A stretch of 64,000 bases of DNA. Origin: Candidatus Methanoperedens sp. BLZ2 (GTDB taxonomy: Archaea; Halobacteriota; Methanosarcinia; Methanosarcinales; Methanoperedenaceae). Below are positions 1 through 64,000 of this stretch, one piece after another (the first letter of the stretch is position 1; each line of letters begins with the position of its first letter). The translations under genes and the position numbers were made by a program. Location: contig NZ_NTMG01000083.1 in NCBI RefSeq assembly GCF_002487355.1, positions 1 through 64,000 on the forward strand. The letters are read 5' to 3'. Below the pieces are notes generated by a model, which did no database searches, was not told the origin of the DNA, and saw only the letters and a program-made list of their open reading frames with translations.

Positions 1-1
1 G

Positions 2-232
2 GGACTTTCTGAGAAAAAGATATATGATAAACTGATGGCAGAATATGGAAAAGGTGTTCTCGCCACGCCGCCAAAAGAAGGGTTTGACTGGATAGTGTGG
101 CTTGCACTGCCTGCTGGCGTCATTGTGGGAGGGGTCGTTGTCTATAAGATCAGCAGGAAGAGAATGGATGAGAACGAGGAATTTGAACTGGAATATGAAA
201 AGTTCTTGCAGGAGAAAGAGAAAAATGAATAA
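2..232 (+). CDS. CcmH-type cytochrome c maturation protein, C-terminal part (5' end outside window)
   Basis: The reading frame is open from the window edge, so the ATG at 35 is internal. The visible part (GLSEKKIYDKLMAEYGKGV..., ATPP) matches the end of the CcmH fold, where a YGxxVLAxP segment precedes a membrane helix; here the helix is about WIVWLALPAGVIVGGVVVY, followed by a charged cytoplasmic tail. CcmH proteins present reduced apocytochrome c to the haem ligation machinery. The CxxC-containing head lies left of the window and cannot be checked. The same pattern recurs at 1937-2425. The stop overlaps the next start by 8 bases, so the two genes are probably cotranscribed. Confidence 0.72.
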   Translation, partial: GLSEKKIYDKLMAEYGKGVLATPPKEGFDWIVWLALPAGVIVGGVVVYKISRKRMDENEEFELEYEKFLQEKEKNE

Positions 233-1871
233 ATTATTATCAATTTTTATAATGTTTGTCATTTTCGTAAGTGCAGCATCGGCTGCACAGATAAGCGGAA
301 GTGTTGAATCGACCGGAAATAAACTTCCTGGCCAGGAAGTTGTACTGAGCAGGGTAAACACCACAGAGAGCGCTGAAACAGGTGTGGTATATACCTACAT
401 GCCTCTTTCAAATCTAATAACGGATAAAGACGGAAATTATACATTTGCTGACATTAATGATGGCATGTACAGGGTAAATGTGACATATAACGGGACAATA
501 TACGGAGAGAATCTCAGACTTCAGGGAAAAGCTGTTGTGAATTTCAATCTATCCGAAAAAATTGAAGGGTATGTCATTAAAGCAAACAAAACACTTGAAG
601 GAGTACCGGTACGCCTCATGGATGAAGTCGGGATCGAATTAATGGATACGGCCACCGATAAGAGCGGAAAATATACATTTAATAAGGTCAATGCCCGGCA
701 GGGTTACCTGCTGGGTGTGAATTATACTGATGTACCATATACAGAGCATGTCAATGCGTCAGAAAAAGTTAATGTCACAGTTTATGATAGCACAAAAGAT
801 GGAGATGGCCTGACAGTGAAAATCGACCATATTGTTCTTTCCAGAGCAGCGAACGGGATAAAAGTTGATGAATACGTCGAATTCCTGAATACAGGAGATA
901 GGGTTTTTTTCAGTAAAGACAGGGCTTATGTCGGCATCTCAACTCCGGAAGGTATAACAAGATTCCAGACCGATGCTATGGAATGCTGTCTTCAGAGGGA
1001 AAAAGATTCAGCATGGATAGACCCGATGAATCCTATTTTACCGGGTGAAACATATGGGGTGCAGATATCATACATTTTTAATCCGGAATCAACAAAAGAT
1101 ATATTCTTTAAAAGTATGATCTACAATACTTCATATATCACTCTGCTTTCGGATAAGAAAAATGGTTTCGGGATTGAAAGCCAATTTGCCAGGAAGGAAA
1201 TAGTCCAGAATGAAGGGAACGAATTCGAAGTCTTAAGCTTCATGAACGTTCCGAGGGATCAAGGACTGGATATCCGGATAACCGGGTATGTTCCCTCTAA
1301 GACAGGAAGCAGCGGAGATTTCAATTATCTTATCCCTGTGGCAGCGATTATATTGATCGGGGCTGTCTCATATCCATTCCTTAAAAACAGAATTGGCAAA
1401 AAGCCAAAAAGGCTCATTATAAAATCAGTGCCTGCAACGAATAGATCCATCGATGAGATGCAGGAAGCAGTTGATGATATATCACAACTGGATGTTGTTT
1501 CAGGGAATGTTCCGGGAAAAGATATCACTGAAATGTCATTTGATGAATTGCTAATTGAAAAGAATGCATCATTTGAATCGATCCTTTCTCTTGAAAATAA
1601 ATTCAATGCAGGAGAAATTACGGAAAATGAGTATAAGGAACTCAAGAAAGTACATAAAGAAAATGCAACGCTTGTCCTGAAACAATTAAAAGAGGCAGCT
1701 TTAAACCTTGATCTTGACCAACCTGTGTATGAACTTGAAAAAATGATAGCCCATATAGGCGACATCGATATCCTGGAAAAGCTGCTTGATCGTGAAAAAG
1801 AAGGAGAAAACAGGGTAGAATTAAAGGAAATTATTGAACAGAGAATAGATGATATCGAACGCAATGAGTAA
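225..1871 (+). CDS. Secreted membrane protein with carboxypeptidase-regulatory-like repeats and an ECCL motif
   Basis: The ATG at 225 is chosen because a signal peptide (MNKLLSIFIMFVIFVSAASA) starts there; an upstream in-frame start would put charged residues ahead of it. The 548-aa product has two CarboxypepD_reg-like beta repeats (about residues 22-110 and 115-180), a beta-rich domain with Met-Glu-Cys-Cys-Leu (Cys254, Cys255), a membrane helix near 368-386 and a coiled-coil cytoplasmic tail. The beta domain (IDHIVLSR...AMECCL...DPM...QISY) is shared with the protein at 2422. Function is unknown; lying between two CcmH genes, it may be an accessory of cytochrome c or thiol/metal maturation outside the membrane. 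Confidence 0.75.
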   Translation: MNKLLSIFIMFVIFVSAASAAQISGSVESTGNKLPGQEVVLSRVNTTESAETGVVYTYMPLSNLITDKDGNYTFADINDGMYRVNVTYNGTIYGENLRLQGKAVVNFNLSEKIEGYVIKANKTLEGVPVRLMDEVGIELMDTATDKSGKYTFNKVNARQGYLLGVNYTDVPYTEHVNASEKVNVTVYDSTKDGDGLTVKIDHIVLSRAANGIKVDEYVEFLNTGDRVFFSKDRAYVGISTPEGITRFQTDAMECCLQREKDSAWIDPMNPILPGETYGVQISYIFNPESTKDIFFKSMIYNTSYITLLSDKKNGFGIESQFARKEIVQNEGNEFEVLSFMNVPRDQGLDIRITGYVPSKTGSSGDFNYLIPVAAIILIGAVSYPFLKNRIGKKPKRLIIKSVPATNRSIDEMQEAVDDISQLDVVSGNVPGKDITEMSFDELLIEKNASFESILSLENKFNAGEITENEYKELKKVHKENATLVLKQLKEAALNLDLDQPVYELEKMIAHIGDIDILEKLLDREKEGENRVELKEIIEQRIDDIERNE

Positions 1872-1881
1872 ATGTATGTGA

Positions 1882-1905
1882 GAGTGCGGCGAAGCCCGCA
1901 CCTCT
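1882..1905 (+). other. GC-rich hairpin between tandem modules
   Basis: GTGCGGC-GAA-GC(C)CGCAC folds into a 7-bp stem with a GAA triloop and one bulged C, flanked by AGAG/CTCT that can extend it. It is much richer in GC than its surroundings. It sits 11 bases after one stop and 32 bases before the next start, so it may be a processing or attenuation structure; there is no T-tract. Confidence 0.45.
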
Positions 1906-1936
1906 GTTCAATGATGCTCCTGAGACGAGGAAAATA

Positions 1937-2425
1937 ATGCTCAGGGTAATTATGCTTTTTACACTTCTAACATCAGGAATTAATTATGTCATGGCGGATG
2001 ATAATATGACTTCTGACCTGATATGCCCCTGTGAATGCGCCATGGTTATTTCAACATGTGACTGTACCACAGCGATACAGGTTAAAAAAGAGATTACCCG
2101 GATGAAAGATAATGGTTTTTCAGAAAAGCGGATATTTTCAGCGCTTCAGGCAGAGTACGGAAAAGAGATAATGGTAAATCCTGAAAAAACAAATCCATTA
2201 TCATTATGGATAGGCGGTTTATCATTAGGTATTTTATTGGTGTTTACGGGATATATTTTTACCAAGAAACCGAAAATGGAGGTTATACCTGAAATTACAC
2301 CCGACATAAAAAAGTATGAACAGAGATTTGAAGAAGAATATCGGAAGTTTGTTTCCGAATTAGAGGAACCAGAAAAGAATATGGAACCTTTTTCAAGGGG
2401 TTCATCAAATCCGGAGGTAAAGTGA
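1937..2425 (+). CDS. CcmH-type cytochrome c maturation protein
   Basis: The 162-aa protein starts with a signal peptide, then carries CPCEC (Cys30, 32, 34) and CDC (Cys41, 43) in place of the usual single CxxC of CcmH, the helical 'ITRMKDNGFSEKRI' segment and the family's YGKEIMVNP end. A single membrane helix at about 88-108 is followed by an acidic tail. CcmH reduces or holds apocytochrome c cysteines for haem attachment. The extra cysteines resemble other Cys-rich archaeal and deltaproteobacterial versions and could bind metal. It is the second CcmH in 2.4 kb. It overlaps the next gene by four bases. Confidence 0.78.
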   Translation: MLRVIMLFTLLTSGINYVMADDNMTSDLICPCECAMVISTCDCTTAIQVKKEITRMKDNGFSEKRIFSALQAEYGKEIMVNPEKTNPLSLWIGGLSLGILLVFTGYIFTKKPKMEVIPEITPDIKKYEQRFEEEYRKFVSELEEPEKNMEPFSRGSSNPEVK

Positions 2426-3405
2426 TAATCGCTTTTAGGTTCTCCATTCCTGTGTTCATTGTAATTTCTTATTTCATAGGCACAGTCTCTGCACAGACCG
2501 ATGAGAGTATTACAGGTATAAAAATTACTGGAAATATTACATCAAACATCCAGGAAATAAAGAACCAGAATAATTCAATTGACGGACACAATCCGAGCAA
2601 CCAGAAATATAATATAAGGGTCGCTCTTGACCATATTTTCATCTCAAAAAGAAACAATTCTCTTGAGATATCTGAGATTGTTGTGTTCAGGAATGAGGGC
2701 CAGGAAATTTACTACACGGAGAATAACCATACATTCTTTGCCATGTCAACCCCGCTTGATGCACAAAATCTGAAAACCCAGGCAATGGAGTGTTGCCTTG
2801 TTCAGGAGGAGGGAATGGTATATATGGACCCAATGCAATCCATTAAACGCGGGGATAACTTCGAGATGCAGATCTCGTACACACTTCTTTCTGAGGGACC
2901 AGAATATGTGTTCAATAAAAGTGCTATATACAATACCACTTCTGTCTTGATCCTCATTGATAAAAAAAGCGGCATGAGCATAGATGGATCGAATGAAACT
3001 ATAACGCTTGGAGGAAATGAATACAGAGTCATCAGCTTTAATGATCTCAAAGCAGGAGAGACTGTAAGTATTCCAGTTAAAATGACGAAGGAACCGGATT
3101 ATCTATATGCAGGAATTGGAGTACTATCTTTGTTTTCAATTGGCTCAGCCTACTGTTTCAGGAAAAAAATTTTCAGGAGAAAAAAAGAATTAACCCTGGA
3201 AGAGTTGGAGGATGAGAAAAGAAAGATTTTCAAAACAATTTATGGATTTGAAAAACATGCAGAACCTGAAAGCTCTGAAGAATTCAGGAAATTGATGGAA
3301 GAGTACAGGCAGAAAGTGATCCAGATTTTCATAAAAATCGATAAATTAAAAGACAAAGGTCAGTACGGGTTATTGCAAAAAGAATCTGAAACAGACCTGA
3401 AGTGA
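2422..3405 (+). CDS. Secreted membrane protein with ECCL motif, paralogue of the 225-1871 product
   Basis: Translation starts at GTG 2422, which overlaps the upstream TGA and follows the RBS GGAGG. The 327-aa product has a signal peptide, lacks the carboxypeptidase-regulatory repeats of its paralogue, and keeps the beta-rich domain: LDHIFISKRN, STPLDAQ, AMECCL (Cys124, Cys125), MDPM, MQISY, KSAIYNT and DKKSG. A membrane helix near 228-248 and a charged helical tail follow. The near-invariant ECC pair suggests a ligand-binding or redox role, but none is known to me. Each copy follows a ccmH-like gene, so the two genes form a repeated module. Confidence 0.72.
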   Translation: MIIAFRFSIPVFIVISYFIGTVSAQTDESITGIKITGNITSNIQEIKNQNNSIDGHNPSNQKYNIRVALDHIFISKRNNSLEISEIVVFRNEGQEIYYTENNHTFFAMSTPLDAQNLKTQAMECCLVQEEGMVYMDPMQSIKRGDNFEMQISYTLLSEGPEYVFNKSAIYNTTSVLILIDKKSGMSIDGSNETITLGGNEYRVISFNDLKAGETVSIPVKMTKEPDYLYAGIGVLSLFSIGSAYCFRKKIFRRKKELTLEELEDEKRKIFKTIYGFEKHAEPESSEEFRKLMEEYRQKVIQIFIKIDKLKDKGQYGLLQKESETDLK

Positions 3406-3421
3406 AGCAGGAGGAGTAATA

Positions 3422-3889
3422 ATGTCAAGATCAAAAAAGTATAAAGGAAAGATGTCGAGAGAAAAGCAAAGAAAAAAACTGCCATATATGAGCATTTTGT
3501 TCGTAGTGATCGTTATTGCGATTTTCAGCTCTGCTACATATTTAGTCGTGAGTAAAACAGCGTCCTTGGAACCAGAGGACAAAGAGGCCATTAAAATGAC
3601 AATCTCCATGGTAGGCTTTGAACCCAATGTAATCAGGGCTAAAGTAGGACAACCTGTGAAAATAAACCTGATAAATCCAGACAATTCAATGCATACAGAC
3701 GGCGGCGGCATTCACAACTTCAATCTTAAAGAATCCGGCGTAAGCAATGTAAATATCACAGTCTTACCCGAGAGCCAGAAGGTATTCACCTTTACGCCTA
3801 TGCAGGCAGGGGAGTATCACTGGTACTGCGAATCATGCTGTGGAGGTAAAGAGAATCCCAGCATGCACGGAACTCTCATAGTTGCTTGA
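3422..3889 (+). CDS. Membrane-anchored cupredoxin-like protein
   Basis: A strong RBS (AGGAGG) precedes the ATG. The 155-aa protein has a basic N-terminus, a signal anchor at about 23-44 and an extracytoplasmic cupredoxin fold. Candidate copper ligands are His91, His98, His133, Cys136, Cys139, Cys140, Met148 and His149. The YCESCCGG...SMHG loop recalls the CuA loop of cytochrome oxidase subunit II (CxxxC...H..M) but is longer, so binuclear CuA, type 1 or plain copper delivery are all possible. It is directly upstream of ccdA, which suggests that its cysteines are kept reduced by that thiol channel. Confidence 0.75.
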   Translation: MSRSKKYKGKMSREKQRKKLPYMSILFVVIVIAIFSSATYLVVSKTASLEPEDKEAIKMTISMVGFEPNVIRAKVGQPVKINLINPDNSMHTDGGGIHNFNLKESGVSNVNITVLPESQKVFTFTPMQAGEYHWYCESCCGGKENPSMHGTLIVA

Positions 3890-3899
3890 AGGAAAAGAA

Positions 3900-4595
3900 A
3901 TGACAATCGACCCGCAGACGTTAACACTTCCTCTGGTAATCACGGCAGGCTTAATTGACGGCTTTAATCCATGTGCTTTCGCAGTCCTCCTGTTGTTCAT
4001 TACTTTTACCATGGGCATGCTCCAGATGCAGACAAACTACAGGTACGGATTGATGAAGGTGGGTTCGATATATATAAGCGGTATATTTGTAACCTATGTG
4101 TTAATTGGTGTGGGTATTCTCAGTGCCATTTCTTTCTTTTCCACAACACATGCTGTGGGTAAGGCTGCTGGATTTATTTCAATGATACTTGGGGTTGTAA
4201 TAATGAAGGATTTTTTTATACCCGGCAGTTCTCTCCTGGCAATCCCCGGGAGTATGCATGCATCAATAAACAACTGGATAAAGCGCACAACAGTTCCCGG
4301 TGTCTTCGGAGCAGGCGTACTTGTCGGCCTTTGCACGGTGCCATGCAGCGGCGGCATCTATCTTGCAGTCATAGGTTTGTTATCACTGCAATCCACGCTG
4401 TCTCAGGGTATATTGTACCTTTTACTCTATAATCTGATGCTCATCGTGCCTCTTGTTGCAGTTCTTCTTGCTTCCACCAATAGGGCTGTTGTTGATAAAA
4501 TGGTTGCATGGCAGTCAAGGAACAAAATGAGAATGAAACTATTGATGGGGTCGTTCATGGTGGCTATGGGATTTGTGATACTGGAAATAATTTGA
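3900..4595 (+). CDS. ccdA: CcdA/DsbD-type thiol-disulfide membrane transporter
   Basis: The ATG at 3900 has GGAAAAGAA just before it; an upstream TTG would overlap the preceding gene. The 231-aa protein has about six membrane helices and the two family cysteines in conserved settings, DGFNPCAF (Cys25) and CTVPCSGG (Cys145, Cys149). CcdA carries electrons from cytoplasmic thioredoxin across the membrane to reduce exported proteins such as CcmH and apocytochrome c. Position between a cupredoxin and a Cys-rich protein suggests that it serves several clients in this cluster. Confidence 0.88.
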   Translation: MTIDPQTLTLPLVITAGLIDGFNPCAFAVLLLFITFTMGMLQMQTNYRYGLMKVGSIYISGIFVTYVLIGVGILSAISFFSTTHAVGKAAGFISMILGVVIMKDFFIPGSSLLAIPGSMHASINNWIKRTTVPGVFGAGVLVGLCTVPCSGGIYLAVIGLLSLQSTLSQGILYLLLYNLMLIVPLVAVLLASTNRAVVDKMVAWQSRNKMRMKLLMGSFMVAMGFVILEII

Positions 4596-4607
4596 TATGG
4601 AGAATAC

Positions 4608-5093
4608 ATGAAATTTAAATTTATTCTTGGTGCAATTTCGATCCTGGCGATCATAATGATAGTGTATACATTACTATTACCCGGTGACCTGCAAATATTG
4701 AACAAAACAAGTCTTGAAAAATCAACCAGCAGTATTAGTATACTAGCAAAACCAGAACTTCCAGAGTTTGCCCAGAAAACCGGGCGGGTGGCTGAAGCCT
4801 ATATCTTTGCTGCACAGAATCAGGATAAGGTCATGTACCTTGCCTGCTACTGCGGCTGCGCAGGCATGCAGCATTCCGATAAGCTCCTGTCACATAAAAG
4901 CCTTAAAGATTGTTATATCAAGCCTGATGGCAGCTATGAGCCGCATGCATCTGAATGCAAACTGTGTAACGATATAACACTTGAGGCAAGGGATATGTTG
5001 ATGACGGGATCTTCACTGAAAGATGTCAGAAAAAAGATTGATGATGAGTATTCAGGCAGGGGTGTTGGAACAAATACGTCGCTTCCGCCATAA
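4608..5093 (+). CDS. PCYCGC-type cysteine-rich membrane-anchored protein
   Basis: The 161-aa product has an N-terminal membrane anchor (about 5-25) and then ACYCGCAG (Cys80, 82, 84), DCY (Cys102) and CKLC (Cys117, Cys120), the pattern of the PCYCGC family of extracytoplasmic proteins. The helix after it (EARDMLMTGSSLKDVRKKIDDEY) resembles the family's C-terminal region. The biochemical role of the family is not established to my knowledge; the cysteine pattern and the neighbours (CcdA, cupredoxin, YHS) suggest metal or thiol handling. It begins 12 bases after ccdA. Confidence 0.7.
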   Translation: MKFKFILGAISILAIIMIVYTLLLPGDLQILNKTSLEKSTSSISILAKPELPEFAQKTGRVAEAYIFAAQNQDKVMYLACYCGCAGMQHSDKLLSHKSLKDCYIKPDGSYEPHASECKLCNDITLEARDMLMTGSSLKDVRKKIDDEYSGRGVGTNTSLPP

Positions 5094-5102
5094 GATACTT
5101 AT

Positions 5103-5119
5103 TTTACGTTAGACGTAAA
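5103..5119. promoter_or_regulatory. Perfect inverted repeat upstream of YHS gene (operator candidate)
   Basis: TTTACGT-TAG-ACGTAAA is a perfect 7-bp inverted repeat with a 3-base spacer, located 31 bases before the YHS start and 9 bases after the previous stop. Size and symmetry fit a dimeric winged-helix repressor, possibly an ArsR-type metal sensor. It implies that the YHS gene and those after it can be transcribed separately from the ccdA unit. Confidence 0.45.
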
Positions 5120-5150
5120 GTACATAAATTGTAAAACATAAAAAGGAGAA

Positions 5151-5351
5151 ATGAAAAATATGCAAATAGACCCAGTTTGTGGAATGCAGGTAGATGAGAA
5201 TACAGCGCAGTATAAAACAGAATATACGGGAAAGACCTACTATTTCTGTGCACCGGGATGCAAGAAAGCATTTGAGTCTGAGCCAGAAAAATACCTTAAA
5301 AGCGGACCCGTAGGGATGGGCGAGAAAAAACCCTGGTGGAAGTTATGGTAA
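5151..5351 (+). CDS. YHS-domain protein, probable metal-binding
   Basis: The 66-aa protein is a single YHS domain: DPVCGMQV (Cys10), then KTYYFCAPGCKKAFE (Cys33, Cys37) and an EPEKYL end, with a short Trp-rich tail (KPWWKLW). YHS domains bind soft metals and are often fused to copper P-type ATPases or occur alone beside copper genes. The RBS AAGGAGAA is 4 bases before the ATG. It has a shorter relative at 8202-8369 with the same PWWK.W tail and a looser one at 21986-22147. Confidence 0.85.
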   Translation: MKNMQIDPVCGMQVDENTAQYKTEYTGKTYYFCAPGCKKAFESEPEKYLKSGPVGMGEKKPWWKLW

Positions 5352-5381
5352 CCTTTTTCCCAAAAAATAAAAGGTGCATAA

Positions 5382-5645
5382 ATGGAAAGCGAAACAAAGA
5401 CCCCTCATATATATGAAGGATTTTTCAGCAAGCACAAGCATACATTAATGATGGTGCTTGGCTGTATAATCCCACTTTTGTTCCTCGGAATTCTATGGGT
5501 TGCAGGAGTTTCGCAGAATATACTTTCTTTTGGAATACTGCTACTCTGTCCGATTATGCATCTTTTGATGATGAAAAATATGAAACACGGTACGCAGAAT
5601 CCTGAAAGCCGGATTGATGAGAACAAAAAAGAGGAACTGAAATGA
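5382..5645 (+). CDS. Small membrane protein, DUF2933-like
   Basis: The 87-aa product has two helices (about 20-40 and 44-64) and the tail CPIMHLLMMKNM, close to the DUF2933 pattern of small proteins with a Cys-Pro-Met-His motif that occur beside copper and YHS genes. The His/Met/Cys cluster could bind copper(I). It follows the YHS gene by 30 bases and overlaps the next start by four bases. Confidence 0.62.
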   Translation: MESETKTPHIYEGFFSKHKHTLMMVLGCIIPLLFLGILWVAGVSQNILSFGILLLCPIMHLLMMKNMKHGTQNPESRIDENKKEELK

Positions 5646-6082
5646 GAATATCAGGAATAATAGTACTTTTGATCTTGATTACAGTAGCAGTTGGCGGGTG
5701 TTTATCAGGTAAAGAACCTCAAACCGAAAATCCCAATGTTGTAGTTCCGACTTCTACTGTAGATAAAACATCAACAACGGATCCATCTGAAACAAGAGAA
5801 AACTCAGAAGCAGGAGTAACTATCACTGCTGTGTATCTTGGCAATAATGACTTTGATATTAAACTCGATACACATTCTGGATCGCTGGATTATGAGATGG
5901 TAAAGATATCTTATATCCGCGACAGCAAAGGAAGCATCATCAAACCAGAGTCGTGGGATGGAGGAATTGGGGGTCATCATTTTGAAGGCACCCTGAAATT
6001 CCCGGAATTTGACGATAGCGCAGGTTTTGAACTTGTCATCCAGGAAGTTGCAGGAGTGAAAGAGAGGGTTCTGAAGTGGTGA
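5642..6082 (+). CDS. Putative lipoprotein of unknown function
   Basis: The 146-aa protein starts with a hydrophobic segment ending in a lipobox-like VGGC (Cys20), a Thr/Ser-rich linker, and a beta-rich domain (about 55-146) with a YIRDSKGSII segment and GHHFEGTL. I do not recognise the domain; its plan (lipobox, linker, beta sandwich) is common for archaeal surface proteins. ATG and the previous TGA overlap, so it is translationally coupled to the DUF2933-like gene. Confidence 0.6.
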   Translation: MRISGIIVLLILITVAVGGCLSGKEPQTENPNVVVPTSTVDKTSTTDPSETRENSEAGVTITAVYLGNNDFDIKLDTHSGSLDYEMVKISYIRDSKGSIIKPESWDGGIGGHHFEGTLKFPEFDDSAGFELVIQEVAGVKERVLKW

Positions 6083-6088
6083 TCATAT

Positions 6089-6679
6089 ATGAAAAGAATT
6101 TATATTATAATCATCATGGCTGCTGTGGTGGCAGTATTTTTTCTGTACCTATCAGATTCCAGAAAAAGCATATTTACAGAAAGACTTGGCGATATGACGT
6201 TGACAAGATACGAAACTGGCGAGGTTGCTGCACAGCAGATATCGAACATGTACGGACTAAAGGATATACCCCTTGCAAAAGGGTACTTTGCAGTTTACAG
6301 CGGCAAGAAAGGCATCATGCGTATCTGGGTCGCTGAAGCCACAGATCATAGTGCTGCAAATGATGCCTTCAGCGCGATGAATTCCATGCTCGGAGGTTCA
6401 ACAGGGCACGAAGGGCATGAATACTCAGGCGATGTTGGGCAGATAGACTCGCATAAAGGGCACGGCGATGCAGGTACTATGAATGGCACCATACCTGTTA
6501 AATTGGATATTATGGAGTTTGTGAAGCCCGATGTATATATGATGAGAACAAATAACGAATATAATTACTATTATTTTAAAATGGATTATAAGATGGGAAG
6601 AGTCTTCTGGATAATTTTTGATTCTGCAGATACTGGTTATCAATTGTCTATCGTGAAGCAGGCTGTGGTGGATATATAG
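6089..6679 (+). CDS. Membrane-anchored protein with His-rich insert, first of three paralogues
   Basis: A signal anchor (about 3-20) is followed by FTERLGDMTLTRYETGEVA and a C-terminal YYYFKMDYKMGRVFWIIFD, the two blocks shared by the next two genes. This 196-aa copy alone has an insert of about 35 residues around 108-138 with repeated Gly-His-Glu-Gly-His and His-Lys-Gly-His, a likely metal-binding stretch. The family is unknown to me. Three diverged tandem copies suggest an extracytoplasmic complex or differing ligands rather than recent duplication. Confidence 0.65.
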   Translation: MKRIYIIIIMAAVVAVFFLYLSDSRKSIFTERLGDMTLTRYETGEVAAQQISNMYGLKDIPLAKGYFAVYSGKKGIMRIWVAEATDHSAANDAFSAMNSMLGGSTGHEGHEYSGDVGQIDSHKGHGDAGTMNGTIPVKLDIMEFVKPDVYMMRTNNEYNYYYFKMDYKMGRVFWIIFDSADTGYQLSIVKQAVVDI

Positions 6680-6687
6680 GAGAAGCT

Positions 6688-7218
6688 ATGGGAAAAAACA
6701 GAACTGAAATATACCTTGCAATATTCATAATCGCAGTAATAGCAGTTACTGCGGCAGCTTACCTGCTTACCCAGGAAAAAAGCAGCACAAGCATGTTCCC
6801 TGACAAACTGGGCGATATGAGCCTTGCTCTTTACAGGGATGGAGATATTGCAATGACAGAAGTAAAAGGACTGCACCGCAATAATCCGGGCGTAGTAATA
6901 GAGAACGCATACGTGGCGAACTACAGGGGTACGCCTCCCAGTAAAGCCAAATTCTGGGTATCAGAATCAAAAACAAGCGAAGAAGCATTATCTCTTCTTG
7001 CATCTATGAACAGCAGTGTAGGAAAAACCGGGATGTTCAGTAATTCCACGCCTATGGATATAGAAGGAATTACTGTTTATTTTGTGAGTGGAAAACCGGA
7101 ACTTGGTCTGTATCATTACTTCTATGTCAAAGATAAAAGAGTATTCTGGATACAGATAGATAATCCTGATGAAGCTTACAGACTCAACTTCGTGAGAGAG
7201 GCCATAAAACGGATTTAA
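6688..7218 (+). CDS. Membrane-anchored protein, second of three paralogues
   Basis: The start follows AGGAGAAGCT. The 176-aa protein has a signal anchor at about 8-26, then FPDKLGDMSLALYRDGDIA with a VKGLH segment, and a C-terminal YYVKDKRVFWIQIDNPDEAYRL...EAIKRI. It lacks the His-rich insert of the first copy. Nine bases separate it from the upstream gene and four from the next, so the three are one operon. No function can be assigned. Confidence 0.65.
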   Translation: MGKNRTEIYLAIFIIAVIAVTAAAYLLTQEKSSTSMFPDKLGDMSLALYRDGDIAMTEVKGLHRNNPGVVIENAYVANYRGTPPSKAKFWVSESKTSEEALSLLASMNSSVGKTGMFSNSTPMDIEGITVYFVSGKPELGLYHYFYVKDKRVFWIQIDNPDEAYRLNFVREAIKRI

Positions 7219-7222
7219 CTCA

Positions 7223-7732
7223 ATGAAACGAAGAAAAACCAGTATTTTTTTGATAGTTGCTCTTGCTGCAATTATAATTGCATCTGTTGTAATCTTATCT
7301 TTGAGTCAGAAGACATTTTTTCCAGACAAACTTGGTGACATGGAACTCAAACTTCATAGGGAAGGTGATATTGCTATTAATGAGATTAAAAAGTCGCACT
7401 CTGCAAAGGATAATGTCCTTCCGGATGAAGCCCACATAGCGCTCTACAGGAATAGCGAAGGCAACAGGGCAACAGTATCTGTAACATCAGCAAACACGGA
7501 AAAGAGAGCGGTCGAAAAGGTAGATAACATGACAAAAGGAATGGGGGGAATGTTTGGCATTCCGGAAATCCTGGAACTAAATGGTTTGAAAATCTATTAT
7601 ACCGAGGGCGGCGGAGAGTATCACTACTATTACTCAAAAAACAATCTTGTGATCTGGATAGCTGTAAACAACCCTGACAGAACATACCGTTCAGGACTTA
7701 TCGATGAAGCAGTAAAAAGCATAGGTGGATAA
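7223..7732 (+). CDS. Membrane-anchored protein, third of three paralogues
   Basis: The 169-aa copy carries a signal anchor (about 7-28), FFPDKLGDMELKLHREGDIA and the end block YYYSKNNLVIWIAVNNPDRTYRS...EAVKSI. It is the most compact of the three. It is the last gene of the cluster that starts left of the window; the following 80 bases hold no recognisable gene before the interrupted tusA-like gene on the other strand. Confidence 0.65.
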   Translation: MKRRKTSIFLIVALAAIIIASVVILSLSQKTFFPDKLGDMELKLHREGDIAINEIKKSHSAKDNVLPDEAHIALYRNSEGNRATVSVTSANTEKRAVEKVDNMTKGMGGMFGIPEILELNGLKIYYTEGGGEYHYYYSKNNLVIWIAVNNPDRTYRSGLIDEAVKSIGG

Positions 7733-7814
7733 TTAATAGAGTTCTTCAAACCCGAACCTATCGTCCTCAATACTCAATATCATCAGATTAGTTCATTTGC
7801 ACGCTATTATCTCA

Positions 7815-8051
7815 TCACTTCTTTTTTAAATAGATGATGCAAGTATCGCCTTCATTTTCAATCCTAAGGATTCTGTCGCCAGATTTTTTAGTCCATGCGT
7901 CGATATTCTCGAGAGCATCAGGATCATTTGCAACTACCTTTATTACCCCACCGCTGGCTATCTACTCCGCAAGCCATTTTGTCCTTATGAAGGGGTAGGG
8001 GCATGCTTCGCCTCTTACATCCAATACTACATCTGGTGTTATCTCTGCCAT
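7815..8051 (-). pseudogene. TusA/SirA-like sulfur-carrier gene with an in-frame TAG
   Basis: On the minus strand a 78-codon frame has the TusA pattern: VLDVRGEACPYPFIRTK with the active Cys17-Pro pair, then GGVIKVVANDPDALENI and a final beta strand. Codon 30 (7962-7964) is TAG; the rest of the frame is intact to TGA 7815-7817. TusA-like proteins shuttle persulfide sulfur. A single base change from CAG, AAG or GAG would explain the stop, so this is a young pseudogene, a sequencing error, or a read-through case. It is divergent from the YHS gene at 8202. Confidence 0.72.
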
Positions 8052-8145
8052 TAGAACATCTCTATGATAATTAAAAATAGATTCTAATTTTTCATGTGAG
8101 TTGCGCTTTATAAAATTGAAATAAAAATGCCCTCAACTTTATGAA

Positions 8146-8178
8146 AATTCAACCGAAAGTCTCTTAAGAAATGAATAG
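8146..8178 (+). promoter_or_regulatory. Shared promoter element, copy 1 (upstream of small YHS gene)
   Basis: TTCAACCGAAAGTCTCTTAA followed by GAAATGAATAG matches the element seen at six more promoters up to 22.4 kb (consensus TTWAAnCnAAAnYCGnTTAA then a purine-rich run and ATA). It lies about 25 bases before the YHS start. This is the weakest of the seven copies. Confidence 0.4.
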
Positions 8179-8201
8179 TCTAGGTTTAATTAGTGAAATA
8201 A

Positions 8202-8369
8202 ATGGCAATTGACCCTATATGTAAAATGGAAATAGTAGAAGATACTGCCCAGCACAAGACAGAATATAAACAAAAAACCTACTATTTTTGTTCTGCTGCA
8301 TGCAAAACTGCTTTTCAAGCGAAACCGGATAAATATTTGAAAGATAAACCATGGTGGAAAATATGGTAG
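8202..8369 (+). CDS. Small YHS-domain protein (55 aa)
   Basis: MAIDPICKMEI (Cys7) and KTYYFCSAACKTAF (Cys30, Cys34) with KPDKYL form a minimal YHS domain, ending in KPWWKIW like the 66-aa protein at 5151. It is probably a soluble metal-binding protein, perhaps a copper carrier. The gene is short and easily missed. It is divergent from the tusA-like gene; sulfur-carrier and YHS pairs fit a thiol/metal theme. Confidence 0.82.
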   Translation: MAIDPICKMEIVEDTAQHKTEYKQKTYYFCSAACKTAFQAKPDKYLKDKPWWKIW

Positions 8370-8418
8370 CATAAAATATGAACATAAGGAAATCTTCTAT
8401 AATAGATTGGGGCAACAT

Positions 8419-9231
8419 ATGAAAAGGATCGTCAGCATAATTTTCTTCATTATCATTTTATCCAGTCCTGTTCTTGGTGCATATCCAGATGTGTATTTCA
8501 CTAAGATCTCTATTGATGGCGTAAATACAGATTCTAATGGATTAAAGCTCCTATTAAGAGCCAGTGAACGCCATTCTGGCGCTCATTTTCAACCTTATGT
8601 TGTGAATGTGAATTTCATACTTATAGACCATGAGAAGACTATTTTTTCTGAAAAGGTCAGACAGGTCTCTGTTGGAGAAACTATTGGGGGCACTGCTGAA
8701 ATAGTGCAACCGTGGTATGTTTCACTTGAAGAAGGCAAGAACTATACTGCACTGGCAGAAATATATCTGGTCGAGAATGGGAAAGTGGATTATCTCACTA
8801 CAGCATCCGCAAATTTTACAGCAATAATGGATGCAAAGATTGAGGATATCTATGGTGACAGCATAGGTGCCAGCGCTACCGTGAAAGGCGAATCAATGGT
8901 CCCCCTTGATGCAAAGATAATATTCACGCTGAAACAGGATGGGATAGTACTGGAAATCAGGGAAGCAAAGGCACCGTATATCATGTCCAATGACCAGGAG
9001 AAAACTGTTGATGTGCTCTGGAGTAAAAGTCTTCAACCGGGCGAGTATGTTATAGCTACTGAACTCAGGGGAGACGATACAATTGCAAGATATGATAAGG
9101 CAATAACAGTTGATAAAAAACAGATCCCTGTAACTCCTGCAACACCCACACCTGCGGCACCAGGATTTCAATTGTATTTTGCCGTAGGTGCCCTGCTAGT
9201 GATAATCCTTGCCCGAAGGAACATGAAATGA
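8419..9231 (+). CDS. Secreted protein with PGF-CTERM-like anchor, partner of the ABC exporter
   Basis: The ATG at 8419 begins a clear signal peptide (MKRIVSIIFFIIILSSPVLG); an upstream TTG would only add four residues. The 270-aa product has two beta-sandwich-like domains and ends with Pro/Thr-rich linker, APGF, a membrane helix and ARRNMK, which fits a PGF-CTERM signal for archaeosortase A. It overlaps the permease gene by four bases, so it probably works with the exporter, as a surface or periplasm-like adaptor. No domain name can be given. Confidence 0.7.
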   Translation: MKRIVSIIFFIIILSSPVLGAYPDVYFTKISIDGVNTDSNGLKLLLRASERHSGAHFQPYVVNVNFILIDHEKTIFSEKVRQVSVGETIGGTAEIVQPWYVSLEEGKNYTALAEIYLVENGKVDYLTTASANFTAIMDAKIEDIYGDSIGASATVKGESMVPLDAKIIFTLKQDGIVLEIREAKAPYIMSNDQEKTVDVLWSKSLQPGEYVIATELRGDDTIARYDKAITVDKKQIPVTPATPTPAAPGFQLYFAVGALLVIILARRNMK

Positions 9232-10400
9232 AATTTTCAGAACTAAAAGCCGCTTTTTTCTATGCAAGAAAGGACATAATAAAAGACAAGAAGGTCTTTT
9301 TTTTTATCACAGCAGCGATTATATTCGCAACTGCTAACATAATAGTTGTAAATGGATTTATGGGTGGTATAGCAGATGACCTTATCGATAATTCAATAGA
9401 AACTTCTGTGGGCCATCTAAATGTATATCCCAGAGATGATGACCGGTTCATCGAAGGCATTGGTTTTAAGGAACAAAAACTTGCATCCATGAAAGATTTG
9501 GTGGCGTTCTCTTCAAGATTGTACGCCGGAGGCACCCTGTCTTTGCGCGATATCACAACCACAGTGAACATAATTGCTGTTGATGTTGAAAATGAAAGAA
9601 AGATCACAAAGCTTCTTGAAAAACTTGATACAGGCAGCACTCTGGAACCTAATGATAGAGACATTCTCATTTCCTACCGCCTGGCTGAGGATATGAAGGC
9701 AGATGTCGGAGACCATGTTACTTTAGTTTTTGAAAATGGCGATTCTAAGTTGTATAAAATCAAAGGTATTATCCATACAGGGATTTATGAACTCGATGTT
9801 GATACTATTTTCATTTCAAAAACTGAGCTAAATCAACATCTTGGCTTTGGTGATAAAGCATCTATCATCCTTGTTAAACTTACTGATAAAGATATGGCTG
9901 AGGCAAAAAAGCAGGTTTTTATAGATGAACTCGGGGTTTCTAAAGTGAAAACATGGGTTGAAGAGATAGAGCATATTGTGAAATCCATGGGTGCATGGTC
10001 TGAGTTCTCCAATATGGTCATCTCTGTGGGTCTGATAGCATCGGCAATCTCCGTGGGTGTAATTATTTTCATAAACGTAGTCCACAAACGAAGGCAGATA
10101 GGTATCATGAAAGCGATAGGTGCGAGCAACTCTTTTGTTTTTATCGTATTTATCATCGAAGCAGGTCTTTTCGCCATCCTGGGTGTGGCAGGAGGCGACT
10201 TTCTGGGATATTATGCGACAAAATATTTTGAAACCCATCCCTTCTGGGAGCCCATAACGCGTACCTGGTTCAGGGCCAGGTTCTATCCATATCTTCTTTA
10301 CAATGCATCCATTGTGTCCTTTGGCATCACAATAATAGCGGGGATATATCCAGCATTAAAAGCAAGAAAGACAAACATTATAAAAGCAATATGGGGATAA
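9228..10400 (+). CDS. ABC transporter permease, MacB/LolCE (FtsX) family
   Basis: The 390-aa protein has the FtsX plan: one N-terminal membrane helix (about 25-45), a large extracytoplasmic domain (50-260) and three C-terminal helices with the YPALKARKTNIIKAIWG end typical of the family. Such permeases act by mechanotransmission on lipoproteins or peptides outside the membrane and need a LolD/MacB ATPase, which is encoded at 11580. The next gene is a close paralogue, so the transporter is probably a heterodimer. Confidence 0.88.
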   Translation: MKFSELKAAFFYARKDIIKDKKVFFFITAAIIFATANIIVVNGFMGGIADDLIDNSIETSVGHLNVYPRDDDRFIEGIGFKEQKLASMKDLVAFSSRLYAGGTLSLRDITTTVNIIAVDVENERKITKLLEKLDTGSTLEPNDRDILISYRLAEDMKADVGDHVTLVFENGDSKLYKIKGIIHTGIYELDVDTIFISKTELNQHLGFGDKASIILVKLTDKDMAEAKKQVFIDELGVSKVKTWVEEIEHIVKSMGAWSEFSNMVISVGLIASAISVGVIIFINVVHKRRQIGIMKAIGASNSFVFIVFIIEAGLFAILGVAGGDFLGYYATKYFETHPFWEPITRTWFRARFYPYLLYNASIVSFGITIIAGIYPALKARKTNIIKAIWG

Positions 10401-10403
10401 CAT

Positions 10404-11579
10404 ATGGGATTGAGGTCCGACATTAGAACAGCATTTTTCTTTGCCAGAAAGGATACATCAAAGAATAAACGGGTTTTTGCTCTTATAATAATAGCTATTG
10501 CTTTTGCGACCGCAAATATCATTATAATAAATGGGTTTATGGACGGCTTCTCTAACTCGTTAATGGATGTGACGCTGGATATTTCTTCGGGTCATGTCAA
10601 CATTTATCCAAAAGAGAATGAAAGGTATATTGAAGGACTGGGAATAAAGGAACTGAAACTGTCAAGGATGGAGAACGTAATAGCCCACTCTCCACGCTTG
10701 TATTCCAGCGGTACACTGTCGTTTAATGGGAAAACGAAAACAGTTAAGATCGTTGCACTGGATCCTGAAAAAGAGCGGGACGTGACTACAATCCTCGGGA
10801 AGATAATTGAGGGTGGAACTCTTAAACGAGAAAATGAGATTCTTATATCCTACAGGATTGCTGAAGACCTGGGTGCGAATGCAGGTGGAGAAGCCACCCT
10901 GGTATTCGAGAACGGTAAGTCAAAGACATACAGGATCAAAGGCATTACTCGAACCGGTGTAATGGATATTGATGCCAGCGGCGTCATAATGTACATGGGT
11001 GAAGTGAACAGGATTCTGGGATTATCTGGAAAAGCATCAATAATAATGGTCAAGATTTCTGGCAGGGAACTGGCAGAAGAGTACAGAAACATTCTGAAAA
11101 AAGAGCTTGAAGTTACGAAAGTCAAGGTCTGGAGGGAGGAGATAGAGGGAATAGTTGGTTCAATGAATACCATAAAGAAAATGACCGACACGGTCATAGC
11201 AGTGGGGCTTTTTGCAGCTGCTGTCTCTGTTGGTGTCATAATCTATGTTAATGTCATCTATAAGAGAAGGCAGATAGGCATGATGAAAGCAATAGGTATG
11301 AAAGGCTCTGTGATATTCACAGTATACCTGATGGAGGCACTTTTTTTTGCCATCATCGGGGTAGCAAGTGGTGATGCTCTCGGGTATATGGGTACAAAGT
11401 ACCTTGAGACAAAGCCCTTTTACTGCCCTATTATCAAGGAGTACATCAGTGCGAAATTCTATACATATTTGCTTTACGATGCATCAATAGTTTCAGGAGC
11501 AGTAGTTGTGCTGGCCGGTATGTATCCTGCCCTTATCGCCGGCAGGACAAACATTATAAAAGCAATATGGGGGACATGA
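10404..11579 (+). CDS. ABC transporter permease, MacB/LolCE (FtsX) family, paralogue
   Basis: This 391-aa protein repeats the plan of the upstream permease with high similarity across its length (both start with R.AFF.ARKD and end in TNIIKAIWG). It begins 3 bases after that gene and its TGA abuts the ATPase start. The two permeases and one ATPase give a LolCDE-like 1:1:2 transporter. Both copies keep an uninterrupted frame and the coupling-helix region MMKAIG, so both are likely functional. Confidence 0.88.
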   Translation: MGLRSDIRTAFFFARKDTSKNKRVFALIIIAIAFATANIIIINGFMDGFSNSLMDVTLDISSGHVNIYPKENERYIEGLGIKELKLSRMENVIAHSPRLYSSGTLSFNGKTKTVKIVALDPEKERDVTTILGKIIEGGTLKRENEILISYRIAEDLGANAGGEATLVFENGKSKTYRIKGITRTGVMDIDASGVIMYMGEVNRILGLSGKASIIMVKISGRELAEEYRNILKKELEVTKVKVWREEIEGIVGSMNTIKKMTDTVIAVGLFAAAVSVGVIIYVNVIYKRRQIGMMKAIGMKGSVIFTVYLMEALFFAIIGVASGDALGYMGTKYLETKPFYCPIIKEYISAKFYTYLLYDASIVSGAVVVLAGMYPALIAGRTNIIKAIWGT

Positions 11580-12245
11580 ATGAAGATAATAGATACGATA
11601 TATCTGAAAAAAACTTATAGGCTTGGAAGGATAGAAGTGAATGCTCTTAATGGTGTCACAACGTCAGCTGATGAAGGCGAATTTGTGGCCATTATGGGGC
11701 CTTCCGGCAGTGGCAAGAGTACATTTTTGAATCTTGTAGGGATGCTGGATATACCCTCAAGCGGGGAGATATATTTAAATGGGACGGATACCATTAAAAT
11801 GGATGAGCGAACCCGTACCGAATATCGTCTAAAGAACATTGGGTTTGTGTTCCAGTTTTTCAACCTTTTCATGGAATTGACAGCCGTAGAAAACGTCATG
11901 TTCCCCATGATGCTTTCAGGTCATCCCTTTCACAGGGAAAGAGCGGAAGAACTTCTTGAAATTGTCGGGCTCAATAAAAGATCAAATCATCTCCCTTCAG
12001 AACTTTCAGGAGGAGAGCAGCAGCGTGTAGCTATCGCCAGAGCCCTTTCGAATAAACCCAAGTTGCTGCTCACGGATGAACCCACTGCGAACCTGGATAC
12101 AAAGATAACCCGGGAAATAATGGAACTATTCAGAACCCTTAACCATGACCAGCACCAGACAATAATCATGGTGACCCACAACCCGGAGTTGGGGGAGATG
12201 GCGGATAGGATCATTCATTTCAGGGATGGAAAAGTGGAGGGATAA
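11580..12245 (+). CDS. ABC transporter ATPase, LolD/MacB family
   Basis: The 221-aa ATPase has Walker A GPSGSGKST, the Q-loop FQFFNLF, signature LSGGEQQRVAIARAL, Walker B LLLTDEPT with D-loop NLD, and the switch His in VTHN. It powers the two FtsX permeases directly upstream, which it abuts. The substrate is unknown; the PGF-CTERM protein in the same operon suggests export to, or work on, the cell surface. Confidence 0.92.
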   Translation: MKIIDTIYLKKTYRLGRIEVNALNGVTTSADEGEFVAIMGPSGSGKSTFLNLVGMLDIPSSGEIYLNGTDTIKMDERTRTEYRLKNIGFVFQFFNLFMELTAVENVMFPMMLSGHPFHRERAEELLEIVGLNKRSNHLPSELSGGEQQRVAIARALSNKPKLLLTDEPTANLDTKITREIMELFRTLNHDQHQTIIMVTHNPELGEMADRIIHFRDGKVEG

Positions 12246-12303
12246 TGAAGGTGAAAATAAGACACGAGATCAATATCATTTCTGGATTTTAAGGAGGATA
12301 ATC

Positions 12304-13158
12304 ATGACAGAAAAATGTATCTATTGCGGCATGGAAATCGAGGGAAAAGGAATAATAAAAAAAATCGATGATGAAGATATCAAGTTCTGCAGTCGACATT
12401 GCGCAGTCATGTTCGATGGGCTTGAGAAAAAGGGAAGAATGAAAGCGGCGATCATGGCTGAGAGGAATGCCATAATCGAGGACATAGAAAAAGAGAGAGG
12501 TACCAGGGTCATAACAATGATCCATAGAAGAGAACCGTGGGAAGAAAAAGACGATAGCCAGATCAACATCGAGGATACGGAGCATGTTCTGATGAGGATA
12601 AGACAGACGCCAGAGGATGTGGACCTCATGCTTCACACACCAGGAGGCTTTGTGCTGGCATCTGAGATGATCGCTATGGCTGTGAAGAACCATCCGGCAA
12701 AGGTCACGGTTATAATCCCTTTTTATGCCATGTCCGGTGGCACGCTTATTGCTCTTGCGGCAAATGAGATCATGATGGAGAAAGACAGCGTGCTCGGTCC
12801 TGTTGACCCGCAGTTAGGCGGTTTTCCGGCAGGCGCATTGATCTCGCTGCCAGAAAAAAAGCCCGTGGAGACAATATCAGATGATTACATAATGCTCTCA
12901 GAGGAAGCCAGGAAGAGCCTGATAAGGGTGCAGAAAATGGTAATGTGGCTGCTGGAAGATAAAATGGATAAAGAGAATGCAGAGGAACTAGCAGAGTTTT
13001 TGACGGGAGGATACATGACGCACGATATGCCCATTGTTTTTGATGTTGCAAAGAGTTTTGGCTTGAATGTTAAGCAGGGTATTCCAAAGAAAATATATGA
13101 GCTTATCAGGACGTTTGAGTTTGGTGCTTGTTCCCGACCCCAGAGTGCGAAATATTGA
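12304..13158 (+). CDS. TRASH/YHS zinc finger fused to SDH-family ClpP-fold serine protease
   Basis: The ATG at 12304 follows AAGGAGG; a longer frame from 12226 overlaps the ATPase and has no RBS. The 284-aa product starts with a treble-clef finger (Cys5, Cys8, Cys29, Cys33), then a ClpP/crotonase-fold domain with HTPGGFVLASEMI and the nucleophile Ser144 in MSGGT, followed by GPVDPQLG. SDH (DUF114) proteases are soluble or membrane-linked relatives of SppA. The metal finger at the front suggests that proteolysis responds to metal or to a metalloprotein substrate. It lies just after the ABC operon. Confidence 0.82.
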   Translation: MTEKCIYCGMEIEGKGIIKKIDDEDIKFCSRHCAVMFDGLEKKGRMKAAIMAERNAIIEDIEKERGTRVITMIHRREPWEEKDDSQINIEDTEHVLMRIRQTPEDVDLMLHTPGGFVLASEMIAMAVKNHPAKVTVIIPFYAMSGGTLIALAANEIMMEKDSVLGPVDPQLGGFPAGALISLPEKKPVETISDDYIMLSEEARKSLIRVQKMVMWLLEDKMDKENAEELAEFLTGGYMTHDMPIVFDVAKSFGLNVKQGIPKKIYELIRTFEFGACSRPQSAKY

Positions 13159-13206
13159 ATAAGGAATTATACGAACTTTACCCCGAGATCAGACAAGCCA
13201 TTTCTC

Positions 13207-13665
13207 TTAGCCATATTTATCAGGATTGCACAATTTCCGGTAAGAAAGATTATGGTAGGCAGAGACTACTTTCACCCCTGGAAGAAGATGCTGGATACGA
13301 AGGGCTGCACACCCTTCTTCAGGGGGTGTGTATTCAAATGACCCATTTTCTTTTTTCATTGGGACGACCAAGGATATTAATATCTGGTTCTTCAGGACAG
13401 GTCGAAGGCACTCAATAAGATCTAATGCAGCTTCAAATGGAACCGAGAGAACAGCGACATCAGCTTTCTCAACCGCTTCTTTATTGCTTGTTCCGTCGAT
13501 CTGGCATTCAAAGCCCTGATCGGTGAGCCGACATGAATAGCCGCATGCAGCATTCTTTGCTTTCTCAACATCTCTTGAGCCGATATAGATATTATGCCGA
13601 GTTGCCCATCGGGTGGCCAATCCCTCACCGACTCGGCCTGTGCCGCCTAGTATTGCTATTTTCAT
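13207..13665 (-). pseudogene. F420-dependent NADP reductase (NpdG-like), C-terminally truncated
   Basis: The N-terminus (MKIAILGGTGRVGEGLATRW) has the GGTGxxGxGLA dinucleotide motif of NpdG, and YIGSRDVEKA and LSVPFEAALDL follow as in the family, which transfers hydride between F420H2 and NADP+. The frame ends at residue 152 right after VVSAYHNLSYRKL, where intact proteins run on for about 60 more residues. No continuation is seen in any frame to 13159. It is probably a remnant, though a shortened protein cannot be excluded. Confidence 0.7.
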
Positions 13666-14052
13666 AGATCCACTCTTTTCCAGTCAGTAAATAATGTTTA
13701 ACATGTTTCCGTTTAACCCTTATAAAAGCCAACCTGCAAATAATATAGTTCTAACAAGCCTCACAAGAGAAACGAAGGTCAATATTAACCCGAATATTGG
13801 AAGATTCAATACGCCAAAAAGCCTGCAGAGCCAAAGAACAATATTATCAGCATTCATCTCATTCATATATCATTTATATATATTACTTCGATTCTTTATC
13901 TGGATTTTGGTTTAAGTTTGAAAAGCAACGTGATATCATCCGCAGTCCTTACATTGGTACATGTAACCGGCGAACAGCAAGTTAAAACTCGATGCAAAAA
14001 AAATGAGGGCATTTTAATTATTTTTTAAGAACTTCTATTAAATCTTTTACAA
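13666..14052. other. AT-rich intergenic region with an orphan copy of an upstream-element block
   Basis: No gene can be supported; two short plus-strand frames here are unlike the neighbours in composition and have no RBS. At 13684-13702 TCAGTAAATAATGTTTAAC matches 18 of 19 bases with 16201-16219, part of the promoter block of the 16288 gene. It may be a relic of a duplicated promoter, or part of the control region of the decayed npdG gene. Confidence 0.45.
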
Positions 14053-14082
14053 ATTTAAAGCAAAACCAGCTTAACTACAGAA
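14053..14082 (+). promoter_or_regulatory. Shared promoter element, copy 2 (pspA operon)
   Basis: TTTAAAGCAAAACCAGCTTAA matches the core TTTAAAGCAAAAACCGnTTAA of the 16.2, 19.0 and 22.3 kb copies with one base missing. It is 70 bases before the pspA start, so the transcript would have a leader of about 40 bases if the right half is the TATA/BRE region. Confidence 0.55.
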
Positions 14083-14151
14083 GTACTGTTGTAGTTGTTA
14101 AAAATCAGAAAATAATATCGAAACAATTTGATAAAACAAGGAGAAAAAATT

Positions 14152-14853
14152 ATGGGACTTATAGACAGGATGAGCACAGTCATCAAAGCAAAAGTGAATA
14201 AGATTCTAAATAAATTCGAAGATCCGAGAGAGACTCTCGATTACTCTTATGAGAAGCAGCTTGAACTCTTACAAAATGTCAAGCGCGGCGTAGCTGAGGT
14301 AACAACTGCCAAGAAGCGGCTTGAATTGCAAAAGATGAAACTCGAGCAGAATATAACAAAATTAGACGAACAGGCGCGAGGTGCCCTGAAAGCTGGACGG
14401 GAAGACCTCGCAAGGATTGCGCTTGAGCGAAAGAGCACATCACAGACTGAAATAGAGAGCCTTACGAAGCAGATAGCAGATATTTATAAAGAGCAGGAAA
14501 AACTCATGGCAACGGAAAAGCGCCTGTCAGTTAAGGTAGAGTCCTTCCGCTCAACAAAGGAAACCATCAAAGCCCAGTACAGCGCGGCTGAAGCGCAGGT
14601 CAAGATTACAGAATCTGTTAGCGGTATCAGCGAAGAGATGAGCGATGTGGGGCTTGCAGTCCAGCGCGCACAGGATAAAACAGAGGATATGAAGGCGCGT
14701 GCATCTGCGCTTGATGAACTTGTAGATTCAGGCACTCTTGAAGATGTGACCGGGGGAACGAAGGATGACATTGAACGGGAACTTTCTAAGATAAAGTCAA
14801 AGGGTGAAGTGGATGAGCAGCTTGAATCGTTGAAGAAGGAGATGGGAAAATGA
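14152..14853 (+). CDS. pspA: PspA/IM30 family membrane-stress protein
   Basis: The ATG at 14152 follows AAGGAGAA. The 233-aa protein has the PspA/Vipp1 start (amphipathic MGLIDRMSTVIKAKVNKIL, EDPRETLDYSYEKQLE) and then long alpha-helical coiled coils with the usual hairpin. PspA forms ESCRT-III-like rods that coat and repair stressed membranes. It is followed by pspAA and htpX. Its promoter carries the shared element, so it is probably induced with the other genes that have it. Confidence 0.9.
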   Translation: MGLIDRMSTVIKAKVNKILNKFEDPRETLDYSYEKQLELLQNVKRGVAEVTTAKKRLELQKMKLEQNITKLDEQARGALKAGREDLARIALERKSTSQTEIESLTKQIADIYKEQEKLMATEKRLSVKVESFRSTKETIKAQYSAAEAQVKITESVSGISEEMSDVGLAVQRAQDKTEDMKARASALDELVDSGTLEDVTGGTKDDIERELSKIKSKGEVDEQLESLKKEMGK

Positions 14854-15140
14854 TAGTGCGGTTAATGGGAGAAGGACAGTACGAGCTTGATGAAAAACAT
14901 GTGGATGAGCTCAATAAAATCGACAACAACATAGTGAGAATTATTAGCAGAGGAGACGAAAAAGCTATCAGAATAATCTTCAAGTCAGAATTCAAGAAGC
15001 TCAATGACCATGTACGAAAAAATGGGAAAAAGATCCCGGATGATATCATAAAACCTAGCGACTTAATCATACCGCCTGCTGACATTTCGCTTAAGGAGGT
15101 AAGAAAGATTTTCAAAGGAGATGGACTGATAAAAGATTGA
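14850..15140 (+). CDS. PspA-associated protein PspAA
   Basis: The 96-aa product begins MIVRLMGEGQYELDEKHVDELNKID, typical of the PspAA domain, which occurs next to pspA in archaea and actinobacteria. Its ATG overlaps the pspA stop by four bases. The function of PspAA is unknown; strict coupling suggests that it binds or regulates PspA. Confidence 0.82.
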   Translation: MIVRLMGEGQYELDEKHVDELNKIDNNIVRIISRGDEKAIRIIFKSEFKKLNDHVRKNGKKIPDDIIKPSDLIIPPADISLKEVRKIFKGDGLIKD

Positions 15141-15194
15141 GTACAATGAAGCCAGTTTTCAATGAAGTGATTGGTGCTAAAACAGGTGATTAAG

Positions 15195-16088
15195 ATGAAA
15201 AAGTGGTACCGTGATTATGGACTTCAGGCACGCATGGTCCTAACTATGCTCTTGCTTGCTGGGCTGTATCTTATCTTCCTTGTTGTTCTATCAGAGTACG
15301 GAGGGATAGGGACATACGGTTTGATGGTGTTTGCAGGTTTTTTCCTGCTCATTCAGTTTTTCTTTTCAGATAAGTTTGCCCTCTGGAGCATGGGCGGGCG
15401 TATTGTCAGCGAGCAGGAGGAACCGCGTCTTCATGAAACAGTATCAAGACTCTGCGCAATAGCCGATCTACCTAAGCCGAAAATCGCTATTGTGGATAGC
15501 AATATCCCTAACGCCTTTGCAACAGGAAGGAGCAAAGACAGCGCAGTTGTAGCAGTTACGACTTCTTTGAAACAGAAATTAAGCCAGCCAGAGCTTGAAG
15601 CAGTGTTGGCCCATGAGTTGAGCCACGTCAAGAATCGTGATATGCTGGTTATCACAATTGCAAGCTTCCTGTCCACCGTTGCCTTTTTCCTTGTGAGGAA
15701 TATGCTGTTTTTCGGCATGGGTGGCGGAAATCGTGACCGCGACAGGGGCGCAGGCGCCGCGATAATCGTTTTTGTGATATCGCTGGCGGTATGGATCATA
15801 AGTTTCCTGCTCATACGTGCTCTTTCAAGATACCGCGAGTTTGCGGCTGACAGAGGCTCTGCGGTAATCACAGGTCAGCCAAAACATCTTGCCTCGGCTC
15901 TCATGACCATAAGCGGTGTCATGGAACGTGTACCGTCTCGCGACTTAAGAGAAGTGGAGGGTATGAATGCATTTTTTATCATTCCCGCGATCTCAGGGGA
16001 TTTGATAATGAATCTCTTCTCCACGCATCCAACGGTAGGGGCACGCATACGCGCACTTGAGGATATGGAGCGCAAGATGGAGTTCTAA
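15195..16088 (+). CDS. htpX: HtpX-like membrane zinc metalloprotease (M48)
   Basis: The ATG at 15195 follows AGGTGA; a TTG frame 24 bases upstream is less likely. The 297-aa protein has two N-terminal helices, the HELSH zinc motif (His140, Glu141, His144), a second pair of helices near 160-205 and the third ligand region YREFAADRGSA. HtpX removes misfolded membrane proteins. It is in one operon with pspA and pspAA, a logical set for envelope damage. Confidence 0.9.
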   Translation: MKKWYRDYGLQARMVLTMLLLAGLYLIFLVVLSEYGGIGTYGLMVFAGFFLLIQFFFSDKFALWSMGGRIVSEQEEPRLHETVSRLCAIADLPKPKIAIVDSNIPNAFATGRSKDSAVVAVTTSLKQKLSQPELEAVLAHELSHVKNRDMLVITIASFLSTVAFFLVRNMLFFGMGGGNRDRDRGAGAAIIVFVISLAVWIISFLLIRALSRYREFAADRGSAVITGQPKHLASALMTISGVMERVPSRDLREVEGMNAFFIIPAISGDLIMNLFSTHPTVGARIRALEDMERKMEF

Positions 16089-16163
16089 ATGGGATTTCTT
16101 GATGCATTCCCTGAATTTTTATAAATTCATACTGGAGCTAATTGTCTCATTTTACTGTGTTTG

Positions 16164-16250
16164 AAAATAATCCGCTACTTTTGCTATAAAAAGGAAAAAA
16201 TCAGTAAATATTGTTTAACTTTTTAAAGCAAAAACCGGTTAAGGAATAGC
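16164..16250 (+). promoter_or_regulatory. Shared promoter element, copy 3 (full two-block form)
   Basis: AATAATCC at 16166 and TATAAAAAGGAAAA are followed, 56 bases after the first block, by TTTAAAGCAAAAACCGGTTA (16222) and AGGAATAGC. The same two blocks with 55-56-base spacing stand before the genes at 19098 and 22417. The right core lies about 45 bases before the start codon. Confidence 0.65.
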
Positions 16251-16287
16251 GTAGATAGTAACATGTCAAGAATTAAGAGGTGAAGTT

Positions 16288-16521
16288 ATGGACACAGTTG
16301 ATATACTAACATATATTTGTAAAAAAAGAGATGATTTTGTCGCAAAAGGAATGAATGTACGGAGTGCCTTAACAAAAGCAGAGCTTGTAATAGCGAAAGA
16401 GTATCATATAAGCTTTGAATCAATAAACAAATTGTCACAAGGTAAGCGATCTTTCGAAATAACAATGCAAAAATTCAAATTAAAAAGTACAGCGTATACA
16501 TTGACGCCACAAGCAAGGTAA
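16288..16521 (+). CDS. Hypothetical protein (77 aa)
   Basis: An RBS (AGAGGTGA) precedes the ATG. The protein is basic, mostly helical (MDTVDILTYICKKRDDF..., ALTKAELVIAKEYH) and has no motif I recognise. It is followed 20 bases later by the DUF356-like gene. At the duplicated locus near 19 kb the matching stretch has decayed to about 40 bases, showing that this gene can be lost while its partner is kept. Confidence 0.55.
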   Translation: MDTVDILTYICKKRDDFVAKGMNVRSALTKAELVIAKEYHISFESINKLSQGKRSFEITMQKFKLKSTAYTLTPQAR

Positions 16522-16541
16522 AATCAATCGAGATAGGAAAA

Positions 16542-16919
16542 ATGAATTCACTGGCAGTAATTAGAGCGAATGACAATTCTAAATTAAGAACAGCACTTCA
16601 TGACCTTGTGAAGTATGGTCATATTTCATACTCCAGCGTACCGAGAAAGCTTGAACCAGGTTTTGCAGATAACATACTTGTAAATATAATGAAGGCTCCA
16701 TTAAAAAGCTGGAGCACGGCTGCTGCTATTGTGCCGTTAATGGATTCAGCCAGTTCGGCCATCAACAGACTGAGGAGAATTCATCCTCCAGCTCATGTGA
16801 TAATTGTGAGCCCGATGCATGAGATTTACTATCAGCTGATAGGCTGCATCGAAATGTTGCCAGAGGCATTCCCACGTAAGTACCCCCTTTCAAAAAAGAT
16901 TTCCACTGTAGAACAGTGA
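16542..16919 (+). CDS. DUF356-like protein, first copy
   Basis: The 125-aa product has the features I associate with archaeal DUF356 proteins: an MNSLAVIRANDNSKL start, DLVKYGHISYSSVPRKLEP, and RLRRIHPPAHVIIVSP in an alpha/beta arrangement. The family is restricted to methanogen-related archaea and has no known function. A second copy is at 19098 with about 80 percent identity until the C-terminal 15 residues, where the two diverge completely. Confidence 0.65.
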   Translation: MNSLAVIRANDNSKLRTALHDLVKYGHISYSSVPRKLEPGFADNILVNIMKAPLKSWSTAAAIVPLMDSASSAINRLRRIHPPAHVIIVSPMHEIYYQLIGCIEMLPEAFPRKYPLSKKISTVEQ

Positions 16920-16929
16920 AGCTTCAAAA

Positions 16930-16943
16930 TGGGATTTTTCCCA
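16930..16943 (+). terminator. Short hairpin after DUF356-like gene
   Basis: TGGGA-TTTT-TCCCA forms a 5-bp stem with a T4 loop 11 bases after the stop codon. It may help end the transcript, but the stem is short and no long T-run follows. Confidence 0.35.
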
Positions 16944-17120
16944 CAATCTCATACTGTAATATCTTAAGTTTGAAAGTATTTCTTGAAGATAAAAATCAAT
17001 TAGAGGCAATGAAATTAAATTTTCCTGCAAGAGGAAGCTAATGGTTTATGCTTTAAAAAAACGGTAATTCTTTTTTTGGTTAAGTTTGCAAAATCAAAAT
17101 CTTATTTGTGATTTTCTTTG

Positions 17121-17150
17121 GTTATTTTAACCAGAAATCGCTTAAGAGAA
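17121..17150 (+). promoter_or_regulatory. Shared promoter element, copy 4 (Cys-rich protein gene)
   Basis: TTTTAACCAGAAATCGCTTAA followed by GAGAAGATATAC matches the right block of the element. It lies about 32 bases before the TTG start, so the transcript leader is very short. Confidence 0.55.
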
Positions 17151-17181
17151 GATATACATAAAGATAATTGGAGGTGAAAAA

Positions 17182-17511
17182 TTGATAAATCGTAAACAGC
17201 AGGAGTGCATAGATGCTTGTAATGACTGCTTCGTGGCATGTGAATCCTGTGCTACAGCCTGTCTTCGCGGGAGTGATGTGGAGATGATGGTAAAGTGCAT
17301 ACAGCTTTGCCGTGATTGCGCGGATATTTGTGCGCTATGTTCAAGGTTCACGGCGAGAGACAGTCAGTTTGCAAAGAAACTTTGTACCCTTTGCGCTGAT
17401 ATCTGTGATGCATGTGCAGAAGAATGCGAAAAACATGAAGCTGAGCACTGCAAGAAGTGTGCAGAAGAATGCAGGAAATGTGCTGAAGAATGCCGCAAAA
17501 TGGCATTTTAA
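17182..17511 (+). CDS. Cys-rich four-helix-bundle copper-binding protein (Csp/DUF326-like)
   Basis: The start is TTG at 17182, fixed by GGAGGTG 7 bases upstream and by the family's N-terminus (QQECIDACNDCFVACESCATAC). The 109-aa protein has 21 cysteines placed as CxxxC and CxxC along helices, as in the Csp copper-storage proteins, which bind many Cu(I) ions inside a four-helix bundle. There is no signal peptide, so it is cytosolic like Csp3. Its C-terminal third (HCKKCAEECRKCAEECRK) has its own Cys repeats. Confidence 0.85.
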   Translation: MINRKQQECIDACNDCFVACESCATACLRGSDVEMMVKCIQLCRDCADICALCSRFTARDSQFAKKLCTLCADICDACAEECEKHEAEHCKKCAEECRKCAEECRKMAF

Positions 17512-17628
17512 TAACGACAAATGGGAAAAATAGGCAAGGCACAAAATTATAACTATTTTTCCATATTTTTTGTATAAACAATCCTTATTTTTTGAAAATC
17601 ATAAATAATCCCATTAGAAATCTTGCAA

Positions 17629-17660
17629 ATTTAAACCAAAAATTGCTTTAATAAATAATA
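17629..17660 (+). promoter_or_regulatory. Shared promoter element, copy 5 (before small membrane peptide and flavoprotein)
   Basis: TTTAAACCAAAAATTGCTTTA followed by ATAAATAATA fits the core with a T for C in the YCG position. AATAATCC also occurs at 17604, but only 26 bases upstream instead of 55-56, about three helical turns closer. Confidence 0.5.
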
Positions 17661-17689
17661 AAATAGATTTAAAGATGAAGTGACTCAAC

Positions 17690-17776
17690 ATGAAGGACAA
17701 AGAAATGATATTGGTGATATTTTTTATGCTCATATTTGTTGCAATCCTCGGGCTGGCAGCTATATTGCTGATGTAA
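17690..17776 (+). CDS. Possible 28-aa single-span membrane peptide
   Basis: MKDKEMILVIFFMLIFVAIL and eight more residues form a charged head and one hydrophobic helix of about 22 residues. It starts 30 bases after the shared promoter element and ends 36 bases before the flavoprotein gene. Only a weak purine-rich stretch precedes it. It could be a real small protein or a leader frame. Confidence 0.4.
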   Translation: MKDKEMILVIFFMLIFVAILGLAAILLM

Positions 17777-17811
17777 TAGTTATAATTAAAAACAGGCATC
17801 GGTATAACAAC

Positions 17812-18822
17812 ATGGAAAAATATGATACGATTATCGTCGGCGCAGGTCCGGCCGGGCTCAGGGCTGCACGGGTACTGGCAGAAGCAGGAAGATATACACT
17901 GATATTGGAGAAAAACAGGACAATCGGGCAAACAATATGCGCTGGCGGTCTAACCATCGGAGATATGGACTTTGTTCCAAAAAATATTGTTGATGCTGAA
18001 TTTAATTACATGCTACTGCATACAGCAAAAGGATCATACGATGTGGACCTGGGCAGCCACCCTGTGTTTACGGTGGACAGGGAAAAACTCGGGCAGTGGA
18101 TGGCAAAAGAGACTGAAAAAGCAGGCGCCCTGATCAAGACAGCAAGATGCGTCAGTGCTGTTGATGGAAACCATATAATTGTAAACGGCGAAAAAATAGG
18201 TTTTGATCATTTAGTAGGTGCTGACGGTTCTAACTCGATTGTCAGGAGATCCCTGGATATACCTGTTAATAAGACTGTAATAGGGATCCAGTATATAAGC
18301 AAAACACTGAGAAAAGACCTGGAGGTCTTTGTAGACGACTTTAGATACATCCTTAAATACAGCTGGATATTTCCACACCGGGGCTTTACATCAATAGGGA
18401 TTGGAGGAATGACTGGAAACGGTGCATTGATGAGGCGCAGCCTTGATGAGCTATGTGATAGGCTCTCCATTGAAAGAACAAGGTTCGAAGCTGCACGCAT
18501 TAACATTGATTATAAGGGATTTGTTTTCAAGAACAGGTTCTTAGCCGGTGATGCGGCTGGGTTTGCATCAGGACTGACTGGAGAAGGGATATACCAGGCT
18601 ATTTTATCAGGCGAAGAGGTTGCCAGAGGAATACTGAACAAAAACTATGCATATCCTGGAATCAAACATCTTTTAAAAATGAAAAACAATCAGGAAAAAC
18701 TTCTGCGCATCTTCAGTATAAATCGGTGCGTCCCTCATGTTGTTTTTAATAATTTCGTTCCTCTTCTTTTGAAGAGAAGAAATTTATGCGTTATGATCAA
18801 CAACAAATATGGTATAGTGTAG
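17812..18822 (+). CDS. Geranylgeranyl-reductase-family FAD-dependent oxidoreductase
   Basis: The ATG at 17812 is chosen because the FAD-binding GAGPAG (residues 10-15) then sits at the usual distance from the start. The 336-aa protein has CAGGLT, GADGSNSIVRRSL and the second FAD motif LAGDAAGFASGLTGEGIYQA. The family reduces geranylgeranyl chains of archaeal lipids or quinones; this short, divergent member may have another substrate. It belongs to the set of genes under the shared element, next to copper and envelope-stress genes. Confidence 0.82.
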   Translation: MEKYDTIIVGAGPAGLRAARVLAEAGRYTLILEKNRTIGQTICAGGLTIGDMDFVPKNIVDAEFNYMLLHTAKGSYDVDLGSHPVFTVDREKLGQWMAKETEKAGALIKTARCVSAVDGNHIIVNGEKIGFDHLVGADGSNSIVRRSLDIPVNKTVIGIQYISKTLRKDLEVFVDDFRYILKYSWIFPHRGFTSIGIGGMTGNGALMRRSLDELCDRLSIERTRFEAARINIDYKGFVFKNRFLAGDAAGFASGLTGEGIYQAILSGEEVARGILNKNYAYPGIKHLLKMKNNQEKLLRIFSINRCVPHVVFNNFVPLLLKRRNLCVMINNKYGIV

Positions 18823-18923
18823 AAATATAGGAGCGGGTAAGTACATATGGAAAAGATTCAGAGATGCAGCTCTTTATCTTGCATCTTTATAATCTTGGAG
18901 CCAATTATCACATTTTTATATCC

Positions 18924-19012
18924 AAAAAATAATCCTTTATTTTTATTATAAAAAGTAAAATCAGTAAATGTTTTTTTGGCTTTTTAAAGCAAAAACCGAT
19001 TAAAGGATAAGC
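18924..19012 (+). promoter_or_regulatory. Shared promoter element, copy 6 (full two-block form)
   Basis: AATAATCC at 18928, TATAAAAAGTAAAATCAGTA and TTTAAAGCAAAAACCGATTA at 18983 (55 bases later) repeat the 16.2 kb copy. After it, at 19041-19080, GATATACTAACAT matches 16309-16321 inside the 77-aa gene, the only trace of that gene left here. Confidence 0.65.
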
Positions 19013-19097
19013 CCCGATACTAGTACATTAAAAATTAAAAGATGTAGTCTCTGGATACGATACATCTGATATACTAACATCAATTGGAGTAGAAAAA

Positions 19098-19505
19098 ATG
19101 AATTCATTGGCAGTAATTAGAGCGAATGACAGCTCTAAATTAAGAACAACACTTCATGACCTTGTGAAGTATGGTCATATGTCATACGCCAACGTACCAA
19201 AAAGGCTTGAACCAAGTTTTGCGGACAGTATACTTGTAAATGTAATGAAGTCTCCATTAAAAAGCGGTTGCACGGTTGCGGCTGTTGTACCGTTGATTGA
19301 TTCAGCCAGTGCAGCCATCAGCAGGCTGAGGAAAATCCATCCTCCGGCTCATGTGATAATTGTAAGCCCGAGGCATAAGATTTACCATGAGTTGATAGGT
19401 TGTATCGAAATGTTGCCAGAGGCGTTCCCACGTAAGCACCCCATTCAAAAAAAACAGGCTATCCCTTTATACGGCCTAAATATCCTCCCATCTGTAACGG
19501 CTTAA
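19098..19505 (+). CDS. DUF356-like protein, second copy
   Basis: The 135-aa product is nearly the same as the first copy through LPEAFPRK, with MNSLAVIRANDSSKL and RLRKIHPPAHVIIVSP, then has an unrelated tail. The duplication includes the promoter; the intervening 77-aa gene is lost. Here the gene leads an operon with a DUF5676-like membrane protein and the reductase-methyltransferase fusion. The role is unknown. Confidence 0.65.
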   Translation: MNSLAVIRANDSSKLRTTLHDLVKYGHMSYANVPKRLEPSFADSILVNVMKSPLKSGCTVAAVVPLIDSASAAISRLRKIHPPAHVIIVSPRHKIYHELIGCIEMLPEAFPRKHPIQKKQAIPLYGLNILPSVTA

Positions 19506-19528
19506 GTATAATAAAGGTTGGCGATTAT

Positions 19529-19798
19529 ATGTACAGACTATATACAAAAGTTGTAGCATTATCCCTTGGGGTATTTCTCGCAGTCATCTACGTTATCTGC
19601 GTAATATTTGACCTGCTCTGGCCTGTTTATGAGATGAGAAGAGTATGGCCTCTTCTGCTACCCGGCTTTACATGGCTCACTCCATCCAGTTTTTTACTCG
19701 GCCTGGCAGAGTCATTTGTCTGGGGTCTGCTGGCAGGAATTATTTTTGTGCCGATATACAATTACTTCGTTGGCAGATTTGCAGAGATGGTAACATGA
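19529..19798 (+). CDS. Small two-helix membrane protein, DUF5676-like
   Basis: The 89-aa protein starts MYRLYTKVVALSLGVF and has helices at about 8-32 and 57-80 with WGLLAGIIFVPIYNYFVGRF, the layout of DUF5676 proteins, which are often found beside copper and other metal genes. It overlaps the next start by four bases. No biochemical function is known. Confidence 0.65.
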   Translation: MYRLYTKVVALSLGVFLAVIYVICVIFDLLWPVYEMRRVWPLLLPGFTWLTPSSFLLGLAESFVWGLLAGIIFVPIYNYFVGRFAEMVT

Positions 19799-21627
19799 AA
19801 TACGACGCCATCGTGGCAGGTTTGGGCCCTGCTGGAGCAACGGCTGCCTATGAGATAAGCAAAAAAGGTTTTAATGTTCTGGCACTCGATAAGCAGAAGC
19901 ATCCCAGATACAAGCCCTGTGGGGGAGGGCTTACTGCCAAAATAGAGAAGATACTTGAACCGGATTTTAAAAGCGTAGTTGAGAGAATAATATATAAAGT
20001 GAACTTTACTTACAAGGGAACAGGAGATATCAGGGCAGTATCCCGCCATCCTATAGTGTATATGGTGATGCGGGATGTATTCGATAACTTCCTCGTTGAG
20101 AAGGCAAGAGCTGCTGGAGCCGAAATACATGAGCAGGAGAAAGTCACTCATGTGGAAGAAGAGAAGGACAGTGTGATTGTAATGACGGAAAAAAATATGT
20201 ATTCATCAAAACTTCTTATTGGCGCTGATGGGGTTAACGGTATAGTCGCACGGTCACTCGGACTCAAACCCAAAAAAAGGACTGCTGTACTTATAGAGGG
20301 CGAGGTTAAAGTCAAAGAAAAAGTATTCAATAGAGTCAGCGAAGAGATACAGTTTGATTTCGGTTCTGTCCCATACGGCTACGGATGGATTTTCCCGAAA
20401 GCTGACCATCTCTCCCTCGGAGTTGGTGGATTAAAGGAAATGATAAAGAACCCAAAACCCTACTACTCTGGGTTTCTGTCAGACCAGTACATTCTTGATG
20501 ACATTGAGAGTGAACGAAAGTTTGGTTATACCATCCCGATTTTTGACGGAGAGTCAAAAATCGCAGGCTTTCGCACCATGCTGGTTGGCGATGCAGCCGC
20601 TCTTGTGGATCCTTTTCTTGCTGAAGGTATTTATTATGCAGTACGCAGCGGGCAAATCGCGGCAGAAGTGGCTTCAGCTGTTTTGCATGGCAATACTACA
20701 ACAGCGAGTTATCATAAGCGCATAGCTCAGGAAATATACCCTGAATTCCAGTATGCGCGAAAGATAGGCATGGTCTTTTATACCTTCCCGAAATTAGGAT
20801 ATGAACTGCTGAAACGCTACCCGGAATTCTATGAATTGATATTCGATATTGTGAGGGGAGAGGCGAGCTATGAACAATTATTGGGTAAAATGAAAAGCAA
20901 AGCAGGCATCGAAATTTTAGCATATCTCGGACTTCTTAAAACCAGACCCCGGGATGTTCGAGAGACGTATGATTCGATAGCAGACCAGTATGATTCCTAT
21001 GCATTCTTCTGGAAAAATACAATGGGAAAAGGCGTATGGAAGTATTTTGAGGAAATGTTAAAAGAGAATATCAAAGATGGGGCAACTATCCTTGATGCAG
21101 GGACCGGAACAGGGGAAGCCATTAAAGCCATACTTAAAAACTCAAATCCCTCAAAGGTTGTGGGCATCGATATCTCAAAAGGGATGTTGAAAATAGCACG
21201 AGAGAAAATCAAAGATAAAAGAGTCAGTTTTGAGGTGCAGGATATCTCAACGCTTCCATATCCGGACAATTCCTTTGATGTAGTTACATCCACGTGGGCA
21301 CTGGAAACTTTGAAAGAACCCAAAAAGACTGTGACAGAGTTTCTGCGGGTGATAAACGAGGATGGCTATGTAATCTATGTTTTCCACAGCTTACCAAACA
21401 ACATTATGGGGCGGCTTTACTCATACTTCATGAAGCAACAACTGAAGAAAAAGTATGAACTTCGCCTCCTCACGCCGAAAGAACGTCCATTCCATAAGTG
21501 CGGCAGGTCAAGTATAGCCAGTTTTGCCGGCGGACTCGTGACAGTCGTAGTTCTCAGGAAATGCTGCAGTGTAACCGATGAAACCGCACCGTGCCTGATC
21601 GGCGAGGAAGAGATACCAAATAGTTAA
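19795..21627 (+). CDS. Geranylgeranyl reductase fused to SAM-dependent methyltransferase
   Basis: The ATG at 19795 overlaps the previous stop and places GLGPAG at residues 9-14. The N-terminal 390 residues form a geranylgeranyl-reductase-type flavoprotein (PCGGGLT, GADGVNGIVARSL, VGDAAALVDPFLAEGI near 264-280). A linker leads to a class I methyltransferase with motif I LDAGTGTG (433-440), GIDISKGML and an SFDVVTSTW motif. The C-terminal 60 residues carry a Cys pair (RKCCS). Fusion suggests sequential reduction and methylation of an isoprenoid lipid or quinone; the 610-aa length is the sum of both families. Confidence 0.85.
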   Translation: MKYDAIVAGLGPAGATAAYEISKKGFNVLALDKQKHPRYKPCGGGLTAKIEKILEPDFKSVVERIIYKVNFTYKGTGDIRAVSRHPIVYMVMRDVFDNFLVEKARAAGAEIHEQEKVTHVEEEKDSVIVMTEKNMYSSKLLIGADGVNGIVARSLGLKPKKRTAVLIEGEVKVKEKVFNRVSEEIQFDFGSVPYGYGWIFPKADHLSLGVGGLKEMIKNPKPYYSGFLSDQYILDDIESERKFGYTIPIFDGESKIAGFRTMLVGDAAALVDPFLAEGIYYAVRSGQIAAEVASAVLHGNTTTASYHKRIAQEIYPEFQYARKIGMVFYTFPKLGYELLKRYPEFYELIFDIVRGEASYEQLLGKMKSKAGIEILAYLGLLKTRPRDVRETYDSIADQYDSYAFFWKNTMGKGVWKYFEEMLKENIKDGATILDAGTGTGEAIKAILKNSNPSKVVGIDISKGMLKIAREKIKDKRVSFEVQDISTLPYPDNSFDVVTSTWALETLKEPKKTVTEFLRVINEDGYVIYVFHSLPNNIMGRLYSYFMKQQLKKKYELRLLTPKERPFHKCGRSSIASFAGGLVTVVVLRKCCSVTDETAPCLIGEEEIPNS

Positions 21628-21658
21628 ACTATTAGGCAGTATTTGGAATATTAGTGCG

Positions 21659-21787
21659 ATGAATCCCAATCAAGAATCTTCGGTTGTTGAGGAACTGGCA
21701 GAAAAAATCAGCCCTGTTTTCTCTATCTATGAAATCCAGCAAGCTGAGGATACGATATATTTCTTTGGGGTGCCAAGAGGTAATTGA
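21659..21787 (+). pseudogene. Possible remnant of site-2-protease N-terminus
   Basis: A 42-codon frame reads EELAEKISPVFSIYEIQQ then DTIYFFGVPRG, which resembles the cytosolic start of archaeal M50 proteases. It stops at TGA 21785-21787, but the same frame then stays open for over 60 codons without protease motifs. No HExxH follows. It is most likely decayed. Confidence 0.3.
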
Positions 21788-21985
21788 AAAATTGGATTTG
21801 AAGAAAAAGCTTCTTTTTGGGTAATCTATAAAACCCTGAATCTCAGGATTTATCATGAGGAAGAGATACCATTAGGACAACTGATTACGTCTTATTTTCA
21901 TAATTTCTGGCCAGATTTTTCTTCTTCCGGGCATCTCTTCGGTTTACTTCTGCATATCTCAATCTGCCGAACAAACTGATTTTAT

Positions 21986-22147
21986 CTAGCAAACCGCCGC
22001 ATGGCTCACAGGGCTCGCATCGAAAATGTGCTTACACTCTGGCGTGTAGAAGAAGTATGTCAATCCCATGTACTCGCTCTTTAACTGCGGGCTTGTTTCG
22101 TTGATGACAATGTCACAGCCACAAATAGTGCATTTGTATATTGCCAT
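21986..22147 (-). CDS. Short YHS-like protein, possibly frameshifted at the end
   Basis: MAIYKCTICGCDIVINETSP (Cys6, 9, 11) and YMGLTYFFYTPECKHIFDASP (Cys38) follow the YHS spacing, though the usual FCxxxC has become FYTPEC. The 53-codon frame ends after HAAVC; the -1 or +1 frame stays open for 40 more codons with CEPCEPCGG, so a frameshift may have cut a longer protein. It lies alone between the flavoprotein operon and the DUF5667-like gene on the opposite strand. Confidence 0.5.
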   Translation of the reverse strand: MAIYKCTICGCDIVINETSPQLKSEYMGLTYFFYTPECKHIFDASPVSHAAVC

Positions 22148-22268
22148 TAGTTCACCTATAAAAATAACATTGTTTTAATTTTTGAAGTCATTTGTGCTTC
22201 ACAAAATAAAACTTTGTTCTTTCAGATCTTTTAATTTGTAAGGAAACTGTTGCCGCTTTTTATTATCT

Positions 22269-22357
22269 AAAAATAATCCTCATTTTTTTGTTATAAAAAG
22301 TAAAATACAATATGGATGATTTAATTTTATAAAGCAAAAACCGATTAAAGAATAAGC
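22269..22357 (+). promoter_or_regulatory. Shared promoter element, copy 7 (full two-block form)
   Basis: AATAATCC at 22272, TATAAAAAGTAAAAT and TATAAAGCAAAAACCGATTA at 22328 (56 bases later), then AAGAATAAGC, reproduce both blocks. The downstream gene is unrelated to those after copies 3 and 6, so gene duplication alone does not explain the conservation. Confidence 0.65.
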
Positions 22358-22416
22358 ACCCCTACAACTATAATAATTGAATTTAACGGCAAAATGCCAG
22401 AATTAGAAGTGAGAAT

Positions 22417-23133
22417 ATGAAAAATATAAATATGAGACATATTATGATTTCAGGAACGATCCTGTTATCCCTTGCCTTTACAATAAATATTGGCATTGCC
22501 CAATCGGATGAACTGGTCGATGATACAACTGAAGAAACTTTTGTAGACATAGCTCCTTATGAAGGTCCAATAGGTCCGGGCAGTGCTTTATACGGATTAA
22601 AAATTGCATTTGAGGACTTTGGTGAAATCTTCACGTTTAATGAGAGCCGAAGAATCGAAAAACAAATAGAACATGCAAGATCGCGGATAGCTGAGGCAAA
22701 AACTGAATTAAGAAGCAGTAATGGGGATTACGCCGATATAGCGATTGAACGATACAGGGAAAAAATCAACTCTATTGATGATTCAGTTTCGAAAACCACC
22801 GGAAATGTTTCAGAACTTTTCGATGCACAGAGGAAGATTATTAGGCATCAGTTCGTCCTGGAAAGGCTTCTTGATGATTACCCTGATAACAAGGGACTAA
22901 AGAGAGCTCTGGATAACAGCGCGCAACTTGAGGATAAGTTTGAATCCAGGACTGACCGGAGATTTATACGCATGTTCCGAAATGAGCCGCCTTTTTTGAG
23001 GCAAGGAATAAGAGAAAGTAATGATACAGAAATCAACATCACGGGTGAACAAAAAGTTGGCGGAGATATCGAAGAAAGCGGTACAAGAGGTGGTTATCCA
23101 ATGAAAATTCCACCAATGGGATGGTGGGAATAG
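22417..23133 (+). CDS. Secreted helical protein, DUF5667-like
   Basis: The 238-aa protein has a signal peptide (to about residue 29), a Pro-Gly turn GPIGPGSALYGLKIAFE and a helical domain with RIEKQIEHARSRIAEAKTEL, the plan of archaeal DUF5667 proteins. The C-terminal part is low-complexity. Function is unknown; its promoter links it to the PspA/copper group. Confidence 0.72.
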   Translation: MKNINMRHIMISGTILLSLAFTINIGIAQSDELVDDTTEETFVDIAPYEGPIGPGSALYGLKIAFEDFGEIFTFNESRRIEKQIEHARSRIAEAKTELRSSNGDYADIAIERYREKINSIDDSVSKTTGNVSELFDAQRKIIRHQFVLERLLDDYPDNKGLKRALDNSAQLEDKFESRTDRRFIRMFRNEPPFLRQGIRESNDTEINITGEQKVGGDIEESGTRGGYPMKIPPMGWWE

Positions 23134-23237
23134 ATCTCAAATAATAAGTATTATCTTGAATTCGCCACTTACGGCTAAGTGATACGAATTTTTATGCCTT
23201 TATACAATTTGCCAGTTTACTTTTTACCAGCGTAATT

Positions 23238-23868
23238 TCAGACTATTATCCTGATATTTTTGATAAAATCCCCTAAAATACTGATAACTTTATTTGAAAT
23301 ATTGGACAGTACTTTAAATTTAAAGGCATTTGGAGGATATACAACGGTAAGTGTCAAATTGACCAGGAAATTCGTGAGGAACGTAAGCAGCAAATAACCT
23401 TTGACTGCAAGAGGACTCCAATGTCGTATCGGTCTCAACTCCAGTCCGTCTTTCAAACTCCGAATGAATTTTTTAGCTTTATCCCTATCTTTATACAAAG
23501 AAAGAATTTTTTCGGGTTCATCATCGACAGAACTTTCATGAGCAAAAAATCCCTCCAATCCATTGATGAAAGGATTACTTATCAGAGCAAGGGTTTTTTG
23601 GATACTTCCATGCAGAATAATGTAACCATCTTTCGTTATGACTGAGCCAAGTTTCTTTCCTTTTTTGGCTTTCTTCAGGTCCTTATCGTTTTTTTCGAGA
23701 AGCTTTAGATATTTCTTCTCTCTTTTTTGTAGCTGCTCATGATACAGCTTTTCTGAAAAGAAAATATAATTTGTTTCATCCTCTTTTCAGTTTGACACAC
23801 TCATAAAATGGACCACTCATTTCAGATATATTTGAGTTTCCGTTCTTTTTTCCCTGCAGGAAAAACTG
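23238..23868 (-). pseudogene. IS1634/IS4-like transposase fragment with frameshift
   Basis: The frame ending at 23238 reads [20 protein letters not shown] then [20 protein letters not shown], as in the C-terminal part of IS1634-type DDE transposases. It is open upstream to about 23784, where TGA interrupts it; [12 protein letters not shown] in another frame (23776 on) continues the match. The N-terminal catalytic part is missing. No terminal repeats were found. Confidence 0.65.
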
Positions 23869-23973
23869 AATAATTGAGTTGTAGCTTTTCTTATTTTTAG
23901 CTTTCAAAGTAAGATAATGATATTTATAGTTAAAAACGTAACTTTTATAACTAATTAGGTAATATAGTTCAAT

Positions 23974-24737
23974 GTGGCAAGACCAGAAAATATCACTATT
24001 GAGCGGCATATAACAGCCGAAGAACTGCAAGAGAGAATAAAATCCTTGGAAAAAGATGTAAAAGTATTGCAGAGATTGTATTTCATAAAATATCGTTATG
24101 AAGGAGCAACGGTTGAAGAAGCGGCCAGTCGAGTAGAAATATCAAAGCCGGTGGCTTATATATGGCAGGATAGATGGAATAAAGAAGGATATGAAGGTTT
24201 GAAACCGAAATTTGCAGGAGGAAAACCATCAAAACTTTCTGATGATCAAAAAGAACAATTAAAGAAAATCCTGAATAAACGGGATGACTGGACAACAGAG
24301 GAAATTAAGAAACTCATATCAGACGAGTTCATGGTTGAATATTCTCTGAAGCAAATACGAGTTATCGTGAGAACATTTGGCATGAAACTTGCGAAACCAT
24401 TTCCACATGATTACCGAAGACCAAATGATGTAGAAGAGATCTTAAAAAAAACTACCTGAAATGAGTGAGGATACAATCATAGGTTTTCTTGATGAATCAT
24501 CACCTCAAACAACGGCGAAATTCGTTTGGATTTTATGCATTGAATGGAAAATCTGTAATTAACTTTAAGGAGCATTCAAGAAAAGAAGATGTCTGTGAAT
24601 TTTTGACAGAAATTAGAGCCAAAAATCCTATAAAAAATATTATTCTTATTTTTCAGAAATTTTCATTAAAAATGAGCTTTGCAAAGGGATGGATTGAAAA
24701 ATTCCTTAATAATAAGTTAGAAATGTTTGGTTCTTAA
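23974..24737 (+). pseudogene. IS630-like transposase, frameshifted and internally deleted
   Basis: The GTG frame at 23974 encodes an HTH domain (YEGATVEEAASRVEISKPVA) and linker of an IS630 transposase up to RRPNDVEEILKK. A frameshift follows; GFLDESSPQTTAKF holds the first Asp, then a jump leads to NSFGFYALNGKSVINFKEHS in another frame, and the last catalytic block is replaced by unrelated sequence. The element seems to have landed in a GNAT gene and decayed. Confidence 0.75.
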
Positions 24738-25026
24738 CTATGATGGAAAAATAATAGGTTCTGTAAGGGCATTCGAAAAAGGCGAGACCTGCTATATAGG
24801 AAGGCTTATTGTGCACGCAGATTATCAAAATCAAGGGTTTGGAACAAAACTACTGAATAGAATAGAAAATATTTTTAATAGCAAAAGATTTGAACTATTC
24901 ACAGGACATAGAAGTGAAAAGAATCTGTATTTATATCAAAAGCTTGGTTATAAAATATTCAAAAGTGAAAAAATCACCGACAGCTTAAGTTTCATATACT
25001 TGAAAAAGAATAATAAAAAATTATAG
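24727..25026 (+). pseudogene. GNAT acetyltransferase, N-terminus lost to IS insertion
   Basis: The 99 codons from TTG 24727 hold the second half of a GNAT fold: YIGRLIVHADYQNQGFGTKL (acetyl-CoA-binding loop Q/NxGxG), then FTGHRSEKNLYLYQKLGY. The first strands and helices, about 50-60 residues, are absent and the preceding DNA is transposase. It may be expressed but is unlikely to be active. Confidence 0.7.
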
Positions 25027-25084
25027 GAGCGAATAAACATTTTTGAGAATAACCAGAAGGATTTGAATAAGGTAATGTGTTATT

Positions 25085-25588
25085 CTATTTGATTTTGACA
25101 AAAATCTTCTTTCTCGTTACTGGTATTAATTTTTTCCATTCGATAGTGCAATCTTTTTCTATCTTAAAATCCTCAGTTGTTGAATTTGGTGAGTTCCCGT
25201 TAACTTCATAAAGGTAAAGTCCCTCTTCTCCGTCGATAGCCATAACAAACTCTTTATCACCAACAGTTTTTAATTCTACCCCGGATACTTTTCTCAGAGC
25301 TTCCAGGATACTGGCACCTTTTTGCAGATCAATCGTGTGTGAGTCGGCAAGTTCATCAAGCATACCATACATGTTTTTTATTTTACTGCCAAGCACATGG
25401 GTTTTGCCAAACCTTCTTATTTCAATTAAATTTGCTCTTTCCAGAAGCTTAGCATGTTTAGCCACTACCGGAACAGAGAGATTTAATTCTTTTGCAATAC
25501 CTGTGATATGCATTTCTTCCTTAGCCAATATTCTCAGCATTTTTAATCGCGTAGTACTGCTGAGTGCTTTAAAAATATCGTTAGCCAT
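25085..25588 (-). CDS. ArsR-family winged-helix regulator
   Basis: The 167-aa protein starts MANDIFKALSSTTRLKMLRI with HITGIAKELNLSVPVVAKHA as recognition helix region, then a beta wing (RRFGKTHVLG). The C-terminal 90 residues form a separate small domain (GVELKTVGDKEFVMAIDGEE) not typical of ArsR. There is no obvious Cys metal site. It is divergent from cbtB with 74 bases between, so it may control the cobalt transporter. Confidence 0.8.
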   Translation of the reverse strand: MANDIFKALSSTTRLKMLRILAKEEMHITGIAKELNLSVPVVAKHAKLLERANLIEIRRFGKTHVLGSKIKNMYGMLDELADSHTIDLQKGASILEALRKVSGVELKTVGDKEFVMAIDGEEGLYLYEVNGNSPNSTTEDFKIEKDCTIEWKKLIPVTRKKIFVKIK

Positions 25589-25614
25589 ATGGATAACAAC
25601 TATTGCCTTAAAGA

Positions 25615-25627
25615 GTAAATATTTTAC
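25615..25627. promoter_or_regulatory. Inverted repeat between regulator gene and cbtB
   Basis: GTAAA-TAT-TTTAC is a perfect 5-bp inverted repeat in the 74-base divergent promoter, 35 bases before cbtB. It is a plausible site for the ArsR-type protein encoded next to it. Confidence 0.4.
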
Positions 25628-25662
25628 CCTTCATGATTAAGCAGGTTAATTGAGGTATAATA

Positions 25663-25866
25663 ATGACAGAAATGATTAGTGAATACAGGTATGGATATGA
25701 GTATCGATATGAATTGGACTATGCAATGCTCGCAAAGCTTGCAGTAATTTTTTTGACAATCGCCCTTGCGATTTATATTATAGGATTTTCAAACTTTGAA
25801 AGCTTTCCGGCACTCCACGAGGGATTCCATGACTTACGCCACGCAGCAGGCTTCCCCTGCCATTAA
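25663..25866 (+). CDS. cbtB: Cobalt transporter subunit CbtB
   Basis: The 67-aa protein has one membrane helix (about 25-45) and the CbtB C-terminal metal motif HEGFHDLRHAAGFPCH (His52, 56, 60, 67). CbtB and CbtA form a predicted cobalt uptake system, found with cobalamin genes. This archaeon needs cobalt for corrinoid methyltransferases. It overlaps cbtA by 38 bases. Confidence 0.88.
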   Translation: MTEMISEYRYGYEYRYELDYAMLAKLAVIFLTIALAIYIIGFSNFESFPALHEGFHDLRHAAGFPCH

Positions 25867-26578
25867 AGACTCACTGGATTTTATATCAATCCTGAAAGCA
25901 GGAATTGTAACAGGTATGGTTGCAGGCACAGCCCTCGGAGGACTTCTCCTTTTGTTCCTAACGCCAATCATATTGGAAGCAGAAACTTACGAAATCCAGA
26001 TACCTGATTCCCATCCATTAATTCCAAGGAATATTGTTCACTTCTGGACATTTGCTGGAGCAATAATGCTTGGAATCCTCTATTCTATAATATTCACTTT
26101 TGTGTATACTATGGTTCAACACGGGATTCCTGTAAAAAATGTTGGGTTTAAAAGTCTGATTCTGGCTTTAAACGGTTTTTTAGTAGCGGTGCTTATCCCT
26201 TCTCTCTATCTGCCGCCTAATCCGCCTGGCATGGTGACCTCGCTGTCTGTGATAATAAGGCAGAGCATCTTTATCGCTATAATCATTGCTGGTATCCTTG
26301 CTTCAATAGCCTTCTGGATTATTTATTTACGTTTATCCCGGAAATATAATCCCATGCCTGGATTATCAATAGGAGCAATTGCCTTTGTCGTCATAATTAT
26401 CACTGCATCTTTATTGTTTCCCCCTAATTCCAACATACCTTCAATTCCTTCAGATTTACTATGGAAATACAGGGTCGAGAGCCTTGGAGCTATGTTTGCT
26501 TTCTGGGTAACTATGGGAGTAATGGTTAATACCATGCTGGAATATTTTAGACCACACTTTAGGATTTCAGAAAACTAA
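25829..26578 (+). CDS. cbtA: Cobalt transporter subunit CbtA
   Basis: The ATG at 25829 follows CGAGGG; an earlier TTG would overlap cbtB further. The 249-aa protein has six membrane helices, beginning ILKAGIVTGMVAGTALGGLL, with HFWTFAGAIMLGILYS and the Pro-rich LPPNPPGM loop, as in CbtA. It acts with CbtB directly upstream. Confidence 0.85.
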   Translation: MTYATQQASPAIKDSLDFISILKAGIVTGMVAGTALGGLLLLFLTPIILEAETYEIQIPDSHPLIPRNIVHFWTFAGAIMLGILYSIIFTFVYTMVQHGIPVKNVGFKSLILALNGFLVAVLIPSLYLPPNPPGMVTSLSVIIRQSIFIAIIIAGILASIAFWIIYLRLSRKYNPMPGLSIGAIAFVVIIITASLLFPPNSNIPSIPSDLLWKYRVESLGAMFAFWVTMGVMVNTMLEYFRPHFRISEN

Positions 26579-26694
26579 CGCTATTAAACACAGAAAGTTT
26601 GGGAGAAAAGTTTTCAGTTCATGCATGAGATCCAGAATAGATATCCCACGGTGAAGTAAAGTATTAATCATCAAGAAGCCTACTGAAATCATAG

Positions 26695-27351
26695 ATGACA
26701 AAAGAATCCCCAAGGATAGAAGAATATCTTGAATATATATATAAACTGCAGGAGATGCATGAATCCGCCACAACCTCGAAATTAGCCCAGCGCCTGGAGT
26801 TAGCCCCTTCATCCGTTTCAGAGATGCTAAAGCAGCTTGAACAGAAAGGACTTGTAGAGTACGCTGAGAAAGGAGTGGTATTGACAAAAGAAGGTGAACT
26901 TAAAGCCAGGAAAGTGATAAGAAAACATCGCCTCTCAGAGCGCCTGCTTACGGATATTCTGGGTTTTAAATGGGATAAAGTTCATGAGGAGGCATGCAGG
27001 CTTGAACACGATATAAGTTCTGAGATGGAGGACAAAATCGAAGAGAAACTGGGCAATCCCAGAACATGTCCGCATGGTTATCCGATACCTGATAAAGAGG
27101 GATTGATAGTCCAGGATAATACTGTAAAACTTTCAGAACTCAAAGCAAATGAAAAAGGAGTTATTATAAGCGTCTTTGAGGAGAACTCTGAGATGTTGCA
27201 GTATCTGGGCAGTCTTGGATTATATCCTGAGATAGAAGTAAAAGTAAAGAGTGTCGCTCCTTTCGGAGGACCGATCCTTATCAGGGTGCCAGGGTCGGAA
27301 ATATCAGTAGGAAAGGAACTCGCAGAAAAGATAATGGTGCAAAGGAAGTGA
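26695..27351 (+). CDS. DtxR/MntR-family metal-dependent regulator
   Basis: The 218-aa protein has the N-terminal winged helix (RIEEYLEYIYKLQE, TSKLAQRLELAPSSVSEMLK), the dimerisation/metal domain with HRLSERLLTDILGF, HEEACRLEHDIS and CPHGYPIP, and a C-terminal SH3-like FeoA domain. Such regulators repress iron or manganese uptake when metal is plentiful. No ferrous iron transporter is adjacent, so its targets lie elsewhere or include cbtBA. Confidence 0.88.
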   Translation: MTKESPRIEEYLEYIYKLQEMHESATTSKLAQRLELAPSSVSEMLKQLEQKGLVEYAEKGVVLTKEGELKARKVIRKHRLSERLLTDILGFKWDKVHEEACRLEHDISSEMEDKIEEKLGNPRTCPHGYPIPDKEGLIVQDNTVKLSELKANEKGVIISVFEENSEMLQYLGSLGLYPEIEVKVKSVAPFGGPILIRVPGSEISVGKELAEKIMVQRK

Positions 27352-27389
27352 ACCCGGGCAACAGTTATACTGAGCGCCCGGCTTAACAG

Positions 27390-27533
27390 AACCACATCTA
27401 TCCCAACTCTTTCTATATAAATTCTTTCAGGTTTTATGCGCCCCTATGGATGGTCTCTGGAATACTGGCAGGAATGATCCCTGCTTACCATGAGTCGAAA
27501 CTAAGGCCAGCTGATGCCTTAAGATATGAGTAA
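27390..27533 (+). pseudogene. C-terminal remnant of an FtsX-type ABC permease
   Basis: A start-less frame ending at TAA 27531-27533 reads SGILAGMIPAYHESKLRPAD and ALRYE, the last helix and conserved end of MacB-like permeases. Nothing upstream continues it; the dtxR gene ends 38 bases before. It is a relic of a lost transporter. Confidence 0.6.
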
Positions 27534-27635
27534 AGGGAATTAGGAAGTATTATATAGGATTCACAACGATTTATTTAACACTTCCCGGCTATATCTGAGA
27601 GTAGTAGTAATTGGGGAGGAAGAGGAGGAAAATAT

Positions 27636-28142
27636 ATGAATAATAAAAGATTAGCTGAATTGCTTCTGGTATCAATAGTAATTCTTATAGCAACACCGAC
27701 AACTTTTGCAAAGCCCGAGTATCTTACAAATCTTACGGCAATTTATGGCGCAGGTTCATGTGATACCTGCCATATTAATGGTGCAAGCGACGGACCACGT
27801 ACCGGTTACGGAACATTATTTGAGAATCAGGTAGATCACCTTACTAATGCCAGTGAAGCCCTGATAGCTATAGGGGCACCGCCAACCGCAACTGTTACAT
27901 CAACTGTCACAACGACCATGGCAGCAACTCCAGGGGTTACCACAGGAACAACACCAGGAATCACAGAAACAGAAATACCAGGAATTATAGAAGAGACAGA
28001 AATACCAGAAGAGACCACAGAAATACCAGAAGAGACCACAGTAACAGCCACAACAACACCCAGATCTCCCGGATTTGGAATTATAATTTCTATAGTTGGA
28101 TTATTTGCCTGGGCTATTCTTGAAAGGCGAAGAAATAAATAA
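27636..28142 (+). CDS. Secreted monohaem c-type cytochrome with PGF-CTERM-like tail
   Basis: The 168-aa protein has a signal peptide (to Ala25), one haem-binding CDTCH (Cys42, Cys45, His46) in a small domain, a Thr/Glu/Pro-rich linker with the EIPEETT repeat, and an end SPGFG, helix, ERRRNK that fits archaeosortase anchoring. It would be displayed on the outer face of the membrane with the linker reaching into the S-layer. The CcmH genes at the left edge could serve its maturation. The haem domain (about 60 residues) is short. Confidence 0.82.
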   Translation: MNNKRLAELLLVSIVILIATPTTFAKPEYLTNLTAIYGAGSCDTCHINGASDGPRTGYGTLFENQVDHLTNASEALIAIGAPPTATVTSTVTTTMAATPGVTTGTTPGITETEIPGIIEETEIPEETTEIPEETTVTATTTPRSPGFGIIISIVGLFAWAILERRRNK

Positions 28143-28222
28143 TTGGGGCAAATTCTGCCTCAATTTATCATATTTTGTCAGTATCTTAATGATTAATACA
28201 TACCAGATGCATATTGGTATCT

Positions 28223-29086
28223 ATGGCAAAAGATAGACATGTTATGGAAGCTCTCGGAAAAACCCGGGTAGTTGTTGAGAATGGAAAAGTCATTGAAGTC
28301 GGTGAACCCCAGACAGAATACTGCCCTATATTTGATAAGGTGCGCGGGATCAAGAAATTCACCTCAAAGTCCGCAAAGGAAAATATCGAGTTCAGGATTA
28401 AGGATTTTGGCCTTTTCACGAAGGACAGGGCTGTTGAAATGGAAATATTCGTAGGGTTTGGGGCAAGTGAGACTTTCATGACAGGACTGCGCCGGGGTCT
28501 AATTGATACCAGCGTGACTGCATGCGACGGCGCCGGCACTGTGATCACGAACAATCCAAAACTTGCACAGGGTATGGGGTCTCGCATTTCAGGATTGTCC
28601 GAGACTACGCCAATACCTGAGCTTATTGAACGGATACAGGAAGTTAATGGTATTGTTCTTGACCCTGCAACCGCTGCTCTTGACCAGGTAGCAGGTGTGA
28701 AAAAAGCGATAGAACTGGGCTATAAAAAAATAGGGGTATCCGTAACAAATGTCAGGGATGTCCGGGAAATAAGGGAACTTGAGAAAAAACACAATGTCCA
28801 GATAATCGCATTCGGTGTACATACTACAGGTATGCCTGAAAATGAAGCAAAAGAATTCGTAGACCTTGTGGATATGACCACAGGATGCACTTCAAAATGG
28901 ATCCGGGGCTGTGTGGCAGGGAAGACCATCGCCCAATTCGGTACTGCAATCCCCATATTTGCAATAACACAATGCGGCAAAGAAATGCTGCTTGAGCGGG
29001 CAAAAGAAGTGACAGACCCAATCCTGATAAATACGATGAAACTGCCGGTACAGCCGGATGAGAAGCAGCCAAGACCGCTTATTTAA
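28223..29086 (+). CDS. Methanogenesis marker protein 8 (DUF2099)
   Basis: The ATG at 28223 is favoured over a TTG at 28214 because RHVMEALGKTRVVVENGKVI then begins at the family position. The 287-aa protein carries EYCPIFDKVRGI, TACDGAGTVITNNPKLAQGMG, LDPATAALDQVAGVKKAIELG and a Cys-rich end (MTTGCTSKWIRGC). The family is found in organisms with methyl-CoM reductase; its exact reaction is unknown. It supports a methane-metabolising host. Confidence 0.85.
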   Translation: MAKDRHVMEALGKTRVVVENGKVIEVGEPQTEYCPIFDKVRGIKKFTSKSAKENIEFRIKDFGLFTKDRAVEMEIFVGFGASETFMTGLRRGLIDTSVTACDGAGTVITNNPKLAQGMGSRISGLSETTPIPELIERIQEVNGIVLDPATAALDQVAGVKKAIELGYKKIGVSVTNVRDVREIRELEKKHNVQIIAFGVHTTGMPENEAKEFVDLVDMTTGCTSKWIRGCVAGKTIAQFGTAIPIFAITQCGKEMLLERAKEVTDPILINTMKLPVQPDEKQPRPLI

Positions 29087-29110
29087 AAATTTTTATTTTT
29101 AAAAATCAAA

Positions 29111-30271
29111 TCAAATGTGATCCCTGACTTTCTCAAAAATGCTCTTGCCCCTTGTTCTTTCTCCACTTATCTGGGCAAATTCCCGCAGTAGCTCTTTTTG
29201 CCTGTCTGTCAGCTTTGTGGGAACTTCCACCTTTATTTTCACAAGCTGGTCGCCCTTCCCGGAATAATGAAGACCTGGCATTCCTTTGCCTCTAAGACGG
29301 AACACATGACCGTTTTGCGTCCCGGGCGGAATTTTCATCTCAGCCTTACCATCAAGAGTGGGCACGATTATTTCATCACCAAGAGCAGCCTGCGTGAAGC
29401 TGATGGCAGCTTCCATTATGAGGTCATTCTCATTACGGGTAAAAATATTATGAGGTCTCACATTTATTTCCACATAGAGATCCCCGGGTGGTCCGCCTTT
29501 CCCGCCAGCTTCGCCCTCACCTGGTACCCGCAGCCTCGAACCCGTATCAACACCTGGCGGGATCTTCACTTCGATCTTACGTCTTTTCTGGACAGTACCA
29601 CTGCCATGACAGGTCGTGCAGGGAGAATCGATAATGGTTCCTGTTCCGTGGCATGTCCCGCACGTGGAAGTGGTCATGAATCTGCCAAATGGTGTATTCT
29701 GTGTCCTGTTTACCTGGCCGCTGCCGCGGCAGGTTGAACATGTCTTTGGAGATGTTCCGGGTCTTGCCCCGCTTCCATGGCATACATCGCAAGTTTCAGT
29801 TCTCGGGACTTCCAATTCCACTGCTTTGCCCTTTGCTGCATCTTCAAGATTTATGGCTAATTCGTAAAGCAGATCCGAGCCCCTGCTTGGACCCTCACGC
29901 CTTCTCCCTCCTCCCTCTCCTCCGAAAAAGATATCGAATATGCTGCCTCCACCCCTTCCGCGTCCTCCCATACCCCCCATGCCGATATCACGGAAAAGGT
30001 CTTCGAAATCCACGCCCCTGAAAATATCCTCCTGTGAATATCTCTGATCAATACCAGCATGTCCGAACTGGTCATATTGCTGCCTTTTGCTCTGGTCTGA
30101 TAACACTGCGTAAGATTCGGATATTTCCTTGAACTTCTCCTCAGCATCAGGTGATTTGTTCTTATCCGGATGGTATTGCATCGCCAACTTACGATATGCT
30201 GATTTTATATCATCTGCTGAAGCTTTTTTATCCACACCAAGGATTTCATAATAGTCGCGTTTAGTAGCCAT
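29111..30271 (-). CDS. dnaJ: Chaperone DnaJ
   Basis: The 386-aa protein is a type I DnaJ: J domain with HPD (34-36), Gly/Phe-rich region ([13 protein letters not shown]), four CxxCxGxG zinc repeats ([32 protein letters not shown]) and the substrate-binding C-terminal domain. It delivers unfolded proteins to DnaK and stimulates its ATPase. dnaK and grpE are not downstream in this window; upstream 220 bases are noncoding, so it is a single gene or the end of a split locus. Confidence 0.95.
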
Positions 30272-30341
30272 AATTTATAAAAACCAATATCTATTTTTTT
30301 ATCTAAATGCCTTTGCATTAAAATATAAGTTGTGGTTTTCA

Positions 30342-30384
30342 GATTCACACAATGTTCACACCCTCATTTATAAACAGGTGAATC
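30342..30384. promoter_or_regulatory. Inverted and direct repeats in the promoter of the sensor-kinase operon
   Basis: GATTCAC (30342-30348) and GTGAATC (30378-30384) are perfect inverted repeats around a TTTATA box. Within it TTCACACAATGTTCACAC (30344-30361) is a direct repeat that differs in 2 of 18 bases from TTCACACATTTTTCACAC at 34470-34487. It may bind an activator or repressor of the signalling operon. Confidence 0.4.
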
Positions 30385-30494
30385 AAATGAATATTCGGCA
30401 CTTAGACTAAGGATTGTTATGCCTATTAGAATAAATATATTTTTGATGACTATTTCCAGGTCAATAAGGATTTCCTGGATAACGAGGTAAGAGA

Positions 30495-31943
30495 ATGGAA
30501 CCCATACGCTTGCCGAAACTTAGTCTTTTAGCCAAATTTACCATAATCAGCTTTCTCATAACAGCTGCCATTGCCATTGCCCTTGGATGGGGCATCCAGC
30601 AGCAGATGGAACAAAATGCGCTTTCGCAAGCCACCCAGAACACTGCTGACCAGGTTTCCACTATTCTTAACCAGAAACTGCACCGGGCAGATTTCAATGG
30701 AACTCTTGACCCTGCCAGATATGAAGAGATTGATTCACTGATCCGGCAGAACGTACTCAATAAACATGTCGTCCGGGTAAAAATATGGAACCGTGAAGGT
30801 CTGCTTCTTTACTCGGATGAGAAAGAGCAAATAGGGCAAAGTTTCACTGATAATGATGAACTCAATGAGGCTCTTGCAGGCAAGATCGTGAGTGATGTTT
30901 CTCCGGAGAAAGAAGAAAACAAAGAAGAAAGAGAACAGTATGGAAGGCTTTTCGAAGTGTATGTACCCCTGCTACCCGCGGATTCCAATCAGGTGGCTGG
31001 CGCTTACGAAATATATCAGGACATGGACATGCTTGAACCTGGCATTGCCAGAATGCGTAACTTTGTATGGGGAAGCATCGGCCTTGGATTCCTTGTCCTT
31101 TATGGCTCGTTATTTGTTTTTGTACGCAACGCCTCAAGGGAACTTATCCACCGCAACAAGGAGAATGAGAGACTCTATGAAGAGACAAAGATGCAACTGG
31201 CAGAACTCCAGCGTGCTGAGAAAGAACTCCTCAAGCGCACAACAGAACTGGAATCAGCCAACAAAGAGCTTGAAGCGTTCAGCTATTCAGTTTCCCATGA
31301 CCTGAGGGCGCCACTGCGGGCAATCGACGGTTTTTCCCGTGTTATGTTAGAGGAATATAATGATAAATTAGATGATGAAGGCAAACGATATTTGAATATA
31401 GTCAGGGACAACACGCAGAAAATGGGACAACTTATCGAGGATCTTCTCGCCCTGTCCCGTTTGGGGCGAAAAGAGATGCAGGTATCCAGGATAGATATGA
31501 CTAAACTTGCAAAAACTGTGTTTGATGAGATCAAAGAAGCAAACCCCGGACGAAATATCCAGCTTGAAATAAAAACACTTCCACCTGCATATGGAGACCA
31601 GGCGATGATTCATCAGGTTCTCGTTAATCTTCTCTCAAACGCCATTAAATTCACACGATTTAAAGAAAAAGCTGTTATTGAGATCGGCAGCATTGTCCGA
31701 ATGAATGAAATTGTCTATTATGTCAAAGACAACGGTGTCGGGTTTGATATGCAGTATTTAAATAAGTTGTTTGGAGTATTCCAGAGACTGCACAGCACCG
31801 AGGATTTCGAAGGAACCGGAGTGGGACTTGCCATAGTCCAGCGCATTATCCACAGGCATGGCGGAAAGGTATGGGCTGAGGGAAAAGTCAACGAAGGCTC
31901 AACATTTTATTTTAATCTTTCAGAAGGAGGAATGAAAAAATGA
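30495..31943 (+). CDS. Membrane sensor histidine kinase
   Basis: The 482-aa protein has a membrane helix (about 12-34), an extracytoplasmic sensing domain (35-185), a second helix (187-208), a coiled coil, a HisKA domain with the phospho-acceptor His268 in [10 protein letters not shown], and an HATPase domain with [19 protein letters not shown] and [12 protein letters not shown]. It overlaps the next gene, a response regulator, by four bases, so they form a signalling pair. Its ligand is unknown. Confidence 0.9.
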
Positions 31944-32380
31944 CTGATATAAGTGAAGTGGAAATCCTTTTAGTAGAGGATAATCCGAACGATGCTGAGC
32001 TTGCACTAAGGGCTCTTAAGAAAAATAATATTGCCAATAAGATACATCATGTGAAAGATGGGGCAGAAGCCCTTGAATTTATTTATTGCACCGGAGCTTA
32101 TGCAGGACGCAACATGATGAGAAAGCCAAAAGTGATATTTCTCGACCTGAAGCTTCCAAAAGTGGATGGCCTTGAGATTCTGCATAAGGTCAAGTCTGAT
32201 GAGAGGACAAGGACGATACCGATTGTGGTATTGACATCTTCCCATGAGGAGCGGGATCTTGTAGAGAGTTATAAATTTGGCGTGAATAGCTACATAGTCA
32301 AGCCCGTGGAATTTGATAAATTCGCCCATGCAGTTGCACAGCTGGGAATGTACTGGATGTTACTGAATAAACAACCCTGA
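31940..32380 (+). CDS. Single-domain response regulator (Rcp1-like)
   Basis: The 146-aa protein is one receiver domain: acidic pair in LLVEDNPND, phospho-acceptor Asp69 in [11 protein letters not shown], Thr in VLTSSHEE and Lys in IVKPVEF. It lacks an output domain, as in Rcp1-type regulators. It overlaps the kinase upstream by four bases and shares one base with the next gene, and probably passes phosphate between the two. Confidence 0.92.
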
Positions 32381-33669
32381 TGAACCATATTATTGAAAAT
32401 AACCTGATGAAAAATGAGCTTCGGATACTGATACTCGAAGATGATGAGGCAGATGCCGAGTTGATACAATACGAACTGAGAAAAGCAAACATTATATTCA
32501 AGTCGCAACGTGTCCAGACAAGAGATGCTTTCCAGAAGAAGCTCTTCGATTTTGAGCCTGACCTCATACTGGCGGATTATACACTTCCAGCATTCGATGG
32601 CTCTTCCGCATTGCGGATGGTTAAAGAAAAAAATCCGGATGTGCCTTTCATTTTTGTTTCAGGGACAATAGGTGAGGATTTTGCGATCGAATCACTAAAG
32701 AGCGGTGCAACGGATTATGTCCTTAAGGATCGCTTGTGCCGCCTTGTTCCTGCAGTGGATCGGGCTTTATCTGAGGTAGCAGAAAAGATCGAATACAGGA
32801 AAGCCCGAAAAGCCCTGGAAGAATCCGAGATGAAGTTCCGTTCCGTGGTACAGTCAGCCAATGATGCGATTATTTTGACAGATGGCAAAAATGACATTAT
32901 TTTCTGGAATAAGGGCGCTACGGCAATTTTTGGCTATCTGGAAGACGAAGTACTGGGCAAATCCATACAACATATCATGCCATGGCGTGCGGACGGCATA
33001 ATAGGAAAAACGATTGAGACATATGGGTTAAGGAAAGATGGCAGTAAAATTCCTCTTGAAATTTCAATTGCCACATGGAATACCGGGGACCAACAATTTT
33101 ATAGTGTGATCATGCGCGACATCACCGAGCGCAAGAAGGCAGAGGATATTTTAAAAGAAAAAGCCAGGGCTGAACTGTACGGTTTTATTGTAAGTGCGCT
33201 GCCTGTCTTTGCAAGGGGTGTTCCCTCACAGGTGAGGAATAGTCTTGTGAAGAATTTTGCCGGGCGCTTCGAGAATAATAACAGACCGAGGTTCCAGGAA
33301 GAAATGAAAAGGCTGGGATACGGCCAAAATATGGAGAGTTACAGCAGCATTGAGGACACAAATAAAATCCTTGATATTTATCTGTCATGGCTTGCGGGAT
33401 TATTTGCCAGCTTTGGTGTAGAGGTAATAAAAAAATTCCATAGCGCCAATAGTTCCCTTGAATTATTGAATTGCCCATGGAGATGCGAGGCAAGAGGTAA
33501 TCCGATATTCTGCTTTATCTGCCGTACAATCGTGATGCGAAGCTTTACCTGGACCTTCTTTAAAGGAAGTGTCAACCAGAATTCCAGCATAGCAAGTGGT
33601 TCAAATATATGTGTTTTTGAAATTCATGTAAAATCTGCGTCGATTGAAGGTATTAAAAATGAGGTATAA
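32380..33669 (+). CDS. Receiver-PAS protein with methanogen output domain (MetOD1-like)
   Basis: The 429-aa protein has a receiver domain (Asp66 in LADYTLPAFDG), a PAS domain (about 150-262, FRSVVQSANDAIILTDGKND, closing in ITERKKAEDILK), and a C-terminal domain (275-425) with LELLNCPWRC, NPIFCFICRTI and WTFF, resembling MetOD1 of methanogen regulators. The cysteines (CPWRC, CFIC) might bind metal. It probably receives the signal from the kinase and acts on the RecA-like ATPase or archaellin gene next to it. Confidence 0.8.
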   Translation: MNHIIENNLMKNELRILILEDDEADAELIQYELRKANIIFKSQRVQTRDAFQKKLFDFEPDLILADYTLPAFDGSSALRMVKEKNPDVPFIFVSGTIGEDFAIESLKSGATDYVLKDRLCRLVPAVDRALSEVAEKIEYRKARKALEESEMKFRSVVQSANDAIILTDGKNDIIFWNKGATAIFGYLEDEVLGKSIQHIMPWRADGIIGKTIETYGLRKDGSKIPLEISIATWNTGDQQFYSVIMRDITERKKAEDILKEKARAELYGFIVSALPVFARGVPSQVRNSLVKNFAGRFENNNRPRFQEEMKRLGYGQNMESYSSIEDTNKILDIYLSWLAGLFASFGVEVIKKFHSANSSLELLNCPWRCEARGNPIFCFICRTIVMRSFTWTFFKGSVNQNSSIASGSNICVFEIHVKSASIEGIKNEV

Positions 33670-33710
33670 TTAAGATTGAAGGTATTAAAAATATTGAGGT
33701 ATGATTAATT

Positions 33711-34439
33711 ATGAATATGACGATGGAACGAATTAAGACAGGTATACCAGAACTTGATAACATCCTTGGCGGCTTTCCTGCAGGTAAAACAATTCTTATC
33801 ACAGGGGATCCTGGAACGGGCAAGACGATATTCGGGATGGGGTTTGCAAAATCATGTTGTGAGCAGGGGATAAAGACCGCCTATATATCAACTGAGGAGA
33901 GCGCCTGCGATCTTCGTCTCCAGGGGAAATCATTCGGATGGGCTCTTGAAAGTTTTGAGGAGAAAGGCATATTAAAATTCATAGATATAACAGGAAAGAG
34001 GGCAGCAGAGATAAAGTCCGCATTAAGCATCAGCATGGATGCCCAAAAAGGCAATTTTGAGGATCTGATTGATAATTTGCCAGAAGGCACAAGGGTACTT
34101 ATCATAGATAGTCTTGGAAACCATACTTCCAACCTCATGTCATTTGAATTCAGGGACAGGTTCGATCTTCTTGTCTACAATCTGGCCATTAAGGGAATTA
34201 CGGCACTGATTATACTTGACAGTGTTACATCAAAGGAATTCAACGATATCGCTCTTTTCTCAGCATACGGCGCAATCCAGCTTATGAAAAAAGAGAACCC
34301 GTACACGGATCGAAGAGAAAGGGTCATGGATATCGTAAAGATGAGGAATACAAAGACACCAATACAGCTTATAACATATGAAATTGGCCCAAAGGGTATC
34401 GAGCTTATTTCGGCCAGTGATGTCCCTCCGGAACCTTGA
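33711..34439 (+). CDS. KaiC/RadA-like ATPase
   Basis: The 242-aa protein is one RecA-fold domain: [20 protein letters not shown], Walker A GDPGTGKT (31-38), ISTEES, and Walker B VLIIDS. It ends at IELISA without a second KaiC domain. Single-domain KaiC-like proteins (arCOG01171-type) act in archaeal signalling and with archaella (FlaH-like). It starts 41 bases after the MetOD1 gene. Confidence 0.82.
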
Positions 34440-34469
34440 ACACTGCACAGAATATTGCAGCAAAAAAGG

Positions 34470-34487
34470 TTCACACATTTTTCACAC
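34470..34487. promoter_or_regulatory. TTCACAC direct repeat in the archaellin-like promoter
   Basis: TTCACACATTTTTCACAC is a direct repeat of TTCACAC spaced 11 bases start to start. The same arrangement (16 of 18 bases) is present at 30344-30361 before the sensor kinase operon, so the two may share a regulator. Confidence 0.4.
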
Positions 34488-34567
34488 GTTAGTTTATTTG
34501 TAACACACAACGCTATCTAAAAGAGAATAAAATTATTATACTGTTTCGAGAGCTGAATGAGTTTACG

Positions 34568-35176
34568 ATGACAATGAAAGTCCTTACAAATGAAATAGCA
34601 GATATTGGTGTTGGCACACTGATAATTTTCATTGCAATGGTATTGGTTGCAGCCGTGGCGGCAATTGTGTTGATTTATTCAACAGGAGAGCTCCACCAGA
34701 AAGCAATAATTACATCTAAGGATGCTACTGCGACAATTGCAACAAATTTTCAAATCGAAAACGTAGTTGGAGACAGGGTAAACTCTACCATGCCAGGCCT
34801 TCAACCTGGTATCCAATCTTTGTTAATTCGAATCAAACCAGAGGTGGGGACTGAATCAATGGATCTAAGGCAAATAATGATAATCTTAAATGAACATCAG
34901 TTTTTGAATTATTCAAATAATAGTGATATGGTAAATACATTTGGCGCGTCCATCATACGCGATATTGATGGATCTTTTGCTGCGAATTATCCGGTTCTTA
35001 ACAGTGGAGATTTAGTAGATATTAACGTTCATGCTCTCAATCATACAAATCCGATCCTTGTTCCAAGACAAACTATCTCAATATATATTAATCAGGAACG
35101 TGGGGCATCTATACATCTTGAAATAACAGCACCATACTCTTTTGGAATAGATAGATATATAAAACTTTATCCATGA
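34568..35176 (+). CDS. Archaellin (FlaB)-like protein
   Basis: The 202-aa protein starts with a short charged head and the type III-like hydrophobic segment IADIGVGTLIIFIAMVLVAA followed by VAAIVLIYSTGEL, as in archaellins of methanogenic archaea, then a beta-rich domain with several Asn-x-Ser/Thr sites. Archaellins are cleaved by FlaK and assemble into the archaellum. No flaCDEFGHIJ cluster is adjacent, so it is an isolated copy that may be a minor filament or adhesion pilin. Confidence 0.78.
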   Translation: MTMKVLTNEIADIGVGTLIIFIAMVLVAAVAAIVLIYSTGELHQKAIITSKDATATIATNFQIENVVGDRVNSTMPGLQPGIQSLLIRIKPEVGTESMDLRQIMIILNEHQFLNYSNNSDMVNTFGASIIRDIDGSFAANYPVLNSGDLVDINVHALNHTNPILVPRQTISIYINQERGASIHLEITAPYSFGIDRYIKLYP

Positions 35177-35177
35177 T

Positions 35178-36185
35178 CTATACGACGATCGGTATCATTT
35201 CCCCGCATTCCGGGCATTTCCCATCCTTGATCTTAACAGTACCCACCCTGAATCCCAGGCGGTCAATAAGCAGGGCATTGCACTTCGGACAATACGTATT
35301 CTCATACTTATGCCCACCAACATTTCCCAGATACACGAATCTCATCCCAACTTTTTTTGCGATATTATAAGCCATCTCAAGAGTATCAAGAGGCGTGGGA
35401 TTAATGCCATTCATCTTATACATTGGATGGAATCTCGTAAAATGCATAGGCGTGTCCATACCCAGGTTATCATGCACCCACCGCACGATTTGTGTAATTT
35501 CCTCAGATGAATCGTTCTTTGTGGGTATGATAAGCGTTACAGTTTCCACATGCATTCCCAGTTCCTTAGCCAGCTTTGTTGATTCAAGGACTGGAGCCAG
35601 CCTTGCGCCGCAGGTTTTCCTGTAGAAATCCTCGGAAAATGATTTAATATCCACGCGGTAGGCATCAAGATATGGTGCCATTCTTCGAAGCGCCTCAGGG
35701 GTGATGTAGCCGTTTGTCACATACACCGTTTTTAGCCCCGCCTTTTTCGCAAGCACCGCGCTGTCAAAAGTATATTCATGCCAGATGGCGGGCTCATTAT
35801 ATGTCCAGGAGATCGATTTTGACCCGTATGCCAGCGCCCGGTTGATTGCGGCTTCAGGTGTTATCTCCATCGTATAAGATTCTTCCGGATTAACCTGGGA
35901 AATATTCCAGTTCTGGCAGTGCTCGCATCTGAAATTACACCCTATTGACCCCAGGGAATACGAAAGCGTACCTGGCAGGAAATGATAAAGCGGCTTTTTC
36001 TCGACAGGGTCAACTGCTTCACTCGAAACGACATTGTATATCAGCGTGTAGATTTTTCCGTTCCTATTTTGTCTTGTCCTGCATATCCCTACTTTACCTT
36101 CTGTAATAGTACACCTGTGAGAACAAACATGACATTTCACTTTTTTGTCCGCAAGCTCATCAAATAGTACCCCTTCCTTGATCAT
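35178..36185 (-). CDS. amrS: AmmeMemoRadiSam system radical SAM enzyme (AmrS)
   Basis: The start is ATG 36185 after GAGGAG; GTG 36188 is possible. The protein of about 335 aa begins with a Cys motif CHVCSHRC, then the radical SAM cluster CNFRCEHC, SWTYNEPAIWHEY, and a C-terminal zinc-ribbon (YCPKC...CPECG). AmrS is a relative of pyruvate formate-lyase activase; its substrate is unknown and it usually goes with Memo and AMMECR1, which are not in this window. It follows the cdc48 gene on the same strand. Confidence 0.85.
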   Translation of the reverse strand: MIKEGVLFDELADKKVKCHVCSHRCTITEGKVGICRTRQNRNGKIYTLIYNVVSSEAVDPVEKKPLYHFLPGTLSYSLGSIGCNFRCEHCQNWNISQVNPEESYTMEITPEAAINRALAYGSKSISWTYNEPAIWHEYTFDSAVLAKKAGLKTVYVTNGYITPEALRRMAPYLDAYRVDIKSFSEDFYRKTCGARLAPVLESTKLAKELGMHVETVTLIIPTKNDSSEEITQIVRWVHDNLGMDTPMHFTRFHPMYKMNGINPTPLDTLEMAYNIAKKVGMRFVYLGNVGGHKYENTYCPKCNALLIDRLGFRVGTVKIKDGKCPECGEMIPIVV

Positions 36186-36263
36186 CACTTATCACTCCTC
36201 ATTAAGATTTATATATTTAATATTTATTATAATTTATATTATTATAATCTATATATCTCAGGT

Positions 36264-38531
36264 TTATACATATATCCCCGGCCTGGTTTCTATCTGTTTT
36301 GAGCGTTTCTTTCGCAGATCATCCTTGATCTTTTCATAATAGCTCATTATATCAGGCGTGACAGACGGTCCGGTCTCTTCAATTGCAGAAAGGAAATGCT
36401 TGTGGCTCACTTTTTCTGCGTTTATATTCTCTCGCATCGCAATGCGTCCCGCTTTCTTGCACACAGCGGCAATATCCGCACCTGTATAATCCTGGGTTAT
36501 CCTCACAAATTCCCCCAGATTCACATCATCAGAGAGCGCCATTTTCTTCGTATGGACTTTAAAAATCTCTAATCTTGTCCTGGGATCAGGAACAGGAACA
36601 AGTATCATCTCATCAAACCTTCCGGGCCGCAAGAGCGCAGGGTCGATTATATCAGGCCGGTTTGTCGCACCGATTATCACAACTCCCCTGAGTTCCTCAA
36701 GACCATCAAGTTCTGAGAGCAATTGATTCACAATTCGCTCTGTTGCAAGTGGCTCGCCCTCGGCAGTTCCTCTTACAGGCGCAATAGCATCAAGCTCGTC
36801 AAGGAATATTATAGCAGGTGCGACCTGGCGCGCTTTCTTAAAGATCTCAGCTATATGCTTTTCAGATTCGCCATACCATTTTGATAAAATATCGCTCCCC
36901 TTTACGGTCATAAAGTTTGCCTCGCTTTCATAGGCAATAGCTTTAGCCAGAAGCGTCTTTCCAGTGCCAGGGGGCCCATACAGGAGAACGCCTTTTGGTG
37001 CTTCAACCCCTATCCGCTTGAATGATTCGGCATACCGCAGCGGCCATTCCACAGCCTCAGAAAGCAGATCTTTAACACTCTCAAGTCCGCCTATGTCATT
37101 CCAGGAAACATTTGGCACTTCAAACAATATTTCACGAAGGGCTGATGGCTGTATTTCCTTCATTACGTCTTCAAAATCCGAAGCATTAATAATGAGTTTA
37201 TCAAGCGTCTCTTTGGATATGACCTTCAGTTCAAGGTCAATTTCAGGAAGAACTCTTCGAAGAGAGGTCATTGCAGCCTCGCGGCATAATGCTGCGATAT
37301 CTGCGCCCACAAAGCCATAAGTGCGATCCGCAAGTTTATCAAGACTGACATCTTCAGCAAGAGGCATACCGCGTGTGTGTATCTGGAATATCTCGTGCCG
37401 CCCTTCCCTGTCAGGTGCCCGAAGCTCTATCTCACGGTCAAACCTGCCCGGACGGCGAAGCGCCATGTCAAGAGCTTCAGGACGGTTTGTCGCCCCGATG
37501 ACGATCACATTCTTCCTTGATTTCAGGCCGTCCATAAGAGAAAGAAGCTGAGCCACGACCCGGCGCTCCACCTCGCCTGTTACTTCGGCTCGTTTTGGTG
37601 CAATGCTGTCGATCTCGTCAATGAAGATTATGGCAGGGGCATTTTTTTCGGCCAGATCAAAAGCTTCACGAAGCTTGTGTTCGCTTTCCCCGTAATATTT
37701 TGACATTATCTCAGGACCATTGATCGTGATAAAATACGCCTCACTTTCGTTTGCCACGGCTTTTGCAAGCATGGTTTTTCCTGTTCCAGGCGGCCCGTGA
37801 AGAAGCACTCCTTTTGGGGCATCAATACCCAGCCTGTTAAAAAGCTCAGGGTGCTTAAGAGGCAGTTCAATGATCTCCCTGATCTTACTCAGGGCAGGTT
37901 TTATACCGCCAAGGTCTTCATACATTACCTCAGGCAGTTCTGCAGGAAGCTCAACAGCTTCAGGCAAAAGCTCCACTTCAGTGACATCGGTTATCTTGAC
38001 TATCCCGGCAGGAGATGTTGAAAAAACATGCAGTTTTATCTCGCCAAGTCCAAATGAGCCGCCAAAGAATTCCGGGAATACCTGTTCGAACATTACATCC
38101 GTGCCCATTGATTCCCTCGGCCGCCTGACGCTTGTTGTCGATATGATGTCTCCCTTTGAGACCGTCCTGTTATGAAAAATTGCACGAAGACTTTCAGCTG
38201 GCGCATAAATATGAATATTCTTTGTCACCGGGGCAAGTGTGACTTTTTTTGCTTCTTTCCATTCTGCTACTGAAACTTCCACATATTCCCCGAGGCCTGT
38301 CCTGGCATTTGTACGTATAAGGCCGTCCATTCTTATGACATCAAGCCCTTCATCCTGCGGATATGCCCTTCCAACCACAGCAGATGTAGAATGCTGCTCT
38401 CCTTTTATCTCAACTACATCAAAAATATTGATACCTATTAAGTTCCGATACTTTTCATCAATCCGGACGATCCCTTTTCCTACATCCCGCTGGTCTGCCT
38501 CAACTACTTTCAACCTAATTGATTTTTCCAT
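36264..38531 (-). CDS. CDC48/VAT AAA+ ATPase
   Basis: The 755-aa protein has the N-terminal double-psi barrel (from [20 protein letters not shown]) and two AAA+ domains, each with [18 protein letters not shown] or [10 protein letters not shown], and arginine fingers ([18 protein letters not shown]). The archaeal homologue of p97 unfolds proteins for the proteasome. The length and both Walker sites are complete. It ends with a HbYX-like tail (GIYV). Confidence 0.95.
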
Positions 38532-38714
38532 ATTACCCCGTATTAGTTGTTATTTTATTAAACCTGTTAAACTAAACTCTTATTATGTGACTACCATTAT
38601 AATATTTGGTGAAATTATTATGGAAAGCCATACAATCATACAATTATAGATAGCTACCTTAAAGAAGAAATAATTAATGGATTAAAACAGGTGAAATCAA
38701 TAATAAATGATTTC

Positions 38715-39362
38715 TCAAAGATTGATCATATCTATTAATCTCTCTGCCCATACGAGTTTTTTCTTCTTAAGAGGAGTTACGTTCGTATCTTTAAAATCAA
38801 ATCCGATCAATGTGATTGACTTTGCTCCCATTTCCTTTGCAATAAAAACGCACCTGTCACCATCAGTGAAACCACCAAAATTATAGACATTGTTAAGGGG
38901 CTTTGATTGCGTAGTTCCTATCACTCTTTTCAGGCGCGGTAACTCTTCACCCAGCGTATCAATGTTATCACCATGGGCATGCACAACCATTATGGCGCCA
39001 AGTTCGTTGGCTTTTGCTTCATCGTCCATATTGCCATCAAGGTCTGTAACGATTATATCCGGGGTAATTCCGTTGTTCATCAGAACACTGGTTGCACCGT
39101 CAGCAGCCATTACCACATATTTTTTAAAATCAATTTTTTTTATATCATCCTTAAGACAGGGCGCTTTGCCGCATACAAGAATATCCTTTACATTGATAGC
39201 CTTTTGCAGTAATTCGATCTCAATAACATCAGGGGGTTTTTTCCTTGCCTTTGTTTCAAGCATTTTTGAAAGCAGGCGAGCAGAATTTTCATCATATATC
39301 CTGTCAAAATGCATATCTTCAAGGATCAGTTTATATATCGGTTCCCATTCCTCAAATTTCAT
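38715..39362 (-). CDS. 6-hydroxymethylpterin diphosphokinase MptE-like protein
   Basis: The ATG at 39362 gives MKFEEWEPIYKLILEDMHFD; the longer frame adds an unlikely hydrophobic head. The 215-aa protein has the MptE core LVCGKAPCLKDDI, ADGATSVLMNNGI, VTDLDGN and VVHAHGDN, which bind the nucleotide and pterin. MptE makes 6-hydroxymethyl-7,8-dihydropterin diphosphate for tetrahydromethanopterin, the C1 carrier of this metabolism. It is divergent from no gene and followed by noncoding DNA. Confidence 0.85.
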   Translation of the reverse strand: MKFEEWEPIYKLILEDMHFDRIYDENSARLLSKMLETKARKKPPDVIEIELLQKAINVKDILVCGKAPCLKDDIKKIDFKKYVVMAADGATSVLMNNGITPDIIVTDLDGNMDDEAKANELGAIMVVHAHGDNIDTLGEELPRLKRVIGTTQSKPLNNVYNFGGFTDGDRCVFIAKEMGAKSITLIGFDFKDTNVTPLKKKKLVWAERLIDMINL

Positions 39363-39484
39363 ATTAAAACGATGAAAAATAATTATAGTAAAAGCAAATG
39401 AACGCATATTTGTTAACCTTATCTGCGTTCATCTGTGTTTATCTGCGGTTCGTTCTTGATTTTTATGCTATCGGTTTTTCATCC

Positions 39485-40498
39485 TCAGAGGATAATTTCA
39501 ATATCCAGTTCCTCAGCCAATTCCTTGTAGCGGTTCCTTATTGTCACTTCAGTTATGCCTGCGACTTCGGCAACTTCGCGCTGTGTTCTCCTGTCACCGC
39601 ACAGGATCGAGGAAATATAAATTGCTGCGGCAGCAACACCTGTAGGGCCTCTTCCGCTTGTAAGTTCTTTTTCGGATGCCTGCCTCAGGATCTCTACGGC
39701 CTTTGACTGGACTTCTCCGCGAAGAGTGAGTCCTGAGCAGAAACGCGGCACATAATCAATTGGCGATGTCGGGACAAGCTTCAGGCCAAGTTCTCTTGAG
39801 ATGAACCTGTATGTTCTTCCGATCTCTTTCCTGCTTACTCTTGAAACTTCTCCGATCTCATCAAGGGTCCTGGGAACATTGCACTGCCTGCATGCTGAAT
39901 ACAAAGCTGCTGCTGCAACGCCCTCAATGCTTCTTCCCCTGATAAGGTTCTTATCAACGGCTTTTCGATACACGACGGCTGCTGTCTCTCTCACGTTCTG
40001 GGATAAACCGAGCGCTGATGCCATTCTGTCAAGTTCTGATAATGCAAATGCAAGGTTCCTCTCGGTCGCATTGCTTACACGTATGCGGCGCTGCCATTTC
40101 CTGAGGCGGTATAACTGCGCCCTGCTTTTACTGGATATGGATTTCCCATATGAGTCCCTGTTTCTCCAGTCTATCATAGTGGATAATCCTTTATCATGAA
40201 TAGTGTAGGTCATTGGCGCACCGACACGAGACCGTTTCATTCTCTGGTCATGGTCAAAAGCTCTCCATTCCGGACCCTGGTCAATAAAGTCTGCATCAAC
40301 TACAAGGCCGCATTCATTGCAGATAAGTTCAGCCCTTTCATAGTCATGAACAAGGGCGTGGCTCTTACATTCGGGGCACTCCACCGTTGCTTTCTCGAAC
40401 TGACCGACCTTTTCTTTTTCTTTCTTCTGCCTGATGCCTTCTTTTATTTTCTCTCGTTCGGTCTTCTCAATTTCCTTTACTTTTTCAATTTCTACCAT
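39485..40498 (-). CDS. tfb: Transcription initiation factor TFB
   Basis: The 337-aa protein has an N-terminal zinc ribbon (CPECKSH...CNECG), the B-reader/linker region ([20 protein letters not shown]) and two cyclin repeats ([18 protein letters not shown] and [13 protein letters not shown]), with the HTH for BRE recognition ([20 protein letters not shown]). It positions RNA polymerase on TBP-bound promoters. A charged 35-residue head precedes the ribbon. It lies upstream of mptE and downstream of gar1, probably transcribed with gar1. Confidence 0.95.
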
Positions 40499-40512
40499 TT
40501 CACACCTTTCCT

Positions 40513-40758
40513 TTATGCCAAATAGACTCTTTCCTTTTTTAATTTCGTTATTTCCGAGTCTTTGATTTCATTGAATAACTTGATAGATATGTAGGGATTC
40601 TTCTCCGGACCAAATAGTTCTTTTACCCTGCCTATCCTTTTCATAGTTTTTGTAATAACCATTGAATTCGGGTATAGGGCATTTGATTCAAGTGTTTTAT
40701 CGGCGCGTACTATCAGTATATTATCGATAGAATGAAGAACAGTTCCTAATCTTTTCAA
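40513..40758 (-). CDS. gar1: H/ACA RNP protein Gar1
   Basis: The 81-aa protein is a Gar1-type barrel: [20 protein letters not shown], then [20 protein letters not shown]. It helps Cbf5 (pseudouridine synthase) load and release RNA in H/ACA particles. It is 14 bases upstream of tfb, a common archaeal pairing. Confidence 0.88.
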
Positions 40759-40899
40759 TTTTTACCTCAGCGAAAGAGTTATATATTCAAATATGTAGTA
40801 TATAAGCGTATCGCTTACTATTTATTTGTTATGGTCAATAATAAAGTTTTTTATGTCCTAAAAGAATATTTATATCAATCAAGCCTCTTATATGATCAT
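40759..40899. promoter_or_regulatory. Divergent promoter region of gar1-tfb and HVO_0476-type gene
   Basis: TTTATATC at 40869-40876 stands about 27 bases before ATG 40900, which fits a TATA box with a leaderless transcript and decides that start. A second TATA-like stretch (AGTATATAAGC near 40797) would serve a longer leader or the opposite gene. Confidence 0.5.
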
Positions 40900-41571
40900 A
40901 TGGAATATATCGAAACAACATGCCCTTCATGCTCACCAGATACAGAAGTTAACCATATTATCCTTAAAGGGAGGAAAGAAGAATTATTGCAGTGCCAGGA
41001 ATGTAAGTCGGTCCATAAGGAGAAAAAACCACAAAATTTACTGGTAAGGGTGATTGTAAGCAAGGGAAAAGAATCAGTTCATACAAGAGCAGTGCTTTCC
41101 GGTATTATACGAAAAGACGATGAGATCCTTATAGATGATGAAACAACGGGTGAAGCGTATCTTGTAAAAATAACTTCTATAGAAGGTAAAGATAAAAGAC
41201 TGGATGAGGCGAATGCAGACGTTATTAAAACGATATGGGCAAGGGCAATAGATGAAGCCATTGTGAAATTTGCAATAAGCCACAGGGAAACCACAGAGTC
41301 CGTATCTATGCGAGTACCGGGTGACAGGGAATTTGTTATCGGGGATAAAGTGGAAGTAAACAACCGGAAATTAAAGATAGTACGGATAAAAATAAGGGAT
41401 GGCGGATTTAAGAGCAGAAAAGGTGTCTCTATCAAAGCAAAATATATAAAGCGGATATATGCTGATTCCGGTATCAAGGAACCTAAACGATTTTCAAGGG
41501 CGAAAGGAGAGCGTGTTGTGATCAAAAAGAGGGAGTCATTATGGAGTTTGAGGTCAAAAGTAACCAGCTGA
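40900..41571 (+). CDS. HVO_0476-family zinc-finger protein
   Basis: The ATG at 40900 ([11 protein letters not shown]) is chosen over 40831 because of the TATA box spacing and the family start. The 223-aa protein has a zinc ribbon (CPSC...CQECKSVH) and a beta-rich domain ([39 protein letters not shown]) with a basic C-terminus. The family is widespread in euryarchaea and probably binds nucleic acid; the role is unknown. It overlaps pcm by 31 bases. Confidence 0.8.
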
Positions 41572-42170
41572 TCGAGGAATTGAGGCAGCACGGGATACGT
41601 GAACGTGTGCTTGGTGCGATGAAAAGCGTCCACAGGCATCTTTTTGTTCCTGAAAGAGAACAGGAGAATGCATATGGCGATTACCCATTAATGATAGGTT
41701 TCAATCAAACGATATCGGCCCCTCACATGGTTGCGATAATGTGCGATCTTCTCGATATAAGGGATGGAATGAAGGTTCTTGAGATCGGAGCAGGGTCCGG
41801 ATATCATGCTGCTGTCATGGCAGTACTCGCAGGCAGCGGGCATGTTTATACTGTTGAAAGGATCGAACCCCTGGCATTACTTGCCCGCCAGAACTTAAAA
41901 AAAGCAGGTATTGAAAATGTGACTGTGATCGTTGGGGATGGATCGCTTGGTCTTCCCGAATATGCACCATATGACAGGATAAGTGTCGCTGCCGCATCTC
42001 CTGAAATACTTGATACCCTGACTGACCAGCTTAAAATCGGGGGAAAATTGATCATACCTGTAGGAAAAAATTATCAGGAATTATATCTTGTTACGAAGAC
42101 CGATGGTTTGAAAAAAGAAGTGAAAGGGGACGTAGTATTTGTACCCCTTGTCGGAAAAAAAGGGTTTTAA
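41541..42170 (+). CDS. pcm: Protein-L-isoaspartate O-methyltransferase
   Basis: The 209-aa protein has the Pcm motifs: [47 protein letters not shown] (SAM), [17 protein letters not shown] and [12 protein letters not shown]. It repairs isoaspartyl residues in damaged proteins using SAM. It overlaps the HVO_0476-family gene, so the two are coupled. Confidence 0.93.
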
Positions 42171-42325
42171 AGCGAACGAAGTTCACCTGATTGGATTTTC
42201 TCGACCAGTTTGTTCCATTCATTCTTTTTCAATCTGACTATATTCGTATCTTCTCCGATCAATACTTCATCACCGACTGTTTCAACAGCCGGGCAGCAGC
42301 TTTTTTCACAAATATAAACTTTCAT
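42167..42325 (-). CDS. Small Cys-containing hypothetical protein (52 aa)
   Basis: The ATG at 42325 follows AGGTGATAAA, giving [20 protein letters not shown]; the longer frame adds an unlikely head. The rest ([20 protein letters not shown]) is a small beta-alpha protein. The Cys-Cys-Pro cluster might bind iron or zinc. It overlaps pcm head to head at the stops by four bases. I do not know the family. Confidence 0.55.
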
Positions 42326-42440
42326 TTTATCACCTGATACAACTAAGCATGCAAAGATATTAATGTTTTTCATTTTTTATGATTTTTTCTCCAGAAATAC
42401 ATAAATACCAAACAATCAATCTAAGGCCAGAGGTACGATA

Positions 42441-43622
42441 ATGTTTTTAATAGGTGAAGCTTTAATTGGAGAAGCACCGGAACTTGCTCACATTGATTTG
42501 ATGATCGGAGAGAAATCAGGCCCTGTCGGACAGGCGTTTGCGAATGGTTTTACACAGCTTTCTATGGGACATACTCCCCTTCTTTCAGTAGTAAGGCCAA
42601 ACCTTCTTGCAAAACCTGCAACACTTATTGTGCCAAAGGTCACTGTCAAGAACATGGCCCAGGCAGCCCAGATATTCGGACCTGCACAAACCGCCGTGGC
42701 AAGAGCCGTGGCAGATTCCGTTGAGGAAGGCGTAATACCAGAAGACCAGGTTGAAGATCTCAGTATTGTTGTAAGCGTTTTTATCCATCCTGAAGCAAAG
42801 GATTACAATAAAATATACCGTTACAATTACGGCGCCACAAAGCTTGCAATAGAACGCGCAATGCAGGGATTCCCGGATGTGAAGACCCTCATGTACGAGA
42901 AAGACAGGACCATGCACCCGATCATGGGATTCAAGGTCGTCAGGTTATGGAACCCGCCTTATCTGCAGGTTGCATTTGATATGCCGGATATCGAAGCTGT
43001 CAAGAATATCCTGAAACAGGTGCCACAGAGCGACCATCTTATCATAGAAGCGGGAACGCCTCTTATCAAGAGATATGGTGTCAATGTAGTACAATCTATT
43101 AGAGAGGCACGTCCGAATTCTTTTATTGTAGCTGATCTAAAGACACTTGATACAGGCAATCTTGAGGCGCGCATGGTCGCAGATGCAACTGCTGATGCAA
43201 TTGTAATCTCAGGACTTGCGCCGATCTCCACTATCGAAAAAGCGATAATAGAAGCGAGAAAGACCGGTATTTATGCAGTCATCGATATGCTCAACGTTGA
43301 TAAGCCGTTGTCAGTAATAAAAGGCCTCTCTGTCAAACCACATGTTGTGGAACTGCACAGGGCAATTGACACTGAAGGAAAGGCAGAACATGCATGGGGC
43401 GACATTTCAGCAATGAAGAAATTATCCGAGAGGCTGCTTGTGGCAGTTGCTGGCGGCATCCGTGTGGATACTGTTAAGGAAGCCTTAAAATCAGGCGCAG
43501 ATATAATCGTTGTTGGACGAGCTATCACAAAAGCAAAAGATGTGAGATCTATGACAGAGCAGTTCATCGAAGAAATGAAGCAGCCTGAGATAGACCAGTA
43601 CAGGATAATGACGGACTTTTAA
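42441..43622 (+). CDS. fae-hps: Bifunctional formaldehyde-activating enzyme / hexulose-6-phosphate synthase
   Basis: The N-terminal 160 residues are Fae with the catalytic His17 ([14 protein letters not shown]) and [14 protein letters not shown]. The C-terminal 225 residues are a TIM-barrel Hps with [12 protein letters not shown] and [16 protein letters not shown]. Fae condenses formaldehyde with tetrahydromethanopterin; Hps works towards ribulose 5-phosphate in archaea without the oxidative pentose phosphate route. The fusion is typical of Methanosarcinales and relatives. It is monocistronic with a hairpin after the stop. Confidence 0.95.
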
Positions 43623-43655
43623 AAGAAGTACGAATATAACAATACAATATAACTT

Positions 43656-43684
43656 TAGAGGTTGGGCATAAAGCCCTTCCTCTA
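43656..43684 (+). terminator. Hairpin after fae-hps
   Basis: TAGAGG-TT-GGGC-ATAAA-GCCC-TT-CCTCTA forms a 10-bp stem with a symmetric TT/TT internal loop, 33 bases after the stop. It is likely a transcript-ending or 3'-stabilising structure. Confidence 0.55.
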
Positions 43685-43730
43685 TATCCGTCATTTAAAC
43701 AGGCTATTGTGGTTGCATTATTTTAAATAC

Positions 43731-43922
43731 TTAATATTCACTTACAGCTGCTTCTAAGCGATCTTCCATGGATATAAAGAAATCCTGAGGGGTACTCATT
43801 CTATTTCTTGAAACCTGTTCATCTAATCTTTTAAGCAACAGCTTATCCATATCGGATAGATAGTATGCTCTCTCATTGAATATTTCGTCCATGGTGTCTT
43901 CATTAACGCCCATTTTTCTCAC
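43731..43922 (-). CDS. Small acidic hypothetical protein (63 aa)
   Basis: MRKMGVNEDTMDEIFNERAY leads a helical protein ending DRLEAAVSEY. An internal Met at 43913 is an alternative start. No motif is recognised. It is convergent with fae-hps and lies in front of the toxin-antitoxin region, so an antitoxin-like or regulatory role is possible but unsupported. Confidence 0.4.
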   Translation of the reverse strand: MRKMGVNEDTMDEIFNERAYYLSDMDKLLLKRLDEQVSRNRMSTPQDFFISMEDRLEAAVSEY

Positions 43923-44028
43923 CGGTTAAGCATTTATTTTTTCTGAATATATAGTTTTTCCTTGACAGAAACTTTTTTTGACTGAATGCATAAATGATAA
44001 TAACAAGCTGTCACATCAACTAACTATT

Positions 44029-44547
44029 ATGCTTCGTCTTCATTTTTATCATGCCGACCAGTGCGACCCCAAAAAATGCACCGGGAAAAAGCTTGCAAGG
44101 TTCGATCTTGCAAAGCTCCATAAAAATCCAGGAACACTCCCCAGGCAGGCGATATTTCTTGATCCCTTCGCAGAGCAGGCGCTTTCTCCCGCTGATAATA
44201 CAAAAAATGGCATAGTGGTTCTTGACTGCTCATGGGCAGAAGTGGAACGCGTGTTCCCGGTCCTTCAAAGACTTATGATGAAACACCGCGCACTTCCGTT
44301 CCTGCTTGCGGCAAATGCGGTGAATTTCGGGAAGCCTTTTAAATTAAGCACGGTGGAGGCTTTTGCTGCGGCGCTTTATATACTCGGAGAAAAGGAGCAG
44401 GCAGCGCTCATACTCAATAAATTCAAATGGGGTCCCGTATTTATTGAATTGAACCTTGAACCTCTTGAGAGGTATTCAAAAGCAAAGGACAGTACTGAGG
44501 TTGTGAAAATCCAGAGCGATTATTTAGTTGATGATATACAGGAATAA
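44029..44547 (+). CDS. rRNA aminocarboxypropyltransferase (Tsr3/DUF367)
   Basis: The ATG at 44029 begins [20 protein letters not shown], the family start; a TTG frame 51 bases upstream has no support. The 172-aa protein has [13 protein letters not shown] and [20 protein letters not shown]. Tsr3 moves the aminocarboxypropyl group of SAM to a hypermodified uridine of small-subunit rRNA. It is single and divergent from the small 43731 gene. Confidence 0.88.
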
Positions 44548-44583
44548 GATCGCTGCTTTTGGGAAATCAAATCTTCAATACTC

Positions 44584-44979
44584 TCATCCCAGAATTTCAG
44601 CCATTTCCGCAGGGGTTACTTTTTGCCTCATCGCCTGGTCTTCCCAGAGTTTCCTGAAATAATAGAAATATTCGTACAATTCATAAACATCTTTTGCATA
44701 AATTATCTGGTTATTTTCTATGATATTGATCTGAATATAAAGAGGTAATTCTTCAAAAAACCTGACGTCATATTTTTTTGAAAATACATCCAGTTTCCTG
44801 TATATTTCATTCAGTAAACCCAACTTGTCTTTGCATGAAGGTGAAATTATACAGATATCAATATCGCTTCTCTGCGTCTCCTCGCCTTTTGCCACTGATC
44901 CGTAAAGCAGGATAGCAAGAATATCATCCCGCAAAGACAGGAAAAGAAAGTCTTTCTTTATAGTTTTGATCTCAACCAT
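44584..44979 (-). CDS. MNT-type nucleotidyltransferase (antitoxin MntA-like)
   Basis: The ATG at 44979 gives MVEIKTIKKDFLFL; the frame extends upstream into the hepT remnant. The 131-aa protein has ILLYGSVAKGEETQRSDIDI, the GSxxxGxxxxxSDxD motif of minimal nucleotidyltransferases. MntA neutralises HepT toxins by AMPylating them. Its toxin partner upstream is broken, so it is now an orphan antitoxin. Confidence 0.78.
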   Translation of the reverse strand: MVEIKTIKKDFLFLSLRDDILAILLYGSVAKGEETQRSDIDICIISPSCKDKLGLLNEIYRKLDVFSKKYDVRFFEELPLYIQINIIENNQIIYAKDVYELYEYFYYFRKLWEDQAMRQKVTPAEMAEILG

Positions 44980-44986
44980 ATCCCGA

Positions 44987-45259
44987 TTACCTCTGAAAAA
45001 TCCGAATTTTTTCAAATAGCAGGTCGATATTTGTGTAGTCATCCTTCGGAATCAATTTTAAGTCTTTACATGCCATTGCAGCAATATCAAAAGATGCTTC
45101 CACCAGTTCCTGGAATGCTTTATAAACCGCCAGTCAGGTCTTTTTATCCTCAATAAAATCAGAAGGATCAAAGCCTGAAACCCATTCTTCAATATCCTGT
45201 CTTCTTTCAGAAATGAAGTTCATTTTATCTTTGTATCTTCTAATACGTTCGATATCCAT
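44987..45259 (-). pseudogene. HepT (HEPN/DUF86) toxin, nonsense codon and lost C-terminus
   Basis: The frame from ATG 45259 reads MDIERIRRYKDKMNFISERR and DFIEDKKT, then TGA at codon 42 (45134-45136), then LAVYKAFQELVEASFDIAAM and KLIPKDDYTNID, all typical of HepT. A CGA (Arg) to TGA change explains the stop. The frame ends at codon 91 before the conserved R-x4-6-H active site, which is missing in every frame. It lies 8 bases before the mntA-like start. Confidence 0.78.
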
Positions 45260-45346
45260 CATATCTCCAGCTTTATTTAAGTTATTATAACCAATAAACT
45301 ATATGATGATTATCTTTTATTTCCAGGGTTTTGAGTAAATTGGTGC

Positions 45347-45643
45347 CTATTTTGATTCGAAATCCACAGCGATCGCAGATTCCTTTGCAGCCATTATATA
45401 TTTTGCCACTTCCAGATGGACTGGATGAACCTGGTATGCCTGCAAGTCATCCATTGAATCAAACTTCGTAATAAGTGCGATGTCATACGATCTCTCGGAG
45501 TGGAGAACATCGGTACCGACTTCCAGGTAGCGCAATACAGGGATTTTACCTTTACCTTTCAAACCCAGCAGGACGTCCCTTGCTTTTTCGATGCTCTGGG
45601 GGCTTTTATCTTTCAATTTAAAAAGGACAACGTGCGTGATCAT
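45347..45643 (-). CDS. Stress-responsive A/B barrel (Dabb) domain protein
   Basis: The 98-aa protein starts MITHVVLFKLKDKSPQSIEK with YLEVGTDVLHSERSYDIALI and HPVHLEVAKYI, the Dabb pattern. Such small dimers occur in stress proteins and in polyketide-like enzymes; no reaction is assigned. It follows the EFR1 gene by 10 bases. Confidence 0.85.
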   Translation of the reverse strand: MITHVVLFKLKDKSPQSIEKARDVLLGLKGKGKIPVLRYLEVGTDVLHSERSYDIALITKFDSMDDLQAYQVHPVHLEVAKYIMAAKESAIAVDFESK

Positions 45644-45653
45644 AATAACTCCA

Positions 45654-46439
45654 TCAGACTTCCAATTTCTCCTTTAACTGATTAATAGGTTCTGGATAGT
45701 GCCCTGCTTTCCTGTATTTTGTAGTGTAGATTGCCTTTTCAGGGCAATGATTGTAGCATCTCCAGCAAGCATAGCATCTGGCTGTATCGAAAACCGGCTT
45801 AGGGGAACATTTGATGGCTTCATAGGGACATAATCTCTCGCACAGCCCGCATTCGATACACAGCGCCTCATCGACGAATTTTTCTCCCATATCCTTGCGT
45901 GCTTTCGTAACAGAAAACGCTGGCACCAGGCGGTTCAATAAACCCGGCCATATATTTTTTCGCTTAAGTTCCCTGTCAGCAGATATAAGCCGGTCTAATT
46001 CATAGATAAATTTGTTAAACCTGCGCATTTCTTTTTCATTCGGAGCCTTCTCGTTACCCATGCCCCTCACTATCATGGGAGGATAGCTTTCAGGCGTATG
46101 AAGGGAATGCCCGGCGATAACAAAAAAACCCTTTTCAGTGACAAGTTTATCAAGGATTAAAAGTGTCTTTCCACTCATGAAACCATATGTATTGAACACG
46201 AATGCAGGCTTGTCATCCTGCTGCGGCAGTTTTTCCACGAAAGCCTGGATAATATCCGGAATTCTCCCGTAATTCGTGAAGGCGGCAAACCCGGCGATAT
46301 CGTATTTTTCAAGGTCAGGAATGCCTCCTGTTATGATATCAAAAAGATCAAACTCGATGTTTTTCATCTTGCCAGCGATGTACCGGCATGCTAATTGCGT
46401 ATTTCCTGAGCCTGAACAATAACAAATGATGCCTTTCAT
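45654..46439 (-). CDS. EFR1-family flavodoxin-ferredoxin protein
   Basis: The 261-aa protein begins with a flavodoxin-like domain (MKGIICYCSGSGNTQLACRY, FAAFTNYGRIPD) and ends with two 4Fe-4S clusters (CIECGLCERLCP and CYACWRCYNHCP). It probably moves electrons between a flavin and iron-sulfur partners. It lies 6 bases after tyrS and precedes the Dabb gene; the three are on one strand. Confidence 0.85.
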   Translation of the reverse strand: MKGIICYCSGSGNTQLACRYIAGKMKNIEFDLFDIITGGIPDLEKYDIAGFAAFTNYGRIPDIIQAFVEKLPQQDDKPAFVFNTYGFMSGKTLLILDKLVTEKGFFVIAGHSLHTPESYPPMIVRGMGNEKAPNEKEMRRFNKFIYELDRLISADRELKRKNIWPGLLNRLVPAFSVTKARKDMGEKFVDEALCIECGLCERLCPYEAIKCSPKPVFDTARCYACWRCYNHCPEKAIYTTKYRKAGHYPEPINQLKEKLEV

Positions 46440-46445
46440 CTGGAG

Positions 46446-47405
46446 TTACTTCGCCACCATCAGCTTCCTTACAGGCTCAAGTATTTCGTTCATATACTCA
46501 GCCGCCGCCGTCTTCAAATCCATGGGATGCAGCGCCTTTGCAGCAAAATCAGCCTCAAGCGCCTCGTAACTGCTAAATTGCAGGTTGCCGCCGAATTTTT
46601 CGGGGCGCTTTATCACGATATCGGGATAGCGCGGCGTGATATGATACTTAAAAAGGGCAAGTACGGGGTTATCCTTCACTTCACCCTCCACGCAGAAAGC
46701 GCCTTTCATTTTCTTCTTCATATCCTCAACCGAATCATCAACCGAAATATAATTACCTTTGCTCGATGACATCTTCTTGCCGTCAAGACCAGGAAGAATT
46801 GGCGTGTGGATGCAAACAGGCGCCTTATAGCCGAGCTCCGGCAAACCTTCACGCGCCAGCATGTGGATCTTACGCTGATCGATGCCTCCCACTGCAACGT
46901 CAACGCCAAGATGAGCTATATCAAGAGCCTGCATAATTGGATAGATCATCTGGGATACTTTGGGGTCTTCGGAATTCCTGCTCACTTCATCCATGCTTCG
47001 GCGCGCCCGGTTAAGCGTGGTAGTGCGGGCAAGTTTAAGGACATCAAGCATGTATTCCGAACTGAGCTGGTATGAGGAGCCCAGCACGAAGTTCGTGTTC
47101 TTTTCATTAAGGCCAAGAGCAATAAAACATCTTTTGTTGTAATCAGCGATCTTTTGGACTTCATCCATAGTCCCTTTCTCATTAAGGTAAGCATGTACAT
47201 CTGCAAGAAGCACCGTAATTTTGAAACCTGCCTGCTGGAGGTCAAGGAGCTTATTGACTGTTAGCACATGGCCCATGTGAATTTTCCCGCTGGGTTCATA
47301 GCCTACGTATGCAGTCGGTTGTTTTTCTGAATTGACCAGTGCTTCAAGCTCTTCTTTTGTTACAATCTCTTCTGTATTTCTTGTGATAAGCGCCAATTTG
47401 TCCAT
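46446..47405 (-). CDS. tyrS: Tyrosyl-tRNA synthetase
   Basis: The 319-aa protein has the archaeal TyrRS features: YVGYEPSGKIHMGHV (HIGH motif), AYLNEKGTMDEV, the binding-pocket DIAHLGVDVAVGG and the KMSSS loop in LDGKKMSSSKGNYI. It charges tRNA-Tyr. The small size without a C-terminal domain is normal for archaea. It lies between the EFR1 gene and the vapB remnant pair. Confidence 0.95.
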   Translation of the reverse strand: MDKLALITRNTEEIVTKEELEALVNSEKQPTAYVGYEPSGKIHMGHVLTVNKLLDLQQAGFKITVLLADVHAYLNEKGTMDEVQKIADYNKRCFIALGLNEKNTNFVLGSSYQLSSEYMLDVLKLARTTTLNRARRSMDEVSRNSEDPKVSQMIYPIMQALDIAHLGVDVAVGGIDQRKIHMLAREGLPELGYKAPVCIHTPILPGLDGKKMSSSKGNYISVDDSVEDMKKKMKGAFCVEGEVKDNPVLALFKYHITPRYPDIVIKRPEKFGGNLQFSSYEALEADFAAKALHPMDLKTAAAEYMNEILEPVRKLMVAK

Positions 47406-47445
47406 GATCGCAGATTCCTGTTACCTCAAAACCTGCGGTTCTATG

Positions 47446-47556
47446 TCAGGCAAGCACATAAACTCTACGATTATAAAGATCATTCTTTACGAATTGGCGT
47501 TCTCTGATATGGATTTTGGAATGTTCAATAATAACATCAGTATCAGCAAGGATCAA
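47446..47556 (-). pseudogene. VapC (PIN) toxin remnant, 36 codons
   Basis: From TTG 47556, overlapping the vapB stop by two bases, the frame reads MILADTDVIIEHSKIHIRER and ends at TGA 47446-47448. ILADTDVIIE is the first strand and first Asp of a PIN domain; the other acidic residues and about 90 residues are gone. It is a truncated toxin next to a whole antitoxin. Confidence 0.7.
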
Positions 47557-47768
47557 TATCTGATCTCCTTTCTTTTATCAGATAACTCTTTCAAAAGAGC
47601 TTCTTTATTCCTGAATTCAACAGAGCCTCTCAATTCTTTAAGTTTATCAATATTTCTTCGCGATTTCACGAGCCGTTCAAAAAAATTGCTGAAGCTCTCG
47701 TTTGAACCCTTTATCGAGAGAAGCATTTTGTAAATATCTTCGCGTATTGTTATGGTCTTGGCTGTCAT
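47553..47768 (-). CDS. VapB-like antitoxin (DUF217)
   Basis: The ATG at 47768 gives MTAKTITIREDIYKMLLSIK, a DUF217-type antitoxin of 71 aa; a longer frame from 47861 is unlikely because it crosses the promoter palindromes. The C-terminal helices (FRNKEALLKELSDKRKEIRY) bind the toxin in intact pairs. The toxin is truncated here. Confidence 0.75.
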   Translation of the reverse strand: MTAKTITIREDIYKMLLSIKGSNESFSNFFERLVKSRRNIDKLKELRGSVEFRNKEALLKELSDKRKEIRY

Positions 47769-47771
47769 AAG

Positions 47772-47799
47772 TAAACATATGTTTAAACATATATTTAAA
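47772..47799. promoter_or_regulatory. Overlapping palindromes at the vapB promoter
   Basis: TAAACATATGTTTA (47772-47785) is a perfect palindrome and TTTAAACATATATTTAAA (47782-47799) a near-perfect one overlapping it. They cover the TATA-like ATTTAAATAT of the minus-strand gene and end 4 bases from the start codon, the place expected for VapB autorepression. Confidence 0.55.
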
Positions 47800-47822
47800 T
47801 TAAAGCGCAGACAGCTTGCGAT

Positions 47823-47882
47823 ATGTCCTTCGCACCTGTCCGGGCTTCGCGCATCCCGCACGCGTCGGGGTCTGAAAGCGGG
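47823..47882. repeat. GC-rich repeat, copy A
   Basis: The stretch is near 65 percent G+C in AT-rich surroundings. It shares the exact core CTGTCCGGGCTTCGCGCA and the flanking TGTCCT and GGGTCTG with copy B (48527-48582), with five extra bases (TCCCG) inside. The two copies flank the RelBE-like pair as direct repeats. Confidence 0.6.
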
Positions 47883-48020
47883 GGAAGGCTCGGGTTAGTA
47901 CGGCGCACATCTGGCGCATATAGATTAATAGTGAAAATGAATCGGCCGACCTGATGAAGTGCTGCCTTTTATATTTGCTATGGAAAATCCTTATAAGGTT
48001 TAAAATATTAATGATATTGC

Positions 48021-48209
48021 ATGGTAACCGAAACAGTGGCTGAATTGAGAAAGATTCGCACCGACCTTGATATGCTTACGAATTTATATTCTAAACTTGT
48101 TGATAGGCTGATCCCGGAAGAAGAACCTGAAGCTGAAGACCTTAAGGCGATAAGGAGCAAAGATAGAATAGCTTCGGAAGCCGAATTACTAAAGGTATTG
48201 GATGCATGA
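48021..48209 (+). CDS. RelB-like antitoxin
   Basis: The 62-aa acidic helical protein (MVTETVAELRKIRTDLDMLT, then RLIPEEEPEAEDLKAI) overlaps the toxin start by four bases, as usual for archaeal RelBE pairs. Its sequence is not strongly diagnostic; the assignment relies on the neighbour. Confidence 0.65.
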   Translation: MVTETVAELRKIRTDLDMLTNLYSKLVDRLIPEEEPEAEDLKAIRSKDRIASEAELLKVLDA

Positions 48210-48472
48210 CATTTGAAATAAATATCAAAGACAAATCTTTGAAATTTATTTCTTCATTGCAAAAACATGACAGGGCGCGCCTCAAAGAGGCAATGCTTGC
48301 CCTGAAGGAAGACCCGGTTCCCATAAAATCCCTTGATATCACCAAACTAAAGAGTGAAAAGAATAAGTATCGTATCCGTAAAGGTAAGTTCAGAATTGTT
48401 TACGAAGTTATCTGGGAACAAAAGGTTATCCTTATCCACAGGGTTGATTTTAGAGGGAACGCTTATAAATAA
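48206..48472 (+). CDS. RelE/ParE-family toxin
   Basis: The 88-aa protein has the RelE fold pattern: LKFISSLQKHDRARLKEAM, LKSEKNKYRIRKGKFRIVYE and a last strand with HRVDFRG. Basic residues in the YRIRxGxFRIVYE strand are those that cut mRNA on the ribosome. The frame is intact. The pair is flanked by GC-rich direct repeats. Confidence 0.82.
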   Translation: MTFEINIKDKSLKFISSLQKHDRARLKEAMLALKEDPVPIKSLDITKLKSEKNKYRIRKGKFRIVYEVIWEQKVILIHRVDFRGNAYK

Positions 48473-48526
48473 GAATATCTGAACTCTCCCGAAGGCAACC
48501 TTCAAGTTTGGCGCGCCGCATTTGAT

Positions 48527-48582
48527 CGTGTCCTGTGCGCCTGTCCGGGCTTCGCGCACGCGCCGGGTCTGCCAGCGGGGCT
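48527..48582. repeat. GC-rich repeat, copy B
   Basis: TGTCCTGTGCGCCTGTCCGG, then GCTTCGCGCACGCGCCGGGT and CTGCCAGCGGGGC, match copy A (47823-47882) with one gap. An internal GTGCGC/GCGCAC can pair as a hairpin. It starts 55 bases after the toxin stop. Confidence 0.6.
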
Positions 48583-48615
48583 GTGTATACGAGGATGGGA
48601 ATCCAGGTATAGGGA

Positions 48616-48729
48616 TTAAAGTTCTTCCCATTCTTCCAGCGTAATTATTCTTCCGATGAGTTTTTCCAATTCTTTGATCATCATTTTTTTAATAAAAACC
48701 CTGCGTTTACATGGATTCCATTTAAGCAT
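48616..48729 (-). pseudogene. HicA-like toxin with internal deletion (37 codons)
   Basis: The frame from ATG 48729 reads MLKWNPCKRRVFIKK and jumps to MMIKELEKLIGRIITLEEWEEL, the N-terminus and C-terminus of HicA toxins; the middle with the catalytic His in the GxxH motif is absent, about 35 codons. It overlaps the hicB-like stop by eight bases. An in-frame deletion is inferred from my knowledge of the family. Confidence 0.65.
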
Positions 48730-48901
48730 GAGCCTCAATGCCTTGCGGGATACCTGTATTGATATCCGGATGATCTATCACAGGCAAAGTATCGCTGTGC
48801 CGTATTTTGACGATAAGCCAGCCTTCAAGGACTGATTCAAGTTCTTTCTGGCACTCAAAAAGCGTATTTCCAAAAGCTTTGTTAATATATTCTATAAGCA
48901 T
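48722..48901 (-). pseudogene. HicB-like antitoxin with internal deletion
   Basis: The frame of 59 aa reads MLIEYINKA and then FGNTLFECQKELESVLEGWL, IVKIRHSDTLPVI. In HicB-like antitoxins about 25-30 residues (first strands with the YYGEIPE region) lie between these parts, so they seem deleted in frame. Its partner hicA is also cut inside. The gene may be translated but the pair is inactive as a toxin system. Confidence 0.6.
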
Positions 48902-49022
48902 CAGGATCACCAATTTTGCATTCTGTATTTTAACTTATCATCAAGATCTACTTTTTATGTTCCTATTTCATCCGTCCCTCTTATTTCATCGTATACAGAA
49001 ATTACATTATGATTTTGCAGGT

Positions 49023-50003
49023 CTATTGTGCAACCGCTTTATTCCCGGTTACATTTATCATAAGTGAACCGAATCGGGCTCCGGCTCTTCTGAATGTTCC
49101 CGATATACCTCTCATTTGTACCTTCTGGATAGGGTCATAATATTCTAACGACCAGGTTTCATTACTGTAAGATGCATTAACAGCGACCGAATGCGCCCTC
49201 CACCTGAACATTTTTAACTGTGGAAGTTCATCAGCAAGACGAAGCGCATTATCAAGACCGTCTCCTCCTGAGATTACATTCAAACGCTGAAAAGTATCAT
49301 TGTATTGTGATGTTCCCTTCAAACCATTATATTCGTATATTTCTATTTTTGTACTCTCTTCTTTCTGTGCATACCAGTTGAAGGGATCCATAGTTGGAAA
49401 AGATTTAATCGAAACATCATGAAAAAATTGCTCTGCGCTGCTTTTTTCTGTAAATCGCAGGGCGCCCAATCCGCCAGAAATAAGAAGTAAAATTATCAGG
49501 AATTTTGTGATCGCTCTGGTCTGGAAAGGCTTCCTGAATAGATATATTACCATTATCAAGCTGACTATTGTGAGATATATGTCCGTATAAAAGAACAATT
49601 CGGCAGAATATCTTGTTGCATCAAACGGGTAAAATAGCGGTACACCACCTGTTGTTGAATAATCAAGGGCCAGGTGGAAGATAATACCTGCAAAAGCATA
49701 CACAATGTTCCGGCGCGAGAAAACTGGTTCAAAATGGATATACTTCTGAACTCTCTTCTTAATAGAGTTACTGGAAGCAAGATATAATACAATAACCCCG
49801 GTGAAAAACCCGAAAAAAATCGAATGGGTTATACCCCTATGGGTGATCAGGAAAAAAGTAGGATAGAGATATTGTATCAATAAAAGAAAAATATCAAAAT
49901 CCGGGGCAATGCCACCGATAACAAAAGCTGTGATCTCCTCTTTCCTTTTTTTGAAATAATTCCCGAACAGATATGGAAATAGCGCATGAGTGAATAGATC
50001 CAT
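49023..50003 (-). CDS. YdjM/DUF457-family membrane-bound metal-dependent hydrolase
   Basis: The 326-aa protein has the family start MDLFTHALFPYLFG, FVIGGIAPDFDI, ITHRGITHSIFFGFFTG and HLALDYSTTGG, whose His and Asp residues form the metal site, with membrane helices between. The C-terminal third (230-326) is an extra beta-rich part outside the membrane. Substrate is unknown. It shares one base with the MFS gene upstream. Confidence 0.82.
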   Translation of the reverse strand: MDLFTHALFPYLFGNYFKKRKEEITAFVIGGIAPDFDIFLLLIQYLYPTFFLITHRGITHSIFFGFFTGVIVLYLASSNSIKKRVQKYIHFEPVFSRRNIVYAFAGIIFHLALDYSTTGGVPLFYPFDATRYSAELFFYTDIYLTIVSLIMVIYLFRKPFQTRAITKFLIILLLISGGLGALRFTEKSSAEQFFHDVSIKSFPTMDPFNWYAQKEESTKIEIYEYNGLKGTSQYNDTFQRLNVISGGDGLDNALRLADELPQLKMFRWRAHSVAVNASYSNETWSLEYYDPIQKVQMRGISGTFRRAGARFGSLMINVTGNKAVAQ

Positions 50004-51175
50004 TACATCCGCCTCGAAGCTTTTCCGTTACTGGCTATTAAAACGATCGCACCTGTTAACACTATCAGGCCGCCCAGTGTGTACATGACCCGGAAACCAT
50101 AGTATTGCAGGACTAAACCCAGAATAATAGAACCTGCTCCTATTCCAAGATCAAAAGCTGCTGTAAATGTACCCATGGCAGCGCCGCGGCCCTTGTCACT
50201 CACTGTATCAACAAGATATGCCATAAGCGACGGATGCACAAGCCCAAAACCAAGACCGTAAAGAAGCGCCGCTGCAAGGAATTTTTCAAGTCCGCTTGCT
50301 GTCGATAAAACCCAGAGACTTGCGGAAATAAGAACCATCCCTGGTATTATTACATACTTTCTCCCTTTTATATCTGATAGTTTACCCGCAAGCGCCCTTA
50401 CAAGAATGAGGGTCACAGCAAACACTGTAAAAAAAATACCCGGGTTTACTATTCCCTGTTTCTGGGCAAAAAGAGACAGAAACGAAACAATTGAACCATA
50501 CGTTAATGAGACTGTGAACATAAGCGCCGATGGAAATAACGCTTCTGTGCTGAAAAGAGGAGTTTCCGGATGTACAACCATGGTTTCAGATATCGGAAGT
50601 GCAAGAAGCAAAGATAGAAGTGCAATGCCTGCGCCTATTGAAAAAAGAATGGAAAAATCATATGCCTGGAGCAGTATCATACTCAATGCAGGGCCTATCG
50701 CCATGGCAACGTTGGAGGCCATTCCAAATACGCCCATGGCCTCGCCTCTTCTGTTTGGAGGAGCGATATCAGCTATAAGAGTGGTTGCTGCGGTTGTTGC
50801 GGCACCCCAGCCGACCCCATGAAGAACCCTGAGGAGAAGTAAAGAGGTAACGCTTTTTGTATAATCATAAAGCAGCATTGATATCAGGAAAACAAGGAGG
50901 CCCACTATGAGAATTATTTTTCTTCCACGTCTGTCAACCTCCTGCCCTATGAACGGTCGAAGTGCCACTGCCGATATGGTAAAAACGCCTATGATCAATC
51001 CGATTTCGGATTCAGTACCGCCAATTTTCTGAATGTAAATCGGAAGGGTGATAAGAAGGAAATAAAAACTTGCGAACAGGGTAAATGTTGAAAGGCTTGT
51101 AAGGATAAAGTCCCTTGAGAAGAGTGTTTCCTTTTTCGCCGTTTTTTGCATGTAATGTTCTTTAATGAAATTCAT
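50003..51175 (-). CDS. MFS transporter
   Basis: The ATG at 51175 is chosen since the longer frame overlaps the methyltransferase gene; an ATG at 51151 is also possible. The 390-aa protein has about 12 helices with the loop 2-3 motif GQEVDRRGRKIIL and the repeat GKLSDIKGRKYVI, as in drug or sugar efflux members of the major facilitator family. It lies 31 bases after a methyltransferase gene; both may handle the same small molecule. Confidence 0.85.
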   Translation of the reverse strand: MNFIKEHYMQKTAKKETLFSRDFILTSLSTFTLFASFYFLLITLPIYIQKIGGTESEIGLIIGVFTISAVALRPFIGQEVDRRGRKIILIVGLLVFLISMLLYDYTKSVTSLLLLRVLHGVGWGAATTAATTLIADIAPPNRRGEAMGVFGMASNVAMAIGPALSMILLQAYDFSILFSIGAGIALLSLLLALPISETMVVHPETPLFSTEALFPSALMFTVSLTYGSIVSFLSLFAQKQGIVNPGIFFTVFAVTLILVRALAGKLSDIKGRKYVIIPGMVLISASLWVLSTASGLEKFLAAALLYGLGFGLVHPSLMAYLVDTVSDKGRGAAMGTFTAAFDLGIGAGSIILGLVLQYYGFRVMYTLGGLIVLTGAIVLIASNGKASRRM

Positions 51176-51206
51176 ATATAAAAAATTATGACATTTCACA
51201 CTTATT

Positions 51207-52190
51207 TCAAGCTTTGAATCCCAGAATAAGCTGCTTTCCCTTCTTTGCAAGGTCAATAACTTCAATCCCCTGGAATCCTCCATCCTTTAGCCATTCACGA
51301 TATTGCGCCTCAGACCAGGTATTTCCTTCTTCTGAGTTCGCAAGCATATTTACTGCAAAAATCTCAGCGTGTGGGCTTCTTCTCCGCACGAAATCCTCTA
51401 TTGCTATCATCCCGTTCTTATTCAGTAAATCATGAACCTGCCTGATAAGTTTCCTGTTATTGTTTTCAGAATAAATATGGCAGATATTTCCCATGAACAC
51501 AATATCAAATTTTTCGTTGAGAACATTTTCAAGAACATTTTCAATGTCTTTTGTGAAATCCCCTTTTACAAGGGTAAGATCCTCTATCTGGCTCAGGTTA
51601 AATGCTGTACTGACATAATCGATTACTTCCTCCATGTCAAAAAGAACTGCTTTTAGCCCCCTTTCAACAAAAGCTCTTGAATATTTTCCAGGGCCTCCGC
51701 CAAGGTCAAGCACATTCTTCGCGTCTTTTTTTCTCATCAGGGTCTGGCTTACTGCCTCCTCTGCTATCCTATCCGGCCTTGATGCCATAGCATGCATAAA
51801 AACTGGTATATCGCGGGGAACCGGTTCTCTTTCCGGCCTTTCTCCCCTTATAATATCGGGCAGCAAAAGCCATGATTTTAAGATGTTCATGAAATGAGGC
51901 AGATAACCGCCGACGTATTCTTCGCCGCGCAAAAGGAAAAGAGGACGGGCTTTATCTGCAATTATATACCTGTCATGCGATTTATCAACATATCCCATGG
52001 AACACAGCGCCTCAAGCACGATGAAAAGTGCCCTTTCATCCGCTTTGAGTTCTTCTTTAAGTGTTGCGAGAGACTTTTGCCTGTCAAGAGCCTGGAATAT
52101 TCCTGCTTTCAGGGCAGAACCAAGCAATACAAGCTTATTTGCATCATCTCCTGCTTTTTCGATATCCAATTCCTCGTTTGAATTCCACAT
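51207..52190 (-). CDS. O-methyltransferase family protein with winged-helix dimerisation domain
   Basis: The 327-aa protein has an N-terminal winged helix (ANKLVLLGSALKAGIFQALD, ERALFIVLEALCSMGYV) and a SAM domain with VLDLGGGPGKYSRAFVERGL, FDMEEVI and KGDFTKDI. It resembles acetylserotonin/hydroxyneurosporene O-methyltransferases. The acceptor is unknown. It precedes the MFS gene on the same strand. Confidence 0.85.
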   Translation of the reverse strand: MWNSNEELDIEKAGDDANKLVLLGSALKAGIFQALDRQKSLATLKEELKADERALFIVLEALCSMGYVDKSHDRYIIADKARPLFLLRGEEYVGGYLPHFMNILKSWLLLPDIIRGERPEREPVPRDIPVFMHAMASRPDRIAEEAVSQTLMRKKDAKNVLDLGGGPGKYSRAFVERGLKAVLFDMEEVIDYVSTAFNLSQIEDLTLVKGDFTKDIENVLENVLNEKFDIVFMGNICHIYSENNNRKLIRQVHDLLNKNGMIAIEDFVRRRSPHAEIFAVNMLANSEEGNTWSEAQYREWLKDGGFQGIEVIDLAKKGKQLILGFKA

Positions 52191-52259
52191 ATTAGTTACC
52201 CCATTTATTAATTTTCTTCATGCGTCACATATAGGCTCCATAAGATTCACTGTGACTTT

Positions 52260-52652
52260 TCACCTTTCCAGATATATGACATCATTTAAGCCCTTGAAAT
52301 GCGGGTCTCCGGTCAGGACCAAAGCGCCTTCTCTTTTTGCGGTTGCATATATTATAGAATCGCCAAGACCCCATTTCTTTTCATGCTTTATCTTTGCAGA
52401 ATCAACAGCGATCTTTTTATCAACTTCATAAACATATGACCTTTGTTCCATGGCATTCCTTGAAGCCTCTGCGTAGCGATCGTTATCCGGACGAGAATAA
52501 TCACTCAGAAACGAATTGTATACTTCTACAATATTTACCGTACTCACAATTACCTTATCCTGTGAGTTTTCCAATAATTCTTTGACCCTCTCCCCGGCGC
52601 AAGTTCCTTTAAAGTACTCGATCCATGCCCAGGAATCAACCAAGACGGTCAT
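52260..52652 (-). CDS. vapC: VapC toxin (PIN domain)
   Basis: The ATG at 52652 gives MTVLVDSWAWIEYFKG with the first Asp; Glu in VNIVEVYNSF and Asp in WGLGDSIIYATA and TGDPHFKG complete the PIN active site. The 130-aa RNase is intact. It overlaps the vapB gene by 17 bases. VapC toxins cut tRNA or rRNA when the antitoxin is lost. Confidence 0.88.
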   Translation of the reverse strand: MTVLVDSWAWIEYFKGTCAGERVKELLENSQDKVIVSTVNIVEVYNSFLSDYSRPDNDRYAEASRNAMEQRSYVYEVDKKIAVDSAKIKHEKKWGLGDSIIYATAKREGALVLTGDPHFKGLNDVIYLER

Positions 52653-52836
52653 CTTCTTCCTCGTCCCTTTTGAATTCATGTAGCTCAGTGAACGTCCCAA
52701 AATACGATTTCTTAAGCCTCTTCTCTGATCGCAGAAGTGCCCTGATAACCTCTTCATAGGATTTGAGGTTCAATTCTTTCTTTAAAGCGTTCAATTCCTT
52801 GATGATATCTTCATGCATCTGGATGGAGGTTACCAT
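52636..52836 (-). CDS. vapB: VapB antitoxin
   Basis: The 66-aa protein has the ribbon-helix-helix pattern MVTSIQMHEDIIKELNALKK, LNLKSYEEVIRALLRS, and a charged toxin-binding tail (FKRDEEEDDRLG). It should repress its own promoter through the palindrome at 52843-52860. Confidence 0.85.
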   Translation of the reverse strand: MVTSIQMHEDIIKELNALKKELNLKSYEEVIRALLRSEKRLKKSYFGTFTELHEFKRDEEEDDRLG

Positions 52837-52842
52837 TTTTTC

Positions 52843-52860
52843 ACCTATAGAACTATAGGT
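52843..52860. promoter_or_regulatory. Perfect inverted repeat at the vapB promoter
   Basis: ACCTATAG-AA-CTATAGGT is a perfect 8-bp inverted repeat with two central bases, 7 bases before the vapB start. The TATA-like ATTTATATC of the minus strand lies about 20 bases further upstream, so a bound VapB dimer would block initiation. It is also near the divergent NYN gene start at 52928. Confidence 0.6.
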
Positions 52861-52927
52861 AAGAGATAGATATAAATGTTTTTAGTTGTCTGGACTATCA
52901 AAATAATCTTGCTAATGGTGATCTGAA

Positions 52928-53509
52928 ATGTCTAAAATATCTATTTTTATAGATTGGTCAAATATTTTTATTTATGCAAAGAATGTGGGGATTAAAATAG
53001 ATCCATTGAGACTATGTGACCTTGTATCTAATAATGAACATGTAATCCAAAGGAATTATTTTTCTGCGCAAGACCCGAATAATGTAGGACAACAGCATTT
53101 TCATAATGGATTAAAAGAGCGTGGTTTTCTTGTATACACGCATGAATTAGTAGAACGGCCAGGAAAAATATACTGCCCTAACTGTCATATCGAAGTCAAT
53201 TATACATGCTCAAATTGTGATACACCCGTAACCTTACCACCACATAAGTCAAAGAGAATTGATATTTTGATAGCGCTTAAGTTACTTCAGACTTCCCATT
53301 TATATGAAAAAGCGATATTAATAAGCGGAGACCAAGACTTCATTCCTATAATTAATCATCTCCGCCAGGAAGAAGGCAAGAAAGTAATAATTGCATCTTT
53401 TAGAGAACCATTGTCATATGAATATCGCGCATCATGCGATGAGTTAATAATTTTAGATGATCACATTGAAGAGATAAAACAGATTGTTAAACCACGTGGA
53501 GGGTTATAA
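52928..53509 (+). CDS. NYN-domain (LabA/DUF88-like) RNase with inserted zinc ribbon
   Basis: The 193-aa protein has the NYN/PIN-like core: IFIDWSNIFI (Asp9), KRIDILIALKLL and LISGDQDFIPIINHL with conserved Asp residues. Between the core strands (about 78-97) a CPNC...CSNC pair forms a zinc-ribbon-like insert. NYN proteins are predicted nucleases in RNA decay or defence. It is divergent from vapBC with 91 bases between. Confidence 0.82.
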   Translation: MSKISIFIDWSNIFIYAKNVGIKIDPLRLCDLVSNNEHVIQRNYFSAQDPNNVGQQHFHNGLKERGFLVYTHELVERPGKIYCPNCHIEVNYTCSNCDTPVTLPPHKSKRIDILIALKLLQTSHLYEKAILISGDQDFIPIINHLRQEEGKKVIIASFREPLSYEYRASCDELIILDDHIEEIKQIVKPRGGL

Positions 53510-53768
53510 ACCTGATGAACTGATGTTCCACCACGTGGCAATTTATGTTATTATATTATACGACATTTGCCAGATATATAATTTTCGCTTCAAAATTAAT
53601 TATACATATATAACACAAAACTTAATTTATGGGACAAATGTTCTCATAAAAATGCATATCCTGATACTGACCGTTAATTATTGTATATGAACCAGGACGG
53701 GTGCGCCAATTCACCCGCTACCTCCGGTGCAACTTCCATTAGCCGTCTAAATGGAATATCTCTATTTT

Positions 53769-55067
53769 TCACAAAAAATACAATATCACCGGCAGCATTA
53801 TGACCCCCATGGCATTTATCTTCCTGATCTTCGCATACGATGCTATCATTCCAACAGGCGTGGATATCATAAATATGATAAACCCGAACCAGCCTGTGAA
53901 CATAAAGACCATAATTGATAATCCCGCTAACACAGCTGCACATAATTTCGAATAATTGATCCTTGATAGAAATCCCGAAATCCTGTCGCCAAGATAAATC
54001 GTAGTAAAATATGAAATTGCAGAAACAAAGATTATAACGATCAGTAAAAGAATAATGACCGAATAATCCCATTCACTGACTTTCACCAGCTGATCGATCG
54101 CGACCATTGCACCGCTTCTTGCTTTTCCAATAATGAAAAGAGCAACCAGGCTGAAAATAGCATTCGCGGTATTAGCGCTGCTTATTGAAACCATGAATTC
54201 TTTTGATGACATGCTATCCTTTTCCTCGCGGACAATGAGCCTTGCAAGAAGCGTACCGACAGCTGATGATACACCCGGAAGCCATGCCACAAAAGATCCT
54301 GCCGCAGTCCCTGTCACCATTCCCCTGATAATCCTCTTTTTGGGAAGCACGAACATGCAGTTCTTCTGCTGAGGCGGCAATTCGGATTTTGTCATAAGGC
54401 TGATAACAAGCATGGAAGCGCCGAATAATCCCGAAAGCAGGGGCAGGAGAATTGAGGGCTCACCGAATTTTACAAGGGGCTGCATCAATACTGTATTGTC
54501 AAATGCAAATATACCAAGGAACCCTGAAATGAAAAAAAGGAGAATTGCATAAAACTTGAATTTAAGATGCACAAGTGACCCCTGTCCTTCCACATATTCC
54601 CCATTTTCTGTGGCTATCATCAATACTACAATCAAAACGAGGATCCACCCGATGTATGCATTGATCATTCCATATATTTTCCAAAAGAAAAAAGCCATTG
54701 GGATCGCCATTATCAAGGATACAATGACCGCCCCGGCGCTTCCGATAGAGGAAAGGCGTATTGCCTCAGCGCCCCTTCCCTCCATGAGGAGCGCATGACC
54801 GGGGAGCACAGCAAGCGCGGTATCTGCTTCAGGCGCACCCAGGAATATTGAGGGAATTATGTCAAGAAATGTGTGGGCTATCGAATTTGAAAGTATTATC
54901 ACCGCAATATAGAATGGGGCAAAACCGATTCCTGAAAGAAAAGGCGATATCGCAACGAGTATTAAGGCGAAATTATTTACGTGTATCCCCGGCGTAAGAC
55001 CTGAAATGATGCCAAGCAGGAAGCCGAACATTATTGATATTATCAGGATTGTCAGGGAGATGTCCAT
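53769..55067 (-). CDS. TctA-type (DUF112) membrane permease
   Basis: The ATG at 55067 follows AGGAG and gives MDISLTILIISIMFGFLLGI; a longer frame has no support. The 432-aa protein has about 11 helices and the family motifs GIISGLTPGIHVNN, FLGAPEADTALAVLPGHALL and GTAAGSFVAWLPGVSSA. Bacterial TctA imports tricarboxylates with a binding protein and TctB; archaeal members stand alone and their substrates are unknown. It is divergent from hemD. Confidence 0.85.
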   Translation of the reverse strand: MDISLTILIISIMFGFLLGIISGLTPGIHVNNFALILVAISPFLSGIGFAPFYIAVIILSNSIAHTFLDIIPSIFLGAPEADTALAVLPGHALLMEGRGAEAIRLSSIGSAGAVIVSLIMAIPMAFFFWKIYGMINAYIGWILVLIVVLMIATENGEYVEGQGSLVHLKFKFYAILLFFISGFLGIFAFDNTVLMQPLVKFGEPSILLPLLSGLFGASMLVISLMTKSELPPQQKNCMFVLPKKRIIRGMVTGTAAGSFVAWLPGVSSAVGTLLARLIVREEKDSMSSKEFMVSISSANTANAIFSLVALFIIGKARSGAMVAIDQLVKVSEWDYSVIILLLIVIIFVSAISYFTTIYLGDRISGFLSRINYSKLCAAVLAGLSIMVFMFTGWFGFIIFMISTPVGMIASYAKIRKINAMGVIMLPVILYFL

Positions 55068-55130
55068 GGATTTCTCCTGAAAGCATCTCATAAACAAAAG
55101 GGTTATGTTTTCAAGTGTGATTTTAGCTTT

Positions 55131-55826
55131 GTGAAAATCGCAGTAACTAAACTTGAAGAAAAATCCGAAGGTGTTCATGAACTATTCAGGAGCTATGGCC
55201 ATGAAGCAGTAATATTATCAACGATGCGCGCGGCTGACCCATCTGACCCGGAGCCGCTTTTAAGGTTATGCCATATGATCTCGAAAGAAAAGATAGATAT
55301 TCTTATTTTCACAAGCTCACTTGGCGTTGAAAAGCTTCTCGATAAGGTAAAGCCGGGAAAAAAAGTGAGAATCGTAAGCGTGGGGCCAAAAACCGCAAAG
55401 AAAGTGGAAGAATACGGATTGAAAAGTGAGGTAATTGAAAAATTCTCATCCGATAATTTCGCAGATTATCTTGGTGATATTTCAGGAAAGACTATCGGCG
55501 TCGCCCGTGCACAAGTTCCGAATCCTGAATTGACCGGATCATTAGTATCAAAAGGCGCTATTATCATCGAAGCCCCAGCGTATCGGTTGGAGCCGGCCGG
55601 GAATAGTATCCTGGAGGTATTAAACGATGTTGATGCGGTGATTTTCACAAGCGCTAAATCCTTTGAGCTTTCAGGTTTCAAATCTGAAAATGCTAAAAAA
55701 ATAAGATCAATTGCGATCGGGCCAAAAACTGCTGATGCTATGAGGAAAAGTGGGATACATCCAGATTTTGTGGGAAATGGGACGTTAGAGGATTGTCTTT
55801 CTTCATTATATCAATATTTAACATGA
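55131..55826 (+). CDS. hemD: Uroporphyrinogen-III synthase
   Basis: The start is GTG 55131. The 231-aa protein has the two-domain HemD plan with ILIFTSSLGVEKLL, VGPKTAKKVEEYGL, VIFTSAKSFELSGF and AIGPKTADAMRKSG. It closes the macrocycle for sirohaem, haem, corrinoids and F430. It is followed 60 bases later by the amidase gene, which works on a product of the same route. Confidence 0.85.
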   Translation: MKIAVTKLEEKSEGVHELFRSYGHEAVILSTMRAADPSDPEPLLRLCHMISKEKIDILIFTSSLGVEKLLDKVKPGKKVRIVSVGPKTAKKVEEYGLKSEVIEKFSSDNFADYLGDISGKTIGVARAQVPNPELTGSLVSKGAIIIEAPAYRLEPAGNSILEVLNDVDAVIFTSAKSFELSGFKSENAKKIRSIAIGPKTADAMRKSGIHPDFVGNGTLEDCLSSLYQYLT

Positions 55827-55886
55827 AATTAAATACTTTGAAAAATAAAGAAAGCTCATAATGGTCTATCCAGGAAAAAAAAGAAT

Positions 55887-57230
55887 ATGGTAGATAAAAC
55901 AAAGGCGCTATTGATCGCAGGGACCGCCAGTGGCGTGGGAAAAACCACGGTCGCAACAGGTCTTATGGCCGCCCTTGGCAAAAATCACAAAGTTCAGCCT
56001 TTCAAGGTTGGTCCTGATTTTATCGACCCGGGGCATCATACGCAGATTTGCGGCCGACCATCAAGGAATCTTGACAGCTTCATGATGGGAGAAAGAGGTG
56101 TACTGGAAACATTCGCGCGCGCATCCAGGGGTGCTGAATATTGCATAATTGAAGGTGTCATGGGCTTATTTGATGGCCTCGATGCAACCGAGATCGCAAG
56201 TTCTGCCCATATTGCAAAAATCCTGGATGTGCCGGTTCTACTTGTTATTAATGCACATGGTGTATCGCGAAGTATCGCCGCTATTGTAAAAGGTTTCTCT
56301 GAATTTGACCGCAGTGTCAGCATTCAGGGAATAATACTCAATAATACAGGAAGCGACAGGCATATTAAGCTTATCAGGGATTCGCTGCATGGCGCAGGGA
56401 TCAAAATTCCTGTTATCGGCGCGCTTCCAGGAAACAAAGAATTATCAATCCCGTCACGGCATCTTGGCCTTCATATGTCCGGTGAAAATCATCCGAAAAC
56501 TTCAGAGCGTGCTAATTTTATTGAACAGCATATCAATATGGATTCAGTAAAAATAATAGCAGAGAATTTTAAACCGTATGATATTGATTTAAAGGAATCA
56601 AATGTGAGATTCGATGTAAAGATAGGCATCGCCAATGACAGAGCATTCTGCTTCTATTACCAGGATACATTTGATTCCCTCAAAATTTCAGGAGCAGAAC
56701 TTATCTTTTTCAGTCCGATGAGCGATAGGCTGCCGGATGTTGATGGCATCTATCTTGGAGGAGGGTATCCTGAATTATTTGCCAAGGAGCTTGAAGCCTC
56801 AGGCACACGCCATGAAATAAAAAAAGCAGCAGAAGATGGGATGCCCATATATGGCGAGTGCGGCGCGCTTCTATATCTTTGTAACAGTCTCAAAACCGAT
56901 AAGGCTTATAAAATGGCAGGAGTGTTTGGCGCAAGTTCAAGGATGACAGGAAAGCTCCAGGGCTTAGGTTATACCGAAGCTGAAGCTATTATGGATTCTC
57001 CGATCGCGAAAAAAGGCAAATTAATACGGGGACATGAGTTCCATTATTCCATAACGGAATGCGACAGGGATGCACGCCTTGTGTATCGATTACGCAGGGG
57101 AAAAGGGATTATTGAAGGGCGGGATGGTTTAATAGAACATAATACAATGGCAAGTTATATGCATACGCATCCGGCTTCTAATTCATTCGATGAGTTCCTG
57201 CGACAATGCAGTAAATATAAATCAAGATAA
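55887..57230 (+). CDS. Cobyrinic acid / Ni-sirohydrochlorin a,c-diamide synthase (CbiA/CfbB)
   Basis: The 447-aa protein has an ATP-binding dethiobiotin-synthetase-like domain (LLIAGTASGVGKTTVATGLM, VGPDFIDPGHH, IIEGVMGLFDG) and a C-terminal glutamine amidotransferase domain (LGGGYPELFA, GECGALLYLCNS, with Cys, and GHEFHYS). CbiA and CfbB share this fold; gene order next to hemD does not separate them. In a methane-metabolising archaeon CfbB for F430 is as likely as CbiA for cobamides. Confidence 0.85.
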   Translation: MVDKTKALLIAGTASGVGKTTVATGLMAALGKNHKVQPFKVGPDFIDPGHHTQICGRPSRNLDSFMMGERGVLETFARASRGAEYCIIEGVMGLFDGLDATEIASSAHIAKILDVPVLLVINAHGVSRSIAAIVKGFSEFDRSVSIQGIILNNTGSDRHIKLIRDSLHGAGIKIPVIGALPGNKELSIPSRHLGLHMSGENHPKTSERANFIEQHINMDSVKIIAENFKPYDIDLKESNVRFDVKIGIANDRAFCFYYQDTFDSLKISGAELIFFSPMSDRLPDVDGIYLGGGYPELFAKELEASGTRHEIKKAAEDGMPIYGECGALLYLCNSLKTDKAYKMAGVFGASSRMTGKLQGLGYTEAEAIMDSPIAKKGKLIRGHEFHYSITECDRDARLVYRLRRGKGIIEGRDGLIEHNTMASYMHTHPASNSFDEFLRQCSKYKSR

Positions 57231-57360
57231 TATAATTAAACTATAATCTAAAAATATTTTTCATGATCATGTATTTTATTAATAAAAAGATTTAATTACA
57301 ATGAAATAATTGTCCCCCTAAATTTTGGAAAACATTATACAATTTTAAAAGGGTGAAAAA

Positions 57361-57891
57361 ATGACAGACCTTCGAACACGAGTTGAAGATGATAGGGGAC
57401 TATTAAAAAAGATCGAGCTTTTCATACCCGGTTTTAAAGGATACCGCAAGCGTGAGGATTTGCGGGCCGCAGACAGCCTGCTAAGGCAACAGCTTGCCAG
57501 GCGAATGGGTGAGATAAATAAAAAATTCGAGAATTGCAGGGAAGAGCTGACAAGAGCCCTGGAACTTGCGCTCATTTCGGATATGGGCGATGTATTGAAA
57601 TTATCAAGGCAGATAGAAAATAAGATAAGGCATACAGAGCAGGGATATTCAGGGGTATCAGCAGATATCCGGATAAAAGAAGAAGAGCTTAATAAAATGT
57701 ATGAATGGGATCTCTCGCTTCTTCAAACAATAGAATCCATCGGGAAAACAGCAGACGAACTCAATAGTTCCATAATAATCTCTGACGGCACAGCAGGGCA
57801 GAAAATGAAAGATATAAAAAAGGCATTGAAGGATTTTAATTTAATATTCGATAAGAGGATTTCTATAATTACAGGACTGGAGGTAAGTTAG
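57361..57891 (+). CDS. Coiled-coil protein leading the SPFH operon
   Basis: The 176-aa protein begins MTDLRTRVEDDRGLLKKIEL with FIPGFKGYRKREDLRAADSLL, then long amphipathic helices. It has no signal peptide or membrane helix. Similar short proteins with an 'IPGFxGY' start occur beside SPFH genes in other genomes, as far as I recall. It may bind the SPFH oligomer or membrane. AGGGTGAAAAA precedes the ATG, and the stop abuts the SPFH gene. Confidence 0.65.
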   Translation: MTDLRTRVEDDRGLLKKIELFIPGFKGYRKREDLRAADSLLRQQLARRMGEINKKFENCREELTRALELALISDMGDVLKLSRQIENKIRHTEQGYSGVSADIRIKEEELNKMYEWDLSLLQTIESIGKTADELNSSIIISDGTAGQKMKDIKKALKDFNLIFDKRISIITGLEVS

Positions 57892-59073
57892 ATGTTATTT
57901 GATAAAAAAACCCCCACAACAGCTGGTTCAGGTGGAAGTATACTTGGATCGACCACTTTCATGTGGGATGATGCTGCAAAAGGCGAAAATGTAATATTCA
58001 GGATACCAAGGAACCTTATCTGGAATGATAATGTGGTTGTCAGGGAAGATGAGTATGCGGTTTTCCTCAGGGATGGGAAAATACTGACAGTACTTGATCG
58101 CCCGGGCAGGTTCGGGCTCTCAACACTTAATATTCCTGTACTTACAGAACTCCAGAGAATAGTAACTGGTACCCAGCCTGTAGCTGAAGCATATTACGTC
58201 CAGCGCAGGGAACTGAGAAGTAAATTCGGAAGTGCCGAGCCAATGGTATTCAGAGACCAGGATTTCGGAATTGTCAGGCTTAGGATTTTCGGGCAGTTCG
58301 CTTATAAAGTTGTTAACCCCATACAGTTCATTACCCAGTTTGTGGGGACAAAAGGATTCAGCGACAGCGACCAGGTAGTGAGCTGGCTAAAAGGCGAAAT
58401 TATCATGCAGCTCAATGATACTCTCGGTGAGCTCAAATCTAAAAAACAATTATCAGTCTTAGATATACCTGCAAATCTTGAAGAGATCGAACAGATGCTG
58501 CTTTCAAAGGTTGAGACAAACGTAGCTGAGTACGGGCTAAAGGTCATGCGTATAGCAGAACTTAACATTAATCTCCCCGAAGAAGTTCAAAAAGCCGTTG
58601 ATACGCGCTCTGGCATAGGCGCACTGGGCTTAACAGACCAGAGACAGAAGGAAGCATTTATTGCTTTCCAGGCTGGAAGTGCCATGCGGGATGCTGCAAA
58701 ACAGGAAGGTGGGGCAGCAGGCGCCGGGGCAGGGGCTGGAGTCGGCCTGGGGGCCGGCATGGGAATGGGAATGATGATGGCTTCCCAGATGGGACAAACT
58801 ATGCAGCCGCAACAGCAACAGCAAGCACGTCCAAATGGAATAAAATGCCCCTCATGCGGCGCTGACTTACCTTCCGGTTCTAAATTCTGCACTAATTGCG
58901 GAAATAAGATCGGAGGGGGCATATCATGCCCGAAATGCAAAGCAGATATCCCGGCTGGTTCAAAATTCTGCCCTGGCTGCGGATATAAGATTATCTCAAA
59001 TTGCCCGAAATGCAATGCTGAACTTGCACCAGGGGTTAAGTTCTGTCCATCATGCGGCACAAAGATAGAATAG
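57892..59073 (+). CDS. SPFH-domain protein with C-terminal zinc ribbons (YdjI-like)
   Basis: The 393-aa protein has the SPFH/virion-core domain (about 30-270: WNDNVVVREDEYAVFLRDGK, FGIVRLRIFGQFAYKVV, VMRIAELNINLPEEV), a Gly/Ala/Met-rich linker and Gln run (QPQQQQQ), and three zinc-ribbon pairs (CPSCGADL, CTNCG; CPKCKADI, CPGCG; CPKCNAEL, CPSCG). B. subtilis YdjI has the same plan and is recruited to membranes by YdjG/YdjH, where it helps to localise PspA. It is followed by three genes for zinc-ribbon membrane proteins. Confidence 0.85.
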   Translation: MLFDKKTPTTAGSGGSILGSTTFMWDDAAKGENVIFRIPRNLIWNDNVVVREDEYAVFLRDGKILTVLDRPGRFGLSTLNIPVLTELQRIVTGTQPVAEAYYVQRRELRSKFGSAEPMVFRDQDFGIVRLRIFGQFAYKVVNPIQFITQFVGTKGFSDSDQVVSWLKGEIIMQLNDTLGELKSKKQLSVLDIPANLEEIEQMLLSKVETNVAEYGLKVMRIAELNINLPEEVQKAVDTRSGIGALGLTDQRQKEAFIAFQAGSAMRDAAKQEGGAAGAGAGAGVGLGAGMGMGMMMASQMGQTMQPQQQQQARPNGIKCPSCGADLPSGSKFCTNCGNKIGGGISCPKCKADIPAGSKFCPGCGYKIISNCPKCNAELAPGVKFCPSCGTKIE

Positions 59074-59083
59074 GAAGGCAATA

Positions 59084-59833
59084 ATGGAAATAAAATGTCC
59101 TCAATGCGGTGCAGATGTCAAAGCCATAGAAGGCCAGACATTTTTAACTTGTGAATATTGTTCATCTGCCATTTACATTGATAAAAGCAAAATTGTATTC
59201 CATTATATGCTAAAATCCACTATTGATGAGGTTGCAGCCGCAGCATCACTTCGGCGCTGGATGGCGGGAAGTTCTACTGTGAAAGGTCTGGATAAGGAAG
59301 CAGCGATATCAGGGAAGGAATTTGTATATTTCCCGATATGGTATTTCAAGATAAAACAGGGGGAAAAGGAGGCCATAAAGATACAACCCGCATTACCTGC
59401 CCCATTGCCCGGAATAAGAACAATGGTTATCCCTGCCGGAGATTTCCGGTTCTATGGACAGGAAGATGCAGGTAACCCGGCCATAAAAGATCCCACTGTG
59501 TTGTACTCGTCAGCAGTGGAATGGCTGAAAAAAGAAGCCGTAGATGTGTCCAATATCACCCAGAGCGCTCTTGTCCATATACCGCTTTATATTTTTCATT
59601 ATAACTACAAAAACAATGCATATACAGCCATAGTGGATGGCTCGTCAGGCAAGATCATGGCTTCGGAATACCCATCCAAACAGGAGATGCCTTATTTTCT
59701 CGTTGGAGGTGGAGCCGCAATAATATTTTTCCTTGAAGGTATGTCAATGGATTTCCCGCAAGTACTGGGAGCATACATAATAACTGCAATAATTGTTGTT
59801 ATCGCAGCAGTATTCGTTGCTGAGAGGGTATGA
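59084..59833 (+). CDS. Zinc-ribbon protein with C-terminal membrane helices (YdjG-like)
   Basis: The 249-aa protein has a TFIIB-type ribbon (CPQCGADV...CEYCSSAI), a middle domain (KGLDKEAAISGKEFVYFPIW, VHIPLYIFHYNYKNNAYTAI, VDGSSGKI) and two helices near 205-245. The middle pattern 'P-hydrophobic-W/Y ... VDG..G.' is repeated in the next two products. It may anchor the SPFH protein to the membrane, by analogy with YdjG. Confidence 0.72.
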   Translation: MEIKCPQCGADVKAIEGQTFLTCEYCSSAIYIDKSKIVFHYMLKSTIDEVAAAASLRRWMAGSSTVKGLDKEAAISGKEFVYFPIWYFKIKQGEKEAIKIQPALPAPLPGIRTMVIPAGDFRFYGQEDAGNPAIKDPTVLYSSAVEWLKKEAVDVSNITQSALVHIPLYIFHYNYKNNAYTAIVDGSSGKIMASEYPSKQEMPYFLVGGGAAIIFFLEGMSMDFPQVLGAYIITAIIVVIAAVFVAERV

Positions 59834-60888
59834 AAATGGATTCAGGCAAGCATGAAATAATAAAGGGGCTAATGTGTCCTGGCTGTGGGGGGACAGTTGA
59901 GCTCAAGGAAGGAAATAACGTCCTTAAATGTACGTATTGTGAGATACCTCTTCTTGTAATGGGAGATGAGGGCGTCATACAATATTATGTAAAAAGCAAG
60001 GTCAATGAAACTGATACAAAAGCCGTGGCAAAAAACTGGTTCGGTAAATTCGACAAGGATAGGAAACTGAAAACTGGAGCTGAGTTCACTGAGATATTCC
60101 TTGTCCATCTGCCATTCTGGAGATCCATCGGCCAGGTATGCGGCTGGATTTTCGGGAATAAGATACATCATGAGACACACCGGGACAATAAAGGTAATAT
60201 GCACACTACTACACGAAAAGAACCGGTTGAACGCATGATCATGAAAGAATATATCTGGAATAAAGCGGCCTGCGATGTTTCTGAATTTGGCGTTGAAGAA
60301 ATAGACAATTCAGGGATTTCCGGGAACCTTGAACCCTTTGATATCTCAACAGTTGAAAAACAGGGAATGGTGTTTGAACCAATGCATTCAAGAACAGACG
60401 CCGTTTTAGAGTCAGAAAACTGGATGTTAGGCCAGGCAAAAAGAAGTGTGGATATAGATGAAGTTACTTTCCAGAAACTTCATTCTATAGGGAAAAAGTT
60501 ATCTGTTATTTATTATCCTCTCTGGATTGTCAGGTATAAATTCAAAGACAGGAATTACCAGCTTGTAATTGACGGTCTTCACAACAAGCTTCTGTATGGG
60601 CGTGCACCCGGCAGCACCATTTACAGGGTTAGTATGTTCATCGCAAGCCTGATGATAGGGAATCTCATACTTACGACATCGCTTCGGCTATTTTCTGAGG
60701 GATCAAACGAATTAATAATTGCGGGTGCAATAGCAGGTATTGCATTGATAATCTTTGGTTTCAGTAAATTCAGGTATGGTGGTGAGGTAATTGAAGGAAA
60801 GACAACAGGATTGAAAGCAAAGGGTCTTCAGGAGACCTTCAATTCATTAAAAGAAATTGGTTTTGATAAATACACCGGGATGAGATAA
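59830..60888 (+). CDS. Zinc-ribbon membrane protein, paralogue 2
   Basis: The 352-aa protein has a ribbon (CPGCGGTV...CTYCEIPL), a longer middle domain (FLVHLPFWRSIGQVCGWIFG, IYYPLWIVRYKFKDRNYQLV-type segment, IDGLHNKLLYG) and two helices near 270-320. It overlaps the upstream gene by four and the next by one base. The His-rich loop NKIHHETHRDNKGNMHTTT might bind metal. Function is unknown. Confidence 0.72.
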   Translation: MKMDSGKHEIIKGLMCPGCGGTVELKEGNNVLKCTYCEIPLLVMGDEGVIQYYVKSKVNETDTKAVAKNWFGKFDKDRKLKTGAEFTEIFLVHLPFWRSIGQVCGWIFGNKIHHETHRDNKGNMHTTTRKEPVERMIMKEYIWNKAACDVSEFGVEEIDNSGISGNLEPFDISTVEKQGMVFEPMHSRTDAVLESENWMLGQAKRSVDIDEVTFQKLHSIGKKLSVIYYPLWIVRYKFKDRNYQLVIDGLHNKLLYGRAPGSTIYRVSMFIASLMIGNLILTTSLRLFSEGSNELIIAGAIAGIALIIFGFSKFRYGGEVIEGKTTGLKAKGLQETFNSLKEIGFDKYTGMR

Positions 60889-61508
60889 TGACTGAGCATT
60901 CAGGATTAAGACTTATACCTTTAAAATGCAAAAAATGCGGATATCTTCTAAATGCAGATACCAGAGACGTAGTATATTATTGCGGCAATTGCGATTCAGG
61001 TTTTGAACTTATCAATGAAAAAGACGAAATTGTTCCTGTGAATATTGATTTTGCAATTCCGAATAAAAATATGGATACTGAGAAAATATATTTGCCTTTC
61101 TGGGTTTTTGACGCAGATATCAAAATCAATTCAAGAGATGCAGCAGGAAGCATCACAGGTTTTATCATGAATATTTTTGGCAAAGAAGATAAACATGGTG
61201 GAAAATTCTATGTTCCTGCATTTGAGACATCATTGGAAAATATCCGCAAACTTGGGCTTGAATTCACAAAGAGCCAGCCTGAGTTCAATATGATAAAAAA
61301 GGGCAAGCTGAACGGATGTTCTTGTTCAAGTAAAGATGCTGAAAAGATCGCTGATTTCATTTTCCTGAGTATTGAAGCAGGGAAATCCGATATGTTAAAA
61401 AATATTACATATTCGCTTGGACTTTCATCTCCGAAAGTAATCGCGGTGCCTTTTTACAAATTAAGTGGTTCAGGCATGATAGATGGTATAATTGGTATAA
61501 GTATATAA
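60888..61508 (+). CDS. Zinc-ribbon protein, paralogue 3 (no membrane helix)
   Basis: The 206-aa protein has a ribbon (CKKCGYLL...CGNCDSGF) and a shortened middle domain (KIYLPFWVFDADIKINSRDA) but lacks clear membrane helices. It has GCSCSSKDAEK in its second half. It ends the operon, 100 bases before the cysteate synthase gene. Function is unknown. Confidence 0.68.
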   Translation: MTEHSGLRLIPLKCKKCGYLLNADTRDVVYYCGNCDSGFELINEKDEIVPVNIDFAIPNKNMDTEKIYLPFWVFDADIKINSRDAAGSITGFIMNIFGKEDKHGGKFYVPAFETSLENIRKLGLEFTKSQPEFNMIKKGKLNGCSCSSKDAEKIADFIFLSIEAGKSDMLKNITYSLGLSSPKVIAVPFYKLSGSGMIDGIIGISI

Positions 61509-61527
61509 TGATTGGACAATCGTATTT

Positions 61528-61545
61528 TTTATAAAAAATAATGTC
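61528..61545 (+). terminator. AT-rich palindrome after the SPFH operon
   Basis: TATTTTTTATAAAAAATA is a near-perfect palindrome with a T6 run, 20 bases after the last stop of the operon. T-rich stretches end many archaeal transcripts. Confidence 0.45.
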
Positions 61546-61611
61546 CCATTACGGGCAATTCTGTGCATCCAATGGATAAAACTATATACTCATTGATTGA
61601 AACTATTAATT

Positions 61612-62922
61612 ATGACAATAAGTGAAACCGTGTGCCGTGGGAGCATTTTAGACCAGAATCCTGCCATCACAATACCTGAGAACCAGAAATACGATCTTGT
61701 ATGTACAGGCTGCAAAACTGCTTATTTTAACGATCGGCTCAAATGTGATTCCGACAATGGCCTGCTGCGCACAAATTACAGGAACAAAAAACTTGAATTA
61801 AAAGATGCTCCCGGAATAGGAAAATTCCATGACTGGCTGCCTGTTAATGAACTCATCACCACTGATTCAGGCCCGGTAACATACAGGAGCACAGAACTTG
61901 CACAATATCTTGGCCTGAAGAATCTTTTCATCGGTTTCAACGGCTACTGGCCTGAAAGGGGAGCAAACATAAAAACATGCAGCTTCAAGGAGCTGGAAGC
62001 TTTTCCAACGCTATCAAAATTCAAGAACTCAGGTAAATCCCTTGTCCTTGCTTCTGCCGGGAATACGGCGCGGGCTTTTGCCCATGTGTCTGCAATGACA
62101 GGCGTAAATGTTTACATCGTGGTGCCCGGAAGCGGAATATCAAGAATGTGGCTGCCGGAAGAGCCCACGGATTCAATTCATTTTATACAAATGGGTAATA
62201 AATGCGATTATACAGACTCTATTCACCTTGCAGAAAGACTTTCCGCCGCTCCGGGTATGCAGGCTGAAGGCGGTGCAAGGAACGTGGCACGAAGAGACGG
62301 TATGGGAACAGTGATGCTTGATGCATCGATTTTTATGAAACGGATTCCGGATCATTATTTCCAGGCAATAGGAAGCGGAACAGGAGGAATAGCAGCATGG
62401 GAAGCAGCACTCAGGCTGCTTGAAGACGGAAGATTTGGTACGGCGCTCCCGCAACTTCACCTTTCTCAGAACCTTCCATTTGTACCCATGTACAATGCAT
62501 GGGAAGCAGGGCGGCGCGATATTATAAAAGATATTGATATGCCTGAGCCCAAAAAACTCATTCATGAGATGTATGCCGATATCCTCTCTAACAGGGAACC
62601 GCCATATTCAGTACCAGGAGGCGTATATGATGCGTTGTGTGCAACGAATGGCAGTATGTATGCGATATCCAACGATGCTGCGAAGAATGGTGTAACATTA
62701 TTTGAAGATCTTGAAGGCATTGATATCTTCCCGCCGGCAGGAGTTGCAGTTGCCTCATTGATCGAAGCAGTAGATGCCGGAAAAGTGAAAAAGGATGATT
62801 ATATCGTGTTAAATATCACAGGCGGCGGAGTAAAACGCGTTGAGCAGGATCATAAACTTTATAAGATCGAACCATCTGCATATGCCGAGAATGCGAATGT
62901 TCCCCTGGAAGAGATAATTTAA
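61612..62922 (+). CDS. Cysteate synthase (coenzyme M biosynthesis)
   Basis: The ATG at 61612 (MTISETVCRGSILDQNPAIT) is preferred over the TTG at 61597. The 436-aa PLP enzyme resembles threonine synthase: CTGCKTAYF zinc-like pair, KSLVLASAGNTARAFAHVSA (PLP region), IGSGTGGIAAWEAALRLL and NITGGGVKRVEQD. It turns phosphoserine and sulfite into cysteate in Methanosarcinales. The next gene makes sulfoacetaldehyde from the derived sulfopyruvate, so the two are one pathway. Confidence 0.9.
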   Translation: MTISETVCRGSILDQNPAITIPENQKYDLVCTGCKTAYFNDRLKCDSDNGLLRTNYRNKKLELKDAPGIGKFHDWLPVNELITTDSGPVTYRSTELAQYLGLKNLFIGFNGYWPERGANIKTCSFKELEAFPTLSKFKNSGKSLVLASAGNTARAFAHVSAMTGVNVYIVVPGSGISRMWLPEEPTDSIHFIQMGNKCDYTDSIHLAERLSAAPGMQAEGGARNVARRDGMGTVMLDASIFMKRIPDHYFQAIGSGTGGIAAWEAALRLLEDGRFGTALPQLHLSQNLPFVPMYNAWEAGRRDIIKDIDMPEPKKLIHEMYADILSNREPPYSVPGGVYDALCATNGSMYAISNDAAKNGVTLFEDLEGIDIFPPAGVAVASLIEAVDAGKVKKDDYIVLNITGGGVKRVEQDHKLYKIEPSAYAENANVPLEEII

Positions 62923-62957
62923 TATTGGATTAACATAAAAATCGCAGATAAAAGCAA

Positions 62958-64000
62958 ATGAATGCAGATACTCCGGAACAGAAAGTCGTCGATATACTTA
63001 AACAAAACAGGATCGATATTGCAGCTACACTCCCATGTGACCGGATCAAGGCGCTGCTTCCGCTTATTGCCCGGAACATAAAAACACTTCCTCTCACGCG
63101 GGAAGAGAATGGTGCAGGGATATGCGCAGGTGTTTATCTTGGATGGGGGCGGCCTGTTATGGTCATCCAGAGCACCGGCATCGGCAACATGATAAATGCT
63201 CTTCTTTCACTTAATCTTACATACAGAATCCCTCTTCCGATAATCACAAGCTGGCGCGGTGTTTATAAAGAATCGATAGAAGCTCAGTGGCAGCTTGGGA
63301 GGAGGTTGCCTGAGATCCTGGCAGCTTCAGGAATTAAGTTTACGATCATAGAATCACTAAAAGAAATCGAACGACTGGATGAAGCGATCAAAGAATCCTT
63401 CAATAACTCTCATCCGCATGTTATTTTGATGTCTCCTGCTATCTGGGAGGGTTCAACATGCGAAATTCCCGAACCCATGGATATATGCAGCAGGAACATT
63501 GAACTGGTATTCAGTGTAACCATAAAAAAACCGGTTTTAACAAGATACGAAGCGATCAGGACCATTGTGGAAACGATTGATGAAGATGAAGATATAATCG
63601 TCTCCAACCTGGGTATCCCATCAAAGGAATTATTTGAGATAAGGGACAGGGAACTTAATTTTTACATGCTTGGTTCAATGGGGCTTGTTTCATCGATAGG
63701 CCTGGGTCTTGCAATTAATCAAAAAAGGCATGTATATGTGATTGACGGAGATGGAAGCCTGCTTATGAATCCGAATGCACTGATAAGCATCGGGGAATAT
63801 CCAACTACAAACCTGACAATTATTTCTATTGACAATGCATCATACGGCTCAACCGGGAACCAGGAGACATGCACGCAAAGCCTGATCGACCTTGAACTGC
63901 TGGCAAAAGCAAGCGGAATAAACGATACAGTAAAAGCGCATTCTCAGGATGATCTAAGCGAAGCCCTGAGGCGCAAAGCACAATTCATTCATGTAATCGT
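62958..64000 (+). CDS. comDE: Sulfopyruvate decarboxylase, fused ComD-ComE (3' end outside window)
   Basis: The ATG at 62958 opens a frame that runs out of the window. The first half (from ILKQNRIDIAATLPCDRIKA, LTREENGAGICAGVYLGWGR, MVIQSTGIGNMINALLSLNL) is ComD, the pyrimidine-binding part; the second half (SNLGIPSKELFEI, SMGLVSSIGLGLAI, YVIDGDGSLLMNPNAL) is ComE with the thiamine diphosphate GDG motif. Fusion of both subunits is known from Methanosarcina. It decarboxylates sulfopyruvate in coenzyme M synthesis. Confidence 0.92.
   Translation, partial: MNADTPEQKVVDILKQNRIDIAATLPCDRIKALLPLIARNIKTLPLTREENGAGICAGVYLGWGRPVMVIQSTGIGNMINALLSLNLTYRIPLPIITSWRGVYKESIEAQWQLGRRLPEILAASGIKFTIIESLKEIERLDEAIKESFNNSHPHVILMSPAIWEGSTCEIPEPMDICSRNIELVFSVTIKKPVLTRYEAIRTIVETIDEDEDIIVSNLGIPSKELFEIRDRELNFYMLGSMGLVSSIGLGLAINQKRHVYVIDGDGSLLMNPNALISIGEYPTTNLTIISIDNASYGSTGNQETCTQSLIDLELLAKASGINDTVKAHSQDDLSEALRRKAQFIHVI

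Follow-up and report, generated by a model that had tools for sequence, protein, structure and literature searches.

In Bacillus subtilis, the SPFH protein YdjI is encoded in the operon pspA-ydjG-ydjH-ydjI (PMC8581546, PMC9239133, PMC11237479). YdjI has no membrane anchor, and its membrane localisation requires both YdjG and YdjH, the loss of either one leaving it delocalised (PMC8581546). In archaea, the published Meth_adaptin loci, whose defining components are Vps4, ESCRT-III and adaptin-appendage proteins, encode an SPFH, coiled-coil and zinc-ribbon protein together with zinc-ribbon/transmembrane proteins (PMC11188069).

We analysed a 64,000-nucleotide stretch of the Candidatus Methanoperedens sp. 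BLZ2 genome (contig NZ_NTMG01000083.1, positions 1 to 64,000; hereafter the window), in which a sequence-only reading had proposed a five-gene SPFH/zinc-ribbon operon resembling the Bacillus YdjGHI system. The open reading frame listing places all five genes on the plus strand exactly at 57361-61508, and pspA, pspAA and a protease gene lie about 41-43 kb upstream:

Gene 1, 57361..57891, plus strand: 176 aa, soluble, helical protein placed in the LIMLP_15305 family, predicted four-helix bundle
Gene 2, 57892..59073, plus strand: 393 aa, SPFH domain (Band_7_1), Gly/Gln-rich linker and three zinc ribbons, no transmembrane segment
Gene 3, 59084..59833, plus strand: 249 aa, zinc ribbon, alpha/beta domain and C-terminal transmembrane hairpin, YdjG-like
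Gene 4, 59830..60888, plus strand: 352 aa, zinc ribbon, larger alpha/beta domain and two transmembrane segments, YdjG-like
Gene 5, 60888..61508, plus strand: 206 aa, soluble zinc-ribbon protein, conserved alongside genes 3 and 4
pspA, 14128..14853, plus strand: PF04012, E = 9e-24, not adjacent to the operon
pspAA, 14850..15140, plus strand: PF22743, E = 2.1e-32, beside pspA
HtpX-type M48 membrane protease, 15171..16088, plus strand: PF01435, E = 6.4e-37, downstream of pspAA

The tight packing proposed for the five genes was borne out (spacing from gene 1 to gene 5 of 0, +10, -4 and -1 nt), and hydropathy confined transmembrane segments to genes 3 and 4, two genes as anticipated. Measured against two relatives, one close and one more distant, dN/dS was 0.04-0.25 for every one of the five genes, all of which are under purifying selection. 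Pfam searches with genes 1, 3, 4 and 5 gave zero families above cut-off, an Rfam search for RNA elements found none, and a scan for bacterial-type promoters and terminators gave a result at chance level. A role as a defence system and a viral origin were both rejected: PADLOC returned no match of note, and there were zero relatives among viral contigs or phages. No description of the archaeal operon was found in the open-access literature searched.

For the comparison with Bacillus, a YdjI sequence was used as bait, for retrieval only, and yielded 80 named Bacillota pspA-ydjG-ydjH-ydjI loci, from which profiles of 77-80 sequences per gene were made. The SPFH domain of gene 2 was matched by Band_7_1 (PF13421) at E = 1.9e-41, scoring 142.4 bits against a curated cut-off of 24, and its zinc ribbons by DZR at E = 5e-24. 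Its six CxxC half-sites, as counted in the sequence-only reading, make up three ribbons (residues 319/333, 346/360 and 371/385). HHalign related gene 2 to YdjI with P = 99.86 over 319 columns and the YdjI profile matched it at E = 3e-24; judged by these profiles, gene 2 and YdjI are distantly related.

Genes 3, 4 and 5 each carry one N-terminal ribbon (two CxxC). The YdjG profile matched gene 3 at E = 2.5e-11, and full-profile HHalign to YdjG gave P = 99.0 for gene 3 and 98.6 for gene 4, whose alignment begins past the ribbon. To exclude matches driven by the ribbons, we cut these off the profiles. The ribbon-free comparison with YdjG gave P = 97.5 for both gene 3 (E = 7e-12) and gene 4 (E = 9e-12), whereas all decoys, 21 reversed or column-shuffled profiles per gene, stayed at P ≤ 1.7. 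Genes 3 and 4 also align with each other ribbon-free at P = 99.2, and we regard them as paralogues with detectable homology to YdjG beyond the ribbons. Two C-terminal helices are predicted at residues 201-248 in the AlphaFold2 model of gene 3; the transmembrane segments of gene 4 lie at 267-285 and 294-312. Gene 5 was free of transmembrane segments in 21 of 21 members. It aligns with gene 4 at P = 97 with the ribbon and 70 without, and its match to YdjG is limited to the ribbon, the ribbon-free comparison falling below significance. Gene 5 thus appears confidently related through the ribbon only, and of the three zinc-ribbon paralogues proposed earlier, genes 3 and 4 are firm while gene 5 shows little that is significant beyond the ribbon. 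For the gene 3 model, the best-ranked PDB structure was the C-terminal domain of YpeB, in agreement with the link between YpeB and the YdjG-like domain in PMC11237479; at E = 0.32 and TM 0.13 we do not count it as evidence.

The remaining Bacillus component, YdjH, is a TPM-domain protein by domain search. No archaeal locus gave a match to the YdjH profile, and 21 of the 24 carrier genomes lacked TPM (PF04536). The archaeal and Bacillus operons are therefore alike in being tight operons that combine an SPFH protein with a C-terminal zinc ribbon and no transmembrane segment with a YdjG-type membrane protein (genes 3 and 4). They differ in that the archaeal operon lacks PspA and the TPM protein, and has instead two YdjG-like proteins, a soluble ribbon protein and the helical gene 1 product. 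The ribbon counts also differ, with two in YdjG against one each in genes 3-5, and one in YdjI against three in gene 2. Since YdjH has no counterpart, the proposed YdjGH analogy is half right: the profile comparison found relatives of YdjG and YdjI, and left YdjH and gene 1 unmatched.

Gene 1 matched the NCBIfam model NF047596 (LIMLP_15305, from Leptospira) at E = 1.2e-15 over 158 of its 176 residues, with a score of 57.8 bits, far below the curated equivalog cut-off of 210. We read it as a distant relative of that family and not as an equivalog. The model was matched by all 24 of 24 gene 1 family members, whose alignment shows the conserved pattern PGFxGY...AD..LR within the motif IPGFRGYRxREDLRAADsLLRxQLA. 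A single-sequence AlphaFold2 model predicts a four-helix bundle (pLDDT 73.5, pTM 0.70), for which a fold search of the PDB gave no match below E = 0.001. Kinship of gene 1 with PspA or ESCRT-III was rejected: the profile comparison gave P = 0.5%, and the best CHMP3 fold match of this single-sequence model ranked 46th at E = 1.4. Profile comparison found no counterpart of gene 1 in the Bacillus operon, no relatives turned up in 249 Bacillota genomes in a search run without a positive control, and none were found on plasmids or phages. Divergent relatives occur in two genomes of family f14, on the minus strand at L200:1483-2022 (E = 2e-11) and L201:1465-1989 (E = 6e-11). Both adjoin a gene that by eye is cheW-like, which suggests that the gene 1 family may include a chemotaxis-linked branch.

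The association of pspA with pspAA and htpX, noted earlier at 42 kb from the operon, proved correct by the three Pfam matches listed above, and a second pspA is present on another contig of the host genome (L002, G000:C30:53583-54272). These two PspA proteins, the accompanying pspAA and HtpX, the homology to YdjI and YdjG and the Bacillus precedent all favour an archaeal Psp system, in which genes 2-5 would recruit the PspA encoded 42 kb away to the membrane in the manner of YdjGHI. The survey of 43 genomes argues against it. PspA was above cut-off in 10 of the 21 carriers with at least 90% completeness, leaving 11 without, versus 14 of 19 non-carriers; because this comparison set was picked by kinship and not at random, the figures indicate lack of dependence and are not a rate. 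Nine complete genomes hold the full five genes with zero PspA match (G127, G156, G208, G218, G261, G294, G302, G307 and G346), and pspA was found within the fetched flanks of no archaeal operon. Of the two points by which the sequence-only reading was to be judged, homology to YdjG beyond the ribbons was found and co-occurrence with pspA fails. With PspA absent from nine complete carriers and TPM from most carriers, dependence of the operon on either protein is excluded. We therefore consider an archaeal Psp system unlikely, although a secondary link to PspA in the host species is possible.

A search with gene 4 in the host's order recovered strong orthologues in eight other genomes, seven of which have all five genes in the same order; in the eighth (G096), on a short contig, gene 1 was not recovered. 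Across the phylum, NF047596 matched 17 of 295 genomes and the gene 1 family's own profile gave 16 strong matches. Outside the window, at least 18 archaeal loci, spread over several families, have all five genes together, and the set is conserved across many methane-metabolising archaea. Two arrangements were seen, 1-2-3-4-5 as in the window and 3-4-5 ... 1-2, and a few loci have no more than 1-2 or 1-2-3. In the host's family, L032 has a divergent set of four genes: gene 1, the SPFH gene and two YdjG-like genes. Wherever gene 1 was recovered it lies next to gene 2, and the swapped order leaves genes 3-4-5 as one block. The module is widespread in the phylum yet patchy, and within the host genus not every species has it. 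In one relative, an arrestin-fold protein (L055:6495-6986, minus strand; PF02752 E = 3.6e-8, PF00339 E = 1.3e-6) is encoded immediately downstream of an operon made up of gene 1, SPFH and YdjG-like genes. In three genomes of family f14 (L053, L056 and L057), a divergently oriented gene that by eye encodes an acetate-uptake-type transporter lies upstream of the operon.

Between genes 5 and 1 of the swapped arrangement lies the gene for a conserved protein of 108-116 aa with about four transmembrane segments. Ten methanogen loci encode this protein, two of them having genes 1-2 without 3-5. A conserved lipobox lipoprotein (about 120 aa) is encoded directly upstream of gene 3 in four loci:

Four-transmembrane protein, L054:7850-8185, L061:8645-8989, L063:8991-9335 and seven more loci: no Pfam family above cut-off
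Lipobox lipoprotein, L054:5034-5387, L058:5577-5936, L060:5716-6096 and L063:12026-12379

No homologue of either protein was found in the window. Their presence in the methanogen loci points to the envelope.

Beyond archaea, an SPFH gene followed by a YdjG homologue was found on annotated plasmids of Vibrio (L177), Comamonas (L178), Paracoccus (L180) and Tsukamurella (L212), with YdjG profile E-values of 8e-51, 7e-40, 9e-42 and 4e-33, respectively. No PspA was found near these proteobacterial and actinobacterial pairs. They resemble the archaeal operon in having adjacent SPFH and YdjG-like genes with PspA absent nearby, and differ from it in having a single YdjG-like gene and neither gene 1 nor gene 5. 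The Paracoccus pair is immediately preceded by two genes, one for toxic-anion resistance and one for a DUF2927 protein (L180:3671-8389); the toxic-anion-resistance protein is possibly another helical partner, perhaps of TelA type. The occurrence of the bare pair on bacterial plasmids suggests that the pair is the core. On the simplest reading, PspA and TPM are a Bacillota addition to that core, a direction of change that we infer. In the SPFH tree, YdjI falls among the bacterial plasmid proteins, and a branch with 100/99 support sets off the archaeal sequences together with one very long-branched Nocardia protein. As this well-supported branch separates the archaeal SPFH proteins from YdjI and almost every other bacterial sequence, the archaeal function may have drifted. 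The copies of L029 and L030, which belong to another family, branch among the host-genus sequences, suggesting horizontal transfer.

Because the five-gene operon is often conserved where PspA is missing, it probably encodes a membrane-upkeep complex that works alone. We put the probability that it specifies a PspA-independent SPFH scaffold, anchored in the membrane and serving envelope upkeep, at roughly 60%. The gene 2 protein probably oligomerises. Given that YdjI is anchor-free and depends on YdjG and YdjH in B. subtilis, genes 3 and 4 should tether the archaeal SPFH protein, also free of transmembrane segments, to the cell membrane, probably on its cytoplasmic side. The C-terminal segments of these YdjG-like proteins would sit in the membrane and, from architecture and linkage, their N-terminal ribbons would contact the ribbons of the SPFH tail. 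On the same grounds gene 5 may be a soluble adaptor bearing the same ribbon, and gene 1 the dedicated partner of the SPFH protein, filling the place that PspA has in Bacillus. The complex, its ribbon-ribbon contacts and its role in membrane stress are what we infer; counting against this scaffold reading, fold comparisons with the gene 1 and gene 3 models gave no significant match, the bacterial-type promoter scan was at chance level, and the SPFH tree leaves room for a drift in function. More tentatively, the four-helix gene 1 protein could take the role of PspA in a PspA-independent membrane-maintenance complex that in methanogens spans the envelope, made up of the lipoprotein, the four-transmembrane protein, the YdjG-like anchors and the SPFH scaffold.

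It is improbable that the operon is part of an archaeal ESCRT-type sorting system of the Meth_adaptin kind. Those loci likewise place a zinc-ribbon SPFH protein beside zinc-ribbon/transmembrane proteins (PMC11188069), and the arrestin-fold protein adjoins the operon in one relative (L055). However, the five-gene operon contains none of the proteins by which Meth_adaptin loci are defined, no Vps4-like gene was noticed adjoining it, and the gene 1 model has no ESCRT-III fold match. Snf7 (PF03357) was above cut-off in none of the 24 carriers, a count of low power since the model matched one control genome only, itself below cut-off. Just as improbably, genes 3-5 would be membrane-bound transcription regulators with TFIIB-like ribbons and the SPFH protein their sequestering scaffold: YdjG does have a TFIIB-type ribbon (Zn_Ribbon_TF, E = 3.7e-10) and a regulatory role has been suggested (PMC9239133), but the ribbons of genes 3-5 gave no match to the TFIIB model, no DNA-binding fold was found aside from the ribbon, and genes 3 and 4 are membrane-anchored.

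The best reading of the membrane-anchored SPFH scaffold is that it represents an old SPFH/YdjG-like module, which in Bacillota is combined with PspA and TPM and in these archaea with a helical partner of its own. This would recast YdjG and YdjI from phage-shock accessories in Bacillus to members of an older, separate SPFH/zinc-ribbon membrane module, one that gains differing helical partners: PspA with TPM in Bacillota, gene 1 in archaea and possibly a TelA-type protein in Paracoccus. Functional data on archaeal SPFH biology are very scarce, and the module offers a defined target of five to seven genes that is testable in culturable methanogens free of PspA.
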